A stretch of DNA of 64,000 nucleotides from an uncultured Caproiciproducens sp. (GTDB lineage: Bacteria; Bacillota; Clostridia; Oscillospirales; Acutalibacteraceae), in assembly GCF_963664915.1 (NCBI RefSeq), contig NZ_OY761810.1, forward strand, positions 2,866,661 through 2,930,660, read 5' to 3'. The stretch's first letter is position 1. Every line of letters starts with the position of its first letter. Position numbers and translations under genes: made by a program. Under the pieces are notes generated by a model. That model was not told the origin of the DNA. It worked only from the letters and a program-made list of their open reading frames with translations, and ran no database searches. Positions 1 through 64,000 of this stretch are shown here, piece by piece.

Positions 1-360
1 GGCACAGTTGACCCCAAGCAGTTCTATTTCACACTCACTTACAATTTCCTGCTGATTATCGTTTTGGGCGGCATGGGCAGCATCAGCGGCACTGTCATCG
101 CTTCCTTTATTGTGACGTGCGGCCTGGAGCTTCTCCGCTCTTTTGATGAGCCGCTGACCATTGCGGGCTATGAAATGTCGCTGTTCCGTCCCGGCTTCAG
201 CATGGTGATTTTCTCTGTACTTCTAATGGTGATCGTACTGTTCTACAGTAAAGGTCTGATGGGCAGAACCGAGCTGACCTGGGACAGATTATTCAGCTTT
301 ATTGCTAAAATCAAGGCAAAGCTATCCCCGAAAAGCACAGAGGGGGGCAGCACGAAATGA
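1..360 (+). CDS. livM: Branched-chain amino-acid ABC transporter permease LivM, C-terminal part
   Basis: This is the 3' end of a gene that starts left of the window; frame 1 is open from base 1. The visible 119 residues contain the LivM-type sequence VLGGMGSISGTV followed by two hydrophobic segments (about residues 30-50 and 60-80) and a charged cytoplasmic tail. LivM is one of the two membrane permeases that import leucine, isoleucine and valine from a periplasmic-type binding protein. The stop codon overlaps the livG start by four bases (ATGA), so the genes are translationally coupled. The family call is strong because the order livM-livG-livF is canonical. The substrate could be another amino acid or a small amide, as these transporters vary. 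Confidence 0.9.
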   Translation, partial: GTVDPKQFYFTLTYNFLLIIVLGGMGSISGTVIASFIVTCGLELLRSFDEPLTIAGYEMSLFRPGFSMVIFSVLLMVIVLFYSKGLMGRTELTWDRLFSFIAKIKAKLSPKSTEGGSTK

Positions 361-1169
361 CCGTAGAAAACATCAACGAAACAATTGATAAAAACGTCGT
401 ACTGAGAACCGAAAATATGACAATGCAGTTCGGAGGCGTCGTCGCTGTTGACAATTTGCATCTGACCATCCGTGAACATCAGATTGTCGCATTGATTGGT
501 CCGAACGGCGCGGGCAAGACGACAGCATTCAATATGATTACCGGTGTATACACCCCTTCAAGCGGCAAGATATTTTTACGCGGCGAAGATATCACAGGCG
601 TGAGCCCGGACAAAATTACCCGCAAAGGAGTGGCGCGTACCTTCCAGAACATACGCCTCTTTAAGGACTTATCTGTATTCGATAATATCATTATTGCAAA
701 GCACTTTTCCATGAAGAGTAACATTTTCAGCGCCACACTTCGTCTACCGGGCGCAGTGCGGGCCGAAAAAAGGATGCGTGAGGAAAGCGAGGAGCTCCTT
801 GAAAGAATGGGTCTGGCGGATGTTAAAAACGCCGTTGCGAGCTCTCTTCCCTACGGACAGCAGCGCCGACTTGAAATTGCGCGCGCACTTGCGACAAAAC
901 CGGAGCTTCTTCTTCTTGATGAACCTGCCGCAGGCATGAATCCGCAGGAAACAGAAGATTTAACCGCTTCCATTAAACAAATTCAGCAGGATTTTGACTT
1001 GACGGTTTTCCTGATTGAACACCATATGGATCTTGTAATGGAAATATCCGACCGGATTTATGTACTGGACTTCGGTCAGACAATCGGCAAGGGCTCACCC
1101 GCCGAAATACAAAATAACAAGCGTGTGGTAGAGGCTTATCTGGGGGTGGAAGACGATGCTGAAAATTGA
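357..1169 (+). CDS. livG: Branched-chain amino-acid ABC transporter ATPase LivG
   Basis: A 270-residue ABC ATPase that powers uptake through LivH/LivM. The Walker A motif GPNGAGKT lies at residues 48-55. The signature is the LivG-type YGQQRRLEIARAL rather than LSGGQ, and Walker B is LLLLDEP followed by AAGMNPQE. The sequence TFQNIRLF after the Q-loop is also typical of LivG. It overlaps livM by four bases and the following livF by 14 bases, so the three form one operon. Length is slightly above the usual 255 because of an N-terminal extension of about 15 residues. Confidence 0.95.
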   Translation: MTVENINETIDKNVVLRTENMTMQFGGVVAVDNLHLTIREHQIVALIGPNGAGKTTAFNMITGVYTPSSGKIFLRGEDITGVSPDKITRKGVARTFQNIRLFKDLSVFDNIIIAKHFSMKSNIFSATLRLPGAVRAEKRMREESEELLERMGLADVKNAVASSLPYGQQRRLEIARALATKPELLLLDEPAAGMNPQETEDLTASIKQIQQDFDLTVFLIEHHMDLVMEISDRIYVLDFGQTIGKGSPAEIQNNKRVVEAYLGVEDDAEN

Positions 1170-1878
1170 GAATTTATTTGTATCCTACGGCGGTATTGAA
1201 GCCGTAAAAGGAATATCTTTTGAGGTACCGGATAAAAGTATTGTTACGCTGATCGGCGCGAACGGCGCGGGCAAAAGCACTACTCTGCGCGCCGTGGTCG
1301 GTCTTGTCAAACCCCAGAGCGGTAAAATTGTTTATAATGATAATGACATTACCGGAAAGCCGTCTGAGGAAATCGTAAAACATAGGATTACGCTTGTTCC
1401 GGAAGGCCGCCGTATTTTCCCAAATCTAACCGTGTATGAGAACTTAAAAATAGGCGCCTACATGAGAAAAGACGATTATTCCGAGGATGTTAAATGGGTT
1501 TACGACCTTTTCCCCCGCCTAAAAGAGCGTTCCTGGCAGCTTTCCGGAACATTGTCCGGCGGTGAACAGCAGATGCTCGCTGTGGGACGCGCTTTGATGA
1601 GCAAGCCTGAACTGATTATGATGGATGAGCCGTCACTTGGCCTCGCCCCTCTTGTAGTAAAGGGTATTTTTGAAATTATTAAAGAGATCAATAAATTGGG
1701 TGTTACAATTTTGCTCATTGAGCAGAACGCTAATCTTGCGCTGCGTGTTGCGGATCAGGGGCATGTCCTTGAGACGGGACGCATTAAGCTTTCCGGCAAA
1801 GGGCATGAACTTCTTGAAAATGCTGAAGTGAAAGCCGCCTATCTGGGCAACAAAAAACGTGAGGTACCGGCTCAATAA
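1156..1878 (+). CDS. livF: Branched-chain amino-acid ABC transporter ATPase LivF
   Basis: The second ATPase of the transporter, 240 residues. Walker A GANGAGKST is at residues 34-42, the signature LSGGEQQML begins near residue 133, and Walker B is IMMDEPSLGLAP. The sequence VPEGRRIFPNLTVYENL between Q-loop and signature is diagnostic for LivF. It starts inside the last codons of livG, which implies coupling, and it ends the operon: a strong hairpin follows 17 bases after the stop. LivG and LivF are thought to form a heterodimer on the cytoplasmic face. Confidence 0.95.
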   Translation: MLKIENLFVSYGGIEAVKGISFEVPDKSIVTLIGANGAGKSTTLRAVVGLVKPQSGKIVYNDNDITGKPSEEIVKHRITLVPEGRRIFPNLTVYENLKIGAYMRKDDYSEDVKWVYDLFPRLKERSWQLSGTLSGGEQQMLAVGRALMSKPELIMMDEPSLGLAPLVVKGIFEIIKEINKLGVTILLIEQNANLALRVADQGHVLETGRIKLSGKGHELLENAEVKAAYLGNKKREVPAQ

Positions 1879-1895
1879 AAACTTATGTTGGTGTA

Positions 1896-1931
1896 AAACA
1901 GGACCAATGGCGGCTGCCATTGGTCCTGTTT
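1896..1931. terminator. Bidirectional terminator between livF and the NYN gene
   Basis: A perfect 16-bp stem (1896-1911 with 1916-1931) with a GGCT tetraloop. The stem ends in TTT on the plus strand and AAAC on the other, and lies between convergent genes. The T-tract is short, so termination strength is uncertain, but position and stem are persuasive. Confidence 0.75.
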
Positions 1932-1952
1932 CGTATATCAGAGCATGTTGAT

Positions 1953-2750
1953 TCAAACTTTTCGTACTTTATTGATGGGGTTTTTCCCGACAATGTTTTG
2001 CGGTACCGAAATGCTTTTCTCTTTTACATAAACCAGCCTGTTGTATCCGTCGCTGTTCCTTTCAGATAAAATATCGAACACTTTCAACGACTGAATCAGC
2101 GGAGTCAGCTTTTTAAAGCCATAGTTTCTGACATCAAAATCGGGATAACGCCGAACCAGCATATTGCCGATCTCACCGACGAACGCCCTGCCGTCATCAT
2201 CGGATATCTCCTGAACAATCGTCTGCACAGCGCTTTTAATCGTTTCAAGCGGAGTCATTTCGGGCGCGACAATTTCCGTTTCCCCCTCCGGCGGTAAATT
2301 ATTCGGCACTGCATCCTGTGCCAAAACCTCTAAATAACGAAACTTATTACATGCTGAAATAAACGGGGGCGGCGTCTTTTTTTCACCCATGCCAACCACA
2401 TTCATTCCGGATTCGCGCAGACGCACAGCCAGGCGCGTGAAGTCGCTGTCACTGGACACGATACAAAATCCCTCTACATTGCCGGAATACAGGATGTCCA
2501 TCGCATCAATAATCATCGCAGAATCCGTAGCATTTTTTCCTGTAGTGTAGCCGTATTGCTGGATGGGCGTAATGGAGAACTCCAGCAGGACATTCTTCCA
2601 TGTGCCAAGCGCAGGTTTCGTCCAGTCGCCGTAAATTCGTTTGTAAGTTGCCACACCGTCATTGGAAACTTCATCCAAAATGTATTTAATATATTTTTCG
2701 GATACATTATCCGCATCGATTAATACTGCAAGTCGGTTATCTTTCGGCAT
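1953..2750 (-). CDS. NYN-domain (PIN-like) protein with C-terminal OST-HTH/LOTUS domain
   Basis: A 265-residue two-domain protein. Residues about 5-140 form a NYN (LabA/DUF88-like, PIN-fold) domain. Acidic residues expected to bind metal are seen in LIDADN (D12, D14), in TDSAMIIDAMD, and in VSSDSDF. Residues about 175-255 match an OST-HTH/LOTUS winged-helix domain, with the pattern VGEIGNMLVRRYPDF followed by GFKKLTPLIQSL. NYN domains are predicted or proven ribonucleases and LOTUS domains bind RNA, so an RNA-processing role is likely, but the target is unknown. The start is supported by a GAGG box a few bases upstream. The gene stands alone between two terminators. Confidence 0.85.
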   Translation of the reverse strand: MPKDNRLAVLIDADNVSEKYIKYILDEVSNDGVATYKRIYGDWTKPALGTWKNVLLEFSITPIQQYGYTTGKNATDSAMIIDAMDILYSGNVEGFCIVSSDSDFTRLAVRLRESGMNVVGMGEKKTPPPFISACNKFRYLEVLAQDAVPNNLPPEGETEIVAPEMTPLETIKSAVQTIVQEISDDDGRAFVGEIGNMLVRRYPDFDVRNYGFKKLTPLIQSLKVFDILSERNSDGYNRLVYVKEKSISVPQNIVGKNPINKVRKV

Positions 2751-2801
2751 AAAAATACCTCACTTTTCTTTTTTGTTCAAATTTTAATACGCTCTTCCTC
2801 A

Positions 2802-2830
2802 TTGTTTACATTTTACATTATTAGTATAAT
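2802..2830 (+). promoter_or_regulatory. Sigma-A-like promoter in the NYN/lysC intergenic region
   Basis: A -35 TTGTTT (2802-2807) and a perfect -10 TATAAT (2825-2830) are separated by 17 bases on the plus strand. Transcription would begin near 2837. No convincing protein gene follows before the hairpin at 3038, so this may drive a small RNA. Prediction from consensus only. Confidence 0.45.
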
Positions 2831-2836
2831 TCATAT

Positions 2837-3071
2837 GGAAGAAATTATCAATCAGATTATATAAGTGACACAAAGTTTGCAGTATCAATCTAAACGGAAG
2901 CGCTTGTCTGCGAGAAACAGTTACCCCCAGTCAAGCATGCTGCCACCTGCGTTACATCCGGAAATTAGAGAAATACAGGAAAACATCAAAACAAATCTCT
3001 CGAAATTCTTACAATCTGCTATAAACTATTTCGTGACAAAAGGGCTTCTTCGTAATTGAAGAAGCCCTTTT
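2837..3071 (+). ncRNA. Candidate small RNA (or very small protein) transcript, about 235 nt
   Basis: This 430-base gap between the NYN gene and lysC holds a plus-strand promoter-like sequence and, about 200 bases further, a strong hairpin terminator; both neighbours are on the minus strand. The only open frame is a GTG-started 64-codon frame (2865-3059) with no Shine-Dalgarno sequence, and it runs into the terminator stem, so it is probably not coding. I do not recognise a known RNA family. The call rests on promoter and terminator geometry alone. Confidence 0.35.
3038..3071. terminator. Bidirectional terminator downstream of lysC
   Basis: A perfect 14-bp stem (3038-3051 with 3058-3071) with a GTAATT loop; the stem ends in TTTT on the plus strand and in TTTT on the minus strand as well. 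It serves the hom-thrB-lysC operon on the minus strand and any plus-strand transcript from 2837. Confidence 0.75.
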
Positions 3072-3179
3072 ATGTGATTTACATTGATCTTATTCATTGT
3101 TATTCATGCCAGGAGCAAAATTCAGCCTAAACTGTAGCTTCATTACAGCGGCCGGCAAAACAAAAATCAAACTGGAATG

Positions 3180-4400
3180 TTAAGCATCCATCGCCTCGCT
3201 GAAGAACTTGTTATGCACCGCCGTGACAGCCTTGTCGGCGTCGGAACGGTCAATTAAAACTGAAATCTTAATCTCACTGGTAGCAATCATCTGAATGTTG
3301 ACATTTGCTTCAAACAGAGCTTCAAACATTTGCGCAGCCGTACCGGGATGAGTTTCCATTCCAGCGCCCACAATGGAGACTTTGGCAACATTCTCATCGT
3401 ATACCACACTTGTCGCACCGATCAGTTCCACGTAAGGATTCAAAATGTCAATGGTTTCTTTCAGATGCGCCTGACTGACTGTAAAGCTGATATCCTTCGT
3501 TCCGTTTCTTCCCACAGACTGAAGGATGATATCAACATTAATATTTTTTGCGGAAAGCTTTGAGAAGATTTTAAAAGCAAGGCCCGGTCTGTCGGGCACG
3601 CCGATAATCGAAATGCGGGCGACATCCTCGTCTTTTGCAATACCGCTGATAAGCATTTTTTCCACTTTTGTTGCCTCCTTAACAATTGTGCCCGGTTTTC
3701 TTGTCATGCTGGAAAGGACTTCAAGCTGAATACCATACTTTTTTGCCATTTCAACAGAACGGTTATTGAGTACCTGCGCGCCCAACGTCGCGAGTTCAAG
3801 CATTTCATCATAGGAAATGTAGGCCAGCTTTCTTGCATTTTTTACTTTACGCGGATCGGCTGTAAAAACACCTTCCACATCCGTAAAAATCTGACACAAG
3901 TCTGCGTTCATCACCGCCGCGATGGCCACCGCGCTGGTGTCTGAACCGCCCCGGCCCAGCGTCGTCATATCGTTGTAACGGTTAATTCCCTGAAATCCAG
4001 TAACAATAACAATATTTCTTTTATCAAGTTCTTTCTTAATACGATCCGGCACAATACGCTTAATTCGGGCGCTGCCATAGGCCGAGCTGGTATAAAATCC
4101 AGCCTGCCAGCCCAGAAGGGAAACCACCGGATAACCAAGTTTTTCAATCGCCATAGCCAAAAGAGAGGCGGAAATCTGTTCACCGGAAGTAAGAAGCATA
4201 TCCATTTCTCTTTTTGAGGCACACTGATTAATTTCTTTTGCCTTTGCGATTAAGTCGTCTGTCGTATCACCCTGTGCGGACACAACAACAACAATATCAT
4301 TACCCTGAGAATAGGTTTTTGTGACAATATCAGCGACATTATAAACGCGTTCGGCATTGGCTACGGAACTGCCGCCGAACTTCTGGACTATAAGACTCAT
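3180..4400 (-). CDS. lysC: Aspartate kinase
   Basis: A 406-residue monofunctional aspartokinase that phosphorylates aspartate, the first step to lysine, threonine and methionine. The N-terminal kinase domain begins with VQKFGGSSVAN and contains GRGGSDTSAVA (phosphate-binding loop) and TDVEGVFTADPR. Two ACT domains (about residues 265-400) provide allosteric feedback; ISIIGVPDRPGLA opens the first. Length and layout match the lysine- or threonine-regulated class of Gram-positive bacteria. It is the last gene of hom-thrB-lysC, 34 bases after thrB, which ties it to threonine supply. thrC is not in the window. Confidence 0.95.
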   Translation of the reverse strand: MSLIVQKFGGSSVANAERVYNVADIVTKTYSQGNDIVVVVSAQGDTTDDLIAKAKEINQCASKREMDMLLTSGEQISASLLAMAIEKLGYPVVSLLGWQAGFYTSSAYGSARIKRIVPDRIKKELDKRNIVIVTGFQGINRYNDMTTLGRGGSDTSAVAIAAVMNADLCQIFTDVEGVFTADPRKVKNARKLAYISYDEMLELATLGAQVLNNRSVEMAKKYGIQLEVLSSMTRKPGTIVKEATKVEKMLISGIAKDEDVARISIIGVPDRPGLAFKIFSKLSAKNINVDIILQSVGRNGTKDISFTVSQAHLKETIDILNPYVELIGATSVVYDENVAKVSIVGAGMETHPGTAAQMFEALFEANVNIQMIATSEIKISVLIDRSDADKAVTAVHNKFFSEAMDA

Positions 4401-4434
4401 TAGGTTCCATCCCCCATATTAAAGTAAAAAAGTA

Positions 4435-5331
4435 TTATTCAATTGATATCTGCGCTCCGTCTGAATCAGTGTTTAAAACTTTTATCTGCCAGCCGGTAAT
4501 ACCCTTTTCTTCCAGATGATTTGCTGCATATTTAGCAAAAATATCCGTATCGGCTGCATCAATCATGGAAATAATGGTCGGTCCGGCTCCGCTAACATAG
4601 GTTCCGAGCGAACCGAGTTCATAACTGAGACGGAACACGTCATCCAAATGCTCAATCAGGCTTGCCCTGTAAGGCTGATGAATTTTATCCTGTACCGCTA
4701 CGCGCAGGTTCTCAAGTTTTCCTGAAAAAAGCGAAGCAGCCATCAGCGCCGATCTTGAAAGATTGTAAACGGCGTCGCTTCTAGAATATTCCTTTGGAAG
4801 CACGGAACGTGCTTTTTCGGTTTTCAGTTCAAAAGGCGGAACAAACAGGGCAAAACGTATTTTTTCGGAAACGGGAACACTGACACTGTAAACTCTGCCC
4901 GCCTCCATCGCGGAAGCGGCAAGTCCTCCTTCAATGGCAGGCGTGGTGTTGTCCGGATGCCCTTCAATTTCAGCGGCGAGGTTAATCAATTCCTGAGCGG
5001 ATAGCGGGCCGCCCAAAAGGCGGTTTGCGCCCAAAATTCCGGCAACAATACAGGCTGAGCTGCTTCCCAAACCGCGTGCCATTGGTATATTGTTCAGCTG
5101 AACAATTTTTAATCCGGGCAGTTTGCGGCCGCATTTTTCGTAGACCTGCTTTGCAGCCCAAAAAATCAAATTACTGTCATCGGTCGGCACCTGAATATCG
5201 TCCTTACAGGAAATATCAATGGTATCGGATTCTTCCATCCACACCTGATTATACAGATTCAACGCGATTCCGAGTGAGTCAAAGCCGGAACCGAGGTTCG
5301 CACTGGTCGCCGGCACTTGAATTCTTATCAT
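4435..5331 (-). CDS. thrB: Homoserine kinase
   Basis: A 298-residue GHMP-family kinase that phosphorylates homoserine on the path to threonine. The N-terminal motif IRIQVPATSANLGSGFDSLG and the ATP-binding loop ARGLGSSSACIVAG (about residues 88-101) are characteristic, and GTYVSGAGPTIISM is the third GHMP motif near the C-terminus. It lies 26 bases after hom and 34 bases before lysC on the same strand, an operon arrangement that supports the substrate assignment over other GHMP kinases. Confidence 0.95.
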   Translation of the reverse strand: MIRIQVPATSANLGSGFDSLGIALNLYNQVWMEESDTIDISCKDDIQVPTDDSNLIFWAAKQVYEKCGRKLPGLKIVQLNNIPMARGLGSSSACIVAGILGANRLLGGPLSAQELINLAAEIEGHPDNTTPAIEGGLAASAMEAGRVYSVSVPVSEKIRFALFVPPFELKTEKARSVLPKEYSRSDAVYNLSRSALMAASLFSGKLENLRVAVQDKIHQPYRASLIEHLDDVFRLSYELGSLGTYVSGAGPTIISMIDAADTDIFAKYAANHLEEKGITGWQIKVLNTDSDGAQISIE

Positions 5332-5357
5332 ATCATATCAACATCCTAAAAATGAAT

Positions 5358-6602
5358 TTACAGGTCTCCTATGCGGATTGTATTCTTCACATCCACACCA
5401 AGTGTATCCAGCTCAGCCAGTTTTGCGGCAATTGCTTTTTCCTGCATGACATCGGTTACAAAAGCAATTTCACCGCTACCGGCTTTTTTGCGTGAAAGCC
5501 GGCTCACGCCGCCGAAGATTTGATTAATGTTTTTAAATGCAAGATCTTCATTGTCCGTTTTTGCGCGAACAAACATGGCCACATCATTCAGAAGATAGTC
5601 CTCTACGTAATCTTTTGATCCATCTTCCCAATAAAGATATTTCCTTGCTTTAAAATGCTTGACACAGTCAATAACATCAGCGACAACCGCGCTTGCGGTC
5701 GGAAGCTTTCCCGCACCTTTTCCGTAAAAAACCACATCGCCTGTCGAATCTCCGCGCACCATAATGCCATTAAATACATCGTCAACATTGGCAAGCTGAC
5801 TGTCGCGCGAAATAAACATTGGGCACACAATAATCTGAAGCTTTTCGTCCCCCATCATTTTCACCTGACCAATCAGCTTCACAACACCGCCCCACGCGGT
5901 CGCATATTCCACATCTGCCAGAGTTATTTTGGTAATTCCCTCGGTGTGCACCTGTTCCGGATAAACATGTTTGCCGTATGCCAGAGAGGCTAGAATACAT
6001 ATTTTTCGGCATGCGTCAAAGCCTTCAACATCCGCGGCGGGATTCCGTTCCGCATAACCCAGCTTTTGCGCAAGCGCCAGAGTATCATCAAAAGTCATTT
6101 GTTCGCGAATCATCTTCGTCAAAATAAAGTTGGTCGTACCATTTAAAATTCCTGCAATTTCAACCACATCATTCGCCGCAAGGCATTGGCTGATTGGGCG
6201 GATAATTGGGATTCCTCCGCCGACACTCGCTTCAAACAAAAAATTCAGATTATTTTTTTGCGCGATTTTCAACAGCTCGGCACCCTTCGTAGCAACCAGT
6301 TCTTTATTGGAGGTAACCACACTTTTGCCAGCTTCGAGGCAGCGTTTTACATACTCAAAGGCCGGTTTTAAACCGCCCATCACTTCCACCACAATTTTAA
6401 TCTCGGGGTCGTTCAGTATTTTATCAAATGAATTTGTGAATTTACTTTCAAACGGGCTACCGGGGAATTCACGCAAATCTAGTATATATTTAATATTAAT
6501 TTGCTCTTTCGCACGTTTAGCAATATTTTCTGCATGGTTGGTCAAAACCTCCACCACGCCGGAGCCGACTACGCCATATCCCATTACAGCTATTTCTACC
6601 AT
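5358..6602 (-). CDS. hom: Homoserine dehydrogenase
   Basis: Reduces aspartate semialdehyde to homoserine with NAD(P)H. The Rossmann loop GYGVVGSGVVE is near the N-terminus; EVMGG and the conserved AGILNGTTNFILTKM plus AEADPSAD-like GYAERNPAADVEG define the catalytic domain. A C-terminal ACT-like regulatory domain extends to about residue 414. I chose the ATG at 6602: AGGAGGT sits eight bases before it, whereas an in-frame GTG at 6611 lies inside that ribosome-binding site. It is the first gene of hom-thrB-lysC. Confidence 0.95.
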   Translation of the reverse strand: MVEIAVMGYGVVGSGVVEVLTNHAENIAKRAKEQINIKYILDLREFPGSPFESKFTNSFDKILNDPEIKIVVEVMGGLKPAFEYVKRCLEAGKSVVTSNKELVATKGAELLKIAQKNNLNFLFEASVGGGIPIIRPISQCLAANDVVEIAGILNGTTNFILTKMIREQMTFDDTLALAQKLGYAERNPAADVEGFDACRKICILASLAYGKHVYPEQVHTEGITKITLADVEYATAWGGVVKLIGQVKMMGDEKLQIIVCPMFISRDSQLANVDDVFNGIMVRGDSTGDVVFYGKGAGKLPTASAVVADVIDCVKHFKARKYLYWEDGSKDYVEDYLLNDVAMFVRAKTDNEDLAFKNINQIFGGVSRLSRKKAGSGEIAFVTDVMQEKAIAAKLAELDTLGVDVKNTIRIGDL

Positions 6603-6707
6603 ATGTAGCACCTCCTATTTTTTCTACAAATCTCTAAAATAATGATTATAGACACTTTAACAGTTTAACACGTTTCATCGTAACATTCAATTTGCAAATT
6701 AAACGAA

Positions 6708-6737
6708 ATGCAGATGCCCCGAAACAGGCATCCGCAT
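6708..6737 (-). terminator. Terminator after the penicillin-binding protein gene
   Basis: An 11-bp stem with one A/C mismatch (6708-6718 with 6727-6737), 16 bases beyond the stop codon at 6753. On the minus strand it is followed by a T-rich TTCGTTTAATTT. It also isolates the downstream hom operon. Confidence 0.65.
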
Positions 6738-6752
6738 AAAAATGACATAACT

Positions 6753-9104
6753 TCAACCGACAGGAACCACCGAATGCGTTGTAGAATGACTCGACGGCTG
6801 TGGTTTTTCAGCGCGAGAGCTTACTGGGGATGACGGCTGCGACTCTGCAGTTGAGGAAGAAACGTGCGGTTGCGATGAGGCTGCGGAGCTTTCCGCTGAC
6901 TCATCGCCGCTCGAAACGTTGCTTTCACCGCTTTCCGAACTTGATTCGATAATGCGTGACGCAGCAGCAGAAACTGAACCCGCGTGAACCCCGTCACAAA
7001 TCGCCGGCATCTTGTTTTTGTCGTACCAGCCAATCTGCGTATCCTTATCCGTTTCAGGATTAGCAAGCAACCCTGTCACTGTGCAAAAACTGGCTGAAAC
7101 AACGTTGGGGTCATAAGTAAATTTCAGCTTTTCTTTGTTTTTCAAATACGCCGCCATAATGGTCTTCCATGTAGTAGCCGCAAAAGTTGTGTTGGTTAAA
7201 TGCGCCGGTTTCAAATAGCCAGTCCAGATACCGGCGACCGCATATGGCGTTCCACCCACAAACCAGCTATCTTTTTCATCGTTGGTAGTACCCGTCTTAC
7301 CAAAGACCTCCCAGCCGCTGATAGCGGCACCCCGGCCGGTTCCATGAGCACCTGTCACAACATTGTTCATAAGATGGTGCATAACAGAAGATGTGGTGGA
7401 ACTGATTGCCTGCGTCGCTATTTCATTTCGATTGTCCAAAATTGCATTTCCGTCGTGATCGTCCACATGGTAGAAGGTGTAGGGTTTATAATATTTACCG
7501 CCGTTTGCAAACATCTGGAAACCCGCCGTCATTTCACGTACGGTCACGCCCTCGCTCAGACCGCCGATTGCCATAGGCGCACGGTTATTATCTGCGGACA
7601 GCAAGCTTGTAAAACCAAGTTTATCCTTGAGAAAATTAAAGCTCACGTTCGGCGTAATCGCTGTTCCAATTTGTGCCGCACTGGCATTGAGGGAACGTTC
7701 CAGTGCCCATTCAAGAGGGATGGGACCCCAATACTTTCCGCTTGTGTTCCCCGGGCCCCAGTTTTTGGGTCCCGAACTGCCGTCACTAAACCAGTTAGGC
7801 AGAGGACTATCATTTACAAGAGAAGAATAGTTAAATTTGCCCAACTCAATCGCCGGACCGTAAACAGCCAGCGGCTTAATCGAAGAACCGGGCTGCCTTT
7901 TGGAATCCGTAGCCAAACTGAAAAGGCGGTTACTCTTTTTTTCGCCCCTAGAACCGACCGTTGCAAGCACGCGGCCCGAATAGTCCATTGCCAGATATCC
8001 CGCCTGCAGTTTTGTGTTGCTGCCGAAAACCTTGTCCGATTTTAAAGTGTTTTCTGCAATGGTCTGCATATCGGTATCCATTGCAGCGTAAATTTTCAAT
8101 CCGTCATGATAAATCATATCGACGGCTTTATCACTGGAGCAGCTATAATGCTCCATCAAGCCATTCTTTACATCTTCAAACAACGTGTCCACATACCAGT
8201 TCCAGATGGGTACATCATCAACTACATTTTCGACCTTTTTGCCTATAAATTTCATGTTTTCCGACTTTGCCATTGCAGTATTATACTCTGCGTCGGTAAT
8301 CTGACCCTGATCGTGCATCGCCGTCAGCACCGTCTGCTGGCGTTCTTTATTCTGGTCAGGATGAACCAACGGAGAATATTTCGTAGGGTTTTGCGTGATG
8401 CCTGCGATCGCGGCACATTCCGCAATATCACAGTCCTGAATATCTTTACCAAAATAAAGGTTTGCCGCAGCCTGAACACCGTTGCTGCCGCTGCCGAAGG
8501 GAACAACATTGAGGTAGGCCGCTAATATTTCTTCTTTTGAATATTTCTGTTCCAAATTCAGCGCACGAAAAATTTCTTTTACCTTTCTAGTAAGGCTAAC
8601 ATCTTTATCTCCCGTTACGTTTTTAATAAGCTGCTGCGTAATAGTCGACCCGCCGTAACTGCTTCCTTTGGAAAACAGCGTGGTCACCGCGCCAAGCGTT
8701 CTCCTCCAGTCAACGCCCTTGTGCTCCCAGTAGCGCTTGTCCTCGATGGCAACAATAGCGTCCTTCATCGCTTTTGGTATTTTATCATAATCCACCCATA
8801 CCCGATTTTCACTGCTGTATAAACTTTGATACTGAACCGGATTGCTGCTGTCATCATTGGGACCATTGACATAAATAAAACTTGTATAGTTAAGCTGTAG
8901 CTTATGCAGATCATAATCAATTGATTCATCTTTCAAGCTGAGAACAAAAGAAACCAGCGAGATCGAAACAATAATACCTGTAATGAATATTATAGTGAAA
9001 ACAGTAGTAAGACTTTTCCAAAAAATTCTGCCAACGGATTTGACCGCGCCGTCTTTCTCCCCGCTTCGTGAGCCGACATATTTGTTTATATCGGTTTTTC
9101 TCAT
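6753..9104 (-). CDS. Class A penicillin-binding protein (PBP1A type)
   Basis: A 783-residue bifunctional peptidoglycan synthase. A single membrane anchor spans about residues 32-56. The GT51 transglycosylase domain contains EDKRYWEHKGVD with catalytic Glu121, plus GGSTITQQLIKN. The transpeptidase domain has the SxxK nucleophile Ser407 (GSSIK), the SxN motif SLN (471-473) and KTGT at 603-606. The tail after about residue 710 is rich in Ser, Pro and Glu and is probably extracytoplasmic linker. I chose the ATG at 9104 because AAAGGAGGTGG lies just before it; the frame is open further upstream to 9173 without support. Divergent from the BofC-like gene. Confidence 0.93.
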   Translation of the reverse strand: MRKTDINKYVGSRSGEKDGAVKSVGRIFWKSLTTVFTIIFITGIIVSISLVSFVLSLKDESIDYDLHKLQLNYTSFIYVNGPNDDSSNPVQYQSLYSSENRVWVDYDKIPKAMKDAIVAIEDKRYWEHKGVDWRRTLGAVTTLFSKGSSYGGSTITQQLIKNVTGDKDVSLTRKVKEIFRALNLEQKYSKEEILAAYLNVVPFGSGSNGVQAAANLYFGKDIQDCDIAECAAIAGITQNPTKYSPLVHPDQNKERQQTVLTAMHDQGQITDAEYNTAMAKSENMKFIGKKVENVVDDVPIWNWYVDTLFEDVKNGLMEHYSCSSDKAVDMIYHDGLKIYAAMDTDMQTIAENTLKSDKVFGSNTKLQAGYLAMDYSGRVLATVGSRGEKKSNRLFSLATDSKRQPGSSIKPLAVYGPAIELGKFNYSSLVNDSPLPNWFSDGSSGPKNWGPGNTSGKYWGPIPLEWALERSLNASAAQIGTAITPNVSFNFLKDKLGFTSLLSADNNRAPMAIGGLSEGVTVREMTAGFQMFANGGKYYKPYTFYHVDDHDGNAILDNRNEIATQAISSTTSSVMHHLMNNVVTGAHGTGRGAAISGWEVFGKTGTTNDEKDSWFVGGTPYAVAGIWTGYLKPAHLTNTTFAATTWKTIMAAYLKNKEKLKFTYDPNVVSASFCTVTGLLANPETDKDTQIGWYDKNKMPAICDGVHAGSVSAAASRIIESSSESGESNVSSGDESAESSAASSQPHVSSSTAESQPSSPVSSRAEKPQPSSHSTTHSVVPVG

Positions 9105-9197
9105 CGGAAACCACCTCCTTTGTGAAAATTTAGTATAATAACAAAAAAATGAATATTTTTCCAATATTTTCAAATAATACCATAGAGGTGATACAAT

Positions 9198-9584
9198 TTG
9201 AAAAAGAGCTGGATTGTGCTGCTGTGTACGACTGCAATAATAATTGGAATGTTGGCCTGGGGTTTTTCGCAGACGAGGATGAATGAAACTCCTGAACTTA
9301 TAAGCTCAAATATATTAAATAATTCTACCTCAAATGAGCCTTCAAGTCAAGAAAACAGCGAAATTACAACGATGGCAAGCAGAAGCAGCACCATTAACAC
9401 CTATACGGTTAAGGAATATGAGGGTCACATCGGGGTCTTTTACAATAATGAAAATACCCCTTATCAGGAAATAGACGTCGAAGTTGCATCGCTTCCTAAA
9501 GCGGATCAAACGCTATTAAAAAACGGAATCAAAGTAACGGATGTTGATCGTCTGAACAGCATTATTGAAGATTATGAAAGCTGA
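9198..9584 (+). CDS. BofC-like C-terminal-domain protein, signal-anchored
   Basis: A 128-residue protein with an N-terminal hydrophobic segment (residues about 5-23), a Ser/Asn-rich linker, and a C-terminal half that matches the BofC C-terminal domain: YTVKEYEGHIGVF, the VASLPKADQTLLKNGI core, and the end LNSIIEDYES. In Bacillus, BofC acts in the intermembrane space to restrain the SpoIVB signalling protease during sporulation. The start is a TTG with GAGGTG seven bases upstream. It lies divergent to a penicillin-binding protein. Membership of the domain family is likely; a role in the sigma-K checkpoint is inference, since the N-terminal BofC domain is absent. Confidence 0.7.
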   Translation: MKKSWIVLLCTTAIIIGMLAWGFSQTRMNETPELISSNILNNSTSNEPSSQENSEITTMASRSSTINTYTVKEYEGHIGVFYNNENTPYQEIDVEVASLPKADQTLLKNGIKVTDVDRLNSIIEDYES

Positions 9585-9704
9585 AACAATTCAAAACAGT
9601 GGAATTTTAGCACGGACAAGATTCTTTAGTTAGCCTGCCAAATGCTAAAAGCCTTTAGTCATTGCAGAAATAAATAATACGGGAATGATTTGTACGGTTT
9701 TTTG

Positions 9705-9713
9705 TGCTATAAT
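9705..9713 (+). promoter_or_regulatory. Extended -10 promoter for udk
   Basis: TGC followed by TATAAT (9708-9713) forms an extended -10 element 48 bases before the udk start. No good -35 sits at the standard distance, as is common for extended -10 promoters. Confidence 0.5.
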
Positions 9714-9760
9714 TTAAATTTGTAATATAATAATTTTAATTATGCATACAGGAGGCTGTT

Positions 9761-10402
9761 ATGGACTGTTCCCCTTTTGTAATCGGTGTAGCCGGCGGCA
9801 CCGGTTCAGGTAAGACAACGCTCTCAACGAAATTGAAACAGGCAATCGCCGATGACGCCATCATTTTATCGCATGACTTTTACTACCGTGCAAATTCTGA
9901 AATTCCGTTTGAACAGCGTGTCAAAATGAATTATGACCACCCGAACGCATTTGATACCGATTTACTGGTTGAAGATGTCAAAAAGCTGAAAAGCGGTCAT
10001 GCAATTAATCATCCGGTATATTCTTTTGTCACCTACACAAGAACCGAAGAAACCGTACACGTGGAACCGACGCATGTCATTATCGTCGAAGGGATTCTTA
10101 TATTTGACAATAAAGATCTTTTGGATTTAATGGACATTAAGCTGTTTGTCGATACTGACGCGGACATTCGGCTGATTCGCCGTCTGACCCGCGATGTGAA
10201 GGAACGCGGCCGCAGTCTGGATTCTTTTATTTCCCAGTACATAAATACGGTGAAGCCCATGCACGAGCAGTTTGTGGAACCCAGCAAAAAGAACGCCGAC
10301 ATCATTATTCCGCAGGGGGGAGAAAATCCGGTTGCCCTGCATATGCTGATTGACCATATCAACGCGTTGATCCATCAAACAGACGAAAACCAAACCAGTT
10401 AA
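9761..10402 (+). CDS. udk: Uridine kinase
   Basis: A 213-residue P-loop kinase that makes UMP and CMP from uridine and cytidine in pyrimidine salvage. The Walker A motif GGTGSGKT is at residues 12-19. LSHDFYYR, the NYDHPNAFDTDLL segment and HPVYSFVTYTR form the nucleoside-binding region, and RLIRRLTRDVKERGR is the lid. Length is typical. GGAGG precedes the ATG by seven bases. It is monocistronic, between its own promoter and a strong terminator. Confidence 0.95.
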   Translation: MDCSPFVIGVAGGTGSGKTTLSTKLKQAIADDAIILSHDFYYRANSEIPFEQRVKMNYDHPNAFDTDLLVEDVKKLKSGHAINHPVYSFVTYTRTEETVHVEPTHVIIVEGILIFDNKDLLDLMDIKLFVDTDADIRLIRRLTRDVKERGRSLDSFISQYINTVKPMHEQFVEPSKKNADIIIPQGGENPVALHMLIDHINALIHQTDENQTS

Positions 10403-10403
10403 T

Positions 10404-10441
10404 ACAGAACGCTCCTCGGGGAACCCCGCGGAGCGTTCTGT
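10404..10441. terminator. Bidirectional terminator between udk and the polysaccharide operon
   Basis: A 12-bp outer stem (10404-10415 with 10430-10441), one mismatch, then an inner CGGGG/CCCCG stem. Followed by TATTCTTTT on the plus strand. It ends both convergent units. Confidence 0.8.
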
Positions 10442-10464
10442 TATTCTTTTATATTGAAGATCAA

Positions 10465-11724
10465 TCAGATATCGGTTGTAACAAAGCCGATAATACTTCC
10501 GCCGGCAGCACCCAAGCGATGAAAAGAATCTTTGAATTCATGATAAGGTGTAGAACCGTATTTTGCAACCATGATGACGGATCCGACAAGCTTTGCAATA
10601 TTATCGGCATCCGGGTATTTTACTTCAGACGGAGTATGGATAATCAGATAATCATATTGATTGGAAAGCTCCTTCACCAGAGCGCTGAATTTATCGGAAA
10701 ACAGCACATCCGCCGGGTTTGAAGTGACATTCGAACCGGAAACAAGGCTTAATCCTTTGACAGAGGTCTGGGTAACCACCTGTTCATTCTTACAGGAGCC
10801 GCTTATGGCATCCATCATGTCATGCTGCGGTTTTGCATCGAGCATTTTAGCAATCCCGTTTGTACGAAGGTCCGCGTCAATTAAAAGCGTGGTTTTTCCT
10901 GATAAAGCCAGCGCACTCGCCAGACCAACCGTTACGGTGGAAGCGCCGTTGCGCTCGCAGACATCGGTCACAAGAAAGCTGTTTTTATTTGAAGCGCAGT
11001 TAACTGCCGCAGCGCGCAGCTTTCGGAAGCTGTCTTCCTTCTTTTCGCTGTCGCCCTTCAGAGGCACTGTCCCGAGCAGAGTTGTTTTCAGCGTCTCGCT
11101 GACGTAGCGGCTGTTGCGGATTGTTTTGTCTGTCAATACGACAATGATCCCAAAACAGACACAAATAATAAAACCAATAATTAAGCCCAATATACCGGCC
11201 TTAAGCATGACTGATTTATTGGACTGCGGCTCAGCCGGAATTGCTGTATCACTGATTACCGCGGTCAACTTTGGTGATGGAAAAGCATCGGTAAGCTTAT
11301 CCGCGAGAACCTGAGCCGCCGTATTGGCGATTTGGTCCGCCATTTCCGCATTCGGGCTGTTTGCGGTCAGCTTGACGACCGGGGAAGTATTCACCTGAAC
11401 CGCAGCGATTGAAGTAATCTCACTCTTATCAATGCCAAGTTTTTCGGCAGTCTGCGTAATCATATCTTTGCCCGTAGAAATGGCAATGGCGGTTTGCACC
11501 CTGCTGTTTAAAATGCTTGTGTACTGCAGCCTGTAGTCTGTCTGCGCGTCCTCGGGAACTTCACAAGATACGATAACCGTTGTGTCACATGAATATTCAT
11601 GGTGGACAAACTTCAGCGGCATTAAGCCGAATACAATTCCAAACACAGCCAAGACAATAATAAACTTCAGGATATTCCTCTTAAAATATTCTATTATTTC
11701 TGAAAAGCTTACAAAAAGTTCCAT
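10465..11724 (-). CDS. Wzz/BY-kinase-like fusion with degenerate ATP-binding motifs
   Basis: A 419-residue protein laid out like a polysaccharide co-polymerase fused to a bacterial tyrosine kinase: a membrane segment at about 20-37, an extracytoplasmic Wzz-like region, a second membrane segment at about 176-197, then a cytoplasmic MinD-like ATPase domain. The P-loop is abnormal. Where the family has GEGKST this protein has RNGAST (258-263), so the Walker Lys is Ala261; the Walker B Asp is His363 (LIIHTPS). LIDADLR (281-287) is kept. There is no C-terminal tyrosine cluster. It probably controls chain length without kinase activity. Last gene of a four-gene operon. Confidence 0.8.
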   Translation of the reverse strand: MELFVSFSEIIEYFKRNILKFIIVLAVFGIVFGLMPLKFVHHEYSCDTTVIVSCEVPEDAQTDYRLQYTSILNSRVQTAIAISTGKDMITQTAEKLGIDKSEITSIAAVQVNTSPVVKLTANSPNAEMADQIANTAAQVLADKLTDAFPSPKLTAVISDTAIPAEPQSNKSVMLKAGILGLIIGFIICVCFGIIVVLTDKTIRNSRYVSETLKTTLLGTVPLKGDSEKKEDSFRKLRAAAVNCASNKNSFLVTDVCERNGASTVTVGLASALALSGKTTLLIDADLRTNGIAKMLDAKPQHDMMDAISGSCKNEQVVTQTSVKGLSLVSGSNVTSNPADVLFSDKFSALVKELSNQYDYLIIHTPSEVKYPDADNIAKLVGSVIMVAKYGSTPYHEFKDSFHRLGAAGGSIIGFVTTDI

Positions 11725-11750
11725 GGTTAACCTCCAAATAATTTATCAGT

Positions 11751-12926
11751 CTATTTTTTTGAAGCCTCGGCAAAATCAAGAACCTGCTTCATAATTGTTT
11801 TCCAGTCGTAATTTTTCTCTGCAAATTCGCGTTCCTTCTGTGCAATTCCGGGATCTTTGCGGCATTGCTGAACAAATTTGGTCACTGCGTTCATGTCAAC
11901 GGGCGTTTCATCATTGGGCAGTCGAAATGCAAACGGAGTATCACGGTTGATTTTCGCGTCATCATAAGCATACAGAAAAGGAAGCGCCGCGGCGCAGTAT
12001 TCACGTGCCTTTAAAGATGAGCAGGCGGTCAGTCCTCTTCGGTAACAGCCCAGTGTGGAAACACCGACATCAACTGTTTTGTAAATATCCGAAAGCTCCT
12101 TGCCCTTCTTAAAACCACAAAAGGTCACATCTTCAGACAGGCCAAGTCTGTCCACCAGTGAACGGAATTCGGGCATTTCCGTAGTGTCACCGCCAACCAG
12201 AACAAATTTCAGTGCCGGCCCGCCGGCCGAACTGCTTTTTTTATAATTGCTCATTCCCTGCAAAATCCTGTCATAGCCCTGCCACCAAAGAGTGCCTGCC
12301 ACACCAAGAATCGCAATGTCTTTTTTTGTATCTGCACAGTGCGGAACTGGCGATATTTTGTCAATATTGATGCCGTTGTCGCCGTTCATGGCTTTGACTC
12401 CAAAAAATGAATCCGTTCGATTACCGTATAAAACCACTGCATCAACATATTGTTTCAGCCTCATGCCTGACAGGCGGTCGTCAGCGGCCGTTACCGCTAC
12501 CTTCGCGGCAGTCACCGCACGGGTTTTTAAGGTTTTAGCATATTGAATATTGCGCATATAATCGGCCAGGTAAGGATAGTTTGGAATTTCAACCACAATG
12601 GTTTTCACTTGATTTTTCCGGGCGGTTTTACAGATTCGAATCATATCGGAGCTGATACGGTCAAGACGCATATACAGAATATCAAATTGATGTTTTCGAA
12701 GATATTCGTCGGCAATTTGCGTCAGCTGTTTCATGATTCCTTTGGAATGATCAACCTGTTTTGTCAATTGATCGGCTCCCCAGAAACGGAAGCTGCTGCC
12801 CTGCCACATTGAACAGGTTACCTGATAACCCAGTTTTTCAAATGCGCTGACTTGGCCCTCGATTTTATTTTTTACGCCCAAATACAGCGGTGCGTCCTCC
12901 TGAAAAGTAAGATACATCAGTTTCAT
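11751..12926 (-). CDS. Glycosyltransferase, GT-B fold
   Basis: A 391-residue probable glycosyltransferase of the exopolysaccharide operon. The C-terminal half shows a GT-B donor-binding arrangement: FVLVGGDTTEMPEF, then LSEDVTFCGFKKGKELSDIYK and VDVGVSTLGCYRRG. In place of the usual E-x7-E region it has LKAREYCAAALPFLY. The donor and acceptor sugars cannot be told. Its ATG overlaps the stop of the preceding glycosyltransferase gene by four bases. It is more divergent than that neighbour and carries a lower-confidence family label. Confidence 0.8.
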   Translation of the reverse strand: MKLMYLTFQEDAPLYLGVKNKIEGQVSAFEKLGYQVTCSMWQGSSFRFWGADQLTKQVDHSKGIMKQLTQIADEYLRKHQFDILYMRLDRISSDMIRICKTARKNQVKTIVVEIPNYPYLADYMRNIQYAKTLKTRAVTAAKVAVTAADDRLSGMRLKQYVDAVVLYGNRTDSFFGVKAMNGDNGINIDKISPVPHCADTKKDIAILGVAGTLWWQGYDRILQGMSNYKKSSSAGGPALKFVLVGGDTTEMPEFRSLVDRLGLSEDVTFCGFKKGKELSDIYKTVDVGVSTLGCYRRGLTACSSLKAREYCAAALPFLYAYDDAKINRDTPFAFRLPNDETPVDMNAVTKFVQQCRKDPGIAQKEREFAEKNYDWKTIMKQVLDFAEASKK

Positions 12927-14143
12927 TGACTGATCTCCTTATAAAAGTTCTGATAATTCTTCTGCGCATTGAACTTTTCAATCCAAATTTTGCGTGCGTT
13001 CAGGCACAACCAGTCGTATTCTTCGTCGGAAAGGTCTTTTAATTCGGAAAACTTATTCAAAAGCTCATCCGGTGAAAAATCCGCCGGAAGCAAATATCCG
13101 TTTTCGCCGTTGATGACAGCTTCCCGGGTACCGCCGACATCAGTGGCAATCACAGGCACGCCGAAAGAACTGATCTCCATAATGGAAACAGGAATTCCTT
13201 CGCTCGAGCTTACATTGACAAAAGCGGAAATATCATTTGATTGATAATAATCCATAATTTCTGCGTTGTCCATTTGCCCTTTCCATTCCGTACGGACACA
13301 GGCAGGCAGCTTCGCCGCCATACCCTCAATCTCCTCCCTGAGCGGCCCTGAGCCGATATGCGTCCACAGAATGGGAAAATCGGCCTTTTCAAGTGCCTGT
13401 ACAATTAAGTACAAACGCTTGACCGGCGCCATAAAAGAGCACGAAACAATGTGCAACCCGTTTTTCCTGCTGCCGTGTTTTTCACCGTGATCGGTTGTCC
13501 CCAGAAAAGCGGGATTGATTTTACCGGCATACTTCGGAAACAGGTTTTTGATGTAATCCGCACCGGAAGCGGAACAAGGCAGCACCTTATCGATCCGGCT
13601 TAGCAGGAATTCCCTCATCGGAAGATAATTGTATTTTGCAAACTCATTGTAGATGTCAAAGCGATGCGCTCTTGACACTTGAATTACTTTTTTTCCGCGC
13701 CGTTTCAAATCATCCGCCAGCAGAACACCCGCGGCGGCGGCATCAAAAAGCCAGTAGCTGTAAATCGTGACCTCGTCGGCTGAATAAAGCGCAGATATTT
13801 GAGTCAGGGCAGCATAAATTTCATATGCACGCTTCATAAAGAAAAGCATCTCATGCGCTCTTGCTGATGTAAATAACCCAGATTTCATCATATTGGATAG
13901 TTCGCCGCGCACAGAGGGCTTGAAAAGCAGTCCGACATAGGCAGATTTCCCGGCTGAAACCGTCCTCAGCGGAATACAGGATACAAAATCAGGCAATTTC
14001 TTTGTAACAACAGAATTCGCCTTTAAATTACAGGGACAAATCAGCACTTTATCGTATCCGCTGATATGGTTGACTTCGTTGATCAAAAACTCCTCCCCGT
14101 TGTCATACGGGAAAGATGTTGTGAGTAAAAGCAGTAATTTCAT
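12923..14143 (-). CDS. Glycosyltransferase, GT4 family
   Basis: A 406-residue GT-B enzyme that transfers a sugar from a nucleotide donor during cell-surface polysaccharide assembly. The C-terminal domain has the GT4 pattern: VNVSSSEGIPVSIMEISSFG (the EX7E region), then VPVIATDVGGTREAV and GENGYLLP. The start overlaps the upstream polymerase stop as ATGA and the stop overlaps the downstream glycosyltransferase start the same way, so the three are coupled. Cytoplasmic face of the membrane is expected. Sugar specificity is unknown. Confidence 0.88.
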   Translation of the reverse strand: MKLLLLLTTSFPYDNGEEFLINEVNHISGYDKVLICPCNLKANSVVTKKLPDFVSCIPLRTVSAGKSAYVGLLFKPSVRGELSNMMKSGLFTSARAHEMLFFMKRAYEIYAALTQISALYSADEVTIYSYWLFDAAAAGVLLADDLKRRGKKVIQVSRAHRFDIYNEFAKYNYLPMREFLLSRIDKVLPCSASGADYIKNLFPKYAGKINPAFLGTTDHGEKHGSRKNGLHIVSCSFMAPVKRLYLIVQALEKADFPILWTHIGSGPLREEIEGMAAKLPACVRTEWKGQMDNAEIMDYYQSNDISAFVNVSSSEGIPVSIMEISSFGVPVIATDVGGTREAVINGENGYLLPADFSPDELLNKFSELKDLSDEEYDWLCLNARKIWIEKFNAQKNYQNFYKEISQ

Positions 14144-15675
14144 GGCTGTTCCCTCCAGTTAAACTGCTCTGCCTGAGCGCTGTCAAGCGCGCGGGCATGG
14201 GTGCCTTTTGCAATCAGCAGCGCGGCAACATAAACAGCAACGAAGAAACAGATATATGTGATGTTAAAGACCTCCGTAACCCACAAAAAAGTAAAGTTGC
14301 GCGGAATATATACAAAGTTTTTAATGGCAATCAGCCCGAAAGCGATCACCACCCACGAATGGGTCAGCAGAGAAGAGAAAAAGCGAAAAATCAAGCCAAC
14401 CATCACGCTGATAAGGATTACTCCCAAAATGCCGTAGGCAACATAGGCCTCTGCAACATAAGAAGTGCCAAAGCCGCCGCCGCTTAAATAGCGGGCCGGG
14501 TCAACCATATACGTTAATGCATGTCCGAAATTGTGAGTGGTTCGAACAAACTCGGTGTTTTGAACTTCAATGATCGGCGACAAGCCAAATATCGTTTTTG
14601 TAACGACATTGTTGTGGACAAACATTTCAAACGGATAAAACAAATATAAATACGATGTGGCAGGATTAAACAGGTCAATATGGTTTACCGTCTCAACAAT
14701 TACACGGAAACTTGCGCCCTGCGAGTCAATAAAACTGACAAGCATTTCCCCCAGTCCCCTGTTTGTTTCAAGCCCAGCGCGGATCAGCGCCTGAAGATTG
14801 AGCAGATACATGGCGATAATTCCGAATCCGCCTGCATAGACAACCGTTCTTTTTTTCAGAACCCTTTTCTCTTTTTCCAATAGGGAATCCCTCATGACAA
14901 AATAAGCGGCCAGCATGAGTGCTTCCGTAACAATCGTATTTCTTCGCCCGGTCAAAAGTGACGCAAGCATATAAACCCCGTAAACGGCAAGCGGCAATTT
15001 TATCTGTTTTTTATTTGGTAAGGTGGCAAGAAAAACAGCAAACGTGGGTACAAAGAACATAGAAAGCCGACTGATGACCGACGGTACGCTTGATGCATTG
15101 GTAAATGAGTTGAGATATCCATTTCTTAAAACAGCCAAAGCCGAATTGAAAAGAATATAAAAAAACGGAATGGAACTTACATAAAGCACAATCACACTGA
15201 GCTGCCGGATAATGGGGTTCAGCTGATTCCGGCTGGCAGTATTGATTCTTTTTTCTTTTAAGGTCGTTTCACGACTGTAAAAAAACGGCCCTGCGGCGCG
15301 ATAAGCCGCATAAACGAACAGCAGCGATAGGGCAACAATCTGAAGAGCCTGGAAAAGCTTTGGAAAATCGTCAGCTTCCAAAAGCAGGAGCAGTTTATGG
15401 TGATATCCAAACCAGGAAGTATACACACGCCCCAGAAGCAGAACGTTGTAGGATATTACAAAAATCAAAAGCGCAAAATCACGTCTGATATGAAAAATCA
15501 AACTGGAGAATATAGCAATATTGAGCGTGATAATCGCAAAAAAGAGCACATCAACGGCTGTTTCCCAAAAACTTCCGCCGAACACGGTCAGTAGATTCGC
15601 AGTGAACATCAGCAGTATTGCAATTCCAAAAAAAATTGTATCTCTAATAAAATCAGTTGTTTTTATTTTCAGCAT
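14140..15675 (-). CDS. Wzy-like O-antigen/polysaccharide polymerase, multi-pass membrane protein
   Basis: A protein of about 511 residues with roughly a dozen hydrophobic segments and a large loop (about residues 315-400), the usual architecture of Wzy polymerases. The sequence THNFGHALTYMVDPARY followed by SGGGFGTSYVAEAYVAYG resembles the G-x-S/T-x-x-AE-x-Y motif of the O-antigen polymerase family. It leads the operon with two glycosyltransferases and a Wzz-like protein, which supports the assignment. I chose ATG 15675 because GGGAAG lies about eight bases upstream; the frame opens with a TTG at 15690. Wzy proteins are poorly conserved, so the exact family is moderate confidence. Confidence 0.75.
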   Translation of the reverse strand: MLKIKTTDFIRDTIFFGIAILLMFTANLLTVFGGSFWETAVDVLFFAIITLNIAIFSSLIFHIRRDFALLIFVISYNVLLLGRVYTSWFGYHHKLLLLLEADDFPKLFQALQIVALSLLFVYAAYRAAGPFFYSRETTLKEKRINTASRNQLNPIIRQLSVIVLYVSSIPFFYILFNSALAVLRNGYLNSFTNASSVPSVISRLSMFFVPTFAVFLATLPNKKQIKLPLAVYGVYMLASLLTGRRNTIVTEALMLAAYFVMRDSLLEKEKRVLKKRTVVYAGGFGIIAMYLLNLQALIRAGLETNRGLGEMLVSFIDSQGASFRVIVETVNHIDLFNPATSYLYLFYPFEMFVHNNVVTKTIFGLSPIIEVQNTEFVRTTHNFGHALTYMVDPARYLSGGGFGTSYVAEAYVAYGILGVILISVMVGLIFRFFSSLLTHSWVVIAFGLIAIKNFVYIPRNFTFLWVTEVFNITYICFFVAVYVAALLIAKGTHARALDSAQAEQFNWREQP

Positions 15676-15704
15676 TGGCACACTTCCCAATTATATTATT
15701 GGCT

Positions 15705-15734
15705 ATTATAACATAAATCATATTTTTTTACCAA
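15705..15734 (-). promoter_or_regulatory. Sigma-A-like promoter of the polysaccharide operon
   Basis: On the minus strand a -35 TTGGTA (15729-15734) and a perfect -10 TATAAT (15705-15710) with 18-base spacing precede the polymerase gene by about 30 bases. Confidence 0.6.
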
Positions 15735-15735
15735 T

Positions 15736-17496
15736 TTAAATTGATTTTCGGCTTTCGGTAAATGCCGCATCCGGGGTAACATAAACAGTTTTGTTATTTA
15801 CATAAATCACCATACCGGGCTTGGCACCCTGCGGCTTGCTGACATTTCGTACTTCGGTGAAATCGACGGGAACTTTGGAGGAATCTCTTCCGCGGCTGTG
15901 AAAAGCCGCCAGCATAGCCGCTTCATAAATCGCGGTTTCGGTCGGCGCGCGTCCCTGTGTCAAAATAATGGTGTGCGATCCGGGAATATTTTTCGTATGG
16001 AGCCAAATGTCGTTATTGTTGGCCTGTTTCATTGTAAGTTGGTCGTTCTGCCGGTTGTTTCGGCCCACAAGAATTTGGAAGCCGTCTGTGGAAACAAACT
16101 CCAGAGGGCCCATGGATGCAGGCTGCTTCTGCCGGCCTTTTGGGGCGCGGATATAGCCCTGATCGACCAGCTCAGCGCGTATTTCCGAAAGATCACGTTC
16201 CGTTACAGCCCGACTAAGTTCCTCAAACACAGTGTCAATATAGCTGAGTTCCTGCTGGGCCTGCTGAATCTGAACGGTCAGCATCTCCTCTGCGGTACGG
16301 GCCTTACGGTATTCCTTATAATATTTCTGCGCATTCTGCGAAGCGGAGAACGCGGGATTTAATTTTACTTTGATGAGCGACAACGCTTCATCGTAAAAAT
16401 TTTGCAGTTCGGCGGATGAAGCTCCCTTCTGGATATTGTACAGGTTTGCGTTGATTAAATCGCCGCAGATACGCATGGAATCACGTTCCGCACAGTGCAC
16501 AAGTTCCGCCCGCTGAAGATTCACTTTGCGGCTGAGACGGTCAGAAGTAGTAGACAATATGCGAAGCAAATCCTGTGAACGCACCCGCATGCGGTCAATC
16601 CGGTCGCGTTCGTCGTAAAACGCGTCCAACAGGCCGGAAAAATCATCGTACGACTTTATCACTGCGGTGAAACCATACTGTTCAATATTGACAAAGGTAA
16701 AATCCATCGGCTTTTGCGTGGGGCTGACAACCACAAATGGCTTTCCCTCTATATTTTTAACGGTGTCAGTCATTCTGTTAAGGAAGAAATGAAGCCGTTC
16801 CGATTGCTGAGCGGTCATCGTTTGAATCGTGACATCGCTTCCGTGACCGGTCAGATGTTCAAGTTCGCGGCAGACAATCGGGGATACGCCCTGCAGAGTG
16901 TTCAAAAGCGCTTTCGAAAGTTCCATGTCTGAAGGAATCAACCGTATTTTTTCCGCTATATCCTGCACGGAATCCGTCAAAAGACAAAGCTTGTTCTGCG
17001 GCGGCGGAAGCTGGTAGGTCAGTCCCGGCAGCACAAGGCGTTGCGAGGACATCTCCGCGTCCACACGTTTTAACGCATCAATAATTTTGCCTTCCTCATC
17101 GACAAAAATAATGTTGCTGTACCGCCCCATGATTTCCATAACAAGTGTTAAACGGATCTCATCACCCAGTTCGTTGACCGCGTCAAAATCAAGGCAAAGC
17201 ATCCGCTCAAGTCCGGGCTGACGAACCGCAACAAGGCGCGCGCCCGCAAGTTTTTTGCGCAAAAGCATACAGAGCATCGGCGGCGCCTTGGGATTCTCAG
17301 GCACGATATTGGTAAAATGAATCCTCGCGCTGTTGGCTCTCGCCGACATCAACAGCTTCAACGTTTCCCTGTGCGTGCGCAGTGAAAGAACCATTTCTTC
17401 CCTATTCGGCTGATAAACTTTATCAACCTTAGCGCCGATTGCGCTATCTTCTATTTCTCTTTTTATATGACGTAAAAACGCTCCGTCAAGAGCCAT
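15736..17496 (-). CDS. rqcH: Ribosome quality-control factor RqcH (NFACT/Rqc2 homologue)
   Basis: A 586-residue NFACT protein. The N-terminal NFACT-N domain opens with MALDGAFLRHIKREI and continues with VYQPNREEMVLSLR. A central region with coiled-coil character (about residues 290-440) follows. The NFACT-R domain contains GRNNRQNDQLTMKQANNNDIWLH-type sequence, of which NDIWLHTKNIPGSHTI is diagnostic. RqcH binds obstructed 50S subunits and recruits tRNA-Ala to add alanine tails to stalled chains. Older annotation calls it a fibronectin-binding protein. It is last in a minus-strand run with the Nif3-like gene, trmK and an MFS gene. Confidence 0.93.
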   Translation of the reverse strand: MALDGAFLRHIKREIEDSAIGAKVDKVYQPNREEMVLSLRTHRETLKLLMSARANSARIHFTNIVPENPKAPPMLCMLLRKKLAGARLVAVRQPGLERMLCLDFDAVNELGDEIRLTLVMEIMGRYSNIIFVDEEGKIIDALKRVDAEMSSQRLVLPGLTYQLPPPQNKLCLLTDSVQDIAEKIRLIPSDMELSKALLNTLQGVSPIVCRELEHLTGHGSDVTIQTMTAQQSERLHFFLNRMTDTVKNIEGKPFVVVSPTQKPMDFTFVNIEQYGFTAVIKSYDDFSGLLDAFYDERDRIDRMRVRSQDLLRILSTTSDRLSRKVNLQRAELVHCAERDSMRICGDLINANLYNIQKGASSAELQNFYDEALSLIKVKLNPAFSASQNAQKYYKEYRKARTAEEMLTVQIQQAQQELSYIDTVFEELSRAVTERDLSEIRAELVDQGYIRAPKGRQKQPASMGPLEFVSTDGFQILVGRNNRQNDQLTMKQANNNDIWLHTKNIPGSHTIILTQGRAPTETAIYEAAMLAAFHSRGRDSSKVPVDFTEVRNVSKPQGAKPGMVIYVNNKTVYVTPDAAFTESRKSI

Positions 17497-17520
17497 TGAT
17501 ATTCCTCCTGTGAATGCACA

Positions 17521-18291
17521 TTACAGATATTTCGCCGGGCTGTGCATCTGCTTTGATTTTGTAAAGCTTACATTTGAAAATTGCTCTTTCAGCCTGTCCA
17601 TAAGCGGCTGAATCACAATATCCTCTGTATAAAAATGCCCGGCGTCAACAAGTGTCATTCCCATATTTTCGGCATCGAGCAGAATATTATGCTTACTTTC
17701 ACCGGTTACAAAAGCCTGACAGCCATATTCCGCTGCGGCATACACCAAATCCGCTCCTCCGCCGCTGCAAAGGCCCACCCGTGTGATTGCACGGGCTCCA
17801 TCCGTGTAACGCAGCCCGTCACAGCCCAGAACCTCTTTTACAAATCCGGCAAATGCGGCCGGAGCATATTCACCGGCGGTTTCCCCCACCAACGCCTCCG
17901 GCAAACCGGAGGTTTCGTATTCGCTGAGCATCCGCACATTTTGAAGCTGCAAATGCGTGGCTAAACAGGCGTTTACCCCGCCCGCCGCCATGTCGAGATT
18001 TGTGTGGGCGCAGATCGCCGTGACGCCGTACTTTGCAAGCAAATACGGAGCGGAACCAGTGTCAATTTTTTTCAATGGATTAAAAATAACCGGGTGGTGG
18101 CTGATAATGAGCTGCGCCCCCAACTGACTGGCTTCAAGCACAACGGGTGGCGTGATATCAAGCGACAAGACCACGGATGTTACAGACATTTCCCTGTCCC
18201 CAACCAGCAGCCCGGGATTATCAAAGCTCATTGCGGACCGAAACGGTGCAAAGCTGTCAATGTAATCATAAAGATCACCGGCACAAACCAT
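17521..18291 (-). CDS. Nif3-like dinuclear metal centre protein
   Basis: A 256-residue Nif3/DUF34 protein. Metal-binding motifs are visible: ISHHPVIF (about residues 63-70), CAHTNLD (about 94-100) and the C-terminal DAGHFYTEDIV. GTP cyclohydrolase 1 type 2 is a common database name without good biochemical support; the true function is unclear. It lies four bases after trmK, whose end supplies the ribosome-binding site AAGGGG. The trmK-Nif3 pair is widely conserved in Firmicutes, and members of this family lack the internal insert seen in longer homologues. Confidence 0.9.
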   Translation of the reverse strand: MVCAGDLYDYIDSFAPFRSAMSFDNPGLLVGDREMSVTSVVLSLDITPPVVLEASQLGAQLIISHHPVIFNPLKKIDTGSAPYLLAKYGVTAICAHTNLDMAAGGVNACLATHLQLQNVRMLSEYETSGLPEALVGETAGEYAPAAFAGFVKEVLGCDGLRYTDGARAITRVGLCSGGGADLVYAAAEYGCQAFVTGESKHNILLDAENMGMTLVDAGHFYTEDIVIQPLMDRLKEQFSNVSFTKSKQMHSPAKYL

Positions 18292-18295
18292 TTTG

Positions 18296-18991
18296 CTACC
18301 CCTTTTCTATTTTCGCCTTTATGTTCTCAATTGTATTGAAAAGTGCGGCGGCCTCTTCCTTTTTACCGGAGATGGTTAATCCATTTGCCTTTTTTTCAAG
18401 ATTCACCGTCACCCTGCGCATATAGTCGCGGTTGTCTTCCGTTTTCGCGTCCAGTTTTCCAATATAGGGATACAGGTCGTCTGTAACTGCTTTCTCAGGA
18501 ACATACTGTACCTGCATGACCGAATAGGCATGGTTGTCTTCCACAACTGCCTGCTCGCGCAGGACTGCAAAGCTTTGCTCCGAAAGAAATACACGGAGCG
18601 GGGGCACGGACGTCATCGGCTGTATAATCAGCCTTTTCCGTTCATCCTTAAGCCACGGCGCACCCGCGATAATTTTGATAATCATTTCGCCGCCCATTCC
18701 GGCGATTACAATATCATCCGCTTCAACGGAAAAGATTGTTTCCAAACCGTTCGAAAGACGTGTGAAAACTGTCTCCTGCACGCGGTAGCGGCTGATGTTC
18801 TGCTGCGCCGACCGTAGCGGCCCTAAGCGAATGTCGGCTGCAATGGCGTGGGACACTAGCCCCTGTTTTGCAAGCCAGATCGGCAGATACGCATGGTCCG
18901 TGCCGATGTCCGCCAAAGTCGTATGGGGCCGGACCATAGAGGCACACAGCTGAAGCCTTCCCCCAAGTGAAAATAAAGGATGCAGTCCCAC
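18296..18991 (-). CDS. trmK: tRNA (adenine(22)-N1)-methyltransferase TrmK
   Basis: A SAM-dependent enzyme of 231 residues that methylates N1 of A22 in the D-loop of tRNA. Motif I is LADIGTDHAYLPIWL, GLETIF and DIVIAGMGGEMIIKI follow, and LIIQPMT is the later core motif. I chose the GTG at 18991: it begins one base after the stop of the preceding MFS gene and lies ten bases after AAAGGAG, which is inside that gene. The open frame extends upstream to 19021 but without a ribosome-binding site. Translation is probably coupled to the MFS gene. Confidence 0.92.
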   Translation of the reverse strand: MGLHPLFSLGGRLQLCASMVRPHTTLADIGTDHAYLPIWLAKQGLVSHAIAADIRLGPLRSAQQNISRYRVQETVFTRLSNGLETIFSVEADDIVIAGMGGEMIIKIIAGAPWLKDERKRLIIQPMTSVPPLRVFLSEQSFAVLREQAVVEDNHAYSVMQVQYVPEKAVTDDLYPYIGKLDAKTEDNRDYMRRVTVNLEKKANGLTISGKKEEAAALFNTIENIKAKIEKG

Positions 18992-18992
18992 T

Positions 18993-20258
18993 CTATACAC
19001 GCTCCTTTGCAGAAATTTCACTCACCAGCTTCATAGCCTGCCTGCACGCGGCAATTGTCCCAATCTGCGTTAAAGTGAGGATTACAAGAGAAACAGACAG
19101 CCAAACCAAACTGCTTGCACTGAGCCGGTCTATGAGCATAATAATAAAAATTCCAACGCATCTTCCGGTGGCAAGAAAAAGTTCTTTCTGTGCAAAGAGT
19201 TCAGGGCGCAGACTATCCGCTCCAGGCAAGATTTGCACTGCATCAAGAAACGCCCCAAATGAAGAATTGACAATAAACCCGGAAAAGAAAGAATTAATCA
19301 CCGTGTATACAATCAGAATCATCGGATTCATGATAAGAACGCTGATGATACCGAAAATGAGCAATCCAATAACAGCAATTGTCATGTAACGGATTCTGTT
19401 TGTGCCCTTTATTCTTCTGCTGATAATGATAAAAGAGATCACAGCCATCAGAGACGACAAAAAGGTATTGAAGCCCACCAGCACTTCGCTGTGGATCATC
19501 CGAAAAAGCAGGATGCTTAAAATAAAACCGAAAGCGCCTTCCCGAATCCCTTTGCACCCTTCGCTCAGTAACCCAAAAAGCAGTGCCTTGTTCTGAAACA
19601 TAAACCGAACCGCCTCTTTATGCTGCACCTGTTTGGTTTTATTTTTGGGTTTCGGCAGACGCATGGCACCGATCGCTGTAACCATTGCAATAGCAAAAGC
19701 AAGCCCGAATACCGTATTGTATCCAGTGATACCCCCAAGGCCGGAAATCATGGCGCCCGCCAGAAGGGGAACAACGGAGTTTACTATCGATGTTATGATA
19801 CTGATAATAGCCATACCGCTGTCACGGTTGTCCAAATCTGTGAACTCCGTGAAAAGCTGGCTGTAGCTGATCCAGTAAAATGCATTGGCAAGGCCGCTTG
19901 TAACACCCAGAAGTACAACATAATCCGCCGCATGGGTATTGAGCATAATCAACTGCAGATACAGTATATTAAATCCAAGTATTCCAAGAACGGACACAAC
20001 GCCGGAATTAAACCGATGCACCACCGCCGCCGAAAAAAACATTCCTATGGCCGTACCAAAAAAGTTCAGGCAGTTGTAAATCAGCACAATGTCCATATTC
20101 CCCGTCTGACTCATCAAAAAGGTATTAATGAAAACATTCGGCAAACCGGTAAAAATGATAAATCCGGTATGGACAAACAGAAATTGATAATATGCTGTTC
20201 CAAGTGCTTCGCCGCTCACGGCCCTGCGAAGATGACCGATAAAAGTTATGTTCGGCAT
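18993..20258 (-). CDS. Major facilitator superfamily transporter
   Basis: A 421-residue integral membrane protein with about twelve hydrophobic segments and a central cytoplasmic loop rich in Lys and Pro (PKPKNKTKQVQHKEAV). The loop between helices 2 and 3 is a poor version of the MFS GxxxDRxGRR motif. The substrate cannot be inferred. AGGGGA lies a few bases before the ATG. Its last codons carry the ribosome-binding site for trmK, so it is the first gene of the unit ending with rqcH. Confidence 0.8.
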   Translation of the reverse strand: MPNITFIGHLRRAVSGEALGTAYYQFLFVHTGFIIFTGLPNVFINTFLMSQTGNMDIVLIYNCLNFFGTAIGMFFSAAVVHRFNSGVVSVLGILGFNILYLQLIMLNTHAADYVVLLGVTSGLANAFYWISYSQLFTEFTDLDNRDSGMAIISIITSIVNSVVPLLAGAMISGLGGITGYNTVFGLAFAIAMVTAIGAMRLPKPKNKTKQVQHKEAVRFMFQNKALLFGLLSEGCKGIREGAFGFILSILLFRMIHSEVLVGFNTFLSSLMAVISFIIISRRIKGTNRIRYMTIAVIGLLIFGIISVLIMNPMILIVYTVINSFFSGFIVNSSFGAFLDAVQILPGADSLRPELFAQKELFLATGRCVGIFIIMLIDRLSASSLVWLSVSLVILTLTQIGTIAACRQAMKLVSEISAKERV

Positions 20259-20277
20259 AGTTCCCCTATACTTAACA

Positions 20278-20306
20278 GCCGCCCGGCAACTTGATTGTCG
20301 GGCGGC
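20278..20306. terminator. Hairpin between the DUF1858 gene and the MFS gene
   Basis: A 12-bp GC-rich stem with one G-T pair (20278-20289 with 20295-20306) and a CTTGA loop. It lies 63 bases after the DUF1858 stop on the minus strand and 20 bases before the MFS start. No good T-tract follows on the minus strand, so it could be a weak terminator or a leader hairpin. Confidence 0.4.
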
Positions 20307-20368
20307 CTCATTTCAATGCATAATCGTTATTTTAGTCGACATTTTTCGCAGCGCATATAATGCTTTGC

Positions 20369-20572
20369 TTACTTCGCTGCAATATGATCATTTAATTTTT
20401 TCACCATATCATCTGCATCAACGCCATGTACCATGCACGCCTGCTCAAGAGTTTCGCCCCGGGACGAAGGGCAGCCCAGACAATGCATGCCCATTTCCAT
20501 AAAAAAAGGTGCCGTCGTTTTATCAATATCTAGAATATCACCGATAATCGTATCTTTTGTTATAACAGCCAT
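20369..20572 (-). CDS. DUF1858 / redox-disulfide domain protein
   Basis: A 67-residue protein made of a single DUF1858-type domain: TIIGDILDIDKTTAPFFMEMG-like N-terminus, then the CLGC motif (about residues 31-34), GETLEQACMVHGVD and KKLNDHI. In other Firmicutes this domain is found alone or beside the hybrid-cluster protein and is proposed to form a redox-active disulfide. Its role is not known. The ATG at 20572 is preceded by GGAGG; the open frame reaches 20605, but a sigma-A promoter places the transcription start near 20603, so the longer form is impossible or leaderless. Confidence 0.85.
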   Translation of the reverse strand: MAVITKDTIIGDILDIDKTTAPFFMEMGMHCLGCPSSRGETLEQACMVHGVDADDMVKKLNDHIAAK

Positions 20573-20609
20573 TATTTGAATCCTCCAGAATTTTATAAAT
20601 TTCATCTAT

Positions 20610-20638
20610 ATTATAATACCCGTACGCAAGCTTTGCAA
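20610..20638 (-). promoter_or_regulatory. Sigma-A promoter of the DUF1858 gene
   Basis: On the minus strand TTGCAA (20633-20638) and TATAAT (20610-20615) are separated by exactly 17 bases. The predicted start of transcription, about 30 bases before the ATG at 20572, fixes the gene start. Confidence 0.7.
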
Positions 20639-20666
20639 TACATTTCTATTTTTGGGTAAAATAAAA

Positions 20667-20690
20667 TACCCCGGAAATAAATCCGGGGTA
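20667..20690 (-). terminator. Terminator after the zinc-ribbon gene
   Basis: A perfect 9-bp stem TACCCCGGA/TCCGGGGTA with an AATAAA loop, followed on the minus strand by TTTTATTTT. It lies 27 bases after the stop codon. Confidence 0.85.
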
Positions 20691-20716
20691 CCTGGTCACG
20701 AATAAGAAATATATGC

Positions 20717-20992
20717 TTATTCTTCCCTCATCTTTGCAAAGCACTCGCTGCAATACACAGGGCGGTCTTCACGTGGCTTAAAGGGGACCTTTGCTTCTTT
20801 GCCGCAGCTTGCGCAGATCGCGGTATACATCTCGCGCTCTGGTTTAGCAGCATTTTTACGAGCATCACGGCAGGCTTTGCATCTTTGTGGTTCATTTACG
20901 AAACCCTTGGAAGCATAAAATTCCTGCTCGCCGGCGGTGAATACAAATTCAGCGCCACATTCTTTGCAGATGAGAGTTTTGTCTTCGTACAT
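20717..20992 (-). CDS. Small zinc-ribbon protein with four CxxC motifs
   Basis: A 91-residue protein with four CxxC pairs: CKEC (9-12), CKAC, CASC and CSEC, giving two zinc ribbons. The first half resembles the probable zinc-ribbon family with EFVFTAGEQEFYASKGF; the second half (YCSECFAKMREE) resembles the CxxC-x17-CxxC family. Both are common in Clostridia and have no established function; nucleic-acid or protein binding is plausible. The gene lies downstream of a sigma factor gene and a tRNA-like element on the same strand and ends in a good terminator. Confidence 0.85.
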   Translation of the reverse strand: MYEDKTLICKECGAEFVFTAGEQEFYASKGFVNEPQRCKACRDARKNAAKPEREMYTAICASCGKEAKVPFKPREDRPVYCSECFAKMREE

Positions 20993-21024
20993 TTAATTTA
21001 CCTCGCTTTTGGATTAAAGATATT

Positions 21025-21088
21025 TGCCCATAGACGGATTTGCACCGACGCCTTTGATTACCAACGCTCTACTTAAGCTACCTGGGCA
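21025..21088 (-). ncRNA. tRNA-like element with truncated D-loop and anticodon arm
   Basis: A 63-64 nt cloverleaf can be drawn on the minus strand. The acceptor pairs (T)GCCCA with TGGGC(A). TA and a D-arm-like GCTTAAGTAGAGC follow, then G and a three-pair arm TTG-GTAAT-CAA in place of a normal anticodon arm. The T-arm GTCGG-TGCAAAT-CCGTC has one mismatch. The body resembles TAGCTC...GAGCG and GTGTCGGT of ordinary bacterial tRNAs. It lacks the D-loop GG and has GTGC where TTC is expected, and no CCA is encoded. It is probably not a translating tRNA; it may be a decayed tRNA or a regulatory leader of the zinc-ribbon gene 32 bases downstream. Confidence 0.55.
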
Positions 21089-21109
21089 TATTAAATTACT
21101 ATACTATAA

Positions 21110-21703
21110 CTAAAGCAATTGTTTTAGTTTCAGCCGAACGCGCTGTAGAGCATTGTCAACTACTTTTGAGGTGACATTGAGTTTTTCCGCAATATCGTGA
21201 TAACTGCAGCCACCCAAATAAAGCATCAGCACCTGCTGTTCCAGTTTCGAAAGCAATTCCTTCATGCGCAACTGCATGGTTTTATAACTTTCACTGTCCA
21301 TCAGCAAAATTTCAGGGTCAGAAGTACAATCTGTCATATCCATTTGTGCACCGCTGTCACTGAGAGAAACAAAATTATTAAGCGGAAGATTTTTACGGCT
21401 CGCCGCCGTGCGGTACGCCATAATAATCCGATTATTAATACAAACACCGGCATACGTTTTAAATCCGGCCTTGCCGTCTGAGTCATAAGTACGTGCTGCA
21501 CTCAAAAGGCCCAAAAGACCTTCCTGACATAAATCATCAGCTTCCAACATTGTGCAACGAAACGGTGCCGCCTTTACTCTGATCAGCGACATATAACGCC
21601 CAGTAAGTTCTACAAAAGCATCTGAATTCCCGCTGCTCACAAGGCAGGCAAGCTGACTATCGGTATAATCTGCCATTTTATTAAAATGGTTGTTATCAAC
21701 CAA
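21110..21703 (-). CDS. SigH-type (Spo0H-like) RNA polymerase sigma factor
   Basis: A sigma-70 family protein of about 197 residues. Region 2 includes LEADDLCQEGLLGLLSAARTYD and region 4 contains LSKLEQQVLMLYLGGCSYHD followed by IAEKLNVTSKVVDNALQRVR, the pattern of SigH. In Firmicutes SigH drives early sporulation and stationary-phase genes; here it may be a paralogue. The open frame extends to 21757, but a strong sigma-A promoter overlaps that stretch and predicts a transcript start near 21739. I therefore use the TTG at 21703, six bases after GAGGTG; an ATG at 21676 is an alternative. Confidence 0.85.
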   Translation of the reverse strand: MVDNNHFNKMADYTDSQLACLVSSGNSDAFVELTGRYMSLIRVKAAPFRCTMLEADDLCQEGLLGLLSAARTYDSDGKAGFKTYAGVCINNRIIMAYRTAASRKNLPLNNFVSLSDSGAQMDMTDCTSDPEILLMDSESYKTMQLRMKELLSKLEQQVLMLYLGGCSYHDIAEKLNVTSKVVDNALQRVRLKLKQLL

Positions 21704-21745
21704 GCCCAACACCTCATGGCTTACATTAAATTGAAGACTGAATAT

Positions 21746-21774
21746 ATCATACCTCATTGTGTCTATTAAGTCAA
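21746..21774 (-). promoter_or_regulatory. Sigma-A promoter of the SigH-like gene
   Basis: On the minus strand TTGACT (21769-21774) and TATGAT (21746-21751) are 17 bases apart. The promoter covers the first codons of the longest open frame and so decides for a downstream start. Confidence 0.7.
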
Positions 21775-21870
21775 CAAATATTTTGCTTTTGAAGCTAAAT
21801 ATTTGTTTTATTTAGTTAAATTTTTATAAAAATACTATTTTTATCTAGTAATGTTAAATTTGCTTATTAC

Positions 21871-21910
21871 TAATGAACAGAATCCTTCATAAAAAGGTTT
21901 CTGTTCATTA
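21871..21910. terminator. Hairpin downstream of dinB
   Basis: A 12-bp stem TAATGAACAGAA/TTCTGTTCATTA extended by a T/T mismatch and two C-G pairs, in the 220-base AT-rich gap between dinB and the sigma gene. It is 68 bases past the dinB stop and lacks a clear T-tract. Probably a terminator for dinB. Nothing else was seen in this gap. Confidence 0.45.
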
Positions 21911-21977
21911 ACGAGTAATTATTATAAAGACAATTATTGGTTTTAACCCGCCACAGACAGATGAAAATCTCAAAAAA

Positions 21978-23204
21978 TTATTTTAATGTGTTTTCTTCTT
22001 TTTTCCGCACCGCAGGAAGCGGAAGCGGCTGCATGAACACAGCGCGTTTAACAGAAGATTTCCCGTATTTATCCCGCACATGTTCCATCCGGCTTTCAAG
22101 CTGCTCCATTTTTTCATCACGCAGAACACTGTGGAAGAAAGAAGTCTGCTGCATCTCGGATTCCGGCAGAAGCGCAAATCCGCTGATACCGAGTGCCCGT
22201 ACCGGGCAGGACCAATCATAGCCTTTCAAAAACATTTCTTTCGCTGCGCAGGCCAAATCCATGGTCAGCCGCGTCGGGACTTCAAGATGCATCTGATGCT
22301 GCGACGAATGCAGACGGTTGTCTTTGACGGAAAGCTGAATGCCCGAAGCGATCAGTCCTGCATCCCGCATGCGAAAAGAAATTTTTTCGGCAAGATACAA
22401 AAGCACCGGCCAAACCTCATCAATATTGAATAGGTCATGTACGCAGGTAATGCTGTTACCAATACTTTTGGGAGCGGTATGGACATCGTCGCACATTACC
22501 TCGGAATAATCAAGACCATTTGCGTTGATCCACATGTCGTGTCCAGCTTTTCCAAATGAAGAAATGATATATTTTGAATCCGTGCGCGCAAGATCACCGA
22601 TTGTTTTGATCCCCATCGTACTCAGATGTTTGCCCGTCGTCCTGCCCACGCCAAGCAGCGCGTCCACCGGCAGCGACCATACTTTTTCCTTGTAATTTTC
22701 CCAGGTGATAACGGTCATGGCATCCGGCTTTTTCATATCGCTGCCAAGCTTTGCAAAGATCTTATTAAAGCTGACTCCGACCGAAACGGTCAGACCAATC
22801 TCCGATTTGATTCGCGCACGTATTTGTTCCGCTATGTCCGGCCCGTTTCCGAAAAGCCGAATGCTCCCTGTAACATCCAGCCAGCATTCATCGATGCCAA
22901 AAGGCTCCACTTGATTGGTATAACTGAGATAAATCTCTTTCACCAGATTGGAGAAATAGATGTATCTGTCAAAATGAGGGGGAACAATGAGTAAATCCGG
23001 ACATTTCTTCTTTGCCTGCCAAACTGCCTCTGCCGTTTTTACTCCAAAACTTTTCGCCCGTTCGTTTTTTGCCAAAACAATACCATGGCGGTCTTCAACG
23101 CTCCCGCAGACAGCAACGGGGCGACTGCTTAGTTCGGGATGATCCCGGCATTCCACAGAGGCGAAAAAGTTATTGAGATCACAGTGTAAGATGCTCCGCT
23201 CCAT
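21978..23204 (-). CDS. dinB: DNA polymerase IV
   Basis: A Y-family translesion polymerase of 408 residues. The N-terminus RSILHCDLNNFFASVECR carries the first catalytic Asp, and GIDECWLDVTGS (YSIDEC-like) carries the paired acidic residues. SVGVSFNKIFAKLGSDMKKP and VDALLGVGRTTGKHL (helix-hairpin-helix) complete the core. I chose the ATG at 23204, ten bases after GGGGAGG; a GTG at 23210 is also possible. The open frame to 23258 runs across a LexA box and is rejected. Expression is expected to be SOS-induced. Confidence 0.93.
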   Translation of the reverse strand: MERSILHCDLNNFFASVECRDHPELSSRPVAVCGSVEDRHGIVLAKNERAKSFGVKTAEAVWQAKKKCPDLLIVPPHFDRYIYFSNLVKEIYLSYTNQVEPFGIDECWLDVTGSIRLFGNGPDIAEQIRARIKSEIGLTVSVGVSFNKIFAKLGSDMKKPDAMTVITWENYKEKVWSLPVDALLGVGRTTGKHLSTMGIKTIGDLARTDSKYIISSFGKAGHDMWINANGLDYSEVMCDDVHTAPKSIGNSITCVHDLFNIDEVWPVLLYLAEKISFRMRDAGLIASGIQLSVKDNRLHSSQHQMHLEVPTRLTMDLACAAKEMFLKGYDWSCPVRALGISGFALLPESEMQQTSFFHSVLRDEKMEQLESRMEHVRDKYGKSSVKRAVFMQPLPLPAVRKKEENTLK

Positions 23205-23244
23205 TTTCACAAATCCTCCCCAAAGATATTTCAGCAGCCTTTTA

Positions 23245-23256
23245 GAACAAATGTTC
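23245..23256. promoter_or_regulatory. LexA (DinR) box upstream of dinB
   Basis: GAACAAATGTTC is a perfect match to the Bacillus-type SOS box GAACNNNNGTTC. It lies just downstream of the dinB -10 element, where bound repressor would block initiation. Confidence 0.8.
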
Positions 23257-23262
23257 ATATCT

Positions 23263-23290
23263 ATTATACACTAGAACATGAGTTTGTAAA
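23263..23290 (-). promoter_or_regulatory. dinB promoter with a second, imperfect LexA half-site pair
   Basis: On the minus strand TTTACA (23285-23290) and TATAAT (23263-23268) are 16 bases apart. The spacer and -35 contain AAACTCATGTTC (23274-23285), one base from the SOS consensus, so two LexA dimers could flank the -10 element. Confidence 0.65.
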
Positions 23291-23322
23291 GGAGTTATTT
23301 ATATTTCCTTAAAAGGTAAGAA

Positions 23323-23351
23323 TTGCCAACACAATTCGACAGGAGTATAAT
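23323..23351 (+). promoter_or_regulatory. Sigma-A promoter of the ComM/YifB gene
   Basis: TTGCCA (23323-23328) and TATAAT (23346-23351) with a 17-base spacer, 30 bases before the ATG. Divergent from the dinB promoter. Confidence 0.7.
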
Positions 23352-23380
23352 GATTCTATCAAATTAAGGGAGGGATGGGG

Positions 23381-24913
23381 ATGGTATCACGTTCATACAG
23401 CATGGGGCTGTATGGTTTGGAGGCTTTCGTTGTGGCCGTTGAAGCCGACATCAGTGTCGGTCTGCCCGGTTTTGACGTGGTCGGCCTTCCGGACGCAGCG
23501 GTGAGAGAATCACGTGACAGGGTGCGTTCCGCCATGAAAAACTGCGGTTTTCAATTTCCTGTACATAAAATAACGGTTAATCTCGGCCCGGCTGACAAGC
23601 GCAAAGAGGGGCCCATCTATGACTTGCCGCTTTGGGTGGCGCTGATGAAAGCAAGCGGTCAGCTTAACGCTGAACTGGAAGACAGTGTGTTCATTGGCGA
23701 ACTGTCACTCACCGGGGAAACAAGGCCCGTAAAGGGCGTGCTTCCAATGGCGATCAAAGCAAAAGAAGCAGGATTTCAAAAGCTCTTTGTACCGGAAGCA
23801 AATTCTGCTGAAGGTGTGGTCGTGGAAGGGATTGCCGTTTATCCTGTTAAGGATCTGCAAATGCTGGTAAAGCATTTGACCGGCCTTGAAGAAATCCGTC
23901 CCGCCGAAGCAATACAGGCTATGCAGCAAAATCATGTTCCACTGCCTGATTTTTCAGAAGTGCGGGGACAGAATGAAGCAAAACGCGCACTTGAGATTGC
24001 TGCGGCAGGCGGACATAACGTGCTGCTGATCGGCCCGCCGGGTGCCGGAAAAAGCATGCTCGCAAAACGAATTCCCTCCATTCTTCCCGATATGACCTTC
24101 GAAGAAACCATCGAAACAACAAAAATACATTCGATTGCCGGAACAATGCCGAACGGTGCTTCTTTAGTCACATTTCGTCCGTTTCGCTCTCCCCATCATA
24201 CTGTTTCGCCCGCAGGCTTATCCGGCGGCGGAAACATTCCGCGCCCGGGGGAGATTTCACTCGCGCATAACGGGGTGTTGTTTTTGGATGAACTGCCTGA
24301 ATTTTCCCGTAGCGCGATGGAGGTTCTGCGTCAGCCGATAGAAGACGGAAAAGTGACGATTTCTCGCGTCAACGGCACTATTTCCTATCCCTGCGCCGTC
24401 ATGCTGGTCGCTGCGATGAATCCATGCCCGTGCGGGTATTTCGGACATCCGACCAAGCCGTGTACCTGTTCTTCCAATGCTGTTTCCCGCTATCTTTCCA
24501 GGGTGTCCGGCCCGCTTTTGGACAGGCTTGATCTGCACATTGAGGTACCGCCTGTTGAGTTTGATGAAATCAGCTCACAGGAAAAAGCGGAAAGCTCGTC
24601 CTCCATAAAAGAACGCGTAAATGCCGCCAGAATGCTGCAGAATGAACGTTTTAAGGGCACTTCCGTTGTCTGCAATGCAAGGATTACACCGGATATGCTT
24701 CATGAAGTATGCCGGCTGAGTGATCCAGGGCGTGAGCTTTTGAAAAAGGCGTTTGAAAAGCTCGGTCTTTCAGCAAGAGCATATGACAGAATCTTGAAGG
24801 TTTCACGAACCATAGCCGATTTGGATAAAAGTGAGGAAATTGAACCGCGTCATGTAGCCGAAGCGGTGCAGTACCGCAGCCTTGACCGTAAATACTGGAC
24901 AAAAGAGCTCTGA
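23381..24913 (+). CDS. YifB/ComM family Mg-chelatase-like AAA ATPase
   Basis: A 510-residue AAA+ protein. The N-terminal Lon-protease-like domain has [23 protein letters not shown]. Walker A is GPPGAGKSM, Walker B is [10 protein letters not shown], and a C-terminal Mg-chelatase domain contains the four-Cys segment [15 protein letters not shown]. Proteobacterial ComM is a branch-migration helicase in natural transformation; the role in Clostridia is not settled. GGAGGG precedes the second of two in-frame ATGs by six bases, so I start at 23381 rather than 23375. Confidence 0.9.
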
Positions 24914-24919
24914 TAAAAT

Positions 24920-24959
24920 AAACTCCCTGCAGCTAGGCTGAACTGGCTGCAGGGAGTTT
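24920..24959. terminator. Bidirectional terminator between comM-like gene and chemoreceptor gene
   Basis: A perfect 14-bp stem (24920-24933 with 24946-24959) with a 12-base loop. T-rich sequence follows on both strands. It separates convergent genes. Confidence 0.85.
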
Positions 24960-24975
24960 TTATCTTACACTAAAA

Positions 24976-27042
24976 TTAATATTTACTGCTGCGACTGCCC
25001 TCTGGGGAGGATTCAGAATCCGTTTCAGAGGTTGCATTCTCCGCGTCAGCATCTTTCATAGGACTTCCGACTGTGTCTTTTAATTTCAGAAATACCAGCG
25101 AATCTTTCAGCATCTTTGCCTGTCCGCTCAGCTCCTCACTGGTCGCCGCAGTCTCTTCGGCAGTTGCGGAGTTTGTCTGTACTACTGCGGAAATTTGATC
25201 GACGCCCAACGTGACCTGATTGATGGAGGATGCCTGATCATCCGACGATTTTGAAATTCCCCCGATTAAGTCGGTGGTCTTTCTCACGCCATCAATAATG
25301 TTGTTCAGTGATTTGGCGGTTTCGTCCGCAATCTTTGTGCCGTTTTCCACCGCCCTGATGGAGCTTTCAATCAATTCTGTGGTATTTTTCGCAGCTTCCG
25401 CACTTTTGCTTGCAAGATTGCGCACCTCATCTGCGACAACTGCAAATCCTTTGCCCGCCGAACCCGCGCGAGCCGCTTCAACCGCGGCGTTGAGTGCAAG
25501 GATATTTGTTTGGAATGCGATGTCTTCAATCGTTTTAATAATCTTCCCGATTTTCTGCGAAGTCTCACGAATTTGCGCCATAGCTCCCACCATCTGCTGC
25601 ATATGCTCGTTTCCGGCTTCCACTTCGGAGGAAGCGTCCAGAGAAAGCTGACTGGCCAAACGGGAATTGCTGGCGTTTTTATTGACTTCATTCGCTATTT
25701 CCGTAATGGAGGCCGATAACTGCTGAATAGAACTCGCTTGTTCCGTAGCGCCCTGTGAAAGCGCCTGCGCGGCCGAAGAAACCTGGCCGGCACCGTTAGA
25801 AACCTGATCTGCCGAACGGTTAAAACCCGAGTAGACGTTGTTCATGTTATCAATGATGGCGTTAAGAGAATTTTTGATGGAAATAAAGTCACCTTTATAA
25901 TCCTCCTGCACTTCAATGGTGCAGTCGCCCATGGCAAGACTGTCTAAAACAACAGCAATTTCTCCTATGTAGCCGGTCAGCGTATCAATCGTTTTGGAAA
26001 ATGTTTCCGCAAGAGTCCCTATTTCATTTTTGCTGCGTATGACAGGCACTTCCGAATGCAGATCCCCTTCCGACAATTTCTCAATCCTCTGTACAAGGCC
26101 TTCAACCGGCTTTGCAATCGGGCTGGCAATTCTGAACGCAAAAAAGATTGACAAAAGAATGAACAGGAGCATTAAACCAAAGGTAATGTAAACCGCTGTA
26201 TAAAACCCGCTCATCATCTCGCCCTCATTTGCACTGACACCAAACGACCATCCGTCCGTGTTCGGGATCGGGGCGTATCCAATATGCTGTTTTACACCGT
26301 TGATTACAACATCTTCGCTTCCTGTTTTGCCCGCCATCATATTTTTTACGAGGGACGCGGCGCCCGTATAAGAACCATCCTCTTTGGACTTGTCAATATA
26401 ATTAACAAAATTTGTTACATTGTTTCTGTCCTTATGGGCAATGATTTTCCCTGTTTTATCAACAATAAAACCATATCCTGATTTACCGATCGTCACGTCG
26501 TCTAACATTTGGCTGAAAACATCACTTGCCAAAGTCGCATACACAATGCCATTGTAATTTGTTCTGTTATTCACTTTAGTTGCAACAATCAGAACTGCTT
26601 TAGAGTCTGTTTTACTTATTTCAGTACTCGAAACGTAAGTCACTCCGTTTATCGCCGTCTTGAAATAGTCTGTGTCGCTGATGTCATTACCGTCCACTGT
26701 CTTGCCACTTGAATCAGCAACATTGATATCTTCAAAACCATATTGTTGGCCGAGTGATGATAAGATTTCTTTTTGAGAAGACGGAGAGATCTTATCATTT
26801 GTTATGATGGTATTTTGAGAAATGGCTTCCACTTTTACTTTATAAGCCTCGATTGCCTTTTGTACAAAATGATTATACGAAACCGAATTTGTATTCAACA
26901 TAGTATTCATGTTGCTGCTGGAATTTGTGTAAAGCAGAAAACCATTTGCCACACCACAAACAACACTGATCGTTACCGCCAAGCCCACCATCCCAAATAG
27001 AAGAGTCCCTTTCAGACTTTTCTTCTTCCCTGTCTTCTTCAT
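24976..27042 (-). CDS. Methyl-accepting chemotaxis protein with dCache sensor domain
   Basis: A chemoreceptor of about 688 residues. A membrane segment near residues 15-40 is followed by an extracellular double-Cache region (about 40-275, with [16 protein letters not shown] and [15 protein letters not shown]), a second membrane segment, a HAMP domain (about 305-360), and a signalling domain with the hairpin tip [20 protein letters not shown]. The tail is acidic and ends in SRSSKY. The ligand is unknown. ATG 27042 follows AAGGA by eight bases; a GTG at 27066 is the alternative. A sigma-D-like promoter lies upstream. Confidence 0.93.
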
Positions 27043-27169
27043 TACTTTATTCCTTGCTTTTTTCACTAATTACCACATACCCTTCTGAAGTGTTTTAACA
27101 GCCAAAACAAGAAAAATAACGTGTTTATTACTCGCAGCTGCAATAAACGAATGCTTTTCTTCTTTATGT

Positions 27170-27195
27170 ATATCGACAATATTTTACAAAATTTA
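27170..27195 (-). promoter_or_regulatory. Sigma-D (FliA)-like promoter of the dCache chemoreceptor gene
   Basis: On the minus strand TAAA (27192-27195), a 14-base spacer and GTCGATAT (27170-27177), one base off the -10 GCCGATAT. Known sigma-D sites use TAAA and a GCCGATAW box about 15 bases apart. Confidence 0.55.
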
Positions 27196-27228
27196 ATAAA
27201 TATTATATAGTTTTTTAAGTTTTAGTAA

Positions 27229-28260
27229 TTATTTGTTCAATTTTTGTATAATAAGCCTGGCAATGGACTGACAGGGCGCCTGTTTTTCAACTGCGCCAAT
27301 ATCAAACGCCACCATCGGCATACCATATACAACGCAGGATTGTTTGTCCTGTCCAATTGTAAAGGAACCTTTTTTTCTCATCTCAAGCAACCCGTTTGCA
27401 CCGTCTTTTCCCATACCGGTCAGAATAACGCCCATTGCATCTTTGCCGGCCGTTTTGGCAACCGAATTAAACAAAACATCCACCGAAGGACAATGTCCGC
27501 TGACTTTTTCCCCTGCAGCACATTTCACATAATATCCCTTGAAATCCTTTTCAAGCGTCATATGTTTGTCTCCGGCTGCGATCAGCGCCTGTCCCTGTTT
27601 CACGCGGTCTCCGTTTTGTGCTTCGAGCACCGCAAATTTGCAAATCTTATTTAAACGGTCGGCATACATTTTTGTAAAACCCGCAGGCATGTGCTGGACA
27701 ACCAGAATTCCCGGTATATCGGCCGGAAGCTGCTGCAGTATTTCAGCAGTAGCTTCGGTGCCGCCTGTGGAAGCACCAATGGCGATGATATGTTCCCCTG
27801 TACTGTTGTTTGACAAAACAGGCAAAGGGAGAGAAGCAACCGGTGAGTTGTTTTTTTTCACCTTCGCGGAAGATGCGATTTTGATTTTAACACATAATTC
27901 CTGACAAAAAATCGAAAAATCATTACTGTTGCGTAAATTCGGTTTCAGCACAAAGTCTACCGCTCCCGCGCTTAAGGCTTCAAATATTCCAATGTCGAGC
28001 GAACTGACCAGTACTACCGGCAGCGGATTGACAGGAATTAATTTTTTTATAAAATCCGTTCCCTTCATATCCGGCATTTCGACATCCATGGTAACGACAT
28101 CCGGGGATAATTCTTTTATTTTTTTCTCCGCATCAAATACATTGGCGGCACTTCCGACTATTTCAATATTCGCGTCGCTCAGAAGCGCTTTCTGCAGTGC
28201 TGTTCTGAAGAAGAGAGAATCATCAACAATTAGAACCCTGACTCTTTTACTGATCGGCAT
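27229..28260 (-). CDS. cheB: Chemotaxis protein-glutamate methylesterase CheB
   Basis: A 343-residue response regulator and esterase. The receiver domain has VDDS (12-15) and the phospho-acceptor Asp59 (VTMDVEMPDM). The esterase triad is visible as Ser164 (IGASTGGTEA), His190 (VQHMPAGFT) and Asp286 (GMGKDGANG). It removes methyl groups from receptors, and may deamidate glutamines, when phosphorylated by CheA. It is the last gene of cheA-cheR-cheB, three bases after cheR. Confidence 0.96.
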   Translation of the reverse strand: MPISKRVRVLIVDDSLFFRTALQKALLSDANIEIVGSAANVFDAEKKIKELSPDVVTMDVEMPDMKGTDFIKKLIPVNPLPVVLVSSLDIGIFEALSAGAVDFVLKPNLRNSNDFSIFCQELCVKIKIASSAKVKKNNSPVASLPLPVLSNNSTGEHIIAIGASTGGTEATAEILQQLPADIPGILVVQHMPAGFTKMYADRLNKICKFAVLEAQNGDRVKQGQALIAAGDKHMTLEKDFKGYYVKCAAGEKVSGHCPSVDVLFNSVAKTAGKDAMGVILTGMGKDGANGLLEMRKKGSFTIGQDKQSCVVYGMPMVAFDIGAVEKQAPCQSIARLIIQKLNK

Positions 28261-28263
28261 AAT

Positions 28264-29076
28264 CTATATTGATCCTTTCTGATAGATTGACGGTTCAACA
28301 TATAGGAACTTCGAGGTATCTCTCTGCACCGTTTCTGAATGCCCGATAAAAAGATAGCCACCCGGTTTTAGCACATCGTAGAACTTGTTAATCAATGCAT
28401 TTTTAGTTGGCTGATCAAAATAAATCATAACATTTCGGCAAAAAATTAAATCAAACTGCTGTTTGAATGAAAACGGCTCCATGAGGTTCAGACGCTTGAA
28501 AAAAACTTGGTTTTTTACTTCTTCCTTTAATTCGAAAAGATTTTCACCCTGACTGACAAAATATCTTTGTTCCCACACTTTAGGAATATCCTTCAGAGAC
28601 TCCACGCCGTATAATCCGCTTTTTGCAGCCTCCATGGCTTTTAGGGAAATATCCGTCGCAAGAATTCTAAAATCCCAGCTTGTCCTTTTTAATCCGAAAT
28701 AGTCCATCATGGTCATGATCGTGGTATATGCTTCTTCCCCCGATGAACATCCGGCGCTCCAAATGCGGATGTCCCTTTTGCTGTTTGTTTTCTCGTGCAG
28801 TGGCAGAATGGTGTTCCTCAAAAACTCGAAATGAGCGGGTTCCCTGTAAAAATAGGTGTGATTCGTTGTAAGCTTATTCAGCATCGCTGTGATTTCATCC
28901 GACTTATTCTGCTTCACCAAATCAAAATAATCTGTGAAGCTGGTAAATCCCCTTGCTGTTAAAACTGATTGCATCCTTGATTCAATCAGTTGTCTTTTAT
29001 TGGCCAAATTGATTCCATAATTTCCTTTTATGTACGTTACAATATCATTAAATTCCTTATCGGTCAAACGTATCAT
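28264..29076 (-). CDS. cheR: Chemotaxis protein methyltransferase CheR
   Basis: A 270-residue SAM-dependent methyltransferase that adds methyl groups to receptor glutamates. The N-terminal helical domain contains KRQLIESRMQSVL, and the SAM site includes WSAGCSSGEEAYT. TDISLKAMEAAKSGLY and FDLIFCRNVMIYFD follow in the usual order. It sits between cheA and cheB on the minus strand with short gaps. The beta-subdomain that binds receptor tail peptides in some species cannot be judged with confidence. Confidence 0.96.
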   Translation of the reverse strand: MIRLTDKEFNDIVTYIKGNYGINLANKRQLIESRMQSVLTARGFTSFTDYFDLVKQNKSDEITAMLNKLTTNHTYFYREPAHFEFLRNTILPLHEKTNSKRDIRIWSAGCSSGEEAYTTIMTMMDYFGLKRTSWDFRILATDISLKAMEAAKSGLYGVESLKDIPKVWEQRYFVSQGENLFELKEEVKNQVFFKRLNLMEPFSFKQQFDLIFCRNVMIYFDQPTKNALINKFYDVLKPGGYLFIGHSETVQRDTSKFLYVEPSIYQKGSI

Positions 29077-29113
29077 CGTTTTCCTCCGCGAATTTCATCT
29101 GCGCTGTGAAACG

Positions 29114-31180
29114 TCAGTTATTATTATATAGGTTGAGAATATCCAGAATCAGGCTGATGCTACCGTCCCCGAGAATGGCGCAGCCGGTAATGCCGATTTC
29201 CTTCACATCGTATTGGTTGAGATAAAACGGCAGTGATTTTACAACGACCTGCTGTTCCCCCAGCAGCGTATCCGCAAAAATACAATATGCTTTTTCGTGG
29301 GTCTCCACTAAAATCACAATTCCGCTGCTGATATCTGTGATTTCGGTTTCAATGCCGAAAATCTTATGCAGTCTGATCACAGGATAATACTGATTGCGGA
29401 CCATGATAATTTCATGCATGTCGGTGTCAAAATGGACGTTGGACTGATCTATTTTAAAGGACTGCCTGATATTGTTAATCGGAATCGTAAACACTGTGTT
29501 GCCAACGGAAATTTTCATTCCGTTTACAATAGCCAGCGTAAGCGGGATTTTAAAGAGTATCTTGGTTCCCTTTCCAAATTCGCTGACCAGAGAAACGTCG
29601 CCGCCGACTTTTTCCACATTCTTTTTGACAACGTCCATGCCAACGCCTCTGCCGGAAAATTCGGTTACGACTTCGTTCGTAGAAAATCCGGGCATAAGTA
29701 GAAAATTATAGATTTCTCTTGTTGAATATTCACTTTCAGGTTTTTTCAGCATGCCCTGTTTTTTTGCTTTTTGAAGAACACTTTTCTTGTCAATTCCCTT
29801 GCCGTCATCCTGCACGGTAATCAGGATTTCTCCTCCCGTATTCTGAGCAGACAGTGTAATGGTGCCTCTGGCAGACTTGTTTGTCAGTGCACGTTCTTCT
29901 TTTGTTTCAATCCCATGATCCATCGCGTTGCGAACCAGGTGCATGATTGGATCGCCGATGTTGTCGATGATGGTTTTATCCACTTCGGTGTCTTCGCCGA
30001 TCATGACCAGTTGTACATCCTTGTCAAGCTTTTTGCTCATATCACGCACGATGCGGTTCATTTTCTGAAATACACCCGATATCGGAACCATTCGAATGGA
30101 CATAACGATTTCCTGCAGCTCGTCTGTGAGCTTGCGCAGCTGCCTCGACGCCTTGGTAAAGTTATTGTCCACTCCCGCACCGCTCTGAGTGGAAGGTACC
30201 GATGTCACCATGGATTCGGTAATGACAATTTCCCCCATCAAGTCCATTAGGCTGTCAAGCTTTGAAAGGTTAACATTTATCAGGTTCTGTTTAACAGCGG
30301 AATGGGCTGCACCCGGCACTTCCTGACCGCTATGCTCACTCTCGACAGTAACGGTTTTTTCAGCAGATGCTTCAATAGAAGCATTATCCGCCTTGTCCAA
30401 AACAGTATAATTTTTTGTATAGACAAAATTTTCAATAATCTTTAGTACACTTTTCATACCCTGCTGGTCTTTAAAGGAAATGAGAAAGCCGTTTTTAATA
30501 ATTTCGTCGGCGCTGCCGGGGTTCGTTTCGATGTCCTGAGGCTGATATGTGATATCCTGGTAAATGTCTCTGACCGCATTAATCAGCATGACGGCACGAA
30601 GATTTTCCATTTCTGTTTCTTCATCAAAAAATACTCTGACCGAATAAGGATACTCGGGGTTCGCTTCGTCGGGACTGGCCAAATGCTGCACCTGTTTAGA
30701 GAATTCTTCCGCCGGAATGGACTTGGACTGAACCGGGGACTGAATCTGGAGCTGGACTTCGGTGGGTTCTGGTTCATTTTGAGAAATCTTTTTTAGAAAA
30801 TCATTAATTTCCTTCTCAAAAGTGCCGATATCTGTGGTAAGAGTCTCATTGTTTTCGACCTTTGATATTTCAGCCTTAATGAAGTCGCTCGAACGAAACA
30901 TCAGTTCAAAAAGTTCCGCATTGTACTTTTCATCAATGCCATTTTCACGCACAAAATAGAATAAATCCTCGGCTTTGTGCGAAATGGTCATTAAGCTGTT
31001 GAACTGCATCATTGCAGAAGATCCTTTAATTGTATGCATAATCCTGAAAATCTCATTAATGCTGTCGGTATCAAAAGCATTCGCTTTTTCGCAGTTAATT
31101 AAAATTTCATCAAGATGCTCGAGCAGATCATTTGCTTCAAATAAATAAACTTCCAGCATAGATTCCATATTGTTGTCCAT
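29114..31180 (-). CDS. cheA: Chemotaxis histidine kinase CheA
   Basis: A 688-residue kinase. The HPt domain carries the phosphorylated His49 (IMHTIKGSSAMM). A P2-like domain for CheY/CheB docking is at about 175-262. The dimerisation domain begins near residue 295 (NLSKLDSLMDLMGEIVI). The ATPase domain has the N-box LVRNAMDHGIE, G1 VQDDGKGID and G2 FSGRGVGMDV. A CheW-like domain closes the protein. A single P1-P5 layout with no extra receiver. First gene of cheA-cheR-cheB, divergent from the YlqG-like gene. Confidence 0.96.
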   Translation of the reverse strand: MDNNMESMLEVYLFEANDLLEHLDEILINCEKANAFDTDSINEIFRIMHTIKGSSAMMQFNSLMTISHKAEDLFYFVRENGIDEKYNAELFELMFRSSDFIKAEISKVENNETLTTDIGTFEKEINDFLKKISQNEPEPTEVQLQIQSPVQSKSIPAEEFSKQVQHLASPDEANPEYPYSVRVFFDEETEMENLRAVMLINAVRDIYQDITYQPQDIETNPGSADEIIKNGFLISFKDQQGMKSVLKIIENFVYTKNYTVLDKADNASIEASAEKTVTVESEHSGQEVPGAAHSAVKQNLINVNLSKLDSLMDLMGEIVITESMVTSVPSTQSGAGVDNNFTKASRQLRKLTDELQEIVMSIRMVPISGVFQKMNRIVRDMSKKLDKDVQLVMIGEDTEVDKTIIDNIGDPIMHLVRNAMDHGIETKEERALTNKSARGTITLSAQNTGGEILITVQDDGKGIDKKSVLQKAKKQGMLKKPESEYSTREIYNFLLMPGFSTNEVVTEFSGRGVGMDVVKKNVEKVGGDVSLVSEFGKGTKILFKIPLTLAIVNGMKISVGNTVFTIPINNIRQSFKIDQSNVHFDTDMHEIIMVRNQYYPVIRLHKIFGIETEITDISSGIVILVETHEKAYCIFADTLLGEQQVVVKSLPFYLNQYDVKEIGITGCAILGDGSISLILDILNLYNNN

Positions 31181-31215
31181 TAATATTTCACCGCCTAATA
31201 ATACTTTATATTTAT

Positions 31216-31241
31216 ATATCGTAACAAATTTTATAAAATTA
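31216..31241 (-). promoter_or_regulatory. Sigma-D-like promoter of cheA-cheR-cheB
   Basis: On the minus strand TACGATAT (31216-31223) resembles the sigma-D -10, with TAAT (31238-31241) 14 bases upstream or TTAA at 15. Weaker than the other sites. Confidence 0.4.
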
Positions 31242-31270
31242 ACGTTAAATAATATTTTCGAGGTGATTTT

Positions 31271-32701
31271 ATGCCTGATAACTTGAGAATTACCACCCCT
31301 GTTACAACGAATGACAACATTAATAAAATTCCTTCGGCAAAACAGCCGGATTCAATGGTTCCAATTGATCCTTCCAAGGTGGTTCAGCCAAACACAGACA
31401 AACAGGCCGGCCAAAACAACAGCTTTGATTTTTTGCTCAACCGCAATTCCGTTTTCAGCAAATTCTTGGAACAGCTTAGCGAAACACCGGAGCTTTCACA
31501 GACATTGCAAAAAATTGTATTTGAAACGTTTAACCGCTCCGAAAATGTTCGTGACAACAGGCCTGTCACTTTGCTGATGAAACAGCTTTCCTCCGCAATG
31601 AAAATGGAACCGGCCGATATCTTAAAAAACCTCATGTTTCAAGGCAGCAATCACACTAAATTTTCAGGACCCGTATTTGATGTTCTTCGGAACCTGATAA
31701 GCGAATATCCGGACAAGGATTTGGAGCAGCCATTGGGTGATTTTCTGAAAGCATTCGACGGATATTTTTCAACTTCAGAAACCACGTCGGCCATCATAAA
31801 GAATCTTGACACTCTCGTTCATCAAATACCGGCTTCTTACGGCAAGCAGCTTCAGGAATTGACGGATCAGCTGATGACGGACCAGCCTTTCAACAGCCTT
31901 GATATGAATCTTACGCTTCTAAAAGAGAAAATCATTCCCCTGCTGAGCAAATATGTCGCTTCCACAAATGATTTCGGCACTGCAAGAAACAGCATTACTC
32001 TCCTTGTACATAACATAGCCAGATTAAACACCAGCTCTCATCAGGAAGTCGTGGAAAAATTTTCATCGCTTCTCGACTACTGCAAATACGAATTGAATCT
32101 GCCCGATGACAAAATGAATCAAATTAAATCCATGTTTCTGAAAAGCGTCACAGTTGCCACACAAAATCCAGAGAACCAGCTGTATGATTCCCTGATTAAG
32201 GTTCTTTCCGAAAATCTGCGCCAAAGTTCCTCCGGCGTAAGCCAGTCTCTTTATAAGGACACGGTTTTATCTCTACTGCTGGACAACAGTGTCTATATGC
32301 CCTTCACCCATCTTTTATTGCCTGTAAATTATAACGGCCAGTTTATGTTTTCGGAAATATGGATTGAAAAAGACGACGACGGCGGAAAACCTTCTTCAAA
32401 AAAGGACGGAACCAGCGGTTCTAAACCAATCAGGCTCTTTTTATCTTTCGAAATTAAGACACTGGGGTATTTTGAAGTTTCCATTGTCGTTTCACAGGGC
32501 AAAGCGGATATTCAGATGAGCTGCCCTCCTGCCTTAACCAAAAACAGCCGTGAAATAAGCGGCAGGATTTCTGAAATCTTTGCACAAAACGGCCTGTCCG
32601 CGCAAAACATAGAGTTTCTTCAGGACAACAGCCCAAGCGCAGCAAAACGGGTTCTGAATAAAGTCTACGAAAGGAAGAATGTAATTGATGTCACAGTATG
32701 A
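31271..32701 (+). CDS. YlqG-like protein with a FliK-type C-terminal region
   Basis: A 476-residue protein without a signal peptide or membrane segment. The middle (about 60-330) is largely helical and unrecognised. The C-terminal 90 residues resemble the hook-length-control domain of FliK: an LFLSFEIKTLGYFEVSIVV strand pattern, then ISGRISEIFAQNGLSAQNI. It overlaps the next gene, a stand-alone FlhB C-terminal domain. The pair has the same arrangement as Bacillus ylqG-ylqH, beside flagellar or chemotaxis genes. Since FliK acts on the FlhB C-domain, the two products may bind each other. This is inference; no function is proven. Confidence 0.65.
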   Translation: MPDNLRITTPVTTNDNINKIPSAKQPDSMVPIDPSKVVQPNTDKQAGQNNSFDFLLNRNSVFSKFLEQLSETPELSQTLQKIVFETFNRSENVRDNRPVTLLMKQLSSAMKMEPADILKNLMFQGSNHTKFSGPVFDVLRNLISEYPDKDLEQPLGDFLKAFDGYFSTSETTSAIIKNLDTLVHQIPASYGKQLQELTDQLMTDQPFNSLDMNLTLLKEKIIPLLSKYVASTNDFGTARNSITLLVHNIARLNTSSHQEVVEKFSSLLDYCKYELNLPDDKMNQIKSMFLKSVTVATQNPENQLYDSLIKVLSENLRQSSSGVSQSLYKDTVLSLLLDNSVYMPFTHLLLPVNYNGQFMFSEIWIEKDDDGGKPSSKKDGTSGSKPIRLFLSFEIKTLGYFEVSIVVSQGKADIQMSCPPALTKNSREISGRISEIFAQNGLSAQNIEFLQDNSPSAAKRVLNKVYERKNVIDVTV

Positions 32702-33044
32702 TCGGCCAAATCATGCCGCCGCTTTACGATATTCGCAGGACTCTGCCCACAGTGCGCCGGTTGTTGTCGCTTCCGGTTCCGGCTATGTGGCGCAGAAAAT
32801 CATAGAGGTTGCACAGGATAATAATGTGCCTGTTTTTCACGACGATTCCCTTGCCTCCCTCCTTTCGCAGCTTCAAGCAGGAACCGAAATTCCTCCGGAA
32901 CTATATCAGACCATTGTAGACATTTATGTATATTTTTTAAACTATTCAACTGACAAATTCGAAAAAACAAGCGGCCCTGCGCAGAACCGCCCTGAACCAG
33001 CTTTGCAGGAAAGCGCAGAAAAAGATATATTTTCTAACTTATGA
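32688..33044 (+). CDS. Stand-alone FlhB C-terminal domain protein (YlqH/FlhX-like)
   Basis: A 118-residue protein that aligns along its first 90 residues with the cytoplasmic domain of FlhB (compare 48499-49563): AALRYS, APVVVASGSGYVAQKIIEVA, and IPPELYQTIVDIYVYF. There is no membrane domain. The NPTH self-cleavage site of FlhB corresponds to RPNH here, so the nucleophilic Asn is lost; cleavage is not needed because the chain starts there. The tail is acidic and Pro-rich. It starts inside the end of the YlqG-like gene at ATG 32688. A role in export-specificity control is plausible but unproven. Confidence 0.75.
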   Translation: MSQYDRPNHAAALRYSQDSAHSAPVVVASGSGYVAQKIIEVAQDNNVPVFHDDSLASLLSQLQAGTEIPPELYQTIVDIYVYFLNYSTDKFEKTSGPAQNRPEPALQESAEKDIFSNL

Positions 33045-33046
33045 TA

Positions 33047-33073
33047 CTAATTATTTGAAAATTAGGCCGATAT
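33047..33073 (+). promoter_or_regulatory. Sigma-D promoter of cheW-pilZ-cheW-mcp
   Basis: A perfect -10 GCCGATAT (33066-33073) lies 15 bases after CTAA (33047-33050), close to the consensus TAAA-N15-GCCGATAT. It lies about 115 bases before the first CheW gene. Confidence 0.65.
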
Positions 33074-33187
33074 ATATTTATAGAACTTTTTTATGTGACA
33101 TGGTTATTCTGTGTTGCCAAAATAATGCCGGGATTGACAGCATGAAAATATCTTACCGAAACGGCAGCGGTAGAAACGGTGAATAAT

Positions 33188-33685
33188 ATGGCAGAAGAAC
33201 TGAAAGTAAAAAACAATACCTCGGCTAATGAGAATATTTCGACCGAAAAATACCTTACCTTTTTTATTGAGGGACAGCTGTTTGCAATTCCCAGCAGCCA
33301 GGTGGTTGAGATTATTCGCATGCAGCCCATCACCTTCATCCCTAATTTGCCGCCTTTTATTATCGGTGTTATTAATTTGAGGGGGAAAATTGTTCCTTTG
33401 GTTGACGTAAGGATAAAATTCAACAAGACTAAGCAGGATTACGACGACCACACAAGTATTATTGTGGCCGAAACCGGTGATCTGAGCGTCGGATTTATTG
33501 TTGACAATGTAAATGATGTCACAAACATTTCAAAAAATCAAATCAGTGACACTCCAAGATTTGCAAAGGACACAACAAACAATTATGTGAAGGGAATCGC
33601 CACGCTGAACGAGAATGCCGTAATGCTTTTGGATATTGACAAAATACTTTCAGACAGAGATGAGATTCAACTTCCCATTAAGTAA
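33188..33685 (+). CDS. cheW: CheW-type chemotaxis adaptor (first copy)
   Basis: A CheW scaffold of about 165 residues that couples receptors to CheA. The SH3-like double barrel is marked by YLTFFIEGQLFAIPSSQVVE, VINLRGKIVPLVDVR and GFIVDNVNDV. An unusual Lys/Asn-rich N-terminal tail of about 20 residues precedes the domain. The ATG at 33188 is preferred over the GTG at 33179; ribosome-binding signals are weak for both. A second CheW follows after a PilZ gene; the two share the core motifs but differ in their tails. Confidence 0.92.
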   Translation: MAEELKVKNNTSANENISTEKYLTFFIEGQLFAIPSSQVVEIIRMQPITFIPNLPPFIIGVINLRGKIVPLVDVRIKFNKTKQDYDDHTSIIVAETGDLSVGFIVDNVNDVTNISKNQISDTPRFAKDTTNNYVKGIATLNENAVMLLDIDKILSDRDEIQLPIK

Positions 33686-33737
33686 AACCGGCAGCATAAT
33701 AAACTGCTGAATATTTGTTTTTTGGAGGTGCTTTCCA

Positions 33738-34382
33738 ATGTATCCAATTTCTGAACAGTATCTGCATTCCCCGTGCGAAATCAAAACACTTTCCAATGAA
33801 TTGCTTACCACAGGAATAATAGGCGACATTTTGAACGGATCCGTACAAATTTCAAATAACTTTGATATAATGCCGATCCTTCACTGCAACATGCAGGTAA
33901 AAATCAATATTTACAATCATTCTTTAGGATTCAAAGTGTTAATCGGAAAGGTTTTTCTATCTACTACGGAAATGATGCAAATTACGGACATACAAAGCCT
34001 GGCCGACTTTGAACGAAGAAGCTTTTTCCGTCTTAAGATCAATATACCAACACAGGCTACTTTTCTTCAGGACGATTCGTCGTCTGACGAAGAATCGAAA
34101 GTGTTTGATCTTACCGTGACGGATTTAAGTTTGAGCGGTTTGTTCATCACTACCAGAGAATATCTTGATATCGGCCAGTCTTTTATTCTATCGCTTAAGC
34201 TTTATGAAATGGATATTTCATTTTGCTGTCAGGTTCAGCGAATTAATCCGGTCGATTTTTCCCTGAACGGTTACGGCTGTTCGTTTCTTGATAATTCAAC
34301 CCGCCAGTTTGATCTTCTGTGTAAATTTATTTTTGAAAAACAACGGGAGCAAATTAAGATCTTACGTGAAGAAAAGCCTTGA
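33738..34382 (+). CDS. PilZ-domain c-di-GMP receptor, YcgR-like
   Basis: A 214-residue protein with a YcgR-like N-terminal barrel (residues 1-88) and a PilZ domain (about 92-205). The c-di-GMP-binding residues are present: RxxxR at Arg94-Arg98 within ERRSFFRL, and DxSxxG at Asp129, Ser131, Gly134 (TDLSLSGLF). YcgR/DgrA proteins slow the flagellar motor when c-di-GMP is high. Its place between two cheW genes supports a motility role. TTTTGGAGG precedes the ATG at a normal distance. Confidence 0.9.
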   Translation: MYPISEQYLHSPCEIKTLSNELLTTGIIGDILNGSVQISNNFDIMPILHCNMQVKINIYNHSLGFKVLIGKVFLSTTEMMQITDIQSLADFERRSFFRLKINIPTQATFLQDDSSSDEESKVFDLTVTDLSLSGLFITTREYLDIGQSFILSLKLYEMDISFCCQVQRINPVDFSLNGYGCSFLDNSTRQFDLLCKFIFEKQREQIKILREEKP

Positions 34383-34429
34383 CCGCGAAAAAACAATAAT
34401 CTTTTAAATTTGATGATTGGGTGATAAAA

Positions 34430-34942
34430 ATGGAAAACGAAAAAGACTTAGTTTCAACTGAAGAAGAACTTGACACAAATGAAATGAAGGGTAAATATCT
34501 TACTTTTTGGACCGATAAGCAATTATTTGGCGTTCCGATAGCGGATGTGGTTCAAATTATAGGGAAACAGGAAATTACGCCTATTCCCGACTCCCCCGGC
34601 TACGCGAAAGGTGTTATCAACCTGCGGGGTGATATTATCCCCGTCATCGACGTACGGCTCAGATTCAAAAAAGAAGAAGTTGAATATGACGAACACACCT
34701 GTATTATCGTGACCAAAATCGAAGAAAATCATATCGGTTTTATTGTGGACTCTGTTGATGAAGTTACAACCATCAGTGATGAAAATATTTCACCCGCTCC
34801 CAGGATGTCCAAAGATCAAACAAACGCATATTTGACCGGTATCGGCAAAGTCGAAAGCAAGGTTGTGATGCTTTTAGATACCAGTAAAATTCTAAATGAA
34901 AAAGAAATTGAAATTGTCAGCAATGCTGCAAAAATTCAATAA
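34430..34942 (+). CDS. cheW: CheW-type chemotaxis adaptor (second copy)
   Basis: A CheW adaptor of about 170 residues with YLTFWTDKQLFGVPIADVVQ, VINLRGDIIPVIDVRLRF and GFIVDSVDEVTTI. The N-terminal tail is acidic, unlike the basic tail of the first copy. The ATG at 34430 follows GGGTGA by five bases; the GTG at 34421 is part of that site. It lies 25 bases before a chemoreceptor gene and is likely co-expressed with it. Confidence 0.93.
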   Translation: MENEKDLVSTEEELDTNEMKGKYLTFWTDKQLFGVPIADVVQIIGKQEITPIPDSPGYAKGVINLRGDIIPVIDVRLRFKKEEVEYDEHTCIIVTKIEENHIGFIVDSVDEVTTISDENISPAPRMSKDQTNAYLTGIGKVESKVVMLLDTSKILNEKEIEIVSNAAKIQ

Positions 34943-34967
34943 ATACATATAAGGGGAACTGTAAAGA

Positions 34968-36296
34968 ATGCAAAGGGATAATGTAAAACTTCCGGGAAAA
35001 TTGATGCTTTCATTCATTGGAATCTCGATTCTATCTATCATATGCAGCGGGGCCGCGGTTTATCTGTACCTCAAATTCAGTATTTTCGCCCCGTTTGCTA
35101 TTATACTAATCTTGGCAGCATGTGCCATTTCATTGATTGTCGCGAGGTTAACTTCGGTTAAAATTTACCGTCCAATTCAAGAAATAGCAAAAGCAGCCGA
35201 ACAAATGGCGCTGGGAAATTTGGAAGTATCAGTTGAGTATGAGTCAAAAAGCGAAATCGGGCAGCTGGCGAAAGCATTTTCCAGTACGATTACCAGACTG
35301 AAAGAATACATGAATGAGATTACAAGTGTGTTAAGTTCGATGGCAGACGGTAATTTTAATATTGAAATCACACAAAATTACCAAGGTAATTTTGTGGCAA
35401 TCAAAACGGCGCTTGAAAATATTTCGTCCAAGCTGAATTCATATTTGACTCAGATTGATCGTTCCACCGACCAAGTGGCAGTCGGTTCGACTCAGGTTGC
35501 AAGTGCAGCCCAGGCTTTGGCACAGGGGGCAACCGAACAGGCAAGCTCTATTCAAGAGCTGTCCGCTTCCATTACTGAGATTTCAGAGCAGGTAAATAGC
35601 AACGCAACGAATTCCGCCGAAGCGAACAGAGCATCTACCGATGCAGAGAATAAAATTCAAAGCGTCTCCGATGAAATGAATAGAATGCTGCAGGCGATGA
35701 GCGAAATCAGCGAGTCATCCACAAAAATCAGTAACATTATTAAAACAATTGATGATATTGCGCGTCAGACAAATATTCTGGCGTTGAACGCAGCAGTGGA
35801 AGCTGCGAGAGCCGGAGCCGCCGGAAAAGGCTTTGCGGTGGTAGCAGACGAAGTAAGGAATCTGGCAAGTAAAAGTGCGGAAGCCGCCAAAGACACCACT
35901 GCATTGATTGAAAATTCCCTTCTGGCCGTGGAAAAAGGCAAAAAAATTACAGATGCCACTGCTGTAACACTGAATGATGTCATTAAGGCAACATTAAAAT
36001 CAGCCAACCTGATCACCAGCATTTCAGAGGCTTCCAACGCGCAGGCAACCGCCATCAGTCAGGTCACATTAGGCGTGGAGCAGATTTCGGCTGTCGTTCA
36101 GACCAATTCCGCAACCGCAGAACAAAGCGCTGCCTCGAGTCAGGAAATGTCAAATCACGCACAGGCGCTGAAATCGCTTCTCAGCAATTTTAATATAAAG
36201 TCCGACATTGAAAGCGATGTTTCAAGATATTCAGACACAAGTTTTGCTGCACCAGATATTGCTGTCGGGCAAAACTTTTCTTCATCTAAATATTAA
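34968..36296 (+). CDS. Methyl-accepting chemotaxis protein without an external sensor domain
   Basis: A 442-residue receptor. Two membrane segments (about 12-33 and 38-60) are joined by a turn of only a few residues, so there is no periplasmic-type sensing domain. A HAMP-like region (about 61-115) and a second HAMP-like stretch lead to the signalling domain with [20 protein letters not shown]. The C-terminus ends in NFSSSKY, like the SRSSKY end of the Cache receptor. Such receptors may sense membrane or intracellular cues. Last gene of the unit before a strong terminator. Confidence 0.92.
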
Positions 36297-36306
36297 TTTT
36301 AAACTT

Positions 36307-36351
36307 ACAGGGATGGAATAAGACCTCGGTCTTATTCCATCCCTGTTTTTT
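36307..36351. terminator. Strong terminator after the chemoreceptor gene
   Basis: An 18-bp perfect stem (36307-36324 with 36329-36346), a CTCG loop, and a six-T run on the plus strand. It also lies 15 bases beyond the stop of the convergent HD-GYP gene. Confidence 0.9.
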
Positions 36352-36365
36352 CGTTTCAATGATAA

Positions 36366-37472
36366 TCAGTCGTCGTTTGTCGTAACACTGCAAATATCTT
36401 CTATTACGATATTTTGCACGTCGCGCTGCATACACAAATCAAGCAGGACCTCCGGCTTGTTGAAAAGGCGAATGATCGGGCGGGAAGGATTATAATCATT
36501 TTGCTTTACGATAATCGCCATTTCGCCATTGCTGAGCTTGACACAGGAACCAATCGGATAGGGAGCGACCTTGTTTAAAAACGCTCTCACAATCGCGAGA
36601 TCAAACGCTATGCCGCTTGAGCCCATAATATATTCAATCGCTTCCGACGGAGCCGACGGTTTTCTGTACGGCCTGATTGAAGTCAAAGCATCGTAAACGT
36701 CAGCAACTGAAATAATTCTTCCAAATAAAGGAATATCATCACCGGAAAGCCCGCTGGGGTAGCCTGTCCCATCGTACTTTTCATGGTGTGTAAGGACACC
36801 GGCGCATATCGTATCATTCGCCAGATGATGCTTAATAAAAAATTCCGCCCCCTTCGCAGGGTGCTGTTTTACAATATTGAATTCTTCTTCCGTCAGCTTG
36901 GACGGTTTTGCAATGATGGATATGGGAACCGACATTTTACCGATATCATGCAGAAGAGCACATAATCCAAGGTCATACAAATCCTGTGTTTTTAATCCAA
37001 GTTCCAACCCAATCGCGATTGAAAGAATGGAAACTCCCAAAGAATGATTGTATGTATAGTCATCATAGAGTTTCAGATTTGCAATACTGATCTTCGCTTC
37101 CACATTACATTTTAATGAGTTGACAAGTTTTTTTGAAATGTTCATCGTCTGGTTGATACTGCTTACATTAATTTTTTGAGCTACCTGATTAAACATGTCA
37201 TACACCTGGTGGATATTTGTAATAGCTTCCTGCCTCAATTCTCTTTTAACCGGCTGTCGGACATGCGTCTTAATTACAATTCTTTCTTTATCCTGTTTGG
37301 TTTGAATATAGGCGCCAAGGATGTCGAACTCATGAAGCTTTTCAATATATGCCTGTGTTAAAATCTGCCCGCATCTCAACATAATGATTTTTGATGTGAT
37401 GCTGTTAAACAGATAAATATCTCTGTCTAATATCATTCCCGCTTTTAATTTATCGATTGGAACAAAAGTCAT
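36366..37472 (-). CDS. HD-GYP domain c-di-GMP phosphodiesterase
   Basis: A 368-residue protein. A DUF3391-like N-terminal region (MTFVPIDKLKAGMILDRDI) is followed by an HD-GYP domain at about 150-310, with LLHDIGKMSVP, LTHHEKYDGTGYP (the GYP motif) and VADVYDALTSIRPYR. All expected metal-binding His and Asp residues are visible. HD-GYP enzymes hydrolyse c-di-GMP, which suits the PilZ receptor gene nearby. A short C-terminal domain (about 320-368) resembles the usual trailing region. It is a single-gene unit with a sigma-D-like site upstream. Confidence 0.93.
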   Translation of the reverse strand: MTFVPIDKLKAGMILDRDIYLFNSITSKIIMLRCGQILTQAYIEKLHEFDILGAYIQTKQDKERIVIKTHVRQPVKRELRQEAITNIHQVYDMFNQVAQKINVSSINQTMNISKKLVNSLKCNVEAKISIANLKLYDDYTYNHSLGVSILSIAIGLELGLKTQDLYDLGLCALLHDIGKMSVPISIIAKPSKLTEEEFNIVKQHPAKGAEFFIKHHLANDTICAGVLTHHEKYDGTGYPSGLSGDDIPLFGRIISVADVYDALTSIRPYRKPSAPSEAIEYIMGSSGIAFDLAIVRAFLNKVAPYPIGSCVKLSNGEMAIIVKQNDYNPSRPIIRLFNKPEVLLDLCMQRDVQNIVIEDICSVTTNDD

Positions 37473-37543
37473 ATCTCATACCATCCCCTTTTATTCAAAC
37501 TTAAATTCGTATCAATATTTTATATCATAACATATTACAATAT

Positions 37544-37570
37544 ATATCGTCAAAATAAATTGCATCATTA
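37544..37570 (-). promoter_or_regulatory. Sigma-D-like promoter of the HD-GYP gene
   Basis: On the minus strand TAAT (37567-37570), 15 bases, GACGATAT (37544-37551), 72 bases before the start codon. Confidence 0.45.
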
Positions 37571-37601
37571 TAGATAATTTTATGATTTTAATCCCTTTCA
37601 C

Positions 37602-37629
37602 TAAATTTTTTGTGTTCGCCGTACGATAT
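37602..37629 (+). promoter_or_regulatory. Sigma-D-like promoter of fliD-fliS
   Basis: TAAA (37602-37605), 16 bases, TACGATAT (37622-37629), 53 bases before the fliD start. Lies back to back with the HD-GYP promoter. Confidence 0.5.
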
Positions 37630-37681
37630 ATAAAGCAAATAGATTTATTCGGAAGACATTTTATCTGTCAGGAGGTAAGTC

Positions 37682-40405
37682 ATGATTAGTACAACATCAT
37701 CCAGTATTGCATCTTCTTTAAATGCAACTTCAACTTCATCGAAACGCCTGAGCGGTTTGGTTTCCGGGTTGGACACGGATACCCTCGTGAAACAGCTGAC
37801 TATGGGGACTCAGAATAAAATTGACAAGCAGTCGCAGAATAAGCAGATCGCCTTATGGAGGCAGCAGTCCTACAGAGAGGTCACAACGGCGCTGCAGGAA
37901 TTTCAAACGAAATATTTTTCATCCTCCACAAGCAGCTCCAGTATTCTGAATGCAAGCTTTTTTAATTCAACGTCCATTAAAAATACTTCTTCCTTTCTGA
38001 ATGTCAGCGGAAGCGCAAGCACCGCTAAAAATATGGTTGTGACCGGTATTTCGCAGCTCGCGAAGCAGGCCGGTTTTTCTTCCAAATATAGAGTGTCCAA
38101 TGATATGATTTCCGGTGTCGTCAAAGATATTTGGTCACCAAGCAACGTGGCAGGAAGCAAAATTACGGTCAATTATGACGGCAAGGACTATGAAGTTGAC
38201 CTTGCCGGCGATTTTACTTTCAACAAAGGCGACGACATCAGCAAAATCACGGATGCCCTGAACGAAAAAATAGAAACAACCACGGGTCTTGCCGGAAATG
38301 TTAAATTTGGTTATTCTGACGGAAAAGTCACATTAACAAAAACAGGCACTTCGACTGCCGATATTAAAATTACAAGCGGAAGCACAAAGCTGCTTTCCGG
38401 GTTAGGGCTGTCTACCGTAACGCCAAACGGAAATATCTTGGAGGGCGGCGCGACAAATACAGACGACTTATTTAAAAACACACTGACCGCCGATTCTACA
38501 TTGGACGTTAAAATCAATGGCAGCACCTATACGCTCAGCATTCCCGCCAACACAGAAATTTCTGCCGACACTACGCTGGGCACTAAAAGTGTGCAGGCAG
38601 TGCTGGATGAAGCGATCCGTTCCAACACTGATTTAAGCGGCAAACTGAAGGTAACAGTCGGCGCTGACGGCGCCGTATCCTTTACCAAGGCGGACGGCAC
38701 CACGGATGGCTTAAGCATCACCGGAGGAAGCCAGAACCTGCTTCAGGGTCTTGGACTGAAGCAAACGGACGGCTCCATTACCACTTCCGGCACGTATAAC
38801 CGTGAAAAGCTGGTAAGCAGCTATCTGGGGGATTCTCTTGCCGGTTCCACCCTGACAGTCAGTCTTGACGGAGTCGATAAATATATTACCTTTAAAGAAA
38901 GTGACAAGAATACAGCAGATGGTTATTCCACGCCCGAAAAATTAGCTGCCTACATACAGAAAGGCCTTACGGCAGCGTACGGCAAAGTTGTTTCCGGCAA
39001 AGACGCTTCCGGTAATGACATCTCCGGCCAAGACAAAGTTAAGGTTGAGTTTACAAACGGCATGCTATCCTTCACATCGCCAGTCGCTGCTTCCGTTATT
39101 TCGATTGAATCCAGCGATGCATCCGGAGTTCTAGGAAAGAACGGGGCGTTGGGTATTTACGCAGGGGAAACAAACCGCATTAATACCAGTAAGGACCTTA
39201 AGGATATTCAGGAGAATCTGAGCAGCGCAAATACGCTTACGGAATCCTCCTCTGACGGTACATACGGTATTACCATCAATGATAAAACCTTCACCTTTAA
39301 AAAAACGGATACGATTGATACCATTATGAAAACAATCAATAATGACTCACAAGCCAACGTAACCGTCGCATATTCAACCATCAACAATACATTCAGCGTA
39401 ACCGCCAAGAACGGCGGCAGCGGCAGCCGGGTGGACATTGCAAACGTCGGCACCGGAAATCTTGCCACTGTCCTGTTTGGAACCGTACCGACCAAAGACG
39501 CCAGCGGCAACTACATAGAAAATGCAGATGCATACAGTCTGCAAAAGCCGCAGGATGCAAAGATGACGGTAAGCTTCGACGGCAATGCGGCAAACGCGAT
39601 TGAAATTGTCAGAACTGAAAACAAGTTCACGCTTGACGGCGTTGATTTCGAGCTTCTGTCCCAAACGGACGGCACGGTCTCAAGCAGCACCCCAATTAAA
39701 TTTTCAGTAGATAACAAAACGGATGACCTGTACACGAAAATCAAGGACTTTGTTGACGATTACAACGCGATTATTAAGCTGACAAACGATAAAGTAAGCG
39801 AGCGCAAAGACACAGATGCGACTTATGCCCCTCTGACGGACTCACAGAAAGCAGATATGAGCGAAACCGAAATTACAAACTGGGAAGCAAAGGCAAAGAA
39901 GGGCCTTCTGCAGGGGGATTCTATTCTGAACACCCTGAGCCTTGATCTGCGCAAATCCATGACGGATCAGGTTGCCTCCATGAAGACCGCCCTTTACCAG
40001 ATCGGCATCGCTACCAAGGCAAACGATTATTCCGCCAACGGTCAGCTTACTATTGATGAGGATAAACTGAAAGATGCCTTGACCAACGATCCGGACAAAG
40101 TTGCCTCGCTGTTCACCAGTGAAGACGGAATTGCAAGCCGGATGCAGGACGTCATCAATAAAAACATCAAGACCTATGGCGGCGACGGAATTTTGATTGA
40201 AAAGGCCGGTATTGCCAACAGCACTACCGTTGACGACAGTGCTCTGACAAAAACCGTTACGGACTGTAATACAAAGATCAAGGAATTAAAAGCATTGCTT
40301 GAAACGCAGCAAGAGCAATATTATGCTAAATTCACTAAGTTGGAACAGTATTTAAGCACTATGAATTCACAATCCTCCCTGTTTACAACAACTGCTTCAA
40401 GCTGA
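37682..40405 (+). CDS. fliD: Flagellar hook-associated protein 2 (filament cap) FliD, long form
   Basis: A 907-residue FliD, against about 450-700 in most species. The N-terminal domain has RLSGLVSGLDTDTLVKQLT, and the C-terminal domain (about 675-900) has a long coiled coil ending LSTMNSQSSLF. The extra length is in the exposed middle. At least three repeats of about 90-110 residues begin near 155, 260 and 385, each with a strand such as ITVNYDGKDYEV or LTVSLDGVDKYI, a helix, and an SGLGL-type end. A shorter unit near 515 resembles the flagellin IN motif. FliD caps the filament and aids flagellin folding. Confidence 0.92.
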   Translation: MISTTSSSIASSLNATSTSSKRLSGLVSGLDTDTLVKQLTMGTQNKIDKQSQNKQIALWRQQSYREVTTALQEFQTKYFSSSTSSSSILNASFFNSTSIKNTSSFLNVSGSASTAKNMVVTGISQLAKQAGFSSKYRVSNDMISGVVKDIWSPSNVAGSKITVNYDGKDYEVDLAGDFTFNKGDDISKITDALNEKIETTTGLAGNVKFGYSDGKVTLTKTGTSTADIKITSGSTKLLSGLGLSTVTPNGNILEGGATNTDDLFKNTLTADSTLDVKINGSTYTLSIPANTEISADTTLGTKSVQAVLDEAIRSNTDLSGKLKVTVGADGAVSFTKADGTTDGLSITGGSQNLLQGLGLKQTDGSITTSGTYNREKLVSSYLGDSLAGSTLTVSLDGVDKYITFKESDKNTADGYSTPEKLAAYIQKGLTAAYGKVVSGKDASGNDISGQDKVKVEFTNGMLSFTSPVAASVISIESSDASGVLGKNGALGIYAGETNRINTSKDLKDIQENLSSANTLTESSSDGTYGITINDKTFTFKKTDTIDTIMKTINNDSQANVTVAYSTINNTFSVTAKNGGSGSRVDIANVGTGNLATVLFGTVPTKDASGNYIENADAYSLQKPQDAKMTVSFDGNAANAIEIVRTENKFTLDGVDFELLSQTDGTVSSSTPIKFSVDNKTDDLYTKIKDFVDDYNAIIKLTNDKVSERKDTDATYAPLTDSQKADMSETEITNWEAKAKKGLLQGDSILNTLSLDLRKSMTDQVASMKTALYQIGIATKANDYSANGQLTIDEDKLKDALTNDPDKVASLFTSEDGIASRMQDVINKNIKTYGGDGILIEKAGIANSTTVDDSALTKTVTDCNTKIKELKALLETQQEQYYAKFTKLEQYLSTMNSQSSLFTTTASS

Positions 40406-40442
40406 TAACCTATAAATTTAATCATGCGGGAGGTTTTGAATT

Positions 40443-40820
40443 ATGCCGGTAGATCCGATTATGCAATATAAGCAACAATCCATTAACACAATGTCAAGGG
40501 GTGAACAATTAATCACTCTCCTTAACGAAGCATTAAAGAATCTTCATTACGGCGCGCTCATGCTGAAAGATAAGAATTATGCCACAGCTGAAAAGTGCAC
40601 GGACAAAAGCAAAAAGATTTTCAGTTATCTTTCTTCTGTTTTAGACTGGAATTATGATATCACAAATGATTTATACCAATTATACTATTTCTTTAACCAG
40701 CAGATTATTAAAGCAGAAGTAAAACGTGATGCGGCTATTTTGGACGAACTGGTACCGCTGGTGGAAAACATGAGAGACACGTGGGAAGAAGCTGAAAAGC
40801 TGAGCCATATGAACAAATAG
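40443..40820 (+). CDS. fliS: Flagellin export chaperone FliS
   Basis: A 125-residue helical protein that binds the flagellin C-terminus before export. The N-terminus PIMQYKQQSINTMSRGEQLI and the LYYFFNQQIIKAEVKRD segment match FliS. It follows fliD by 37 bases with GGGAGG upstream of the ATG. The flagellin gene itself is not in the window. Confidence 0.93.
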   Translation: MPVDPIMQYKQQSINTMSRGEQLITLLNEALKNLHYGALMLKDKNYATAEKCTDKSKKIFSYLSSVLDWNYDITNDLYQLYYFFNQQIIKAEVKRDAAILDELVPLVENMRDTWEEAEKLSHMNK

Positions 40821-40861
40821 AAGATAGGGCGTTAAAAATGCCCTGCCTTTGCGGAGGATTT

Positions 40862-41305
40862 ATGTCAGCAGAAAATATGATTGCCTGTCTTGACCAAAAA
40901 GTCATTCTACTCACCCAAATATGGGATTTAACCAAACAAATCGAAATCCGGTGCACTCAGGTCGATATACAATTGGATAACTTCCTTGAACAGCGTGGCG
41001 CCCTCATTAAGCGTGTTAATAAATGCAGCAATCTGATTGCTCATCTGACCAACGATCTCCCCATGGAACAGAAGGAGCGTATGACACAGCTCCTTCAGAT
41101 GAATGTTGCCGAAGAGGGCTGCAACAGCGAAGATGAACTGCTGATACTAAAACTTTCAAAAGATTGTAAGACCATATTGCAAAAAGCAGGTGTACTTGAT
41201 CAATCCGCCCGCAATAAAATACAAGAGCAATGTGAAGTATTAAGAGTAAAAATTAATCAGGAACGCAAGACCGAAGGCAATCAAAACATGTACCGAAATA
41301 TTTAA
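40862..41305 (+). CDS. Helical protein downstream of fliS, probable FlgN/FliT-like chaperone
   Basis: A 147-residue, almost entirely helical protein with no signal or membrane segment. It shows the general features of FlgN/FliT-type export chaperones: small size, long amphipathic helices and a place just after fliS. Sequence motifs are too weak for a firm family call. I chose the ATG at 40862, which follows GCGGAGG by about five bases; the frame is open to 40838. It would serve FlgK, FlgL or FliD if it is such a chaperone. Confidence 0.55.
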   Translation: MSAENMIACLDQKVILLTQIWDLTKQIEIRCTQVDIQLDNFLEQRGALIKRVNKCSNLIAHLTNDLPMEQKERMTQLLQMNVAEEGCNSEDELLILKLSKDCKTILQKAGVLDQSARNKIQEQCEVLRVKINQERKTEGNQNMYRNI

Positions 41306-41319
41306 CCTATGATTATCAT

Positions 41320-41372
41320 TTACAAGTAAAGGCTTTCTTTCAACATCGTTGAAAGAAAGCCTTTACTTGTAA
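41320..41372. terminator. 25-bp inverted-repeat terminator between fliS unit and fla/che operon
   Basis: A perfect 25-bp stem (41320-41344 with 41348-41372) with an ATC loop, between convergent operons. It marks the 3' end of the long minus-strand flagellar operon. Confidence 0.85.
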
Positions 41373-41383
41373 TCAATTCCTGA

Positions 41384-41869
41384 TTAATACGTTTTAATGC
41401 CATTGGAAAAGGATTTAACCACCATTCTGCCGTCATCCGTATAAAAATAAACCGTTCTGCCATAATTTAGCCCCGTATCTTCTGCGTATATCCTAATTTG
41501 CAATTTGCTTAAGGTGTTTTTTACTTCGGCAACATTACGCTGACCAATATTGCCGAAGCTTGAATCATCTGCTACTTCAAACATTTTCGCTCCTCCCGCA
41601 ATTTTTGCTACAATTCTCCTTCGGCTGCAACCCAATTTTTCCATTTGAAGTATCATTTCCGGAATGCAGGTATCGGCGAATCTGAAGGGATTCTCTTTTG
41701 GATTGTTAACGGGGAAGGTCGGTAGCATGATATGCCCCAACCCGCCCACTTTTATCACCGAATCATATAAACAAATGCCAACGCAGGAGCCCAGCGCATA
41801 GGTTACAAGCGAATCCGCACATCTGACGACCTTCATATCCGATATCCCGATTGTAAACACATCACTCAT
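41384..41869 (-). CDS. cheD: Chemoreceptor glutamine deamidase CheD
   Basis: A 161-residue CheD. The catalytic Cys29 (ALGSCVGICLYD) and His46 (GGLGHIMLP) are present, with the conserved AKIAGGAKMF and IGQRNV segments. CheD deamidates receptor glutamines and, in Bacillus, binds CheC to tune adaptation. Its start overlaps the cheC stop as ATGA. It is the last gene of the fla/che operon. Confidence 0.96.
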   Translation of the reverse strand: MSDVFTIGISDMKVVRCADSLVTYALGSCVGICLYDSVIKVGGLGHIMLPTFPVNNPKENPFRFADTCIPEMILQMEKLGCSRRRIVAKIAGGAKMFEVADDSSFGNIGQRNVAEVKNTLSKLQIRIYAEDTGLNYGRTVYFYTDDGRMVVKSFSNGIKTY

Positions 41870-42501
41870 AGTTCAATACCCAATTTCTCCATTAATCTGT
41901 TCAGGGAATCGATGGAAGGCACCAGCAGCATATTTGCCGTGACATCTTTATTTCCACTTAAAAAATCGTCCTCTATGAAGATGATTTTATCCGAAACGGA
42001 ACCCATTTCAATAGCCGGTACACTTAGTAATGCCCCCACCATATCCACTGTGATCGCAGGCACAGTAGTTTTCAGATTCATTGCGGAGAGTGTGCCGATA
42101 GACCCGGTATAGGCGGATATCATAATATTCCCAAGCTCGGATATGGCCGAAAGTTCCATCTCGGATAATCTATCGCAGCTGACATCTTTCGCACCAAGCA
42201 GGGATGTCAGCACGGATTTTGCAAAATCCTGCTCAATGATAAACATCATGATCCCTTCGATGTCGCCCCCCAGCTTTGACAAAATACCAATTACAACATT
42301 TTCCGGGCCGCCCAGCAAATTTGCAGCATCGGTGATATTCAGAATTTTAACAATCGGCGTCGTCATATCCACTTCCGCGTCCAGCATTTTTGACAGCGAA
42401 GTAGCAGCATTTCCGGCACCGATGTTACCAATTTCTTTCAGTACATCAATATGCATTTCATTCAGTTGTTCAAGATTTTGGATGGACATCATAAACTCCA
42501 T
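41866..42501 (-). CDS. cheC: CheY-P phosphatase CheC
   Basis: A 211-residue CheC/CheX/FliY-family phosphatase. Both active-site helices are present: DVLKEIGNIGAGNAATSLS near the N-terminus and AISELGNIMISAYTG in the second half. CheC removes phosphate from CheY and is activated by CheD, whose gene overlaps it. In-frame ATGs at 42501, 42492 and 42489 are possible starts; GGAG lies six bases before 42489. Confidence 0.95.
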   Translation of the reverse strand: MEFMMSIQNLEQLNEMHIDVLKEIGNIGAGNAATSLSKMLDAEVDMTTPIVKILNITDAANLLGGPENVVIGILSKLGGDIEGIMMFIIEQDFAKSVLTSLLGAKDVSCDRLSEMELSAISELGNIMISAYTGSIGTLSAMNLKTTVPAITVDMVGALLSVPAIEMGSVSDKIIFIEDDFLSGNKDVTANMLLVPSIDSLNRLMEKLGIEL

Positions 42502-42586
42502 ACCGCCGCACTTCGGCTGTAAAAAGGGATAAGCATCCAGTTATGCGGTTTTATTTGGAGGTTTATAAAAAACAATCATTTAAAAA

Positions 42587-44095
42587 TCAGGGCAAGTCGG
42601 AAGGTAAAACCGGAGCAAAAACAATACCGTCCGGACCTGCATAAAATTTTGTATTGCTATAGTCATTATTAATATTGATGTTAAATGGCCCAATTGTCAT
42701 TTTCGTCCCCGTATAGACGATACTTGATCCAACAATTTTATAATCGGAAAGGTCATTTTTGATATCTTTCAGCTTTTGAATCTTTTCATCTATGGACTTC
42801 ACTGCTTCGGTTAGTTGAGCTTTTTTCACAATCGCGGCTTTGATAATCAAGCTTTGTTTCCCCGTGTCTTTTTGACCATTCAAGAAGGACTGTGAAGTTA
42901 AATTCGCAAATTTATTCGTGAAATCCTCCAATTCATTTTGAGCCTGCAAACGCTTTTGTTCCAACTGTTCAACACTGTTTTCCTCTTTGCCAATGGTAAG
43001 CTTGTCATCAAGCTGTTTTGATTGAATCTTAACTGACGTGGTAGTATAGGAAGATGTACCAATACACTTTACAACTATTTTTTGCCCAGCCTGATAATTG
43101 CCACCGATCAAAGAAGCCTTATGTCCTTTTAAAATGATAGAGCCCTGCGCAGTCACTTTACAGTTCATGAGAATATCAGCATAAATATCGTTTTCTGAAA
43201 TTAAAATGGCATTCTCAAAATATTTTCCAACAATATTTCCGCCCGCTTTTAAAGTGCCCTTCCCCATCCCATTCATTCCGTTGGAAATGGAAATGGTCCC
43301 CGCTGCTTCTATCATAGCTCCCTCAGCCATTCCGCGGATGGAAATGTCTTTCCCTGCCTTAACCGAAAAACCTTCTCTGACGTCTCCCTGAACGACGACA
43401 GAGCCAATCGTATTAATATTTCCGGATGCGCCGTCAACATCACCGCGGACATAGAACACATCACTGACATTGATAACCGATTTTTTATAGTCAATACAAC
43501 CGTCGACTCCGGCTATCAGACTGAGGCGATCCTCTGAAACAACAGTATTGGTTCCTGCCGGAAGTACCGGAAAACGTCCCTGCACAAAGGGAACCACCCG
43601 GTTGAAAACATCTGTGCCTTCTGTGCCTGCTTCAGGAGGTGTAATCCTGCAAAGGACTTCATCTTTTTTAATATTCTTAACAATTTCCAAATCACGAAAG
43701 TCAATTGTTCCATCTTCTCTTTCTTTTGGGTTATACTCTGTACTGGTGTTGAACATGTATTCGATAAATCCATCTTTTCCATCGACAGGGCGCGTTCCTT
43801 TTGCACAGAGCACTTCGGAATAAAATTTCCCTTCCTGACAAAAAAGGCGGATTTCGTTCTCACAAACGCCATAGGTGATTCCCTTTTGCACCAAAAAAGC
43901 GCTGACATCATCAAAAGAAACCGCCTGTCCTGAGTAAGCCGGCTTGATTCTCAGGTAAGCCGCCATACTGTCAGTGGATACTCTGGCATCGAATTGAGGC
44001 GGCTGTTCCTCCTCTTTTGCTGCGCTTTCTCCATTTACATTTTCAGTAATTTCATTCATTCGGTCAAGTTCCGACTCCGTACTCATTTCAATCAT
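42587..44095 (-). CDS. FapA family protein (DUF342)
   Basis: A 502-residue protein of the FapA/DUF342 family. The N-terminal part has ITPPEAGTEGTDVFNRVV and PVLPAGTNT, followed by a right-handed repeat-type region (about 220-345) with VRGDVDGASGNINTIGSVVV and GDVREGFSVKAGKDI. A coiled coil is likely at about 370-445. It is common at the end of Clostridia flagellar operons but has no defined flagellar role; a polymer-forming scaffold is one guess. The first ATG (44095) is very close to GGGGAG; ATG 44086 is an alternative. Confidence 0.85.
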   Translation of the reverse strand: MIEMSTESELDRMNEITENVNGESAAKEEEQPPQFDARVSTDSMAAYLRIKPAYSGQAVSFDDVSAFLVQKGITYGVCENEIRLFCQEGKFYSEVLCAKGTRPVDGKDGFIEYMFNTSTEYNPKEREDGTIDFRDLEIVKNIKKDEVLCRITPPEAGTEGTDVFNRVVPFVQGRFPVLPAGTNTVVSEDRLSLIAGVDGCIDYKKSVINVSDVFYVRGDVDGASGNINTIGSVVVQGDVREGFSVKAGKDISIRGMAEGAMIEAAGTISISNGMNGMGKGTLKAGGNIVGKYFENAILISENDIYADILMNCKVTAQGSIILKGHKASLIGGNYQAGQKIVVKCIGTSSYTTTSVKIQSKQLDDKLTIGKEENSVEQLEQKRLQAQNELEDFTNKFANLTSQSFLNGQKDTGKQSLIIKAAIVKKAQLTEAVKSIDEKIQKLKDIKNDLSDYKIVGSSIVYTGTKMTIGPFNININNDYSNTKFYAGPDGIVFAPVLPSDLP

Positions 44096-44124
44096 TTCTC
44101 CCCTAACATTTTTCCTGAATAATT

Positions 44125-44829
44125 TTATCTTAAAGAATTCACGGTCTGCATGATTTCATCGGAAAGCTGAACTATTTTCGAGTTGAATTGAAAGGCCCTC
44201 TGGAGTTCAATTACGGACGACATCTGATCCGCAAGATCCACTCCGGAATCCTCCAAATAGCCTTTCTTTATCTCGGGATCAGTCACTGCGGTCGCCGCTC
44301 CGGAAAGGGTATTAATGCTGAAAGAGGTATTTCCTTCCCGGACAAGTCCGTCTTCATTCTTAATGGAATAGACCCCTATGGCCGGACTGTCATCTTCACT
44401 TTTTATCGTAATCGCCTTGCCGCCGGCATCCAGAACATAACCGCCGTCTGAAGCGACCAAAAAGTTATTACCGTTTTCAACAGAAAGGTGAAAATTTCCG
44501 TTGCGCGTATAGTTTACTTCGCCATTTTTCTTTACTGCGAAAAAATTATTGGAATTGACCAGCGCATAATCCAGGGCACCGCCGGTTTCTCTCAACCCCC
44601 CCTCAGTGAATAAGGTGTCGGTCTTTTGAAGCTTTGTTCCATGGCCGCTTTTCAATGTGCTGTCGGCCCCCTGAGCCGCATTGATATTCGTGTAAATCAA
44701 GTCCGAAAATGAGGCGTTGGATGTCTTGTAACCAACGGTGGAGACATTTGCGATATTATTCGCCGTAACATCAAAACCCGACTGAAGGTTAATCGCACCG
44801 GTAGACGAAGTGTAAAAAGAACTGATCAT
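44125..44829 (-). CDS. flgG: Flagellar basal-body rod protein, FlgG-like
   Basis: A 234-residue rod protein. The N-terminal heptad region has LQSGFDVTANNIANVSTVGYK (ANNIANV is the rod/hook signature) and the C-terminus ends DQMSSVIELQRAFQFNSKIV. It would form part of the axial rod, exported by the flagellar apparatus without cleavage. It follows a second, FlgF-like gene, as usual in Firmicutes. FlgF and FlgG are hard to tell apart, so the labels could be exchanged. Confidence 0.9.
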   Translation of the reverse strand: MISSFYTSSTGAINLQSGFDVTANNIANVSTVGYKTSNASFSDLIYTNINAAQGADSTLKSGHGTKLQKTDTLFTEGGLRETGGALDYALVNSNNFFAVKKNGEVNYTRNGNFHLSVENGNNFLVASDGGYVLDAGGKAITIKSEDDSPAIGVYSIKNEDGLVREGNTSFSINTLSGAATAVTDPEIKKGYLEDSGVDLADQMSSVIELQRAFQFNSKIVQLSDEIMQTVNSLR

Positions 44830-44854
44830 CGTAAATCAACCTTTCCTGAAAAAA

Positions 44855-45592
44855 TTATATTTTTCCAATATTGGTAACAGCATCCGACAAGACCTGATCA
44901 TACATTTTAAGTGCCTGGGAACAGGTCTGCAAGTTGCGCTGAACCGAAAGCGCGCTTGTCATTTCTTCCGCAGCGTTCACATTGGAGCCTTCAATTGTTT
45001 TCCACATAACACTTGGATTCTGAACGAGTGTCGGAGCGGTGCCGGCTGATGTATACATTCCTTCGCCGGCAATCTGCAGGTTGTTGTAATCGTCGAAATT
45101 ATAAACCGCAATTTTATCGACATTTTTTCCATCAACAGACAAATTCCCCTGTGCATCGGCGGAAAATTGATCGGTATTGACCTGAATGGGACCATTTTGA
45201 CCCATTACCCGGCCAACATTATCGAGAGCAAGATATCCGTCTTGGTCAACATTAAAACTGCCGTTGCGTGTGTAGACAGTACCGTTTGTTCCCTGAACCG
45301 CAAAAAAGCCTTCGCCCTGAATCGCAAAATCAAGTGACCGTTCTGTATTTTTTAGAGTACCCTCGGAATGAATGGTGTTTGTTTTGTCTGCTACCGTAAT
45401 CAGACTCATACTGCCGATCGGAGTTTTTTGCGAGTCGACACGGTTGATAACCATATTGCCGAACGTGGTGGCTGTCACTACTTTCTTTTTATATCCCGTA
45501 GTTTCCACATTTGCAAGATTATTGCTGATACCGGTCAGTATTCTGCTCTGAGTCAGCATTCCGGAACCAAGCGCGTAAAATCCTCTGACCAT
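44855..45592 (-). CDS. flgF: Flagellar basal-body rod protein, FlgF-like
   Basis: A 245-residue rod protein with the N-terminal signature GISNNLANVETTGYKKK, the central FAIQGEGFFAVQGTNGTVYT region, and a C-terminal NAAEEMTSALSVQRNLQTCS helix. It lies 20 bases after sigD and 25 bases before the flgG-like gene. The C-terminal variation (no typical NSK in the final helix) fits FlgF better than FlgG. Confidence 0.88.
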   Translation of the reverse strand: MVRGFYALGSGMLTQSRILTGISNNLANVETTGYKKKVVTATTFGNMVINRVDSQKTPIGSMSLITVADKTNTIHSEGTLKNTERSLDFAIQGEGFFAVQGTNGTVYTRNGSFNVDQDGYLALDNVGRVMGQNGPIQVNTDQFSADAQGNLSVDGKNVDKIAVYNFDDYNNLQIAGEGMYTSAGTAPTLVQNPSVMWKTIEGSNVNAAEEMTSALSVQRNLQTCSQALKMYDQVLSDAVTNIGKI

Positions 45593-45612
45593 GGTTTTTT
45601 CCTCCTTACAAT

Positions 45613-46386
45613 CTATTGATTCAAGTATTCCGCCAGATATTTTTTTAGCTTTCTTAATGCACTGGAATGAATTTGTGATACTCTGGAATCACTGATACCC
45701 ATCACATTCGATATTTCTTTAATTTTTAGCTGTTCTTTATAATACAGTGAAATAACAATCTGCTCTTTTTCATTCAAAAGTTCAATATCCTTTGCAAGCA
45801 CAGTTTGCAGCTCTTTTTCCGCTACAACCTGTTCCGGCCCATGGATGGTGTCACCGGCCTGAGTAATCTGAATATTTTCAACGCCTTTTTCATAAACCAT
45901 CTCTTCAAAGGACAGCATGTTCAATACGCAGGTTTCCGCCTGCATCTTTTCATACTCCGGCAGACTGATTTCCAAATAATCTGCAATCTCCTTATCGGTC
46001 GGACTGCGGCTAAGTTGATGGCTGAGAAGACTTTCGGCCTCACTGATATTTTTTGCGATACGCTTGAGTCTTCGGGGAAAACAGTCCTGCTTTCTTATAT
46101 AGTCGATCATAGCGCCCCGTACCTTAATGGAAGCATAGGTTTCGAATTTTACTTTTTTTTCAATATCGAATTTTTCAACGGCATCCAAAAGAGCGATCAA
46201 GCCCTCATTGATGATATCATCCATATAGTTGAAATACTGGTAGCGACCGACTGTTTTAATCGCTATGCATTTTACAATGTAGCTGTATTGAATGACGAGC
46301 AAATTTCGAAGATCAGCATTTCTCGTCTGCTGATACTTTATCCACAAATCCACTGTCGCCATCTGTTCTGTTTCCGTATACTTCAT
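45613..46386 (-). CDS. sigD: Flagellar sigma factor SigD/FliA
   Basis: A 257-residue sigma-28 family factor. Region 2 includes YMDDIINEGLIALLDAVEKF and FETYASIKVRGAMIDYIRKQ; region 3 has SEAESLLSHQLSRSPTDKEI; region 4 has IKEISNVMGISDSRVSQIHS. It directs late flagellar and chemotaxis promoters (TAAA-N15-GCCGATAT), several of which are visible in this window. GGGG lies eight bases before the ATG. It follows flhA directly; the flhF and flhG genes often found here are absent. Confidence 0.95.
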   Translation of the reverse strand: MKYTETEQMATVDLWIKYQQTRNADLRNLLVIQYSYIVKCIAIKTVGRYQYFNYMDDIINEGLIALLDAVEKFDIEKKVKFETYASIKVRGAMIDYIRKQDCFPRRLKRIAKNISEAESLLSHQLSRSPTDKEIADYLEISLPEYEKMQAETCVLNMLSFEEMVYEKGVENIQITQAGDTIHGPEQVVAEKELQTVLAKDIELLNEKEQIVISLYYKEQLKIKEISNVMGISDSRVSQIHSSALRKLKKYLAEYLNQ

Positions 46387-46438
46387 GACAGTCGCCCCTT
46401 CCTTTTAAGTTTAATATTTAACGGTTATGTTAGAGCAT

Positions 46439-48502
46439 TTATTCCAGTGTAACGTTGGCAACTGCCTGAATCTGGACATTTGAGTTCAATTCGTTAAACG
46501 AAAGAACCACCGCATTGGGATAAAACTGTTCCAGCATCTTGCTGAAATAAATTCTAACCAATGGAGACGTTAAGATAATCGGAACATTAATAGCATCCTT
46601 TACTTTCGTGATGCATTCCATCAGCTTCGACACAATTTTCTGTGTTGACTGTGGGTCAAGCGAAAGATAAGTCCCCTGATCATTTTTGCTGATTGAATTA
46701 ATAATGAGTCTTTCTACCTCACTGTCAAGCGTAATAACCCTTATCTGGCCCCCATCGGACCATTTACGGGTAATCGTCCGCTTTAACGACTGCCGTACAT
46801 ATTCGGTCAAAACCTCCAAATCGCGAACCGTAGAAGCATAATCTGAGATGGTTTCCAGAATCGTTTCCATATCCCTGATGGGAACCCCTTCTTTTAACAG
46901 GTTACATAATACTTTTTGCAGTCCGCCAAAAGAAATCGAGCTTGGAATCACGTCGTCCACAATCGTTGAACCGGTTTTTTTGATGGTTTCAAGCAACTGG
47001 TTCAAATCCTGCCTTGACAACAGTTCATGTGCATATTTCTTAACAGTTTCAGAGAGATGGGTCACAACGACGGACAGCGGATCAATAACAGTATAGCCAT
47101 AGATTTCAGCCATCTCCTTCTTGTCCTTGGTGATCCATTTGCTCGGGATTCCATAGGCCGGCTCAATTGTCTCAATGCCGTCAATTGTACCGGTGCGGTT
47201 TCCCGGATCCAAAGCCAGATAATAGTCGACTAAAATTTCGCCGCGGCTGACTTCCTCTCCTTTAACCTTGATGACATACTGATTTGGATTCAGCATACCG
47301 TTATCCCGTAAACGCACGGCCGGAATGACGATGCCCATTTCCATTGCAAACTGCTTTCGAAAGGTAATCAGCCTTTCAATAAAGCTGCTGCCGCTGTTTT
47401 CATCGACAAGGGGAATCAGGCTGTAGCCAAATTCCATTTCAATGACGTCAATTTTCAGCAAATCATAGATATTGTCAATATTCTTGAAGTAATTCGTATC
47501 ATCAGCCTGTTCATCCGCCGTATGAGCCGACTCGGCCTTTTCAGCAACAGCAGCCACAATCTCGTTCTTTTTTCTGATATTGAATCCGGCAAACAACAAC
47601 CCCACAGCTACCAGTAAAATCTGCGGAACCGGCATGCCGGGAATAAAGCAAAGACCAAGCAGAGTAAATCCACTGATAATCATTACGATGGGCTGAGAAA
47701 AAAACTGTCTTGAAACATCCATGCTCAGGCTGGAATCAGACGCGGCGCGCGTTACTATCATGCCGGTCGCGGTTGAAATCATCAAAGCCGGAAGCTGTGA
47801 CACAAGGCCATCGCCGACCGTCGCAATGGAATAGATGTTCAGAACATCCTGAAAAGAGCCGCCCCCCTGAACCATGCCAATCACGGTACCAGCGAGAAAA
47901 TTAATAAAGGTAATGATGATGGAGGCAATCGCATCGCCTTTTACAAATTTAGTGGCACCATCCATGGCGCCGTAAAACTCTGCCTCGCGCTGAATATCAA
48001 CTCTGCGTTGACGGGCTGTCATTTCATTAATCAGGCCGGAACTAAGATCTGCATCAATGGCCATTTGTTTACCTGGCATTGCGTCCAATTTAAATCTCGC
48101 CGACACCTCGGAAACCCGTTCGGCGCCTTTTGTAATTACCAGAAAGTTTACAATGACAATAATGAGAAAGATAATGAAACCGACAACAACATTTCCCTTC
48201 AAAACAAAACTGCCGAAGGTTTCAATGACCTGTCCTGCTTTCCCGGACTGGGTAAGAATAAGCCGGGTAGACGAAATATTAAGCGCCAGACGAAACAGTG
48301 TAGTAATCAACAGCATTGACGGAAAGATGGAAAACTGAAGCGCATCTTTCACGTACATGGTCATCAGCAGAATCATAATCGCTATTGTAATATTTATGAT
48401 AAACATCATATCCAGCAAAAAAGAAGGCAATGGAATGATGATAAATCCGACAATGAGAATGACAAAGATTGCTACAATGTTATTGAGGATCTTCAATATC
48501 AC
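46439..48502 (-). CDS. flhA: Flagellar export gate protein FlhA
   Basis: A 687-residue export-gate protein. The N-terminal half has eight hydrophobic segments and the conserved FHIPEP-type loop, with VVTKGAERVSEVSARFKLDA-like and MPGKQMAIDADLSSGLI sequences. The C-terminal half is the cytoplasmic docking domain with GYTVIDPLSVVVTHLSE. I chose the GTG at 48502: it overlaps the flhB stop by four bases and lies five bases after AAGGAG. The longer open frame to 48532 has no support. Confidence 0.95.
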   Translation of the reverse strand: MILKILNNIVAIFVILIVGFIIIPLPSFLLDMMFIINITIAIMILLMTMYVKDALQFSIFPSMLLITTLFRLALNISSTRLILTQSGKAGQVIETFGSFVLKGNVVVGFIIFLIIVIVNFLVITKGAERVSEVSARFKLDAMPGKQMAIDADLSSGLINEMTARQRRVDIQREAEFYGAMDGATKFVKGDAIASIIITFINFLAGTVIGMVQGGGSFQDVLNIYSIATVGDGLVSQLPALMISTATGMIVTRAASDSSLSMDVSRQFFSQPIVMIISGFTLLGLCFIPGMPVPQILLVAVGLLFAGFNIRKKNEIVAAVAEKAESAHTADEQADDTNYFKNIDNIYDLLKIDVIEMEFGYSLIPLVDENSGSSFIERLITFRKQFAMEMGIVIPAVRLRDNGMLNPNQYVIKVKGEEVSRGEILVDYYLALDPGNRTGTIDGIETIEPAYGIPSKWITKDKKEMAEIYGYTVIDPLSVVVTHLSETVKKYAHELLSRQDLNQLLETIKKTGSTIVDDVIPSSISFGGLQKVLCNLLKEGVPIRDMETILETISDYASTVRDLEVLTEYVRQSLKRTITRKWSDGGQIRVITLDSEVERLIINSISKNDQGTYLSLDPQSTQKIVSKLMECITKVKDAINVPIILTSPLVRIYFSKMLEQFYPNAVVLSFNELNSNVQIQAVANVTLE

Positions 48503-49563
48503 CTCATCTCCTTTTTCAACGAATATACCCATGCCATAATTTCGGCGAGCACCAAATAATATTCCTCCGGAATTTCCCGGTTAACATCAACCGACTTATA
48601 TAAAGCCCTTGCAAGCTGCACATTTTCAGTCATTGGGATCTTGTTCTGCTCAGCTATCTCTATAATTTTCAGCGCCATGTAGTCCTGTCCTTTGGCAACA
48701 ACAATCGGGGCGCCGTTTTTTTCTATGTCGTATTTAAGCGCAACCGCGAAATGAGTCGGGTTTCTTACAATTACGTCCGCGGTGGGTACCTGCTGCATCA
48801 TCCTCTGCATGGAAATCTTACGCTGCCGTTCCTTGATCTTTGCTTTGATCTGCGGATCGCCTTCCATTTGTTTGTATTCTTCTTTAATTTCCTGTTTGGA
48901 CATTTTTATATTTCTCTCATATTCCCACCACTGATACAAGTAGTCAAAAGCAGCAATTAAAATAAACACAAGAGAAAGCTGTATAACAATATCCATAATG
49001 GAATTCAGAATGAACACCACAGCTCCAAAAACGTCTTCAAACATCAGCTTTGTAAAATACTTTGCGATGTTCATAAAGGAAGAATAAAGGATGTAGAAAA
49101 TAACTGAAATCTTTAGCATCGCCTTGATCAGTTCCGTAATGGAACGGAGAGAGAAGAGCCGTTTCATTCCCTGAAAAGGACTTATCCTTGAGAATTTTAT
49201 TTTTAAGTTTTCTTTAGATATCTTAAATTTGGTCTGTACGCCGGTTGCTATAATACCGACTGCTATGGAAGTAAGCATCACCGGACCCGCTAATAAAAAC
49301 AGCGCAATAATCGCATCTTTTGTCACATCCATCGCAAATTCGGCAGTCAGCGCCTGAACGGTCTTCATGTACGCAATGTATTTGGAAAGAAAGCTTGAAA
49401 GGTAATGATACATAAAAGGGATCGCCATTTTCAAGATGATAAAAAGCGACAAGATGGATAGTGCGCTGATTACATCGCTGCTTTGAAAAATATTGCCTTT
49501 TTTGCGCTCATCTTCCCTTTTTTTGGGAGTAGCTTGTTCTGTTTTGCTGCTGTCGGCTGCCAT
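48499..49563 (-). CDS. flhB: Flagellar export switch protein FlhB
   Basis: A 354-residue protein with a four-helix membrane domain and a cytoplasmic domain. The self-cleavage site NPTH starts at Asn268 (VIVRNPTHFAVALKY), followed by APIVVAKGQDYMALKIIEIA. After cleavage FlhB switches export from rod/hook to filament substrates with FliK. Its C-domain is paralogous to the stand-alone protein at 32688-33044. It overlaps flhA by four bases. Confidence 0.96.
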   Translation of the reverse strand: MAADSSKTEQATPKKREDERKKGNIFQSSDVISALSILSLFIILKMAIPFMYHYLSSFLSKYIAYMKTVQALTAEFAMDVTKDAIIALFLLAGPVMLTSIAVGIIATGVQTKFKISKENLKIKFSRISPFQGMKRLFSLRSITELIKAMLKISVIFYILYSSFMNIAKYFTKLMFEDVFGAVVFILNSIMDIVIQLSLVFILIAAFDYLYQWWEYERNIKMSKQEIKEEYKQMEGDPQIKAKIKERQRKISMQRMMQQVPTADVIVRNPTHFAVALKYDIEKNGAPIVVAKGQDYMALKIIEIAEQNKIPMTENVQLARALYKSVDVNREIPEEYYLVLAEIMAWVYSLKKEMR

Positions 49564-49602
49564 ATCATCCCCCCTAAAAACAGATTTGTCCTAAATCACA
49601 AA

Positions 49603-50367
49603 TTACAATAATGTTTGAAATATTTGATTGATATTGTCAAACATCAGAAGAATCAGTTTTTCTAGAAAAGAAGCAAGCGGCGGCACCATAATGATCAGGA
49701 TAATGAAACCGAGGATCACTTTAAGCTGTATATTGATCACGAAAATATCAATTTGCGGAACGGCCCGCATCACCAAACCTACGGCAATTTCTGCAATGAG
49801 TTCTACCGCAAGGACGGGCAGCGACATTTTAACCGCATACACCAGAATCAGTGAGAACATGCTGACAAGCTGCTGGTACATCGCCGGTTCAAACTGGAGG
49901 CTGCCATAGGGAACCATTACGCACAGCTTAATGAAAATCTGAATCAGCGTCAAATGGCCGTTTACAGCAAAAAAAATCAAAATATACATGGTGTTGATAA
50001 AGGACGCGGACATGGGCATGGATACATTGCTTTGCGGATCATAAATCTTTGACATGGAAATACCTATCTGCATGTCCATGTTTTCCCCGCTGATTTGGAT
50101 AATGGATAAAAACAGCTGGATAACATATCCCACCATATAACCGATCAGCAGTTCTTTCAGCAAACTGATAAAAAGGATAATAAAAGAAGACGATTCAATG
50201 GTTTGCGCCGGTACCAGATGATAAGAAAAAACGGACAGCATCAAGGTGAGTCCCACTTTAACAATAACCGGTACATTTTTTCTGCCCAAAATAGGGTTAA
50301 ACATAATGCAGCCGGACATTCTCATGAAAATGAAAAGCAGAAGAGTAAAATCATAATTCAATTCCAT
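49603..50367 (-). CDS. fliR: Flagellar export apparatus protein FliR
   Basis: A 254-residue membrane protein with about six hydrophobic segments. FMRMSGCIMFNPILGRKNVP near the N-terminus and QIGISMSKIYDPQSNVSMP are typical FliR segments. With FliP and FliQ it forms the export core within the MS ring. Located between fliQ and flhB in the normal order. Confidence 0.94.
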   Translation of the reverse strand: MELNYDFTLLLFIFMRMSGCIMFNPILGRKNVPVIVKVGLTLMLSVFSYHLVPAQTIESSSFIILFISLLKELLIGYMVGYVIQLFLSIIQISGENMDMQIGISMSKIYDPQSNVSMPMSASFINTMYILIFFAVNGHLTLIQIFIKLCVMVPYGSLQFEPAMYQQLVSMFSLILVYAVKMSLPVLAVELIAEIAVGLVMRAVPQIDIFVINIQLKVILGFIILIIMVPPLASFLEKLILLMFDNINQIFQTLL

Positions 50368-50419
50368 ATCCCGTTTATGACCACACCTTCCCGCCGTTCT
50401 GGAAAAAAAGAGGTTGCAA

Positions 50420-50686
50420 TTAATTTAATTTCGCTATCATTTCAAATATGTATAACGTGAAATCATTCATCGTTTCCATCATCCATGGGCCTAAAATTAC
50501 CAAAATCAATGCAATAGCCACTAATTTTGGAACAAAGGTAAGGGTCTGTTCATGTATTTGCGTAGCTGCCTGAAAAATAGACACGACCAGTCCCAGCAAA
50601 ACACTGATAATCAGGATGGGTGCCGATAATTTAAGTGCCGCAACCATTGCGGCCTGTAAAACTTCCGTAACTTCCGACGTCGTCAT
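50420..50686 (-). CDS. fliQ: Flagellar export apparatus protein FliQ
   Basis: An 88-residue protein with two membrane helices; QAATQIHEQTLTFVPKL is the conserved centre. The ATG at 50686 follows AAGGTG by five bases, giving the usual FliQ length; the open frame starts at 50704. Confidence 0.94.
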   Translation of the reverse strand: MTTSEVTEVLQAAMVAALKLSAPILIISVLLGLVVSIFQAATQIHEQTLTFVPKLVAIALILVILGPWMMETMNDFTLYIFEMIAKLN

Positions 50687-50721
50687 GGTCGCACCTTCCA
50701 TCAATTTTTATGAACAGCAAA

Positions 50722-51483
50722 CTACATATTGAAACTTGCAGCCAATGTTTTAAACAAAAGTCCCCATCCGTCCACAAGTACAAAAAGCAACAGCTTAAAC
50801 GGCAGTGAAATCATTGCCGGCGGAAGCATAATCATCCCCATCGACATGAGCGTACTTGCAACAATCATATCAATAATTAAAAAGGGAATAAAAATCAAAA
50901 AGCCGATTGTAAAGGCTCTTTTTAATTCACTCGTCATAAACGCGGGAATCACTACAGTGATTGACAATTCATCAACCGACTTGACCGCCTTTGCTTTGGA
51001 GAGATTGATAAATAAGTTCAAATCATCTTTTTTTGTCTGCTTTAGCATAAATTTCTTCATTGGCACGGCGGCTTTATGCAGAAACTGTTCCTGTGTAATT
51101 TTTTGTTCTTTATAAGGCTGATATGCCTGTGTGTTTACTTCGTTAACAACCGGAGACATGATAAAAAGTGACAGAAACAGCGCGATACCAATCAGCACCT
51201 GATTTGGGGGCGTTTGCTGCAGGCCCATCGCATTGCGCAAAAAAGACAAAACAATAATAATTCTGGTAAAGCAGGTAGTCATAATCAGAATGGACGGTGC
51301 AAGCGCAAGGATGGTAAACATTTCAATAATTTCAAGTGTGTCTACCCCTTTGCCGTTCACATCCACATTGACAGACGCAGCGGATGCGTTGAGCGGAAGC
51401 AGAAAAATCAGTACAAGAGAGATTGTAATCAGAATCAGAGTCCTTTTACTGACTTTATTTTTTTTCTTTTTTATCTTCGGCAT
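50722..51483 (-). CDS. fliP: Flagellar export apparatus protein FliP
   Basis: A protein of about 253 residues. After a basic start (KIKKKKNKVSKR) there is a hydrophobic segment ending in NASAA, which looks like the cleaved signal of FliP. Conserved parts include SFLRNAMGLQQTPPNQVLIG and the final helices SMGMIMLPPAMISLPFKLLL. The ATG at 51483 lies inside the end of fliO, a 29-base overlap; no start has a strong ribosome-binding site, which suggests coupling. The frame is open to 51522. Confidence 0.93.
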   Translation of the reverse strand: MPKIKKKKNKVSKRTLILITISLVLIFLLPLNASAASVNVDVNGKGVDTLEIIEMFTILALAPSILIMTTCFTRIIIVLSFLRNAMGLQQTPPNQVLIGIALFLSLFIMSPVVNEVNTQAYQPYKEQKITQEQFLHKAAVPMKKFMLKQTKKDDLNLFINLSKAKAVKSVDELSITVVIPAFMTSELKRAFTIGFLIFIPFLIIDMIVASTLMSMGMIMLPPAMISLPFKLLLFVLVDGWGLLFKTLAASFNM

Positions 51484-51898
51484 CGTCAGTTTTACCGGAT
51501 CTTCTGAAAAATGCATCACCAATCTTCACATCCCATCTGCTTTTTAGCGTCGAATTTAATACTTCAAGAAAATTATCTTTTTGAAATGGCTTGGGAATGT
51601 TCAATTCTGCTTCATCCAACTCTTTAAGAATCTCAATATTGTTGTTCGCAAATCCAACCAAGTAGTACTTTCCGCAAACTTCAATGATAACAAGTCCCTT
51701 GTCCTGCGTTAAGGCCACCCGCTCTACAATCCTGATATTGTTGGATTTCGAAACATTGTTTACCTTGTTTGCAATTAATTTGCTGAATACAAAGCAAAGA
51801 TACAGCACAAAAACAATCGCAATCAGTGAGAAAAACAATGGTAAAATATCAGAAACAAAACTGAGCAGCGGTAAAACACCCGAAGCAAAATTCAACAC
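51455..51898 (-). CDS. fliO: Flagellar biosynthesis protein FliO
   Basis: A 147-residue protein with one strong membrane segment (about 20-42) and a cytoplasmic domain marked by IRIVERVALTQDKGLVIIEV and YYLVGFANNNIEILKEL, typical of FliO. FliO helps FliP assemble. It lies between cheY and fliP, its usual place. The tail is highly charged (AEDKKEKK) and is the region that overlaps fliP. Confidence 0.9.
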   Translation of the reverse strand: MLNFASGVLPLLSFVSDILPLFFSLIAIVFVLYLCFVFSKLIANKVNNVSKSNNIRIVERVALTQDKGLVIIEVCGKYYLVGFANNNIEILKELDEAELNIPKPFQKDNFLEVLNSTLKSRWDVKIGDAFFRRSGKTDDAEDKKEKK

Positions 51899-51907
51899 AG
51901 TTCCTCC

Positions 51908-52270
51908 CTATCCTAAAATCCCGTTAACGGTTTTCATAATGCGGTCCGGCTTGAAAGGCTTTACAATAAAGTCCTTTGCTCCCAATTTTAGTGCCTCAAC
52001 GACCATTGCTTCCTGTCCCATGGCAGAACACATAACAACTTTAATGTTTCCGTCCATATCTCTTAAATGTTTTAATGCTTCAAGACCATCCATAACGGGC
52101 ATTGTTATATCCATGAGAATCAGATCCGGCTTCTCTGCTGTATAAAGGCTGATGGCCTTCTCACCATTTTCAGCTTCGACAATTTCTGTGTAGCCATTTT
52201 GCTGCAGGGTGTTTTTAATCATCATTCTCATAAAGGCTGCATCATCGACCAACATAATTTTCTTACTCAT
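51908..52270 (-). CDS. cheY: Chemotaxis response regulator CheY
   Basis: A 120-residue single receiver domain. Asp9, Asp10 (VDDAAF) and the phospho-acceptor Asp54 (LILMDITMPVMDG) are present, with the conserved Thr/Ser-Lys region VVMCSAMGQ...FIVKPF. CheY-P binds the motor switch (FliM, FliY). It lies just after fliY, whose CheC-like domain dephosphorylates it. Confidence 0.95.
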   Translation of the reverse strand: MSKKIMLVDDAAFMRMMIKNTLQQNGYTEIVEAENGEKAISLYTAEKPDLILMDITMPVMDGLEALKHLRDMDGNIKVVMCSAMGQEAMVVEALKLGAKDFIVKPFKPDRIMKTVNGILG

Positions 52271-52303
52271 TTCTGTTCCTCCTAAAATACACCTAACGGC
52301 GTT

Positions 52304-52546
52304 TTAAATTAATTTCATGATTTCATTATTGCTCAATACTTCTGTAATTCGCACGCCATAAAAATCGTCTACCACGACAACATCCCCTTTAGCAATCCTT
52401 TTGCCATTAACGAAAACATCGACCTGTGAACCGGCCTGCTTATCCAACTCCACAATTGTTCCCGAATTAAAATCCAGGATCTCTTTAATTGGTTTTTTTA
52501 CGCGGCCTATTTCAACAGTAATTTGAAGAGGGACGGACATAATCAT
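52304..52546 (-). CDS. fliY: FliN (SpoA) domain of FliY, separated from its N-terminal half by a frameshift
   Basis: An 80-codon open frame that encodes the C-ring FliN/SpoA domain: SVPLQITVEIGRVKKPIKEI, GTIVELDKQAGSQVDVFVNG and FYGVRITEV. No ribosome-binding site precedes its ATG. The same frame continues upstream to a stop at 52622-52624 and reads YQSFDNEDPVLTSDQNNNLN just before the ATG, which is the linker expected in an intact FliY. The two parts are therefore pieces of one gene rather than separate FliY and FliN genes. Together with FliG and FliM the product forms the switch. Confidence 0.85.
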   Translation of the reverse strand: MIMSVPLQITVEIGRVKKPIKEILDFNSGTIVELDKQAGSQVDVFVNGKRIAKGDVVVVDDFYGVRITEVLSNNEIMKLI

Positions 52547-52548
52547 AT

Positions 52549-53388
52549 TTAGGTTATTGTTTTGATCACTGGTAAGTACGGGATCTTCATTGTCAAAACT
52601 TTGGTAAGAAATTTTCCGACATTATAATTCTGCTGTGGCTCCTGCCGGGCAACCGGCTCAGTCACTACCGGAGTCGGTTCCGGCCTTCTCGCCGCAGGCT
52701 GAGATGCCCTGGTCGGTTCGGGCTGCTGCTGTAAAGGAGGAAGCGACTGTTTGATTGGCTCCGCATGCTTTTTCTCAGGGGCCGCCGTACCAAAGCTGAA
52801 CGATGAAATCAATTCTTTCGCGAGACTTACCGTCAACAGGCTGATAAATTCACTGTTGACCAAATCTCCGATCATCAAATTGAACTTAACGGTGACAACC
52901 TCTTCTTCACTCTTAAAATACTTGCTTTTAAAATGCTCGGAATTATCTATTTGAAAGGAATTGGGCGGTGAAATATTGATCGCCATATTGAGGAATTGCG
53001 AAAGCGCAGTAGCGGATGCACCCATCATCAGATTCATTACTTCGCAAATGGCGCCTATGCTCATCTCATCCATTACGAACTCCTGCTCGGAATAATCGGT
53101 ATGAAGGAGAAGACCCACAATAACTTTTACATCGGATTCTTTCAGAATCAAGATGTTTTTTCCGCTCAGGCCGCTGACATAATTAATTTCGACTGCAACG
53201 GCAGGTTCCATTGATTCAAAATGGACTTGACTGGAAGGTACTACTTCAACATGAGGCGTTGTTATATTTACCCTTTGCTCTAACATTTCTGAAACAGAAG
53301 TCGCGGATGAACCCAAACTAATATTCAGTATTTCTCCTATGGCATCAATGTCCATAGCAGAAAAAGTTTCCTCTTTATTCGGCTCCAT
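52549..53388 (-). CDS. fliY: FliY N-terminal part (CheC-like phosphatase domain), truncated by frameshift
   Basis: About 279 residues. The CheC-like domain has two active-site helices: DAIGEILNISLGSSATSVS and GAICEVMNLMMGASATALS. A Pro/Gln-rich linker follows (about 205-255). The frame then shifts at an AAAA run (52612-52615): the last 20 or so residues here (from about LTKVLTMK) are out of frame, and the true linker and FliN domain continue in the -1 frame. One extra A would restore a FliY of about 370 residues, the normal length. ATG 53388 follows AAAGGTG by six bases. It could be a mutation, an assembly error or programmed slippage. Confidence 0.85.
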   Translation of the reverse strand: MEPNKEETFSAMDIDAIGEILNISLGSSATSVSEMLEQRVNITTPHVEVVPSSQVHFESMEPAVAVEINYVSGLSGKNILILKESDVKVIVGLLLHTDYSEQEFVMDEMSIGAICEVMNLMMGASATALSQFLNMAINISPPNSFQIDNSEHFKSKYFKSEEEVVTVKFNLMIGDLVNSEFISLLTVSLAKELISSFSFGTAAPEKKHAEPIKQSLPPLQQQPEPTRASQPAARRPEPTPVVTEPVARQEPQQNYNVGKFLTKVLTMKIPYLPVIKTIT

Positions 53389-53407
53389 AGAAATCACCTT
53401 TCATCAT

Positions 53408-54406
53408 TTATTGAAGAGATTTGTCAATTTTAACTGCGTATTTTTTCTTTTTTGTTCCTATTAAGCCTGTAAACCATGGCAAATTCTCCACTTCCAGGAC
53501 AATAGAGTCTTTATTTACCTGCGTGCTGAGAGGAATAATATCTCCTGCCTGCAGGCTAAGCAATTCTTTCAGGCTGATTTCTGTTTTGCCTAATATTGCG
53601 CAAATCGTAAGGGGAGAGCATTTCAGCCCATGCATGATATCCTCTTTACGCTGCTGCTCCACCACCGGGTCATCTTTTTTTGGCATTTTGACATATTTGG
53701 AATTGAAAATACGAAATACTTCCTCCAGCGAGGAGGCAGGCAAACATATATTCATATTTCCTTTCAAATCTTCAATCGTTATTTCAATTGCTATAATTGC
53801 AACAGCTTCATCCGGCTGTATCAGCTGAATTAATCTGGAATTGGTTTCAATCATATCCAATGTGTGATTAATTTCCATATAATTGCTCCACGCATTATTC
53901 AAAAGAGGGGAAACCTGTTTAAAAAGATATTCAAGCAGGGAAAGCTCAATATCAGTATAATCTCTATCAATATCAAAGCCCATTCCATTGCCGCCCAGCA
54001 TGCGGTCCATAATTGAAAAAGATATGGGGCGGGATAGTTCAATTAATATCTGCTTGTCGTCTATTTTGTTTTCCAGATTGTGCATCCCGAAGATCGCCAC
54101 TAATATGGAATCGCCCAAAGCGTTATTAAACTCGCGGTACTCTTCTTCTTCAACCTGCAGGATTTCCATTTGGCAGGAAGATCGGAGCATTCCGCCAAGC
54201 TGAAGGCTGAACATCCTCGAAAAATTATCGAAAACATTATCTAAAAGCTTCAGCTGTTCCCTTGTAAATTTTTTAGGCGACATAAAGTCGTATTCTTTTA
54301 TTTTGGAAGCCGTCGACTGCTCTTCTATTTCATTAAAATCGACATGACCGTTTTGCAAATTGCCCAACAATTCGTCAATTTGCTTCTGAGACATTACTTC
54401 TGCCAT
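53408..54406 (-). CDS. fliM: Flagellar motor switch protein FliM
   Basis: A 332-residue switch protein. The CheY-binding peptide SQKQIDELL is at the N-terminus, the middle domain has YDFMSPKKFTREQLKLLDNV, and the C-terminal SpoA domain has GKTEISLKELLSLQAGDIIP. I chose the ATG at 54406 after GGGAGG, giving the usual length; the open frame begins at 54427. It lies between motB and fliY; fliL, often located here, is absent. Confidence 0.95.
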   Translation of the reverse strand: MAEVMSQKQIDELLGNLQNGHVDFNEIEEQSTASKIKEYDFMSPKKFTREQLKLLDNVFDNFSRMFSLQLGGMLRSSCQMEILQVEEEEYREFNNALGDSILVAIFGMHNLENKIDDKQILIELSRPISFSIMDRMLGGNGMGFDIDRDYTDIELSLLEYLFKQVSPLLNNAWSNYMEINHTLDMIETNSRLIQLIQPDEAVAIIAIEITIEDLKGNMNICLPASSLEEVFRIFNSKYVKMPKKDDPVVEQQRKEDIMHGLKCSPLTICAILGKTEISLKELLSLQAGDIIPLSTQVNKDSIVLEVENLPWFTGLIGTKKKKYAVKIDKSLQ

Positions 54407-54479
54407 AAAACCTCCCATTCCCCGCATTACTGTAAAGCATTTCTATTCTATACGGAAAATTTATTGATGCAAAAACCAA

Positions 54480-55355
54480 TCATTTGCTGCTCGCAGTGCT
54501 TTTACTGTTAGCCGAATTAATATCTTTATAAACCTGATCTAAAACTGAACTTACCTTACCCGCCTTGGAAATGTAGATTTCAACTCTTCTGTTTTTCGAC
54601 CTTGTAGCCTCAGTACCATCATGCGGTACAATCGGCCGGTATTCTCCATAGCCTTCTGAAACCATTTTTGCCGGGTTAATAATATTTTTCATCTGGATAT
54701 AAAGCAAAACATTTTTTGCTCTGTCGGAGGACAAGCTACGATCGAAAGCCTGTGCGGAAACAGTTGTTGAATTGTCAGCGCGGGCCGTGTGCCCGAAAAA
54801 TCGTATTTCACCTATTTGATCTGGAATATTTTTAATTCCGTTGCCAAGAAAGTCTAATATTTTTTTACCGTCACCGCGCAATTCAGAACTGTCCCCATTA
54901 AAGAATATGCTATTCTGAAAAGTCAGGAAAGTATAATTATCCCCTTTATGAACCTGCACGGAATCCTGCAGCCCATTCTTGTTGACATAGTCATTCAGAT
55001 ATTTATACAAACTATCAAAATCAGTTACCTTGGTAACATTTCCCGAAGCCCCTTCACTTTGAGCCGCACTTTGTGCCGAACTTTGAGCCGCACTTGAACT
55101 GGTTTTATTGTCACCGGCATCAAATTGTTTCCCGCTGTTCGGATTTGACGGGTTCGTCTGCACCGCTTGTTCTATGCTTGCCGTTACCTGCTTGTTGGAA
55201 GAAAACGCTTTAACGAGAGTCTGCCATTTGCTGGCATCAACTGTCGACATGGCAAACAACATCACAAAGAAGGTCAGCAGCAGTGTTACCATATCCGCAT
55301 AGGTATCCAGCCAGTTTGGGCCGCCTCCGCCGGGATCCGCTTTTTTTCGCGCCAT
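54480..55355 (-). CDS. motB: Flagellar stator protein MotB
   Basis: A 291-residue stator subunit. Membrane segment about 20-40 contains the ion-carrying Asp21 (DTYADMVTLLLTFFVMLF). A Ser/Ala/Gln-rich linker follows (about 70-110), then an OmpA-like peptidoglycan-binding domain with EIRFFGHTARADN and SEGYGEYRPIVPHDG and SKNRRVEIYI. Coupled ion is unknown. It follows motA, and the pair anchors the torque generator to the wall. Confidence 0.94.
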   Translation of the reverse strand: MARKKADPGGGGPNWLDTYADMVTLLLTFFVMLFAMSTVDASKWQTLVKAFSSNKQVTASIEQAVQTNPSNPNSGKQFDAGDNKTSSSAAQSSAQSAAQSEGASGNVTKVTDFDSLYKYLNDYVNKNGLQDSVQVHKGDNYTFLTFQNSIFFNGDSSELRGDGKKILDFLGNGIKNIPDQIGEIRFFGHTARADNSTTVSAQAFDRSLSSDRAKNVLLYIQMKNIINPAKMVSEGYGEYRPIVPHDGTEATRSKNRRVEIYISKAGKVSSVLDQVYKDINSANSKSTASSK

Positions 55356-55416
55356 TTTCTCACCCCACTTTATCAGTTATCAGAGCGTATATGCTCTGAA
55401 TTTTTTTCCAAATTCA

Positions 55417-56265
55417 TTATTTCCTCTTTTTTTTCTGCTTTTTATCAGTGGGCGCCTCTTGCGCTTTTCCTCCGGATTGGCCTCGCTTCTTTTCACAGAT
55501 GTATGTATTTAATCTTTCTTCAATATGCTTTGGATTGTCCCCCGCCTGAATTGCCATAACGCCTTCCATAACAATTTCCTTGCATACCATCTCCTCATCA
55601 TGACGCATATGCAGTTTGTGAGCCAGAGGGGTTAATATGAGATTGGAAAGCATGGAGCCGTAGAAGGTGGTAATCAAAGCGACAGACATACCCTGCGCCA
55701 TTTTAGTCGCACCGCCTTCAGCATTCATATCCATATTTGCAAGCATATTAATTAAACCGATCAAAGTACCGATCATACCGAATGCAGGACCAAATGTTGA
55801 AAACTTTTCGTAAAACTGCCACCCGTGCGAGTGACGGTCTTCCAGCCCATTCAATTCATCCTCAAGGATTTCTTTCACTTTAGCCGGATCAATAGCATCT
55901 ACAATCAACATAATGCTGTTTCTGAGAAACGGATCTTTTTCCTGATTAGCTTTGTCTTCAAGGGAAAGAAGGCCCTTTCTTCTTGCTTCCTGCGCGAAAT
56001 CCACTATTGTATTGATGTACTGCTGAGGATCATATTTGTTCCGCTGAACAATAATTTTCATGTGCTTTGGCATTTCTTTAAAATACTTAATTGGAAATGC
56101 AATCAGCGTTGCTGCAATTGCGCCGCCAAAGGTAATAGCCATACTGGGATAATTAATGAAGTTTAATATTGTAGAAAAGACAATTCCCTTGGATGAATCA
56201 AATACAATACCAAAAATAATAAGTCCCAGTCCAACTATCAGCCCCACAATACTGGTAAAATCCAC
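55417..56265 (-). CDS. motA: Flagellar stator protein MotA
   Basis: A 282-residue membrane protein with four membrane segments; the cytoplasmic loop includes KGLLSLEDKANQEKDPFLRN and the pore helices have FGPAFGMIGTLIGLINML and GMSVALITTFYGSMLSNLI. The C-terminus is strongly basic (KKQKKKRK). It lies 61 bases before motB in the operon. Confidence 0.94.
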   Translation of the reverse strand: MDFTSIVGLIVGLGLIIFGIVFDSSKGIVFSTILNFINYPSMAITFGGAIAATLIAFPIKYFKEMPKHMKIIVQRNKYDPQQYINTIVDFAQEARRKGLLSLEDKANQEKDPFLRNSIMLIVDAIDPAKVKEILEDELNGLEDRHSHGWQFYEKFSTFGPAFGMIGTLIGLINMLANMDMNAEGGATKMAQGMSVALITTFYGSMLSNLILTPLAHKLHMRHDEEMVCKEIVMEGVMAIQAGDNPKHIEERLNTYICEKKRGQSGGKAQEAPTDKKQKKKRK

Positions 56266-56317
56266 ACAAACACTTCCTTGCGTTAAAAAATTACAGATAC
56301 AAAAACATATCGTAAAG

Positions 56318-56521
56318 CTAATCCGTTAGCTTAATTGTATTCTGATATATCTTACGATTAAATTGAATGATTTCCTTGATGATTTCCTGTCTTGTCTCTG
56401 CAACAAGGAAATATTTCCCGGTAGTTAAAGTGATTTTAGTTTCCGGAATACCTTCAATTGTTTCAATCAGATTCGGGTTAAGGGCAAAAGAAACGCCATT
56501 TAAATTAGTAAGGTTTATCAT
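56318..56521 (-). CDS. flbD: FlbD family flagellar protein
   Basis: A 67-residue protein of the small FlbD/YlzI family: MINLTNLNGVSFALNPNLIE, then IPETKITLTTGKYFLV and ETRQEIIKEIIQF. It lies between flgE and motA as in most Firmicutes. Its function is unknown, and it is not related to the Caulobacter FlbD regulator. Confidence 0.92.
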   Translation of the reverse strand: MINLTNLNGVSFALNPNLIETIEGIPETKITLTTGKYFLVAETRQEIIKEIIQFNRKIYQNTIKLTD

Positions 56522-56596
56522 CTTACAATTCCCCTTTTTTAACTAACTGACCGTTCCCGAAACCACGAACGGCTTTGGGAACGGCAGTTTATGAAA

Positions 56597-57436
56597 TTAT
56601 CTCTTTAGGTTAACAAGGCTCTCAAGCATTTCATCACTCACCGTAATAATTTTAGAGTTTGCCTGAAATCCCCTTTCGGTGATAATCATCTGAGAAAACT
56701 CGTTTGCCAGATCCACATTGGAGGACTCCAGCGCACTGGTAACCAAAGCGCCCGTACCGCTGCTGCCCGCAGCATAATATGTAATTGGATTTGTACTACT
56801 TTCAACGTTGCTGACAGCCTTATAATAGGAACCGCCCTGCTGTGTGAGGCCGGCCGGGTTCGGAATATTGGCAAGCGCTATTGTACCAAGCTTTACAACA
56901 CTTCCAGCTAATTCCCCGGATATAGTACCATCACTGCCAATGGTAATATTGCTATAAGAACCAGCGTTAGTGACTGTGATTGCTTCCGGTGCCGTTTTAC
57001 TGACACCAGCTTCCAGATTTGCTCCGCAGACAAGCTTTTTGTTGCCGTCGACCAAATTTCCGTCTCCGTCAAAGCTCATTTCTCCCACACGGGAATAGAG
57101 ATAATCGTCACCGTCCTTAACAACAAAATAGCCCTCACCATTAATATAACAATCCCCTGGGTTTCCTGTTGTCGCCATACCGGAACGGGAGGTGTTCACA
57201 TTCACCGAAGCGGCGGTAGATCCATAACCGATTTGAGTAGGATTCCCTCCTCCGACGCTGTTTGCAGTGTTTGCCTTGGATGATCCCGCAATTGTCTGAT
57301 AGTAAACATCACGGTAAATCGTACTGGAGGATTTAAAACCGTATGTGTTGACGTTTGCGATATTGTTGCCGATCACGTCCATACCGGTCTGGTGCGCTTT
57401 TAATCCGGCCACGCCGGAAAACATTGCTCTCATCAT
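56597..57436 (-). CDS. flgE: Flagellar hook protein FlgE, short form
   Basis: A 279-residue hook protein; short like the Bacillus version and lacking the large outer domains of enteric FlgE. The N-terminal MFSGVAGLKAHQTGMDVIGN followed by NIANVNTYGFKSS and the C-terminal DLANEFSQMIITERGFQANS are characteristic. It lies after flgD and the TIGR02530-type gene, in the position expected for the hook. Confidence 0.92.
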   Translation of the reverse strand: MMRAMFSGVAGLKAHQTGMDVIGNNIANVNTYGFKSSSTIYRDVYYQTIAGSSKANTANSVGGGNPTQIGYGSTAASVNVNTSRSGMATTGNPGDCYINGEGYFVVKDGDDYLYSRVGEMSFDGDGNLVDGNKKLVCGANLEAGVSKTAPEAITVTNAGSYSNITIGSDGTISGELAGSVVKLGTIALANIPNPAGLTQQGGSYYKAVSNVESSTNPITYYAAGSSGTGALVTSALESSNVDLANEFSQMIITERGFQANSKIITVSDEMLESLVNLKR

Positions 57437-57519
57437 AAGTTTGATCTCTCTCTTTCTTTTTTGAAACCGTATGAGCTTCTCTGTCAGTCAAAGCCCAATA
57501 ACTTCCTCAAGAGGTCCGG

Positions 57520-57927
57520 TTATAAAATTACGGCTCCGTCAATATTTGTAAATACGTTGTCGGTCATTTCCTGACCGCTCATCGTTGTAACAACCGTGCT
57601 GCTGGGAACATTCACAATAAATGCAGTCTGTCCGTTTAAAATCAAAGCGTCCTTAATTCCTTTTGATTTGGCTTTTTCTACGGCGCCGTTGATTTGGGAA
57701 ACAAGCTGCTGGGAAACCGGAATGTTTCTGGAATCCATACGCTGCAGCGCGTGCTTGGAAAACGTTAGCTGTTGCTGCTGTTCTACAGTTTTGCGAAAAA
57801 GCTGGCCAAATTCACTGTTACTCTGATCGGTTTCACTCGTCTTCTGTGAATTTGTGTTTGCAGGAGTAACCGTATAATTCGGGTTAATTAGCGTGGAATA
57901 GTTCTTTTTAAACTGAATATCGTCCAT
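57520..57927 (-). CDS. Flagellar operon protein, TIGR02530-type
   Basis: A 135-residue conserved flagellar-operon protein between flgD and flgE. The core LTFSKHALQRMDSRNIPVSQ, then QINGAVEKAKSKGIKDALIL and TAFIVNVPSSTVVTTM matches the small family found at this position in Gram-positive operons. No function is known. A Thr/Asn/Ser-rich N-terminal 45 residues is likely disordered. Confidence 0.85.
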   Translation of the reverse strand: MDDIQFKKNYSTLINPNYTVTPANTNSQKTSETDQSNSEFGQLFRKTVEQQQQLTFSKHALQRMDSRNIPVSQQLVSQINGAVEKAKSKGIKDALILNGQTAFIVNVPSSTVVTTMSGQEMTDNVFTNIDGAVIL

Positions 57928-57967
57928 GACTGTGCTCCTAACTGTTTATGCCTGAGAAAAACACGGC

Positions 57968-58519
57968 TTAGACTGTTTCTCCACTTGATCCAGACGTGTC
58001 ATCGGGAGTTGTCTCGTCAGGCGTACCAGACTTATTATCGGGAGTCGTCGCCGCGGTTGGATTCACAACCTCCATAACGGAAGAAAGATTGTACGCTTTC
58101 CCATTCACAACCACAACACTTGGGTCTGAGGCAAAGTTGATACTGTCGACCACACCCGTGTCTTCCACATATTTCCCGGCGCTGTTATAGCTGGCAACCA
58201 CAACCTTTTTGCCAACAAGAGATGCGCCATACTGTGTGCTTGTAACCTGTGAGACATCCTGCATCGCCTGTAAAGCAGCGAACTGAGCCATTTGGGAAAC
58301 GTACTCGGTACTGTCCGACGGGTTCATCACATCCTGATTGGTAAACTGCGCCGCAAGCAATTGCATAAAATCATTCATGTCGAGCGACGATCCCTTGCTG
58401 ACCGTTGGGGTTGACGTACCGTCGGAAGTTGCGTTTGTCTTTTGGTTTAACGTGTTGGATGCAGAACTAAATGCGTAGGAATTAATTTGATTGGTAATCA
58501 ATTGCATTCCCCTTTCCAT
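57968..58519 (-). CDS. flgD: Flagellar hook cap protein FlgD
   Basis: A 183-residue hook-assembly cap. The conserved N-terminal part has LDMNDFMQLLAAQFTNQDVM and DSTEYVSQMAQFAALQAMQD; a short beta region (VGKKVVVASYNSAGKYVEDT) follows. The C-terminal 30 residues are Thr/Pro/Asp-rich. The start is uncertain within a few residues: ATG 58519, ATG 58507 and a TTG at 58501 are possible, the last best placed relative to AAAGGGG. Confidence 0.92.
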   Translation of the reverse strand: MERGMQLITNQINSYAFSSASNTLNQKTNATSDGTSTPTVSKGSSLDMNDFMQLLAAQFTNQDVMNPSDSTEYVSQMAQFAALQAMQDVSQVTSTQYGASLVGKKVVVASYNSAGKYVEDTGVVDSINFASDPSVVVVNGKAYNLSSVMEVVNPTAATTPDNKSGTPDETTPDDTSGSSGETV

Positions 58520-58524
58520 TGATT

Positions 58525-59907
58525 TTACATCGAATAGACCTGCTGCCTGAGCTGCTGCATGACGGAAAGAAAATCACTGGTGCTGACGTCGCCGTCCAGC
58601 GAGCTGACAGTATGATTATTATTTTGGCTTTGCCGCTGCTCTTCCTGCTGCTGTGCCTGATTTTGCTGGTTCTGCTGATCCTGCTGATACCATGCCTTTT
58701 CCTGAGCCGGTTCTAAAATCTGCACAGGCTGGCTGACGGTTGTCTGTAGAATGGACCTGATGTCGGAACTGTTCTCCATCAGCATGCTTTGCGTTTTAGG
58801 GTTTGACGCCTGAATCGCAACAGAAAGCACACCGTTTTGCATTGCGAGTTTAACGGACACTTTTCCTAAGTCCTGCGGATAAAGATCCATTTGAAACTGC
58901 GTGTTCCCCGCTTTATAGTTAAGCAGAATTTTGTCGGCTACCTGGTTACAGGTTGTTTTGGCGGCATTTGATGAGGCGTCGGAAATTTTAATAACTACGT
59001 TCCCTGTCTGATACAAGTCTGAAAAACGTGCCGTATCCTGGCTTTGGCTCGAGTTCATCGGAATAACGGTTTTTTCATCAGAAAGAGAAGCATCCTTCGG
59101 TAAAATTTCAAGCACAGCAGCCGAAGAGGATTCACTGATACTGTGCTTCGTTTGTACAGTCGCAGGAGCAGCTTCAGGTTCGACAGACTGCGCTGTAACT
59201 TCCTGTATCTGCACCGCGGGCTGGTCGGTGTTGCTTTTCACATCCGGAATTTTAAATTGTCCGGTATTGTTAGCATCTGAATTTACATTCGCTGTTGCAG
59301 TGGCAGAAACAGCGGCATCAGTAAGAACCGGAGCTTTCTGTAATCCATCGGTTTGAGCGGCGGTTCCCTGCACATTTGCCGCACTTACAGACGAGGCCGC
59401 ATCTGCCATAGTCTGAATAAACGCAGAATCTGTTGCAGGAACGTCAACTGCCGGCTGCTGCGCTGTGCCTACAGTCAAAAGTTGATCTGTCATATTTGTT
59501 TGCGGTTGAATTGTTTGAATGGACGCAGAACCGGTTACCGGAGTGCCGACTGTCAGCTGCTGGGCTGTGTCTGTCGTCAAAAGCGGATCTGCCGTGAATG
59601 TTTGCGGCTGAATTTGCAGGGTCTTAACAAATTCGGGCTGAGACTGCCCGGTTTGGAGCAATTGAGCCAGAAGAGATACATCAACCGCATTGAAAAGCTG
59701 CTGATCTCCGGCGGAACCGTCTGCGCCATCACTGTCTTTTTTCTCTTCATCTTTTGATGAGACGCTTGTATCCGGCTGCACTGCGCTTTTTGAATCCTTC
59801 CCCTGGACTGCCGATTTCATTAAAGATTCAAAGCCGCCCGTACAGTCTTTCGTTTGAGACACACTGGTATTTCGCGGTGCTGTGGTTCGTAAAATTTGCT
59901 CTATCAT
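58525..59907 (-). CDS. fliK: Flagellar hook-length control protein FliK
   Basis: A 460-residue protein. The first 300 residues are low-complexity, Thr/Gln/Ala-rich, with repeated phrases such as IQPQT and TDTAQQLTVGTPV, as expected of a secreted molecular ruler. The C-terminal Flg_hook domain (about 325-405) has LDLYPQDLGKVSVKLAMQ-like sequence and LSVAIQASNPKTQSML. The end is Gln-rich. AAGGAGGTGATAATT precedes ATG 59907, which fixes the start; the open frame reaches 59955. Confidence 0.92.
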   Translation of the reverse strand: MIEQILRTTAPRNTSVSQTKDCTGGFESLMKSAVQGKDSKSAVQPDTSVSSKDEEKKDSDGADGSAGDQQLFNAVDVSLLAQLLQTGQSQPEFVKTLQIQPQTFTADPLLTTDTAQQLTVGTPVTGSASIQTIQPQTNMTDQLLTVGTAQQPAVDVPATDSAFIQTMADAASSVSAANVQGTAAQTDGLQKAPVLTDAAVSATATANVNSDANNTGQFKIPDVKSNTDQPAVQIQEVTAQSVEPEAAPATVQTKHSISESSSAAVLEILPKDASLSDEKTVIPMNSSQSQDTARFSDLYQTGNVVIKISDASSNAAKTTCNQVADKILLNYKAGNTQFQMDLYPQDLGKVSVKLAMQNGVLSVAIQASNPKTQSMLMENSSDIRSILQTTVSQPVQILEPAQEKAWYQQDQQNQQNQAQQQEEQRQSQNNNHTVSSLDGDVSTSDFLSVMQQLRQQVYSM

Positions 59908-59955
59908 AATTATCACCTCCTTCCAAGAATATTTTATAAATAAATTTATAATCAA

Positions 59956-60399
59956 TTAAACAATCGCACTGCGCGTTTGGCAAACATATTCATCCATTGC
60001 AAGTTCATCGCTTTTCTGCACATTTTTCTGGTACTCTGCCAACTGCTTGTCCCGCAGTTTTTCCAGCCCCGAAATTTCGCTGTTTATTGAAACAATATCA
60101 TTTTTTTTCTGCGCAATGGTTTCCAGAAGTTGTTGTTTTTGCTCAATTAATTTCAGAATTTTTTGATTGAGTGTATTAAAATATGTTTTATAAATGACAA
60201 TGTCGCTTGCGTTCAATCCTTTTTGCAGTTCTTCAACCATTTTGCGGTTGGTAGCGGTAAATTGATTGTTAAGAGCATCAATTTCCTTTTCAAAATTAAT
60301 CAACTTCATTTGCAGCAAGGCAAGTTCATTTTTTTTGATATCAAGTGTCTGCTGTTTAAAGCTAAGGACTTTATCAAGTGAAAATGTAAACTTTTTCAT
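59956..60399 (-). CDS. fliJ: Flagellar export protein FliJ
   Basis: A 147-residue coiled-coil protein: FTFSLDKVLSFKQQTLDIKK at the N-terminus, then heptads nearly throughout. FliJ links the FliI ATPase ring to FlhA. It begins five bases after fliI and ends before fliK, its usual place. Sequence similarity in this family is low, so position carries much of the weight. Confidence 0.9.
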   Translation of the reverse strand: MKKFTFSLDKVLSFKQQTLDIKKNELALLQMKLINFEKEIDALNNQFTATNRKMVEELQKGLNASDIVIYKTYFNTLNQKILKLIEQKQQLLETIAQKKNDIVSINSEISGLEKLRDKQLAEYQKNVQKSDELAMDEYVCQTRSAIV

Positions 60400-60404
60400 A
60401 AAAC

Positions 60405-61703
60405 TTACAACTCTTTCATCATATTCAGGGTTTCTTCAAATGAAAAGCTTTCATCGGTCTTCTGGCACAAAAAAGCATCGATTGCGTCAATTTTTTTTAC
60501 CGCTTCATCCAATTTGTGGTTCATGCCGGGCTTATATGCGCCAATGGAGATTAGATCGTAATTCTGATAATAGACCGAAAGCAGATTTCTGATTTTTGCG
60601 GCAACCTGTTTATGCTCTTCGGTAACAATATCATTCATCAATCTGGAAATGCTTGCATTCACGTCAATCGCGGGATAATGATTTTTATGTGCAAGCGACC
60701 GGGTTAAAACAATATGTCCGTCGATAATCCCTCTGACCGTGTCGGAAATCGGTTCGTTGGTATCGTCTCCCTCCACCAGCACTGTATAAATGCCGGTAAT
60801 GGAGCCTTCTTTAAAGTTTCCGCTCCGCTCGAGGAGTTTGGGCAGTTCGGAATAAATGGAAGGCGTGTATCCTCTTGCAATCGGAGGCTCCCCGGCAGCC
60901 AGACCAATTTCCCTCTGCGCCATTGCAAATCTGGTCAGGGAGTCCATCATGAGCAGGACATCCTTGCCCTGGTCCTTAAAATACTCGGCAATCGCAGTGG
61001 CAACCGTCGCACATTTTACACGGTACATGGCAGGCTGATCCGAGGTAGCGACTACCAAAACAGAACGTGCCAGTCCTTCCTTCCCTAAATCCTTTTCAAT
61101 AAATTCAGTAACTTCCCGGCCTCTTTCTCCGACGAGCGCGATTACATTGACATCTGTTTTGACATTTTTCGCAATCATCCCCATCAAAGTGCTCTTGCCG
61201 ACGCCGCTTCCGGCGAAAATTCCCATTCTCTGCCCCTTGCCAATGGTCAGCACGCCATCAATCGTTTTAATGCCAAAACTCAGGCGTGTGTTGATTCTTG
61301 GCCTTTCAAGAGGATTTGTGTAAGTGGAATCGACATTGTAATACTGTTTAATATTAAATTTGCCCAAACCATCAATAGGCTGTCCGGTAGCGTCAATCGT
61401 CCGGCCGACTAAAAAATCCCCCACCGGCACACGCAGTTTGCTTTCGGTGGAACGAACCAGGCTGCCCGGGCCAATTCCTTTTATATCGCCGTAGGCCATC
61501 AGCAAAATATTGCTGTTTTTAAACCCGACCACCTCAGCCATAACAGATTTATCATCATTGGAATTGCGAATGACACAGATATCGCCGACTTTTGCTTTCA
61601 GACCGGTTGTCTCAATCATCATGCCGACTATATTTTTCACTTTACCCATATAACAGAGCGGGTTTAACTTCCCCAGAATTTCGTAGGCATCTTGAAAATT
61701 CAA
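60405..61703 (-). CDS. fliI: Flagellum-specific ATPase FliI
   Basis: A 432-residue F1-beta-like ATPase that energises flagellar export. Walker A is GIFAGSGVGKST (about residues 162-173), Walker B LLMMDSLTRFAMAQREIGLA, and RGYTPSIYSELPKLLERSG is the type III ATPase signature. Preceded by fliH and followed by fliJ, which encode its regulators. Confidence 0.96.
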   Translation of the reverse strand: MNFQDAYEILGKLNPLCYMGKVKNIVGMMIETTGLKAKVGDICVIRNSNDDKSVMAEVVGFKNSNILLMAYGDIKGIGPGSLVRSTESKLRVPVGDFLVGRTIDATGQPIDGLGKFNIKQYYNVDSTYTNPLERPRINTRLSFGIKTIDGVLTIGKGQRMGIFAGSGVGKSTLMGMIAKNVKTDVNVIALVGERGREVTEFIEKDLGKEGLARSVLVVATSDQPAMYRVKCATVATAIAEYFKDQGKDVLLMMDSLTRFAMAQREIGLAAGEPPIARGYTPSIYSELPKLLERSGNFKEGSITGIYTVLVEGDDTNEPISDTVRGIIDGHIVLTRSLAHKNHYPAIDVNASISRLMNDIVTEEHKQVAAKIRNLLSVYYQNYDLISIGAYKPGMNHKLDEAVKKIDAIDAFLCQKTDESFSFEETLNMMKEL

Positions 61704-61736
61704 ATTTCTCGCTCCATTTTTTAAGATTTGAAAATA

Positions 61737-62513
61737 TCACATATCAAGTACGTGTTTTATTTTATCTATTTGCGTGTTCACGCCGGCATCGATCATCTGA
61801 TCGGGCATTTCTATCGTACAGTCGCCGTCATCCATATCGGGAGAAACCTCAATTTTAATATTGTCAGAAACATCACTGAGTGCCTGAACGATGGACTTAT
61901 CCACGCTTTGAAGCAGAGTCTTTGTGTTTTTTGAAACAAGAATCCTGATCCATTCCTGATTTCTGTAAGAATCAACTGCATTTGTAATAATGGACTGCAT
62001 AGCTTTTTCGTCAATGCTTAATTCTCTTTTGATTACCTTTTCAGCTATGGCAACAGCCAATTTCTTAATGTCTTCTTCGTATTTTCTCAAAATCTCGCAC
62101 TTCATGGTTTCAACCGTTTCAAGCATTCCGGAAAGTTCGGCGGCCACCGCCTGATTCTCTTCTTCAGCATTTTTCAGGCCATCTTTGTAGCCGAGCTCGC
62201 GGCCATCTTTTTCGCCTTCCAAAAGACCTCTTCTGTAACCGTCCTCACGGCTCTGCACCAGCACCTGCGCGGCTTCCTGATTCATTTGCTGCGTTGATTC
62301 CTTCACCTTGTTCATACTGTAATTCTGAGCCGCTTCCATGATTTGCTGCGCTTTCTGAAAAGCCTCGTTTACAATTTTTCTATGCTGATCCTGCGCGCCC
62401 TGTGAGGATTCATAGGATGAATCTTGTAAATTCACATTGTTTGAAGGAAAGGCACTTCCGTTTTTAACAGATACATATTCGGAAGCTTTGATAACATTAT
62501 GCAATAACCTCAT
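61737..62513 (-). CDS. fliH: Flagellar assembly protein FliH
   Basis: A 258-residue regulator of FliI. The middle (about 40-130) is a long, charged coiled coil, and the C-terminal domain (about 130-258) resembles FliH/V-type ATPase subunit E with KLAVAIAEKVIKRELSID and CTIEMPDQMIDAGVNTQIDK. It overlaps fliG by 17 bases. Confidence 0.92.
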   Translation of the reverse strand: MRLLHNVIKASEYVSVKNGSAFPSNNVNLQDSSYESSQGAQDQHRKIVNEAFQKAQQIMEAAQNYSMNKVKESTQQMNQEAAQVLVQSREDGYRRGLLEGEKDGRELGYKDGLKNAEEENQAVAAELSGMLETVETMKCEILRKYEEDIKKLAVAIAEKVIKRELSIDEKAMQSIITNAVDSYRNQEWIRILVSKNTKTLLQSVDKSIVQALSDVSDNIKIEVSPDMDDGDCTIEMPDQMIDAGVNTQIDKIKHVLDM

Positions 62514-63504
62514 CCTTTCCGCCCTTGCTGATGACTAACTCACCTTCGCCCTCAAGACGCCGGATGACGCCAACAATACGCTGCTGCGCTTCTTCGACAT
62601 CTCTGAGCCTGACATTGTGCGTGAATTCCAGATCGGATTTGATGGTTTCAGTCGTACGATTAGACATATTTTTGAAGATGACATCGGAGACTTCCTGATT
62701 GGCTCCTTTGAGTGCGAATACCAGATCTTTGGAATCCACTTCACGCAGAAAGCGCTGTATGGACATATCGTCCAGAACGGTAATGTCTTCAAAGACAAAC
62801 ATCCTCTTCTTAATCTCATCGCAAAGCTGCGCGTCCTTCCGTGCCAATTCATCAAAAATATACTTCTCATTGGCACGATCCATATTGTTCATAATGTCTG
62901 CGATATAATTTACGCCGCCGAATTCCATGAAATCCAAAGACATAAGAGAGGAGAATTTCTTTTCAAGATTGTTTTCAACAATTTTTATAATTTCAGGAGA
63001 TGTGCGGTCCATTGTGGCAATCCTTTCCACAACTTCAAGTCTTTTGTCTTTTGGCAATTCTGCAATGATCATGGCCGCCTGATCCGCTCTTGCGTAGGAA
63101 AGGATCAGTGCGATGGTCTGAGGATGTTCATTTTGGATCATTGCCATTAAATTTTTATAATCGGTCTTCCTAATGAATTCAAACGCCTTGGTTCTAAGCG
63201 ACTTGGTAACACGTTCCAAAAGGGAAGCCGCCATCTGCGCGCCATATGTCTTTTCAAGTACATTTCTTGCGTATTCCATTCCGCCTTCGGTAATTACCTT
63301 TTGCGTCATGCAAACCTGATAAAAATTCTCAAGGATTTCTTCCACTTGCTCGGAAGTCATGTGGGACATTCTTGCAATTTCGTATGTAAGCTGCTCTACT
63401 TCGTCTTCTTTCAAATACTTATAGATTTTAGAAGCATTTTCAGCTCCCAGTGAGATAATGACAGCGGCAGCCTTTTGCTGCCCATTCATCGGATGATTAG
63501 CCAT
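62497..63504 (-). CDS. fliG: Flagellar motor switch protein FliG
   Basis: A 335-residue switch protein. The N-terminal part has NGQQKAAAVIISLGAENASK, the middle domain contains EHPQTIALILSYARADQAA, and the C-terminal torque helix region includes IQRFLREVDSKDLVFALKGA. It links the FliF ring to FliM and contacts MotA. It overlaps fliF by eight bases and fliH by 17. Confidence 0.96.
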   Translation of the reverse strand: MANHPMNGQQKAAAVIISLGAENASKIYKYLKEDEVEQLTYEIARMSHMTSEQVEEILENFYQVCMTQKVITEGGMEYARNVLEKTYGAQMAASLLERVTKSLRTKAFEFIRKTDYKNLMAMIQNEHPQTIALILSYARADQAAMIIAELPKDKRLEVVERIATMDRTSPEIIKIVENNLEKKFSSLMSLDFMEFGGVNYIADIMNNMDRANEKYIFDELARKDAQLCDEIKKRMFVFEDITVLDDMSIQRFLREVDSKDLVFALKGANQEVSDVIFKNMSNRTTETIKSDLEFTHNVRLRDVEEAQQRIVGVIRRLEGEGELVISKGGKDEVIA

Positions 63505-64000
63505 CGCCGTCGTCTCCTCTCAGCCAGGATCGAATAAGTTGGGCCGCGATTTCAGGATTTTGTGATGAAAAATCCTGAATTTCCTTCGTCAGGGCCTCTT
63601 CCTTGGACGCCTTTTCAGCACGCGCATTTTCAATTGCCTTCAGATCAATAGACTTTTTATCATCCTGTTCTTTGGGGCCGTTCTGGGTAAGACGGGATTT
63701 AAGCGAAGCTTCCTCCGGATTTTCCAGCCCTTCCAATTCTGCAAGCTGAAGCAATTTCTTCTTTCTGCGCCTGCGTGAAACAATGACCGCTATGGTGATA
63801 ACAATCAGTAGTGTAAGTAATGCGGCTCCGCCAAGCACAAGAATGGTTTTCAACGGAGGCAGTGCAGACGGCGGAGCGATTGTCGGCTGATTAGCATCTG
63901 GAAAAACACTGTTGTAAACGGCTACCTTTTCCGGTTGAATGGCTGATGCATACGCGGCAAGCTTTGCGATATCCTGTTTCTGTGTTGCATCCATCAGTTC
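63497..64000 (-). CDS. fliF: Flagellar MS-ring protein FliF, C-terminal part
   Basis: The last 167 codons of fliF; the frame is open to the right edge, so the start lies outside the window. Visible are the end of the periplasmic-type domain, a membrane segment at about 30 codons past ILVLGG (TILVLGGAALLTLLIVITIA), a basic stretch SRRRRKKK, and the C-terminal FliG-binding tail with NPEIAAQLIRSWLRGD. FliF forms the MS ring, the base of the motor. Confidence 0.95.
   Translation of the reverse strand, partial: ELMDATQKQDIAKLAAYASAIQPEKVAVYNSVFPDANQPTIAPPSALPPLKTILVLGGAALLTLLIVITIAVIVSRRRRKKKLLQLAELEGLENPEEASLKSRLTQNGPKEQDDKKSIDLKAIENARAEKASKEEALTKEIQDFSSQNPEIAAQLIRSWLRGDDGDG

Follow-up and report, generated by a model that had tools for sequence, protein, structure and literature searches.

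Introduction

Frame-broken motility genes occur in cultured strains, where a small indel disrupts one gene of an otherwise intact flagellar cluster. The fliY gene of an uncultured Caproiciproducens sp. described here resembles these cases on both counts and differs in that a sequence error remains a candidate cause. The motor switch phosphatase FliY (family model NF005995) combines a CheC-like part with a FliN domain. In B. subtilis, FliY is reported to be required for C-ring assembly and for all flagellar motility, and a fliY mutant was described as lacking filaments (PMC6613710). FliN-like pieces can also arise by internal translation, as described for Spa33-C in Shigella and tentatively proposed for FliN* in T. 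maritima, the latter suggestion being based on recombinant expression of fliY in E. coli (PMC4832279). In those cases, the short product is made alongside the full-length one from an unbroken gene. At the locus presented here, both halves of FliY match the family model in order and fliY comes after fliM, as in C. faecalis, but one base splits the gene into two frames. Here too, a free-standing FliN-type C-terminal piece is conceivable, but the break interrupts the full frame, and no signal for a separate start was observed.

Results

The analysed window comprises 64 kb of a genome that consists of a single contig of 3,125,711 bases (3.13 Mb). On its minus strand, fliM (54427-53408, assigned by a match to TIGR01397) is followed by fliY and then by a gene named CheY-like by inspection (52270-51908). 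Sequence and open reading frames place fliY in two frames. The 5′ part (52549..53388, minus strand) extends from an ATG at 53388 to a TAA at 52549 and encodes 279 aa comprising the CheC-like domain and a proline-rich linker. Its CheC-like repeats are matched in two stretches by Pfam CheC (PF04509, 6.3e-18), and the FliY model NF005995 aligns with it at 1.2e-62 over model positions 27-263 of 376, the score of 212.5 bits being slightly below the cut-off of 218. The FliN (SpoA) part (52304..52546, minus strand; 80 aa from the ATG at 52546 to the TAA at 52304) lies in the other frame, is recognized by TIGR02480 (3.1e-28, over the cut-off) and PF01052 (1.6e-23), and covers positions 300-374 of NF005995. 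As the two matches follow one another along the model, the halves are consecutive pieces of one FliY; in the window, the two domains do not share one open frame as they do in 10 of 11 aligned relatives. The TAA of the first frame (52549..52551, minus strand) is located 2 nt ahead of the FliN ATG. A previous sequence-only reading had described the two frames with a linker peptide running into the FliN ATG, a stop of the −1 frame at 52622-52624, an A4 run at 52612-52615 and a terminus of about 20 residues in the N-terminal frame unlike FliY. All of these features were confirmed, with the last 21 residues before the TAA being off-frame.

Judged by the N-terminal part of FliY, the closest relatives are Ruminococcaceae bacterium UBA2656 (87%), Caproiciproducens faecalis (84%), bacterium MS4 (76%) and C. 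galactitolivorans (74%). The group is not known to include pathogens. The relatives search covered 40 genomes including this one, 14 of which contained a FliN match; in 11 of these, it belonged to a single open frame of 364-435 aa. The remaining three were this genome, G008 (a UBA2656 contig with a run of N) and G029, whose match lies at bases 116-328 of its contig with one TAA counted inside. Ten of the 11 aligned relatives have one open frame throughout fliY, and in the eleventh, L003 (UBA2656), the frame continues past the break site as far as a run of N. Given this alignment, the split in fliY is not a chance feature. Related strains that encode separate CheC-like and FliN proteins with the same A4, named beforehand as a finding that would speak against a broken gene, were not encountered among the relatives examined. 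A split shared with the nearest relative UBA2656 (L003/L017) was apparent only: the run of N where the FliN part begins (L003 near 3840-3855) mimics a split gene, and the break site is open.

The window is one base shorter than the 11 aligned relatives at 52612..52617 (minus strand). An A5 run is absent from this site in all 11, and in the six nearest (L003-L007 and L016) other bases interrupt the stretch matching the A run. Hence, the lost base need not stem from homopolymer slippage. The sequence-only reading had proposed an ancestor with one extra A. Its place and direction of change were borne out, whereas an origin from A5 was not, and one extra A is just one of the possible ancestral states; the break may also have arisen by a substitution and the subsequent loss of an A. 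The emphasis placed on the A run is weakened further by the in-frame A7 run at 52493-52499 within the FliN part, which is longer than the A4. The long repeat tract expected of a phase-variable gene is absent at the switch site, which contains the A4 only.

The 22 linker codons from the break to the FliN ATG (52547..52612, minus strand), to which no upstream start is joined, remain FliY-like when read in the FliN frame and look selected in comparison with six relatives. Synonymous and non-synonymous differences amounted to 11 and 2 over 21 codons for the nearest relative L003, 10 and 5 for L004, 10.5 and 6.5 for L006, and 9.5 and 8.5 each for L005, L016 and L007. Intact relatives compared pairwise give similar values, e.g. 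8 and 7 for L004 and L005. Constraint on the linker in the FliN frame thus appears clear from these comparisons, though not absolute. Compared across the seven sequences, five of the 22 codons are found in the window alone; the residue encoded by each of them recurs at its position in at least one relative. A linker that still looks selected in the FliN frame implies a break that is recent, erroneous or bypassed; together with the codon pattern, it suggests that the FliN frame was translated until recently, or is translated even now.

To distinguish an error from a real mutation, 1.2 Mb of the relative G003 and 0.4 Mb of the relative G002 were compared with 0.8 Mb of this genome by scans that score changes of frame, not in-frame stops. 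Genes were counted at an identity of at least 50% and a coverage of at least 60%, leaving 188 G003 ORFs (9 shadow-like ORFs dropped; two of the 188 are shadow ORFs themselves) and 52 G002 ORFs (5 dropped). The first scans flagged this genome more often, with 11 and then 7 cases for G003 queries and 3 and 3 for G002 queries. After adjacent stretches had been merged and antisense ORFs dropped, 5 changes in 4 genes (G003) and 2 changes in 2 genes (G002) were left. The four flagged cases besides fliY were all inspected and turned out to be two antisense shadows of better conserved intact genes and two start-region artefacts, so that fliY is the sole true internal frame break in this genome among the 188 and 52 genes. 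The reverse comparisons yielded no frame changes in 183 and 52 genes, and comparisons between the two relatives gave uninspected flags in 1 of 95 and 2 of 95 genes. Three of the 77 G003 ORFs with their best match in or touching the window matched in two frames, namely fliY, a start-region artefact and an ORF that by its coordinates is antisense to 57520-57927. The neighbours of fliY align in one frame as full ORFs. With fliY as the only true break among the genes compared, an indel-ridden assembly is ruled out; we infer that zero other true breaks in 63,975 aligned residues would still be compatible with several per genome.

The FliY model matched in at least 154 of 391 genomes of the class. 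Seven matches chosen from those that end short or score low were examined. The matches in G119, G197 and G041 stop 37, 209 and 117 bases, respectively, short of the contig end, hiding the FliN part, and those in G280, G221 and G255 lie in one frame. The fliY gene of G279 (Clostridia; L150 711-1906) changes frame twice after the CheC-like part. Among the matches examined, a split recurring across the class is not supported; the case of G279 indicates that FliY breaks do arise sporadically in other genomes.

Two further observations concern the flagellar genes of the window. A gene that is fliK-like by position and composition (58525-59955, minus strand) shares 46% identity with C. faecalis, compared with 65% and 83% for the adjoining genes. 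At 45613-48532 (minus strand), an flhA-like gene is directly followed by a fliA-like sigma factor gene, both named by inspection. B. subtilis has flhF and flhG between flhA and the sigma factor gene; at this locus in the window, both are absent between the two genes.

Discussion

The comparison establishes that the frame is broken in this genome and that the relatives have an intact gene. The simplest explanation is a recent loss of function by mutation or a mistake in sequencing, and not a new mechanism. We put the chances of a recent one-base deletion in the lineage of the sequenced clone, removing full-length FliY, at about even. According to this scenario, a single base would have been lost recently in the fliY linker and translation would stop ahead of the FliN domain. 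The cell would make a truncated CheC-like protein ending in 21 off-frame residues, and little or no FliN domain. The C-ring would not be completed and the clone would be non-motile, though the remaining flagellar genes of the window appear intact. C-ring failure and loss of motility are predicted because the search of the genome detected FliN-type domains in FliY and FliM and nowhere else, FliMN_C giving two matches in total. CheC-like domains are present elsewhere, in a gene of the window at 41866-42501 and in matches near 1,620,500-1,621,100 of G000. The literature searched, including the available parts of PMC7873966 and PMC7764203, contained nothing on the motility of this strain.

The intact neighbours and the conserved downstream frame would suit a consensus error equally well. 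An intact fliY in the organism, from which sequencing or polishing dropped one base, is a serious contender, close behind the recent deletion though short of an even chance. Even a 3-Mb assembly of good quality may plausibly retain a single indel, and the sequence on either side of the break looks selected. On the other hand, the rest of the compared sample is clean of true frame breaks, and the break site is a short A4 and no long homopolymer, while the A7 run of the same gene is in frame. Indel error, real loss and ribosomal slippage had all been listed as options in the sequence-only reading. The list proved to be right, but slippage gained no positive support. A −1 slip on A AAA would fuse the frames into full-length FliY, and a slip at the AAA codon would enter the conserved linker frame, which looks selected. 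We nevertheless regard it as the least probable of the explanations, and a very improbable one. The heptamer A AAA TTT is common, occurring in phase in 54 of 736 mechanically called ORFs of the sample, and a pseudoknot-free fold of 73 nt downstream looks ordinary (z −0.73; 44 of 200 shuffles as good). The conserved slippery site of a programmed −1 frameshift gene was not encountered, since all 11 aligned relatives keep a single frame across this site and lack the motif. Rfam gave one match well under the gathering score of its family, the promoter and terminator scan gave nothing beyond consensus matches, and titles and abstract openings of the literature searched held no report of a FliY frameshift product.

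A functional split, in which reinitiation from the stop 2 nt upstream yields FliN and the CheC-like part as two proteins, as in bacteria with separate genes, we consider highly unlikely. The short distance between stop and start is suggestive, but in 5 of the 11 intact relatives the shifted frame likewise meets a stop 2 nt ahead of the first FliN ATG, and the gap therefore follows from conserved codons. Moreover, no split occurs among the 11 aligned relatives. The FliN ATG pairs poorly with the anti-SD sequence: at a predicted +2.0 kcal/mol, 97% of 604 same-strand ATGs between 38 and 64 kb are at least as good, and the fliY ATG reaches −4.6 kcal/mol. The pairing test is rough, as fliM (+0.2) and flhA (+0.1), with their starts as called, are also near zero. 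Within these bounds it agrees with the earlier claim that the FliN part has no ribosome-binding site of its own, and none was found at the FliN ATG for an internal start of the Spa33-C type. The possible FliN-like product that McDowell et al. suggested to arise from T. maritima fliY by internal initiation (PMC4832279) keeps a two-protein reading alive at low probability. More broadly, it is highly unlikely that the split is natural and tolerated. Reinitiation or slippage on A AAA would then provide some full-length FliY or a FliN piece, and the strain would swim with the CheC-like and FliN parts of its C-ring present largely as separate proteins.

If the deletion is real, the sequenced clone is predicted to be non-motile, which would be useful to users of the strain; if it is an error, the sequence record needs correction. 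A strain that is motile despite the split would newly inform whether the two parts of FliY must be joined.
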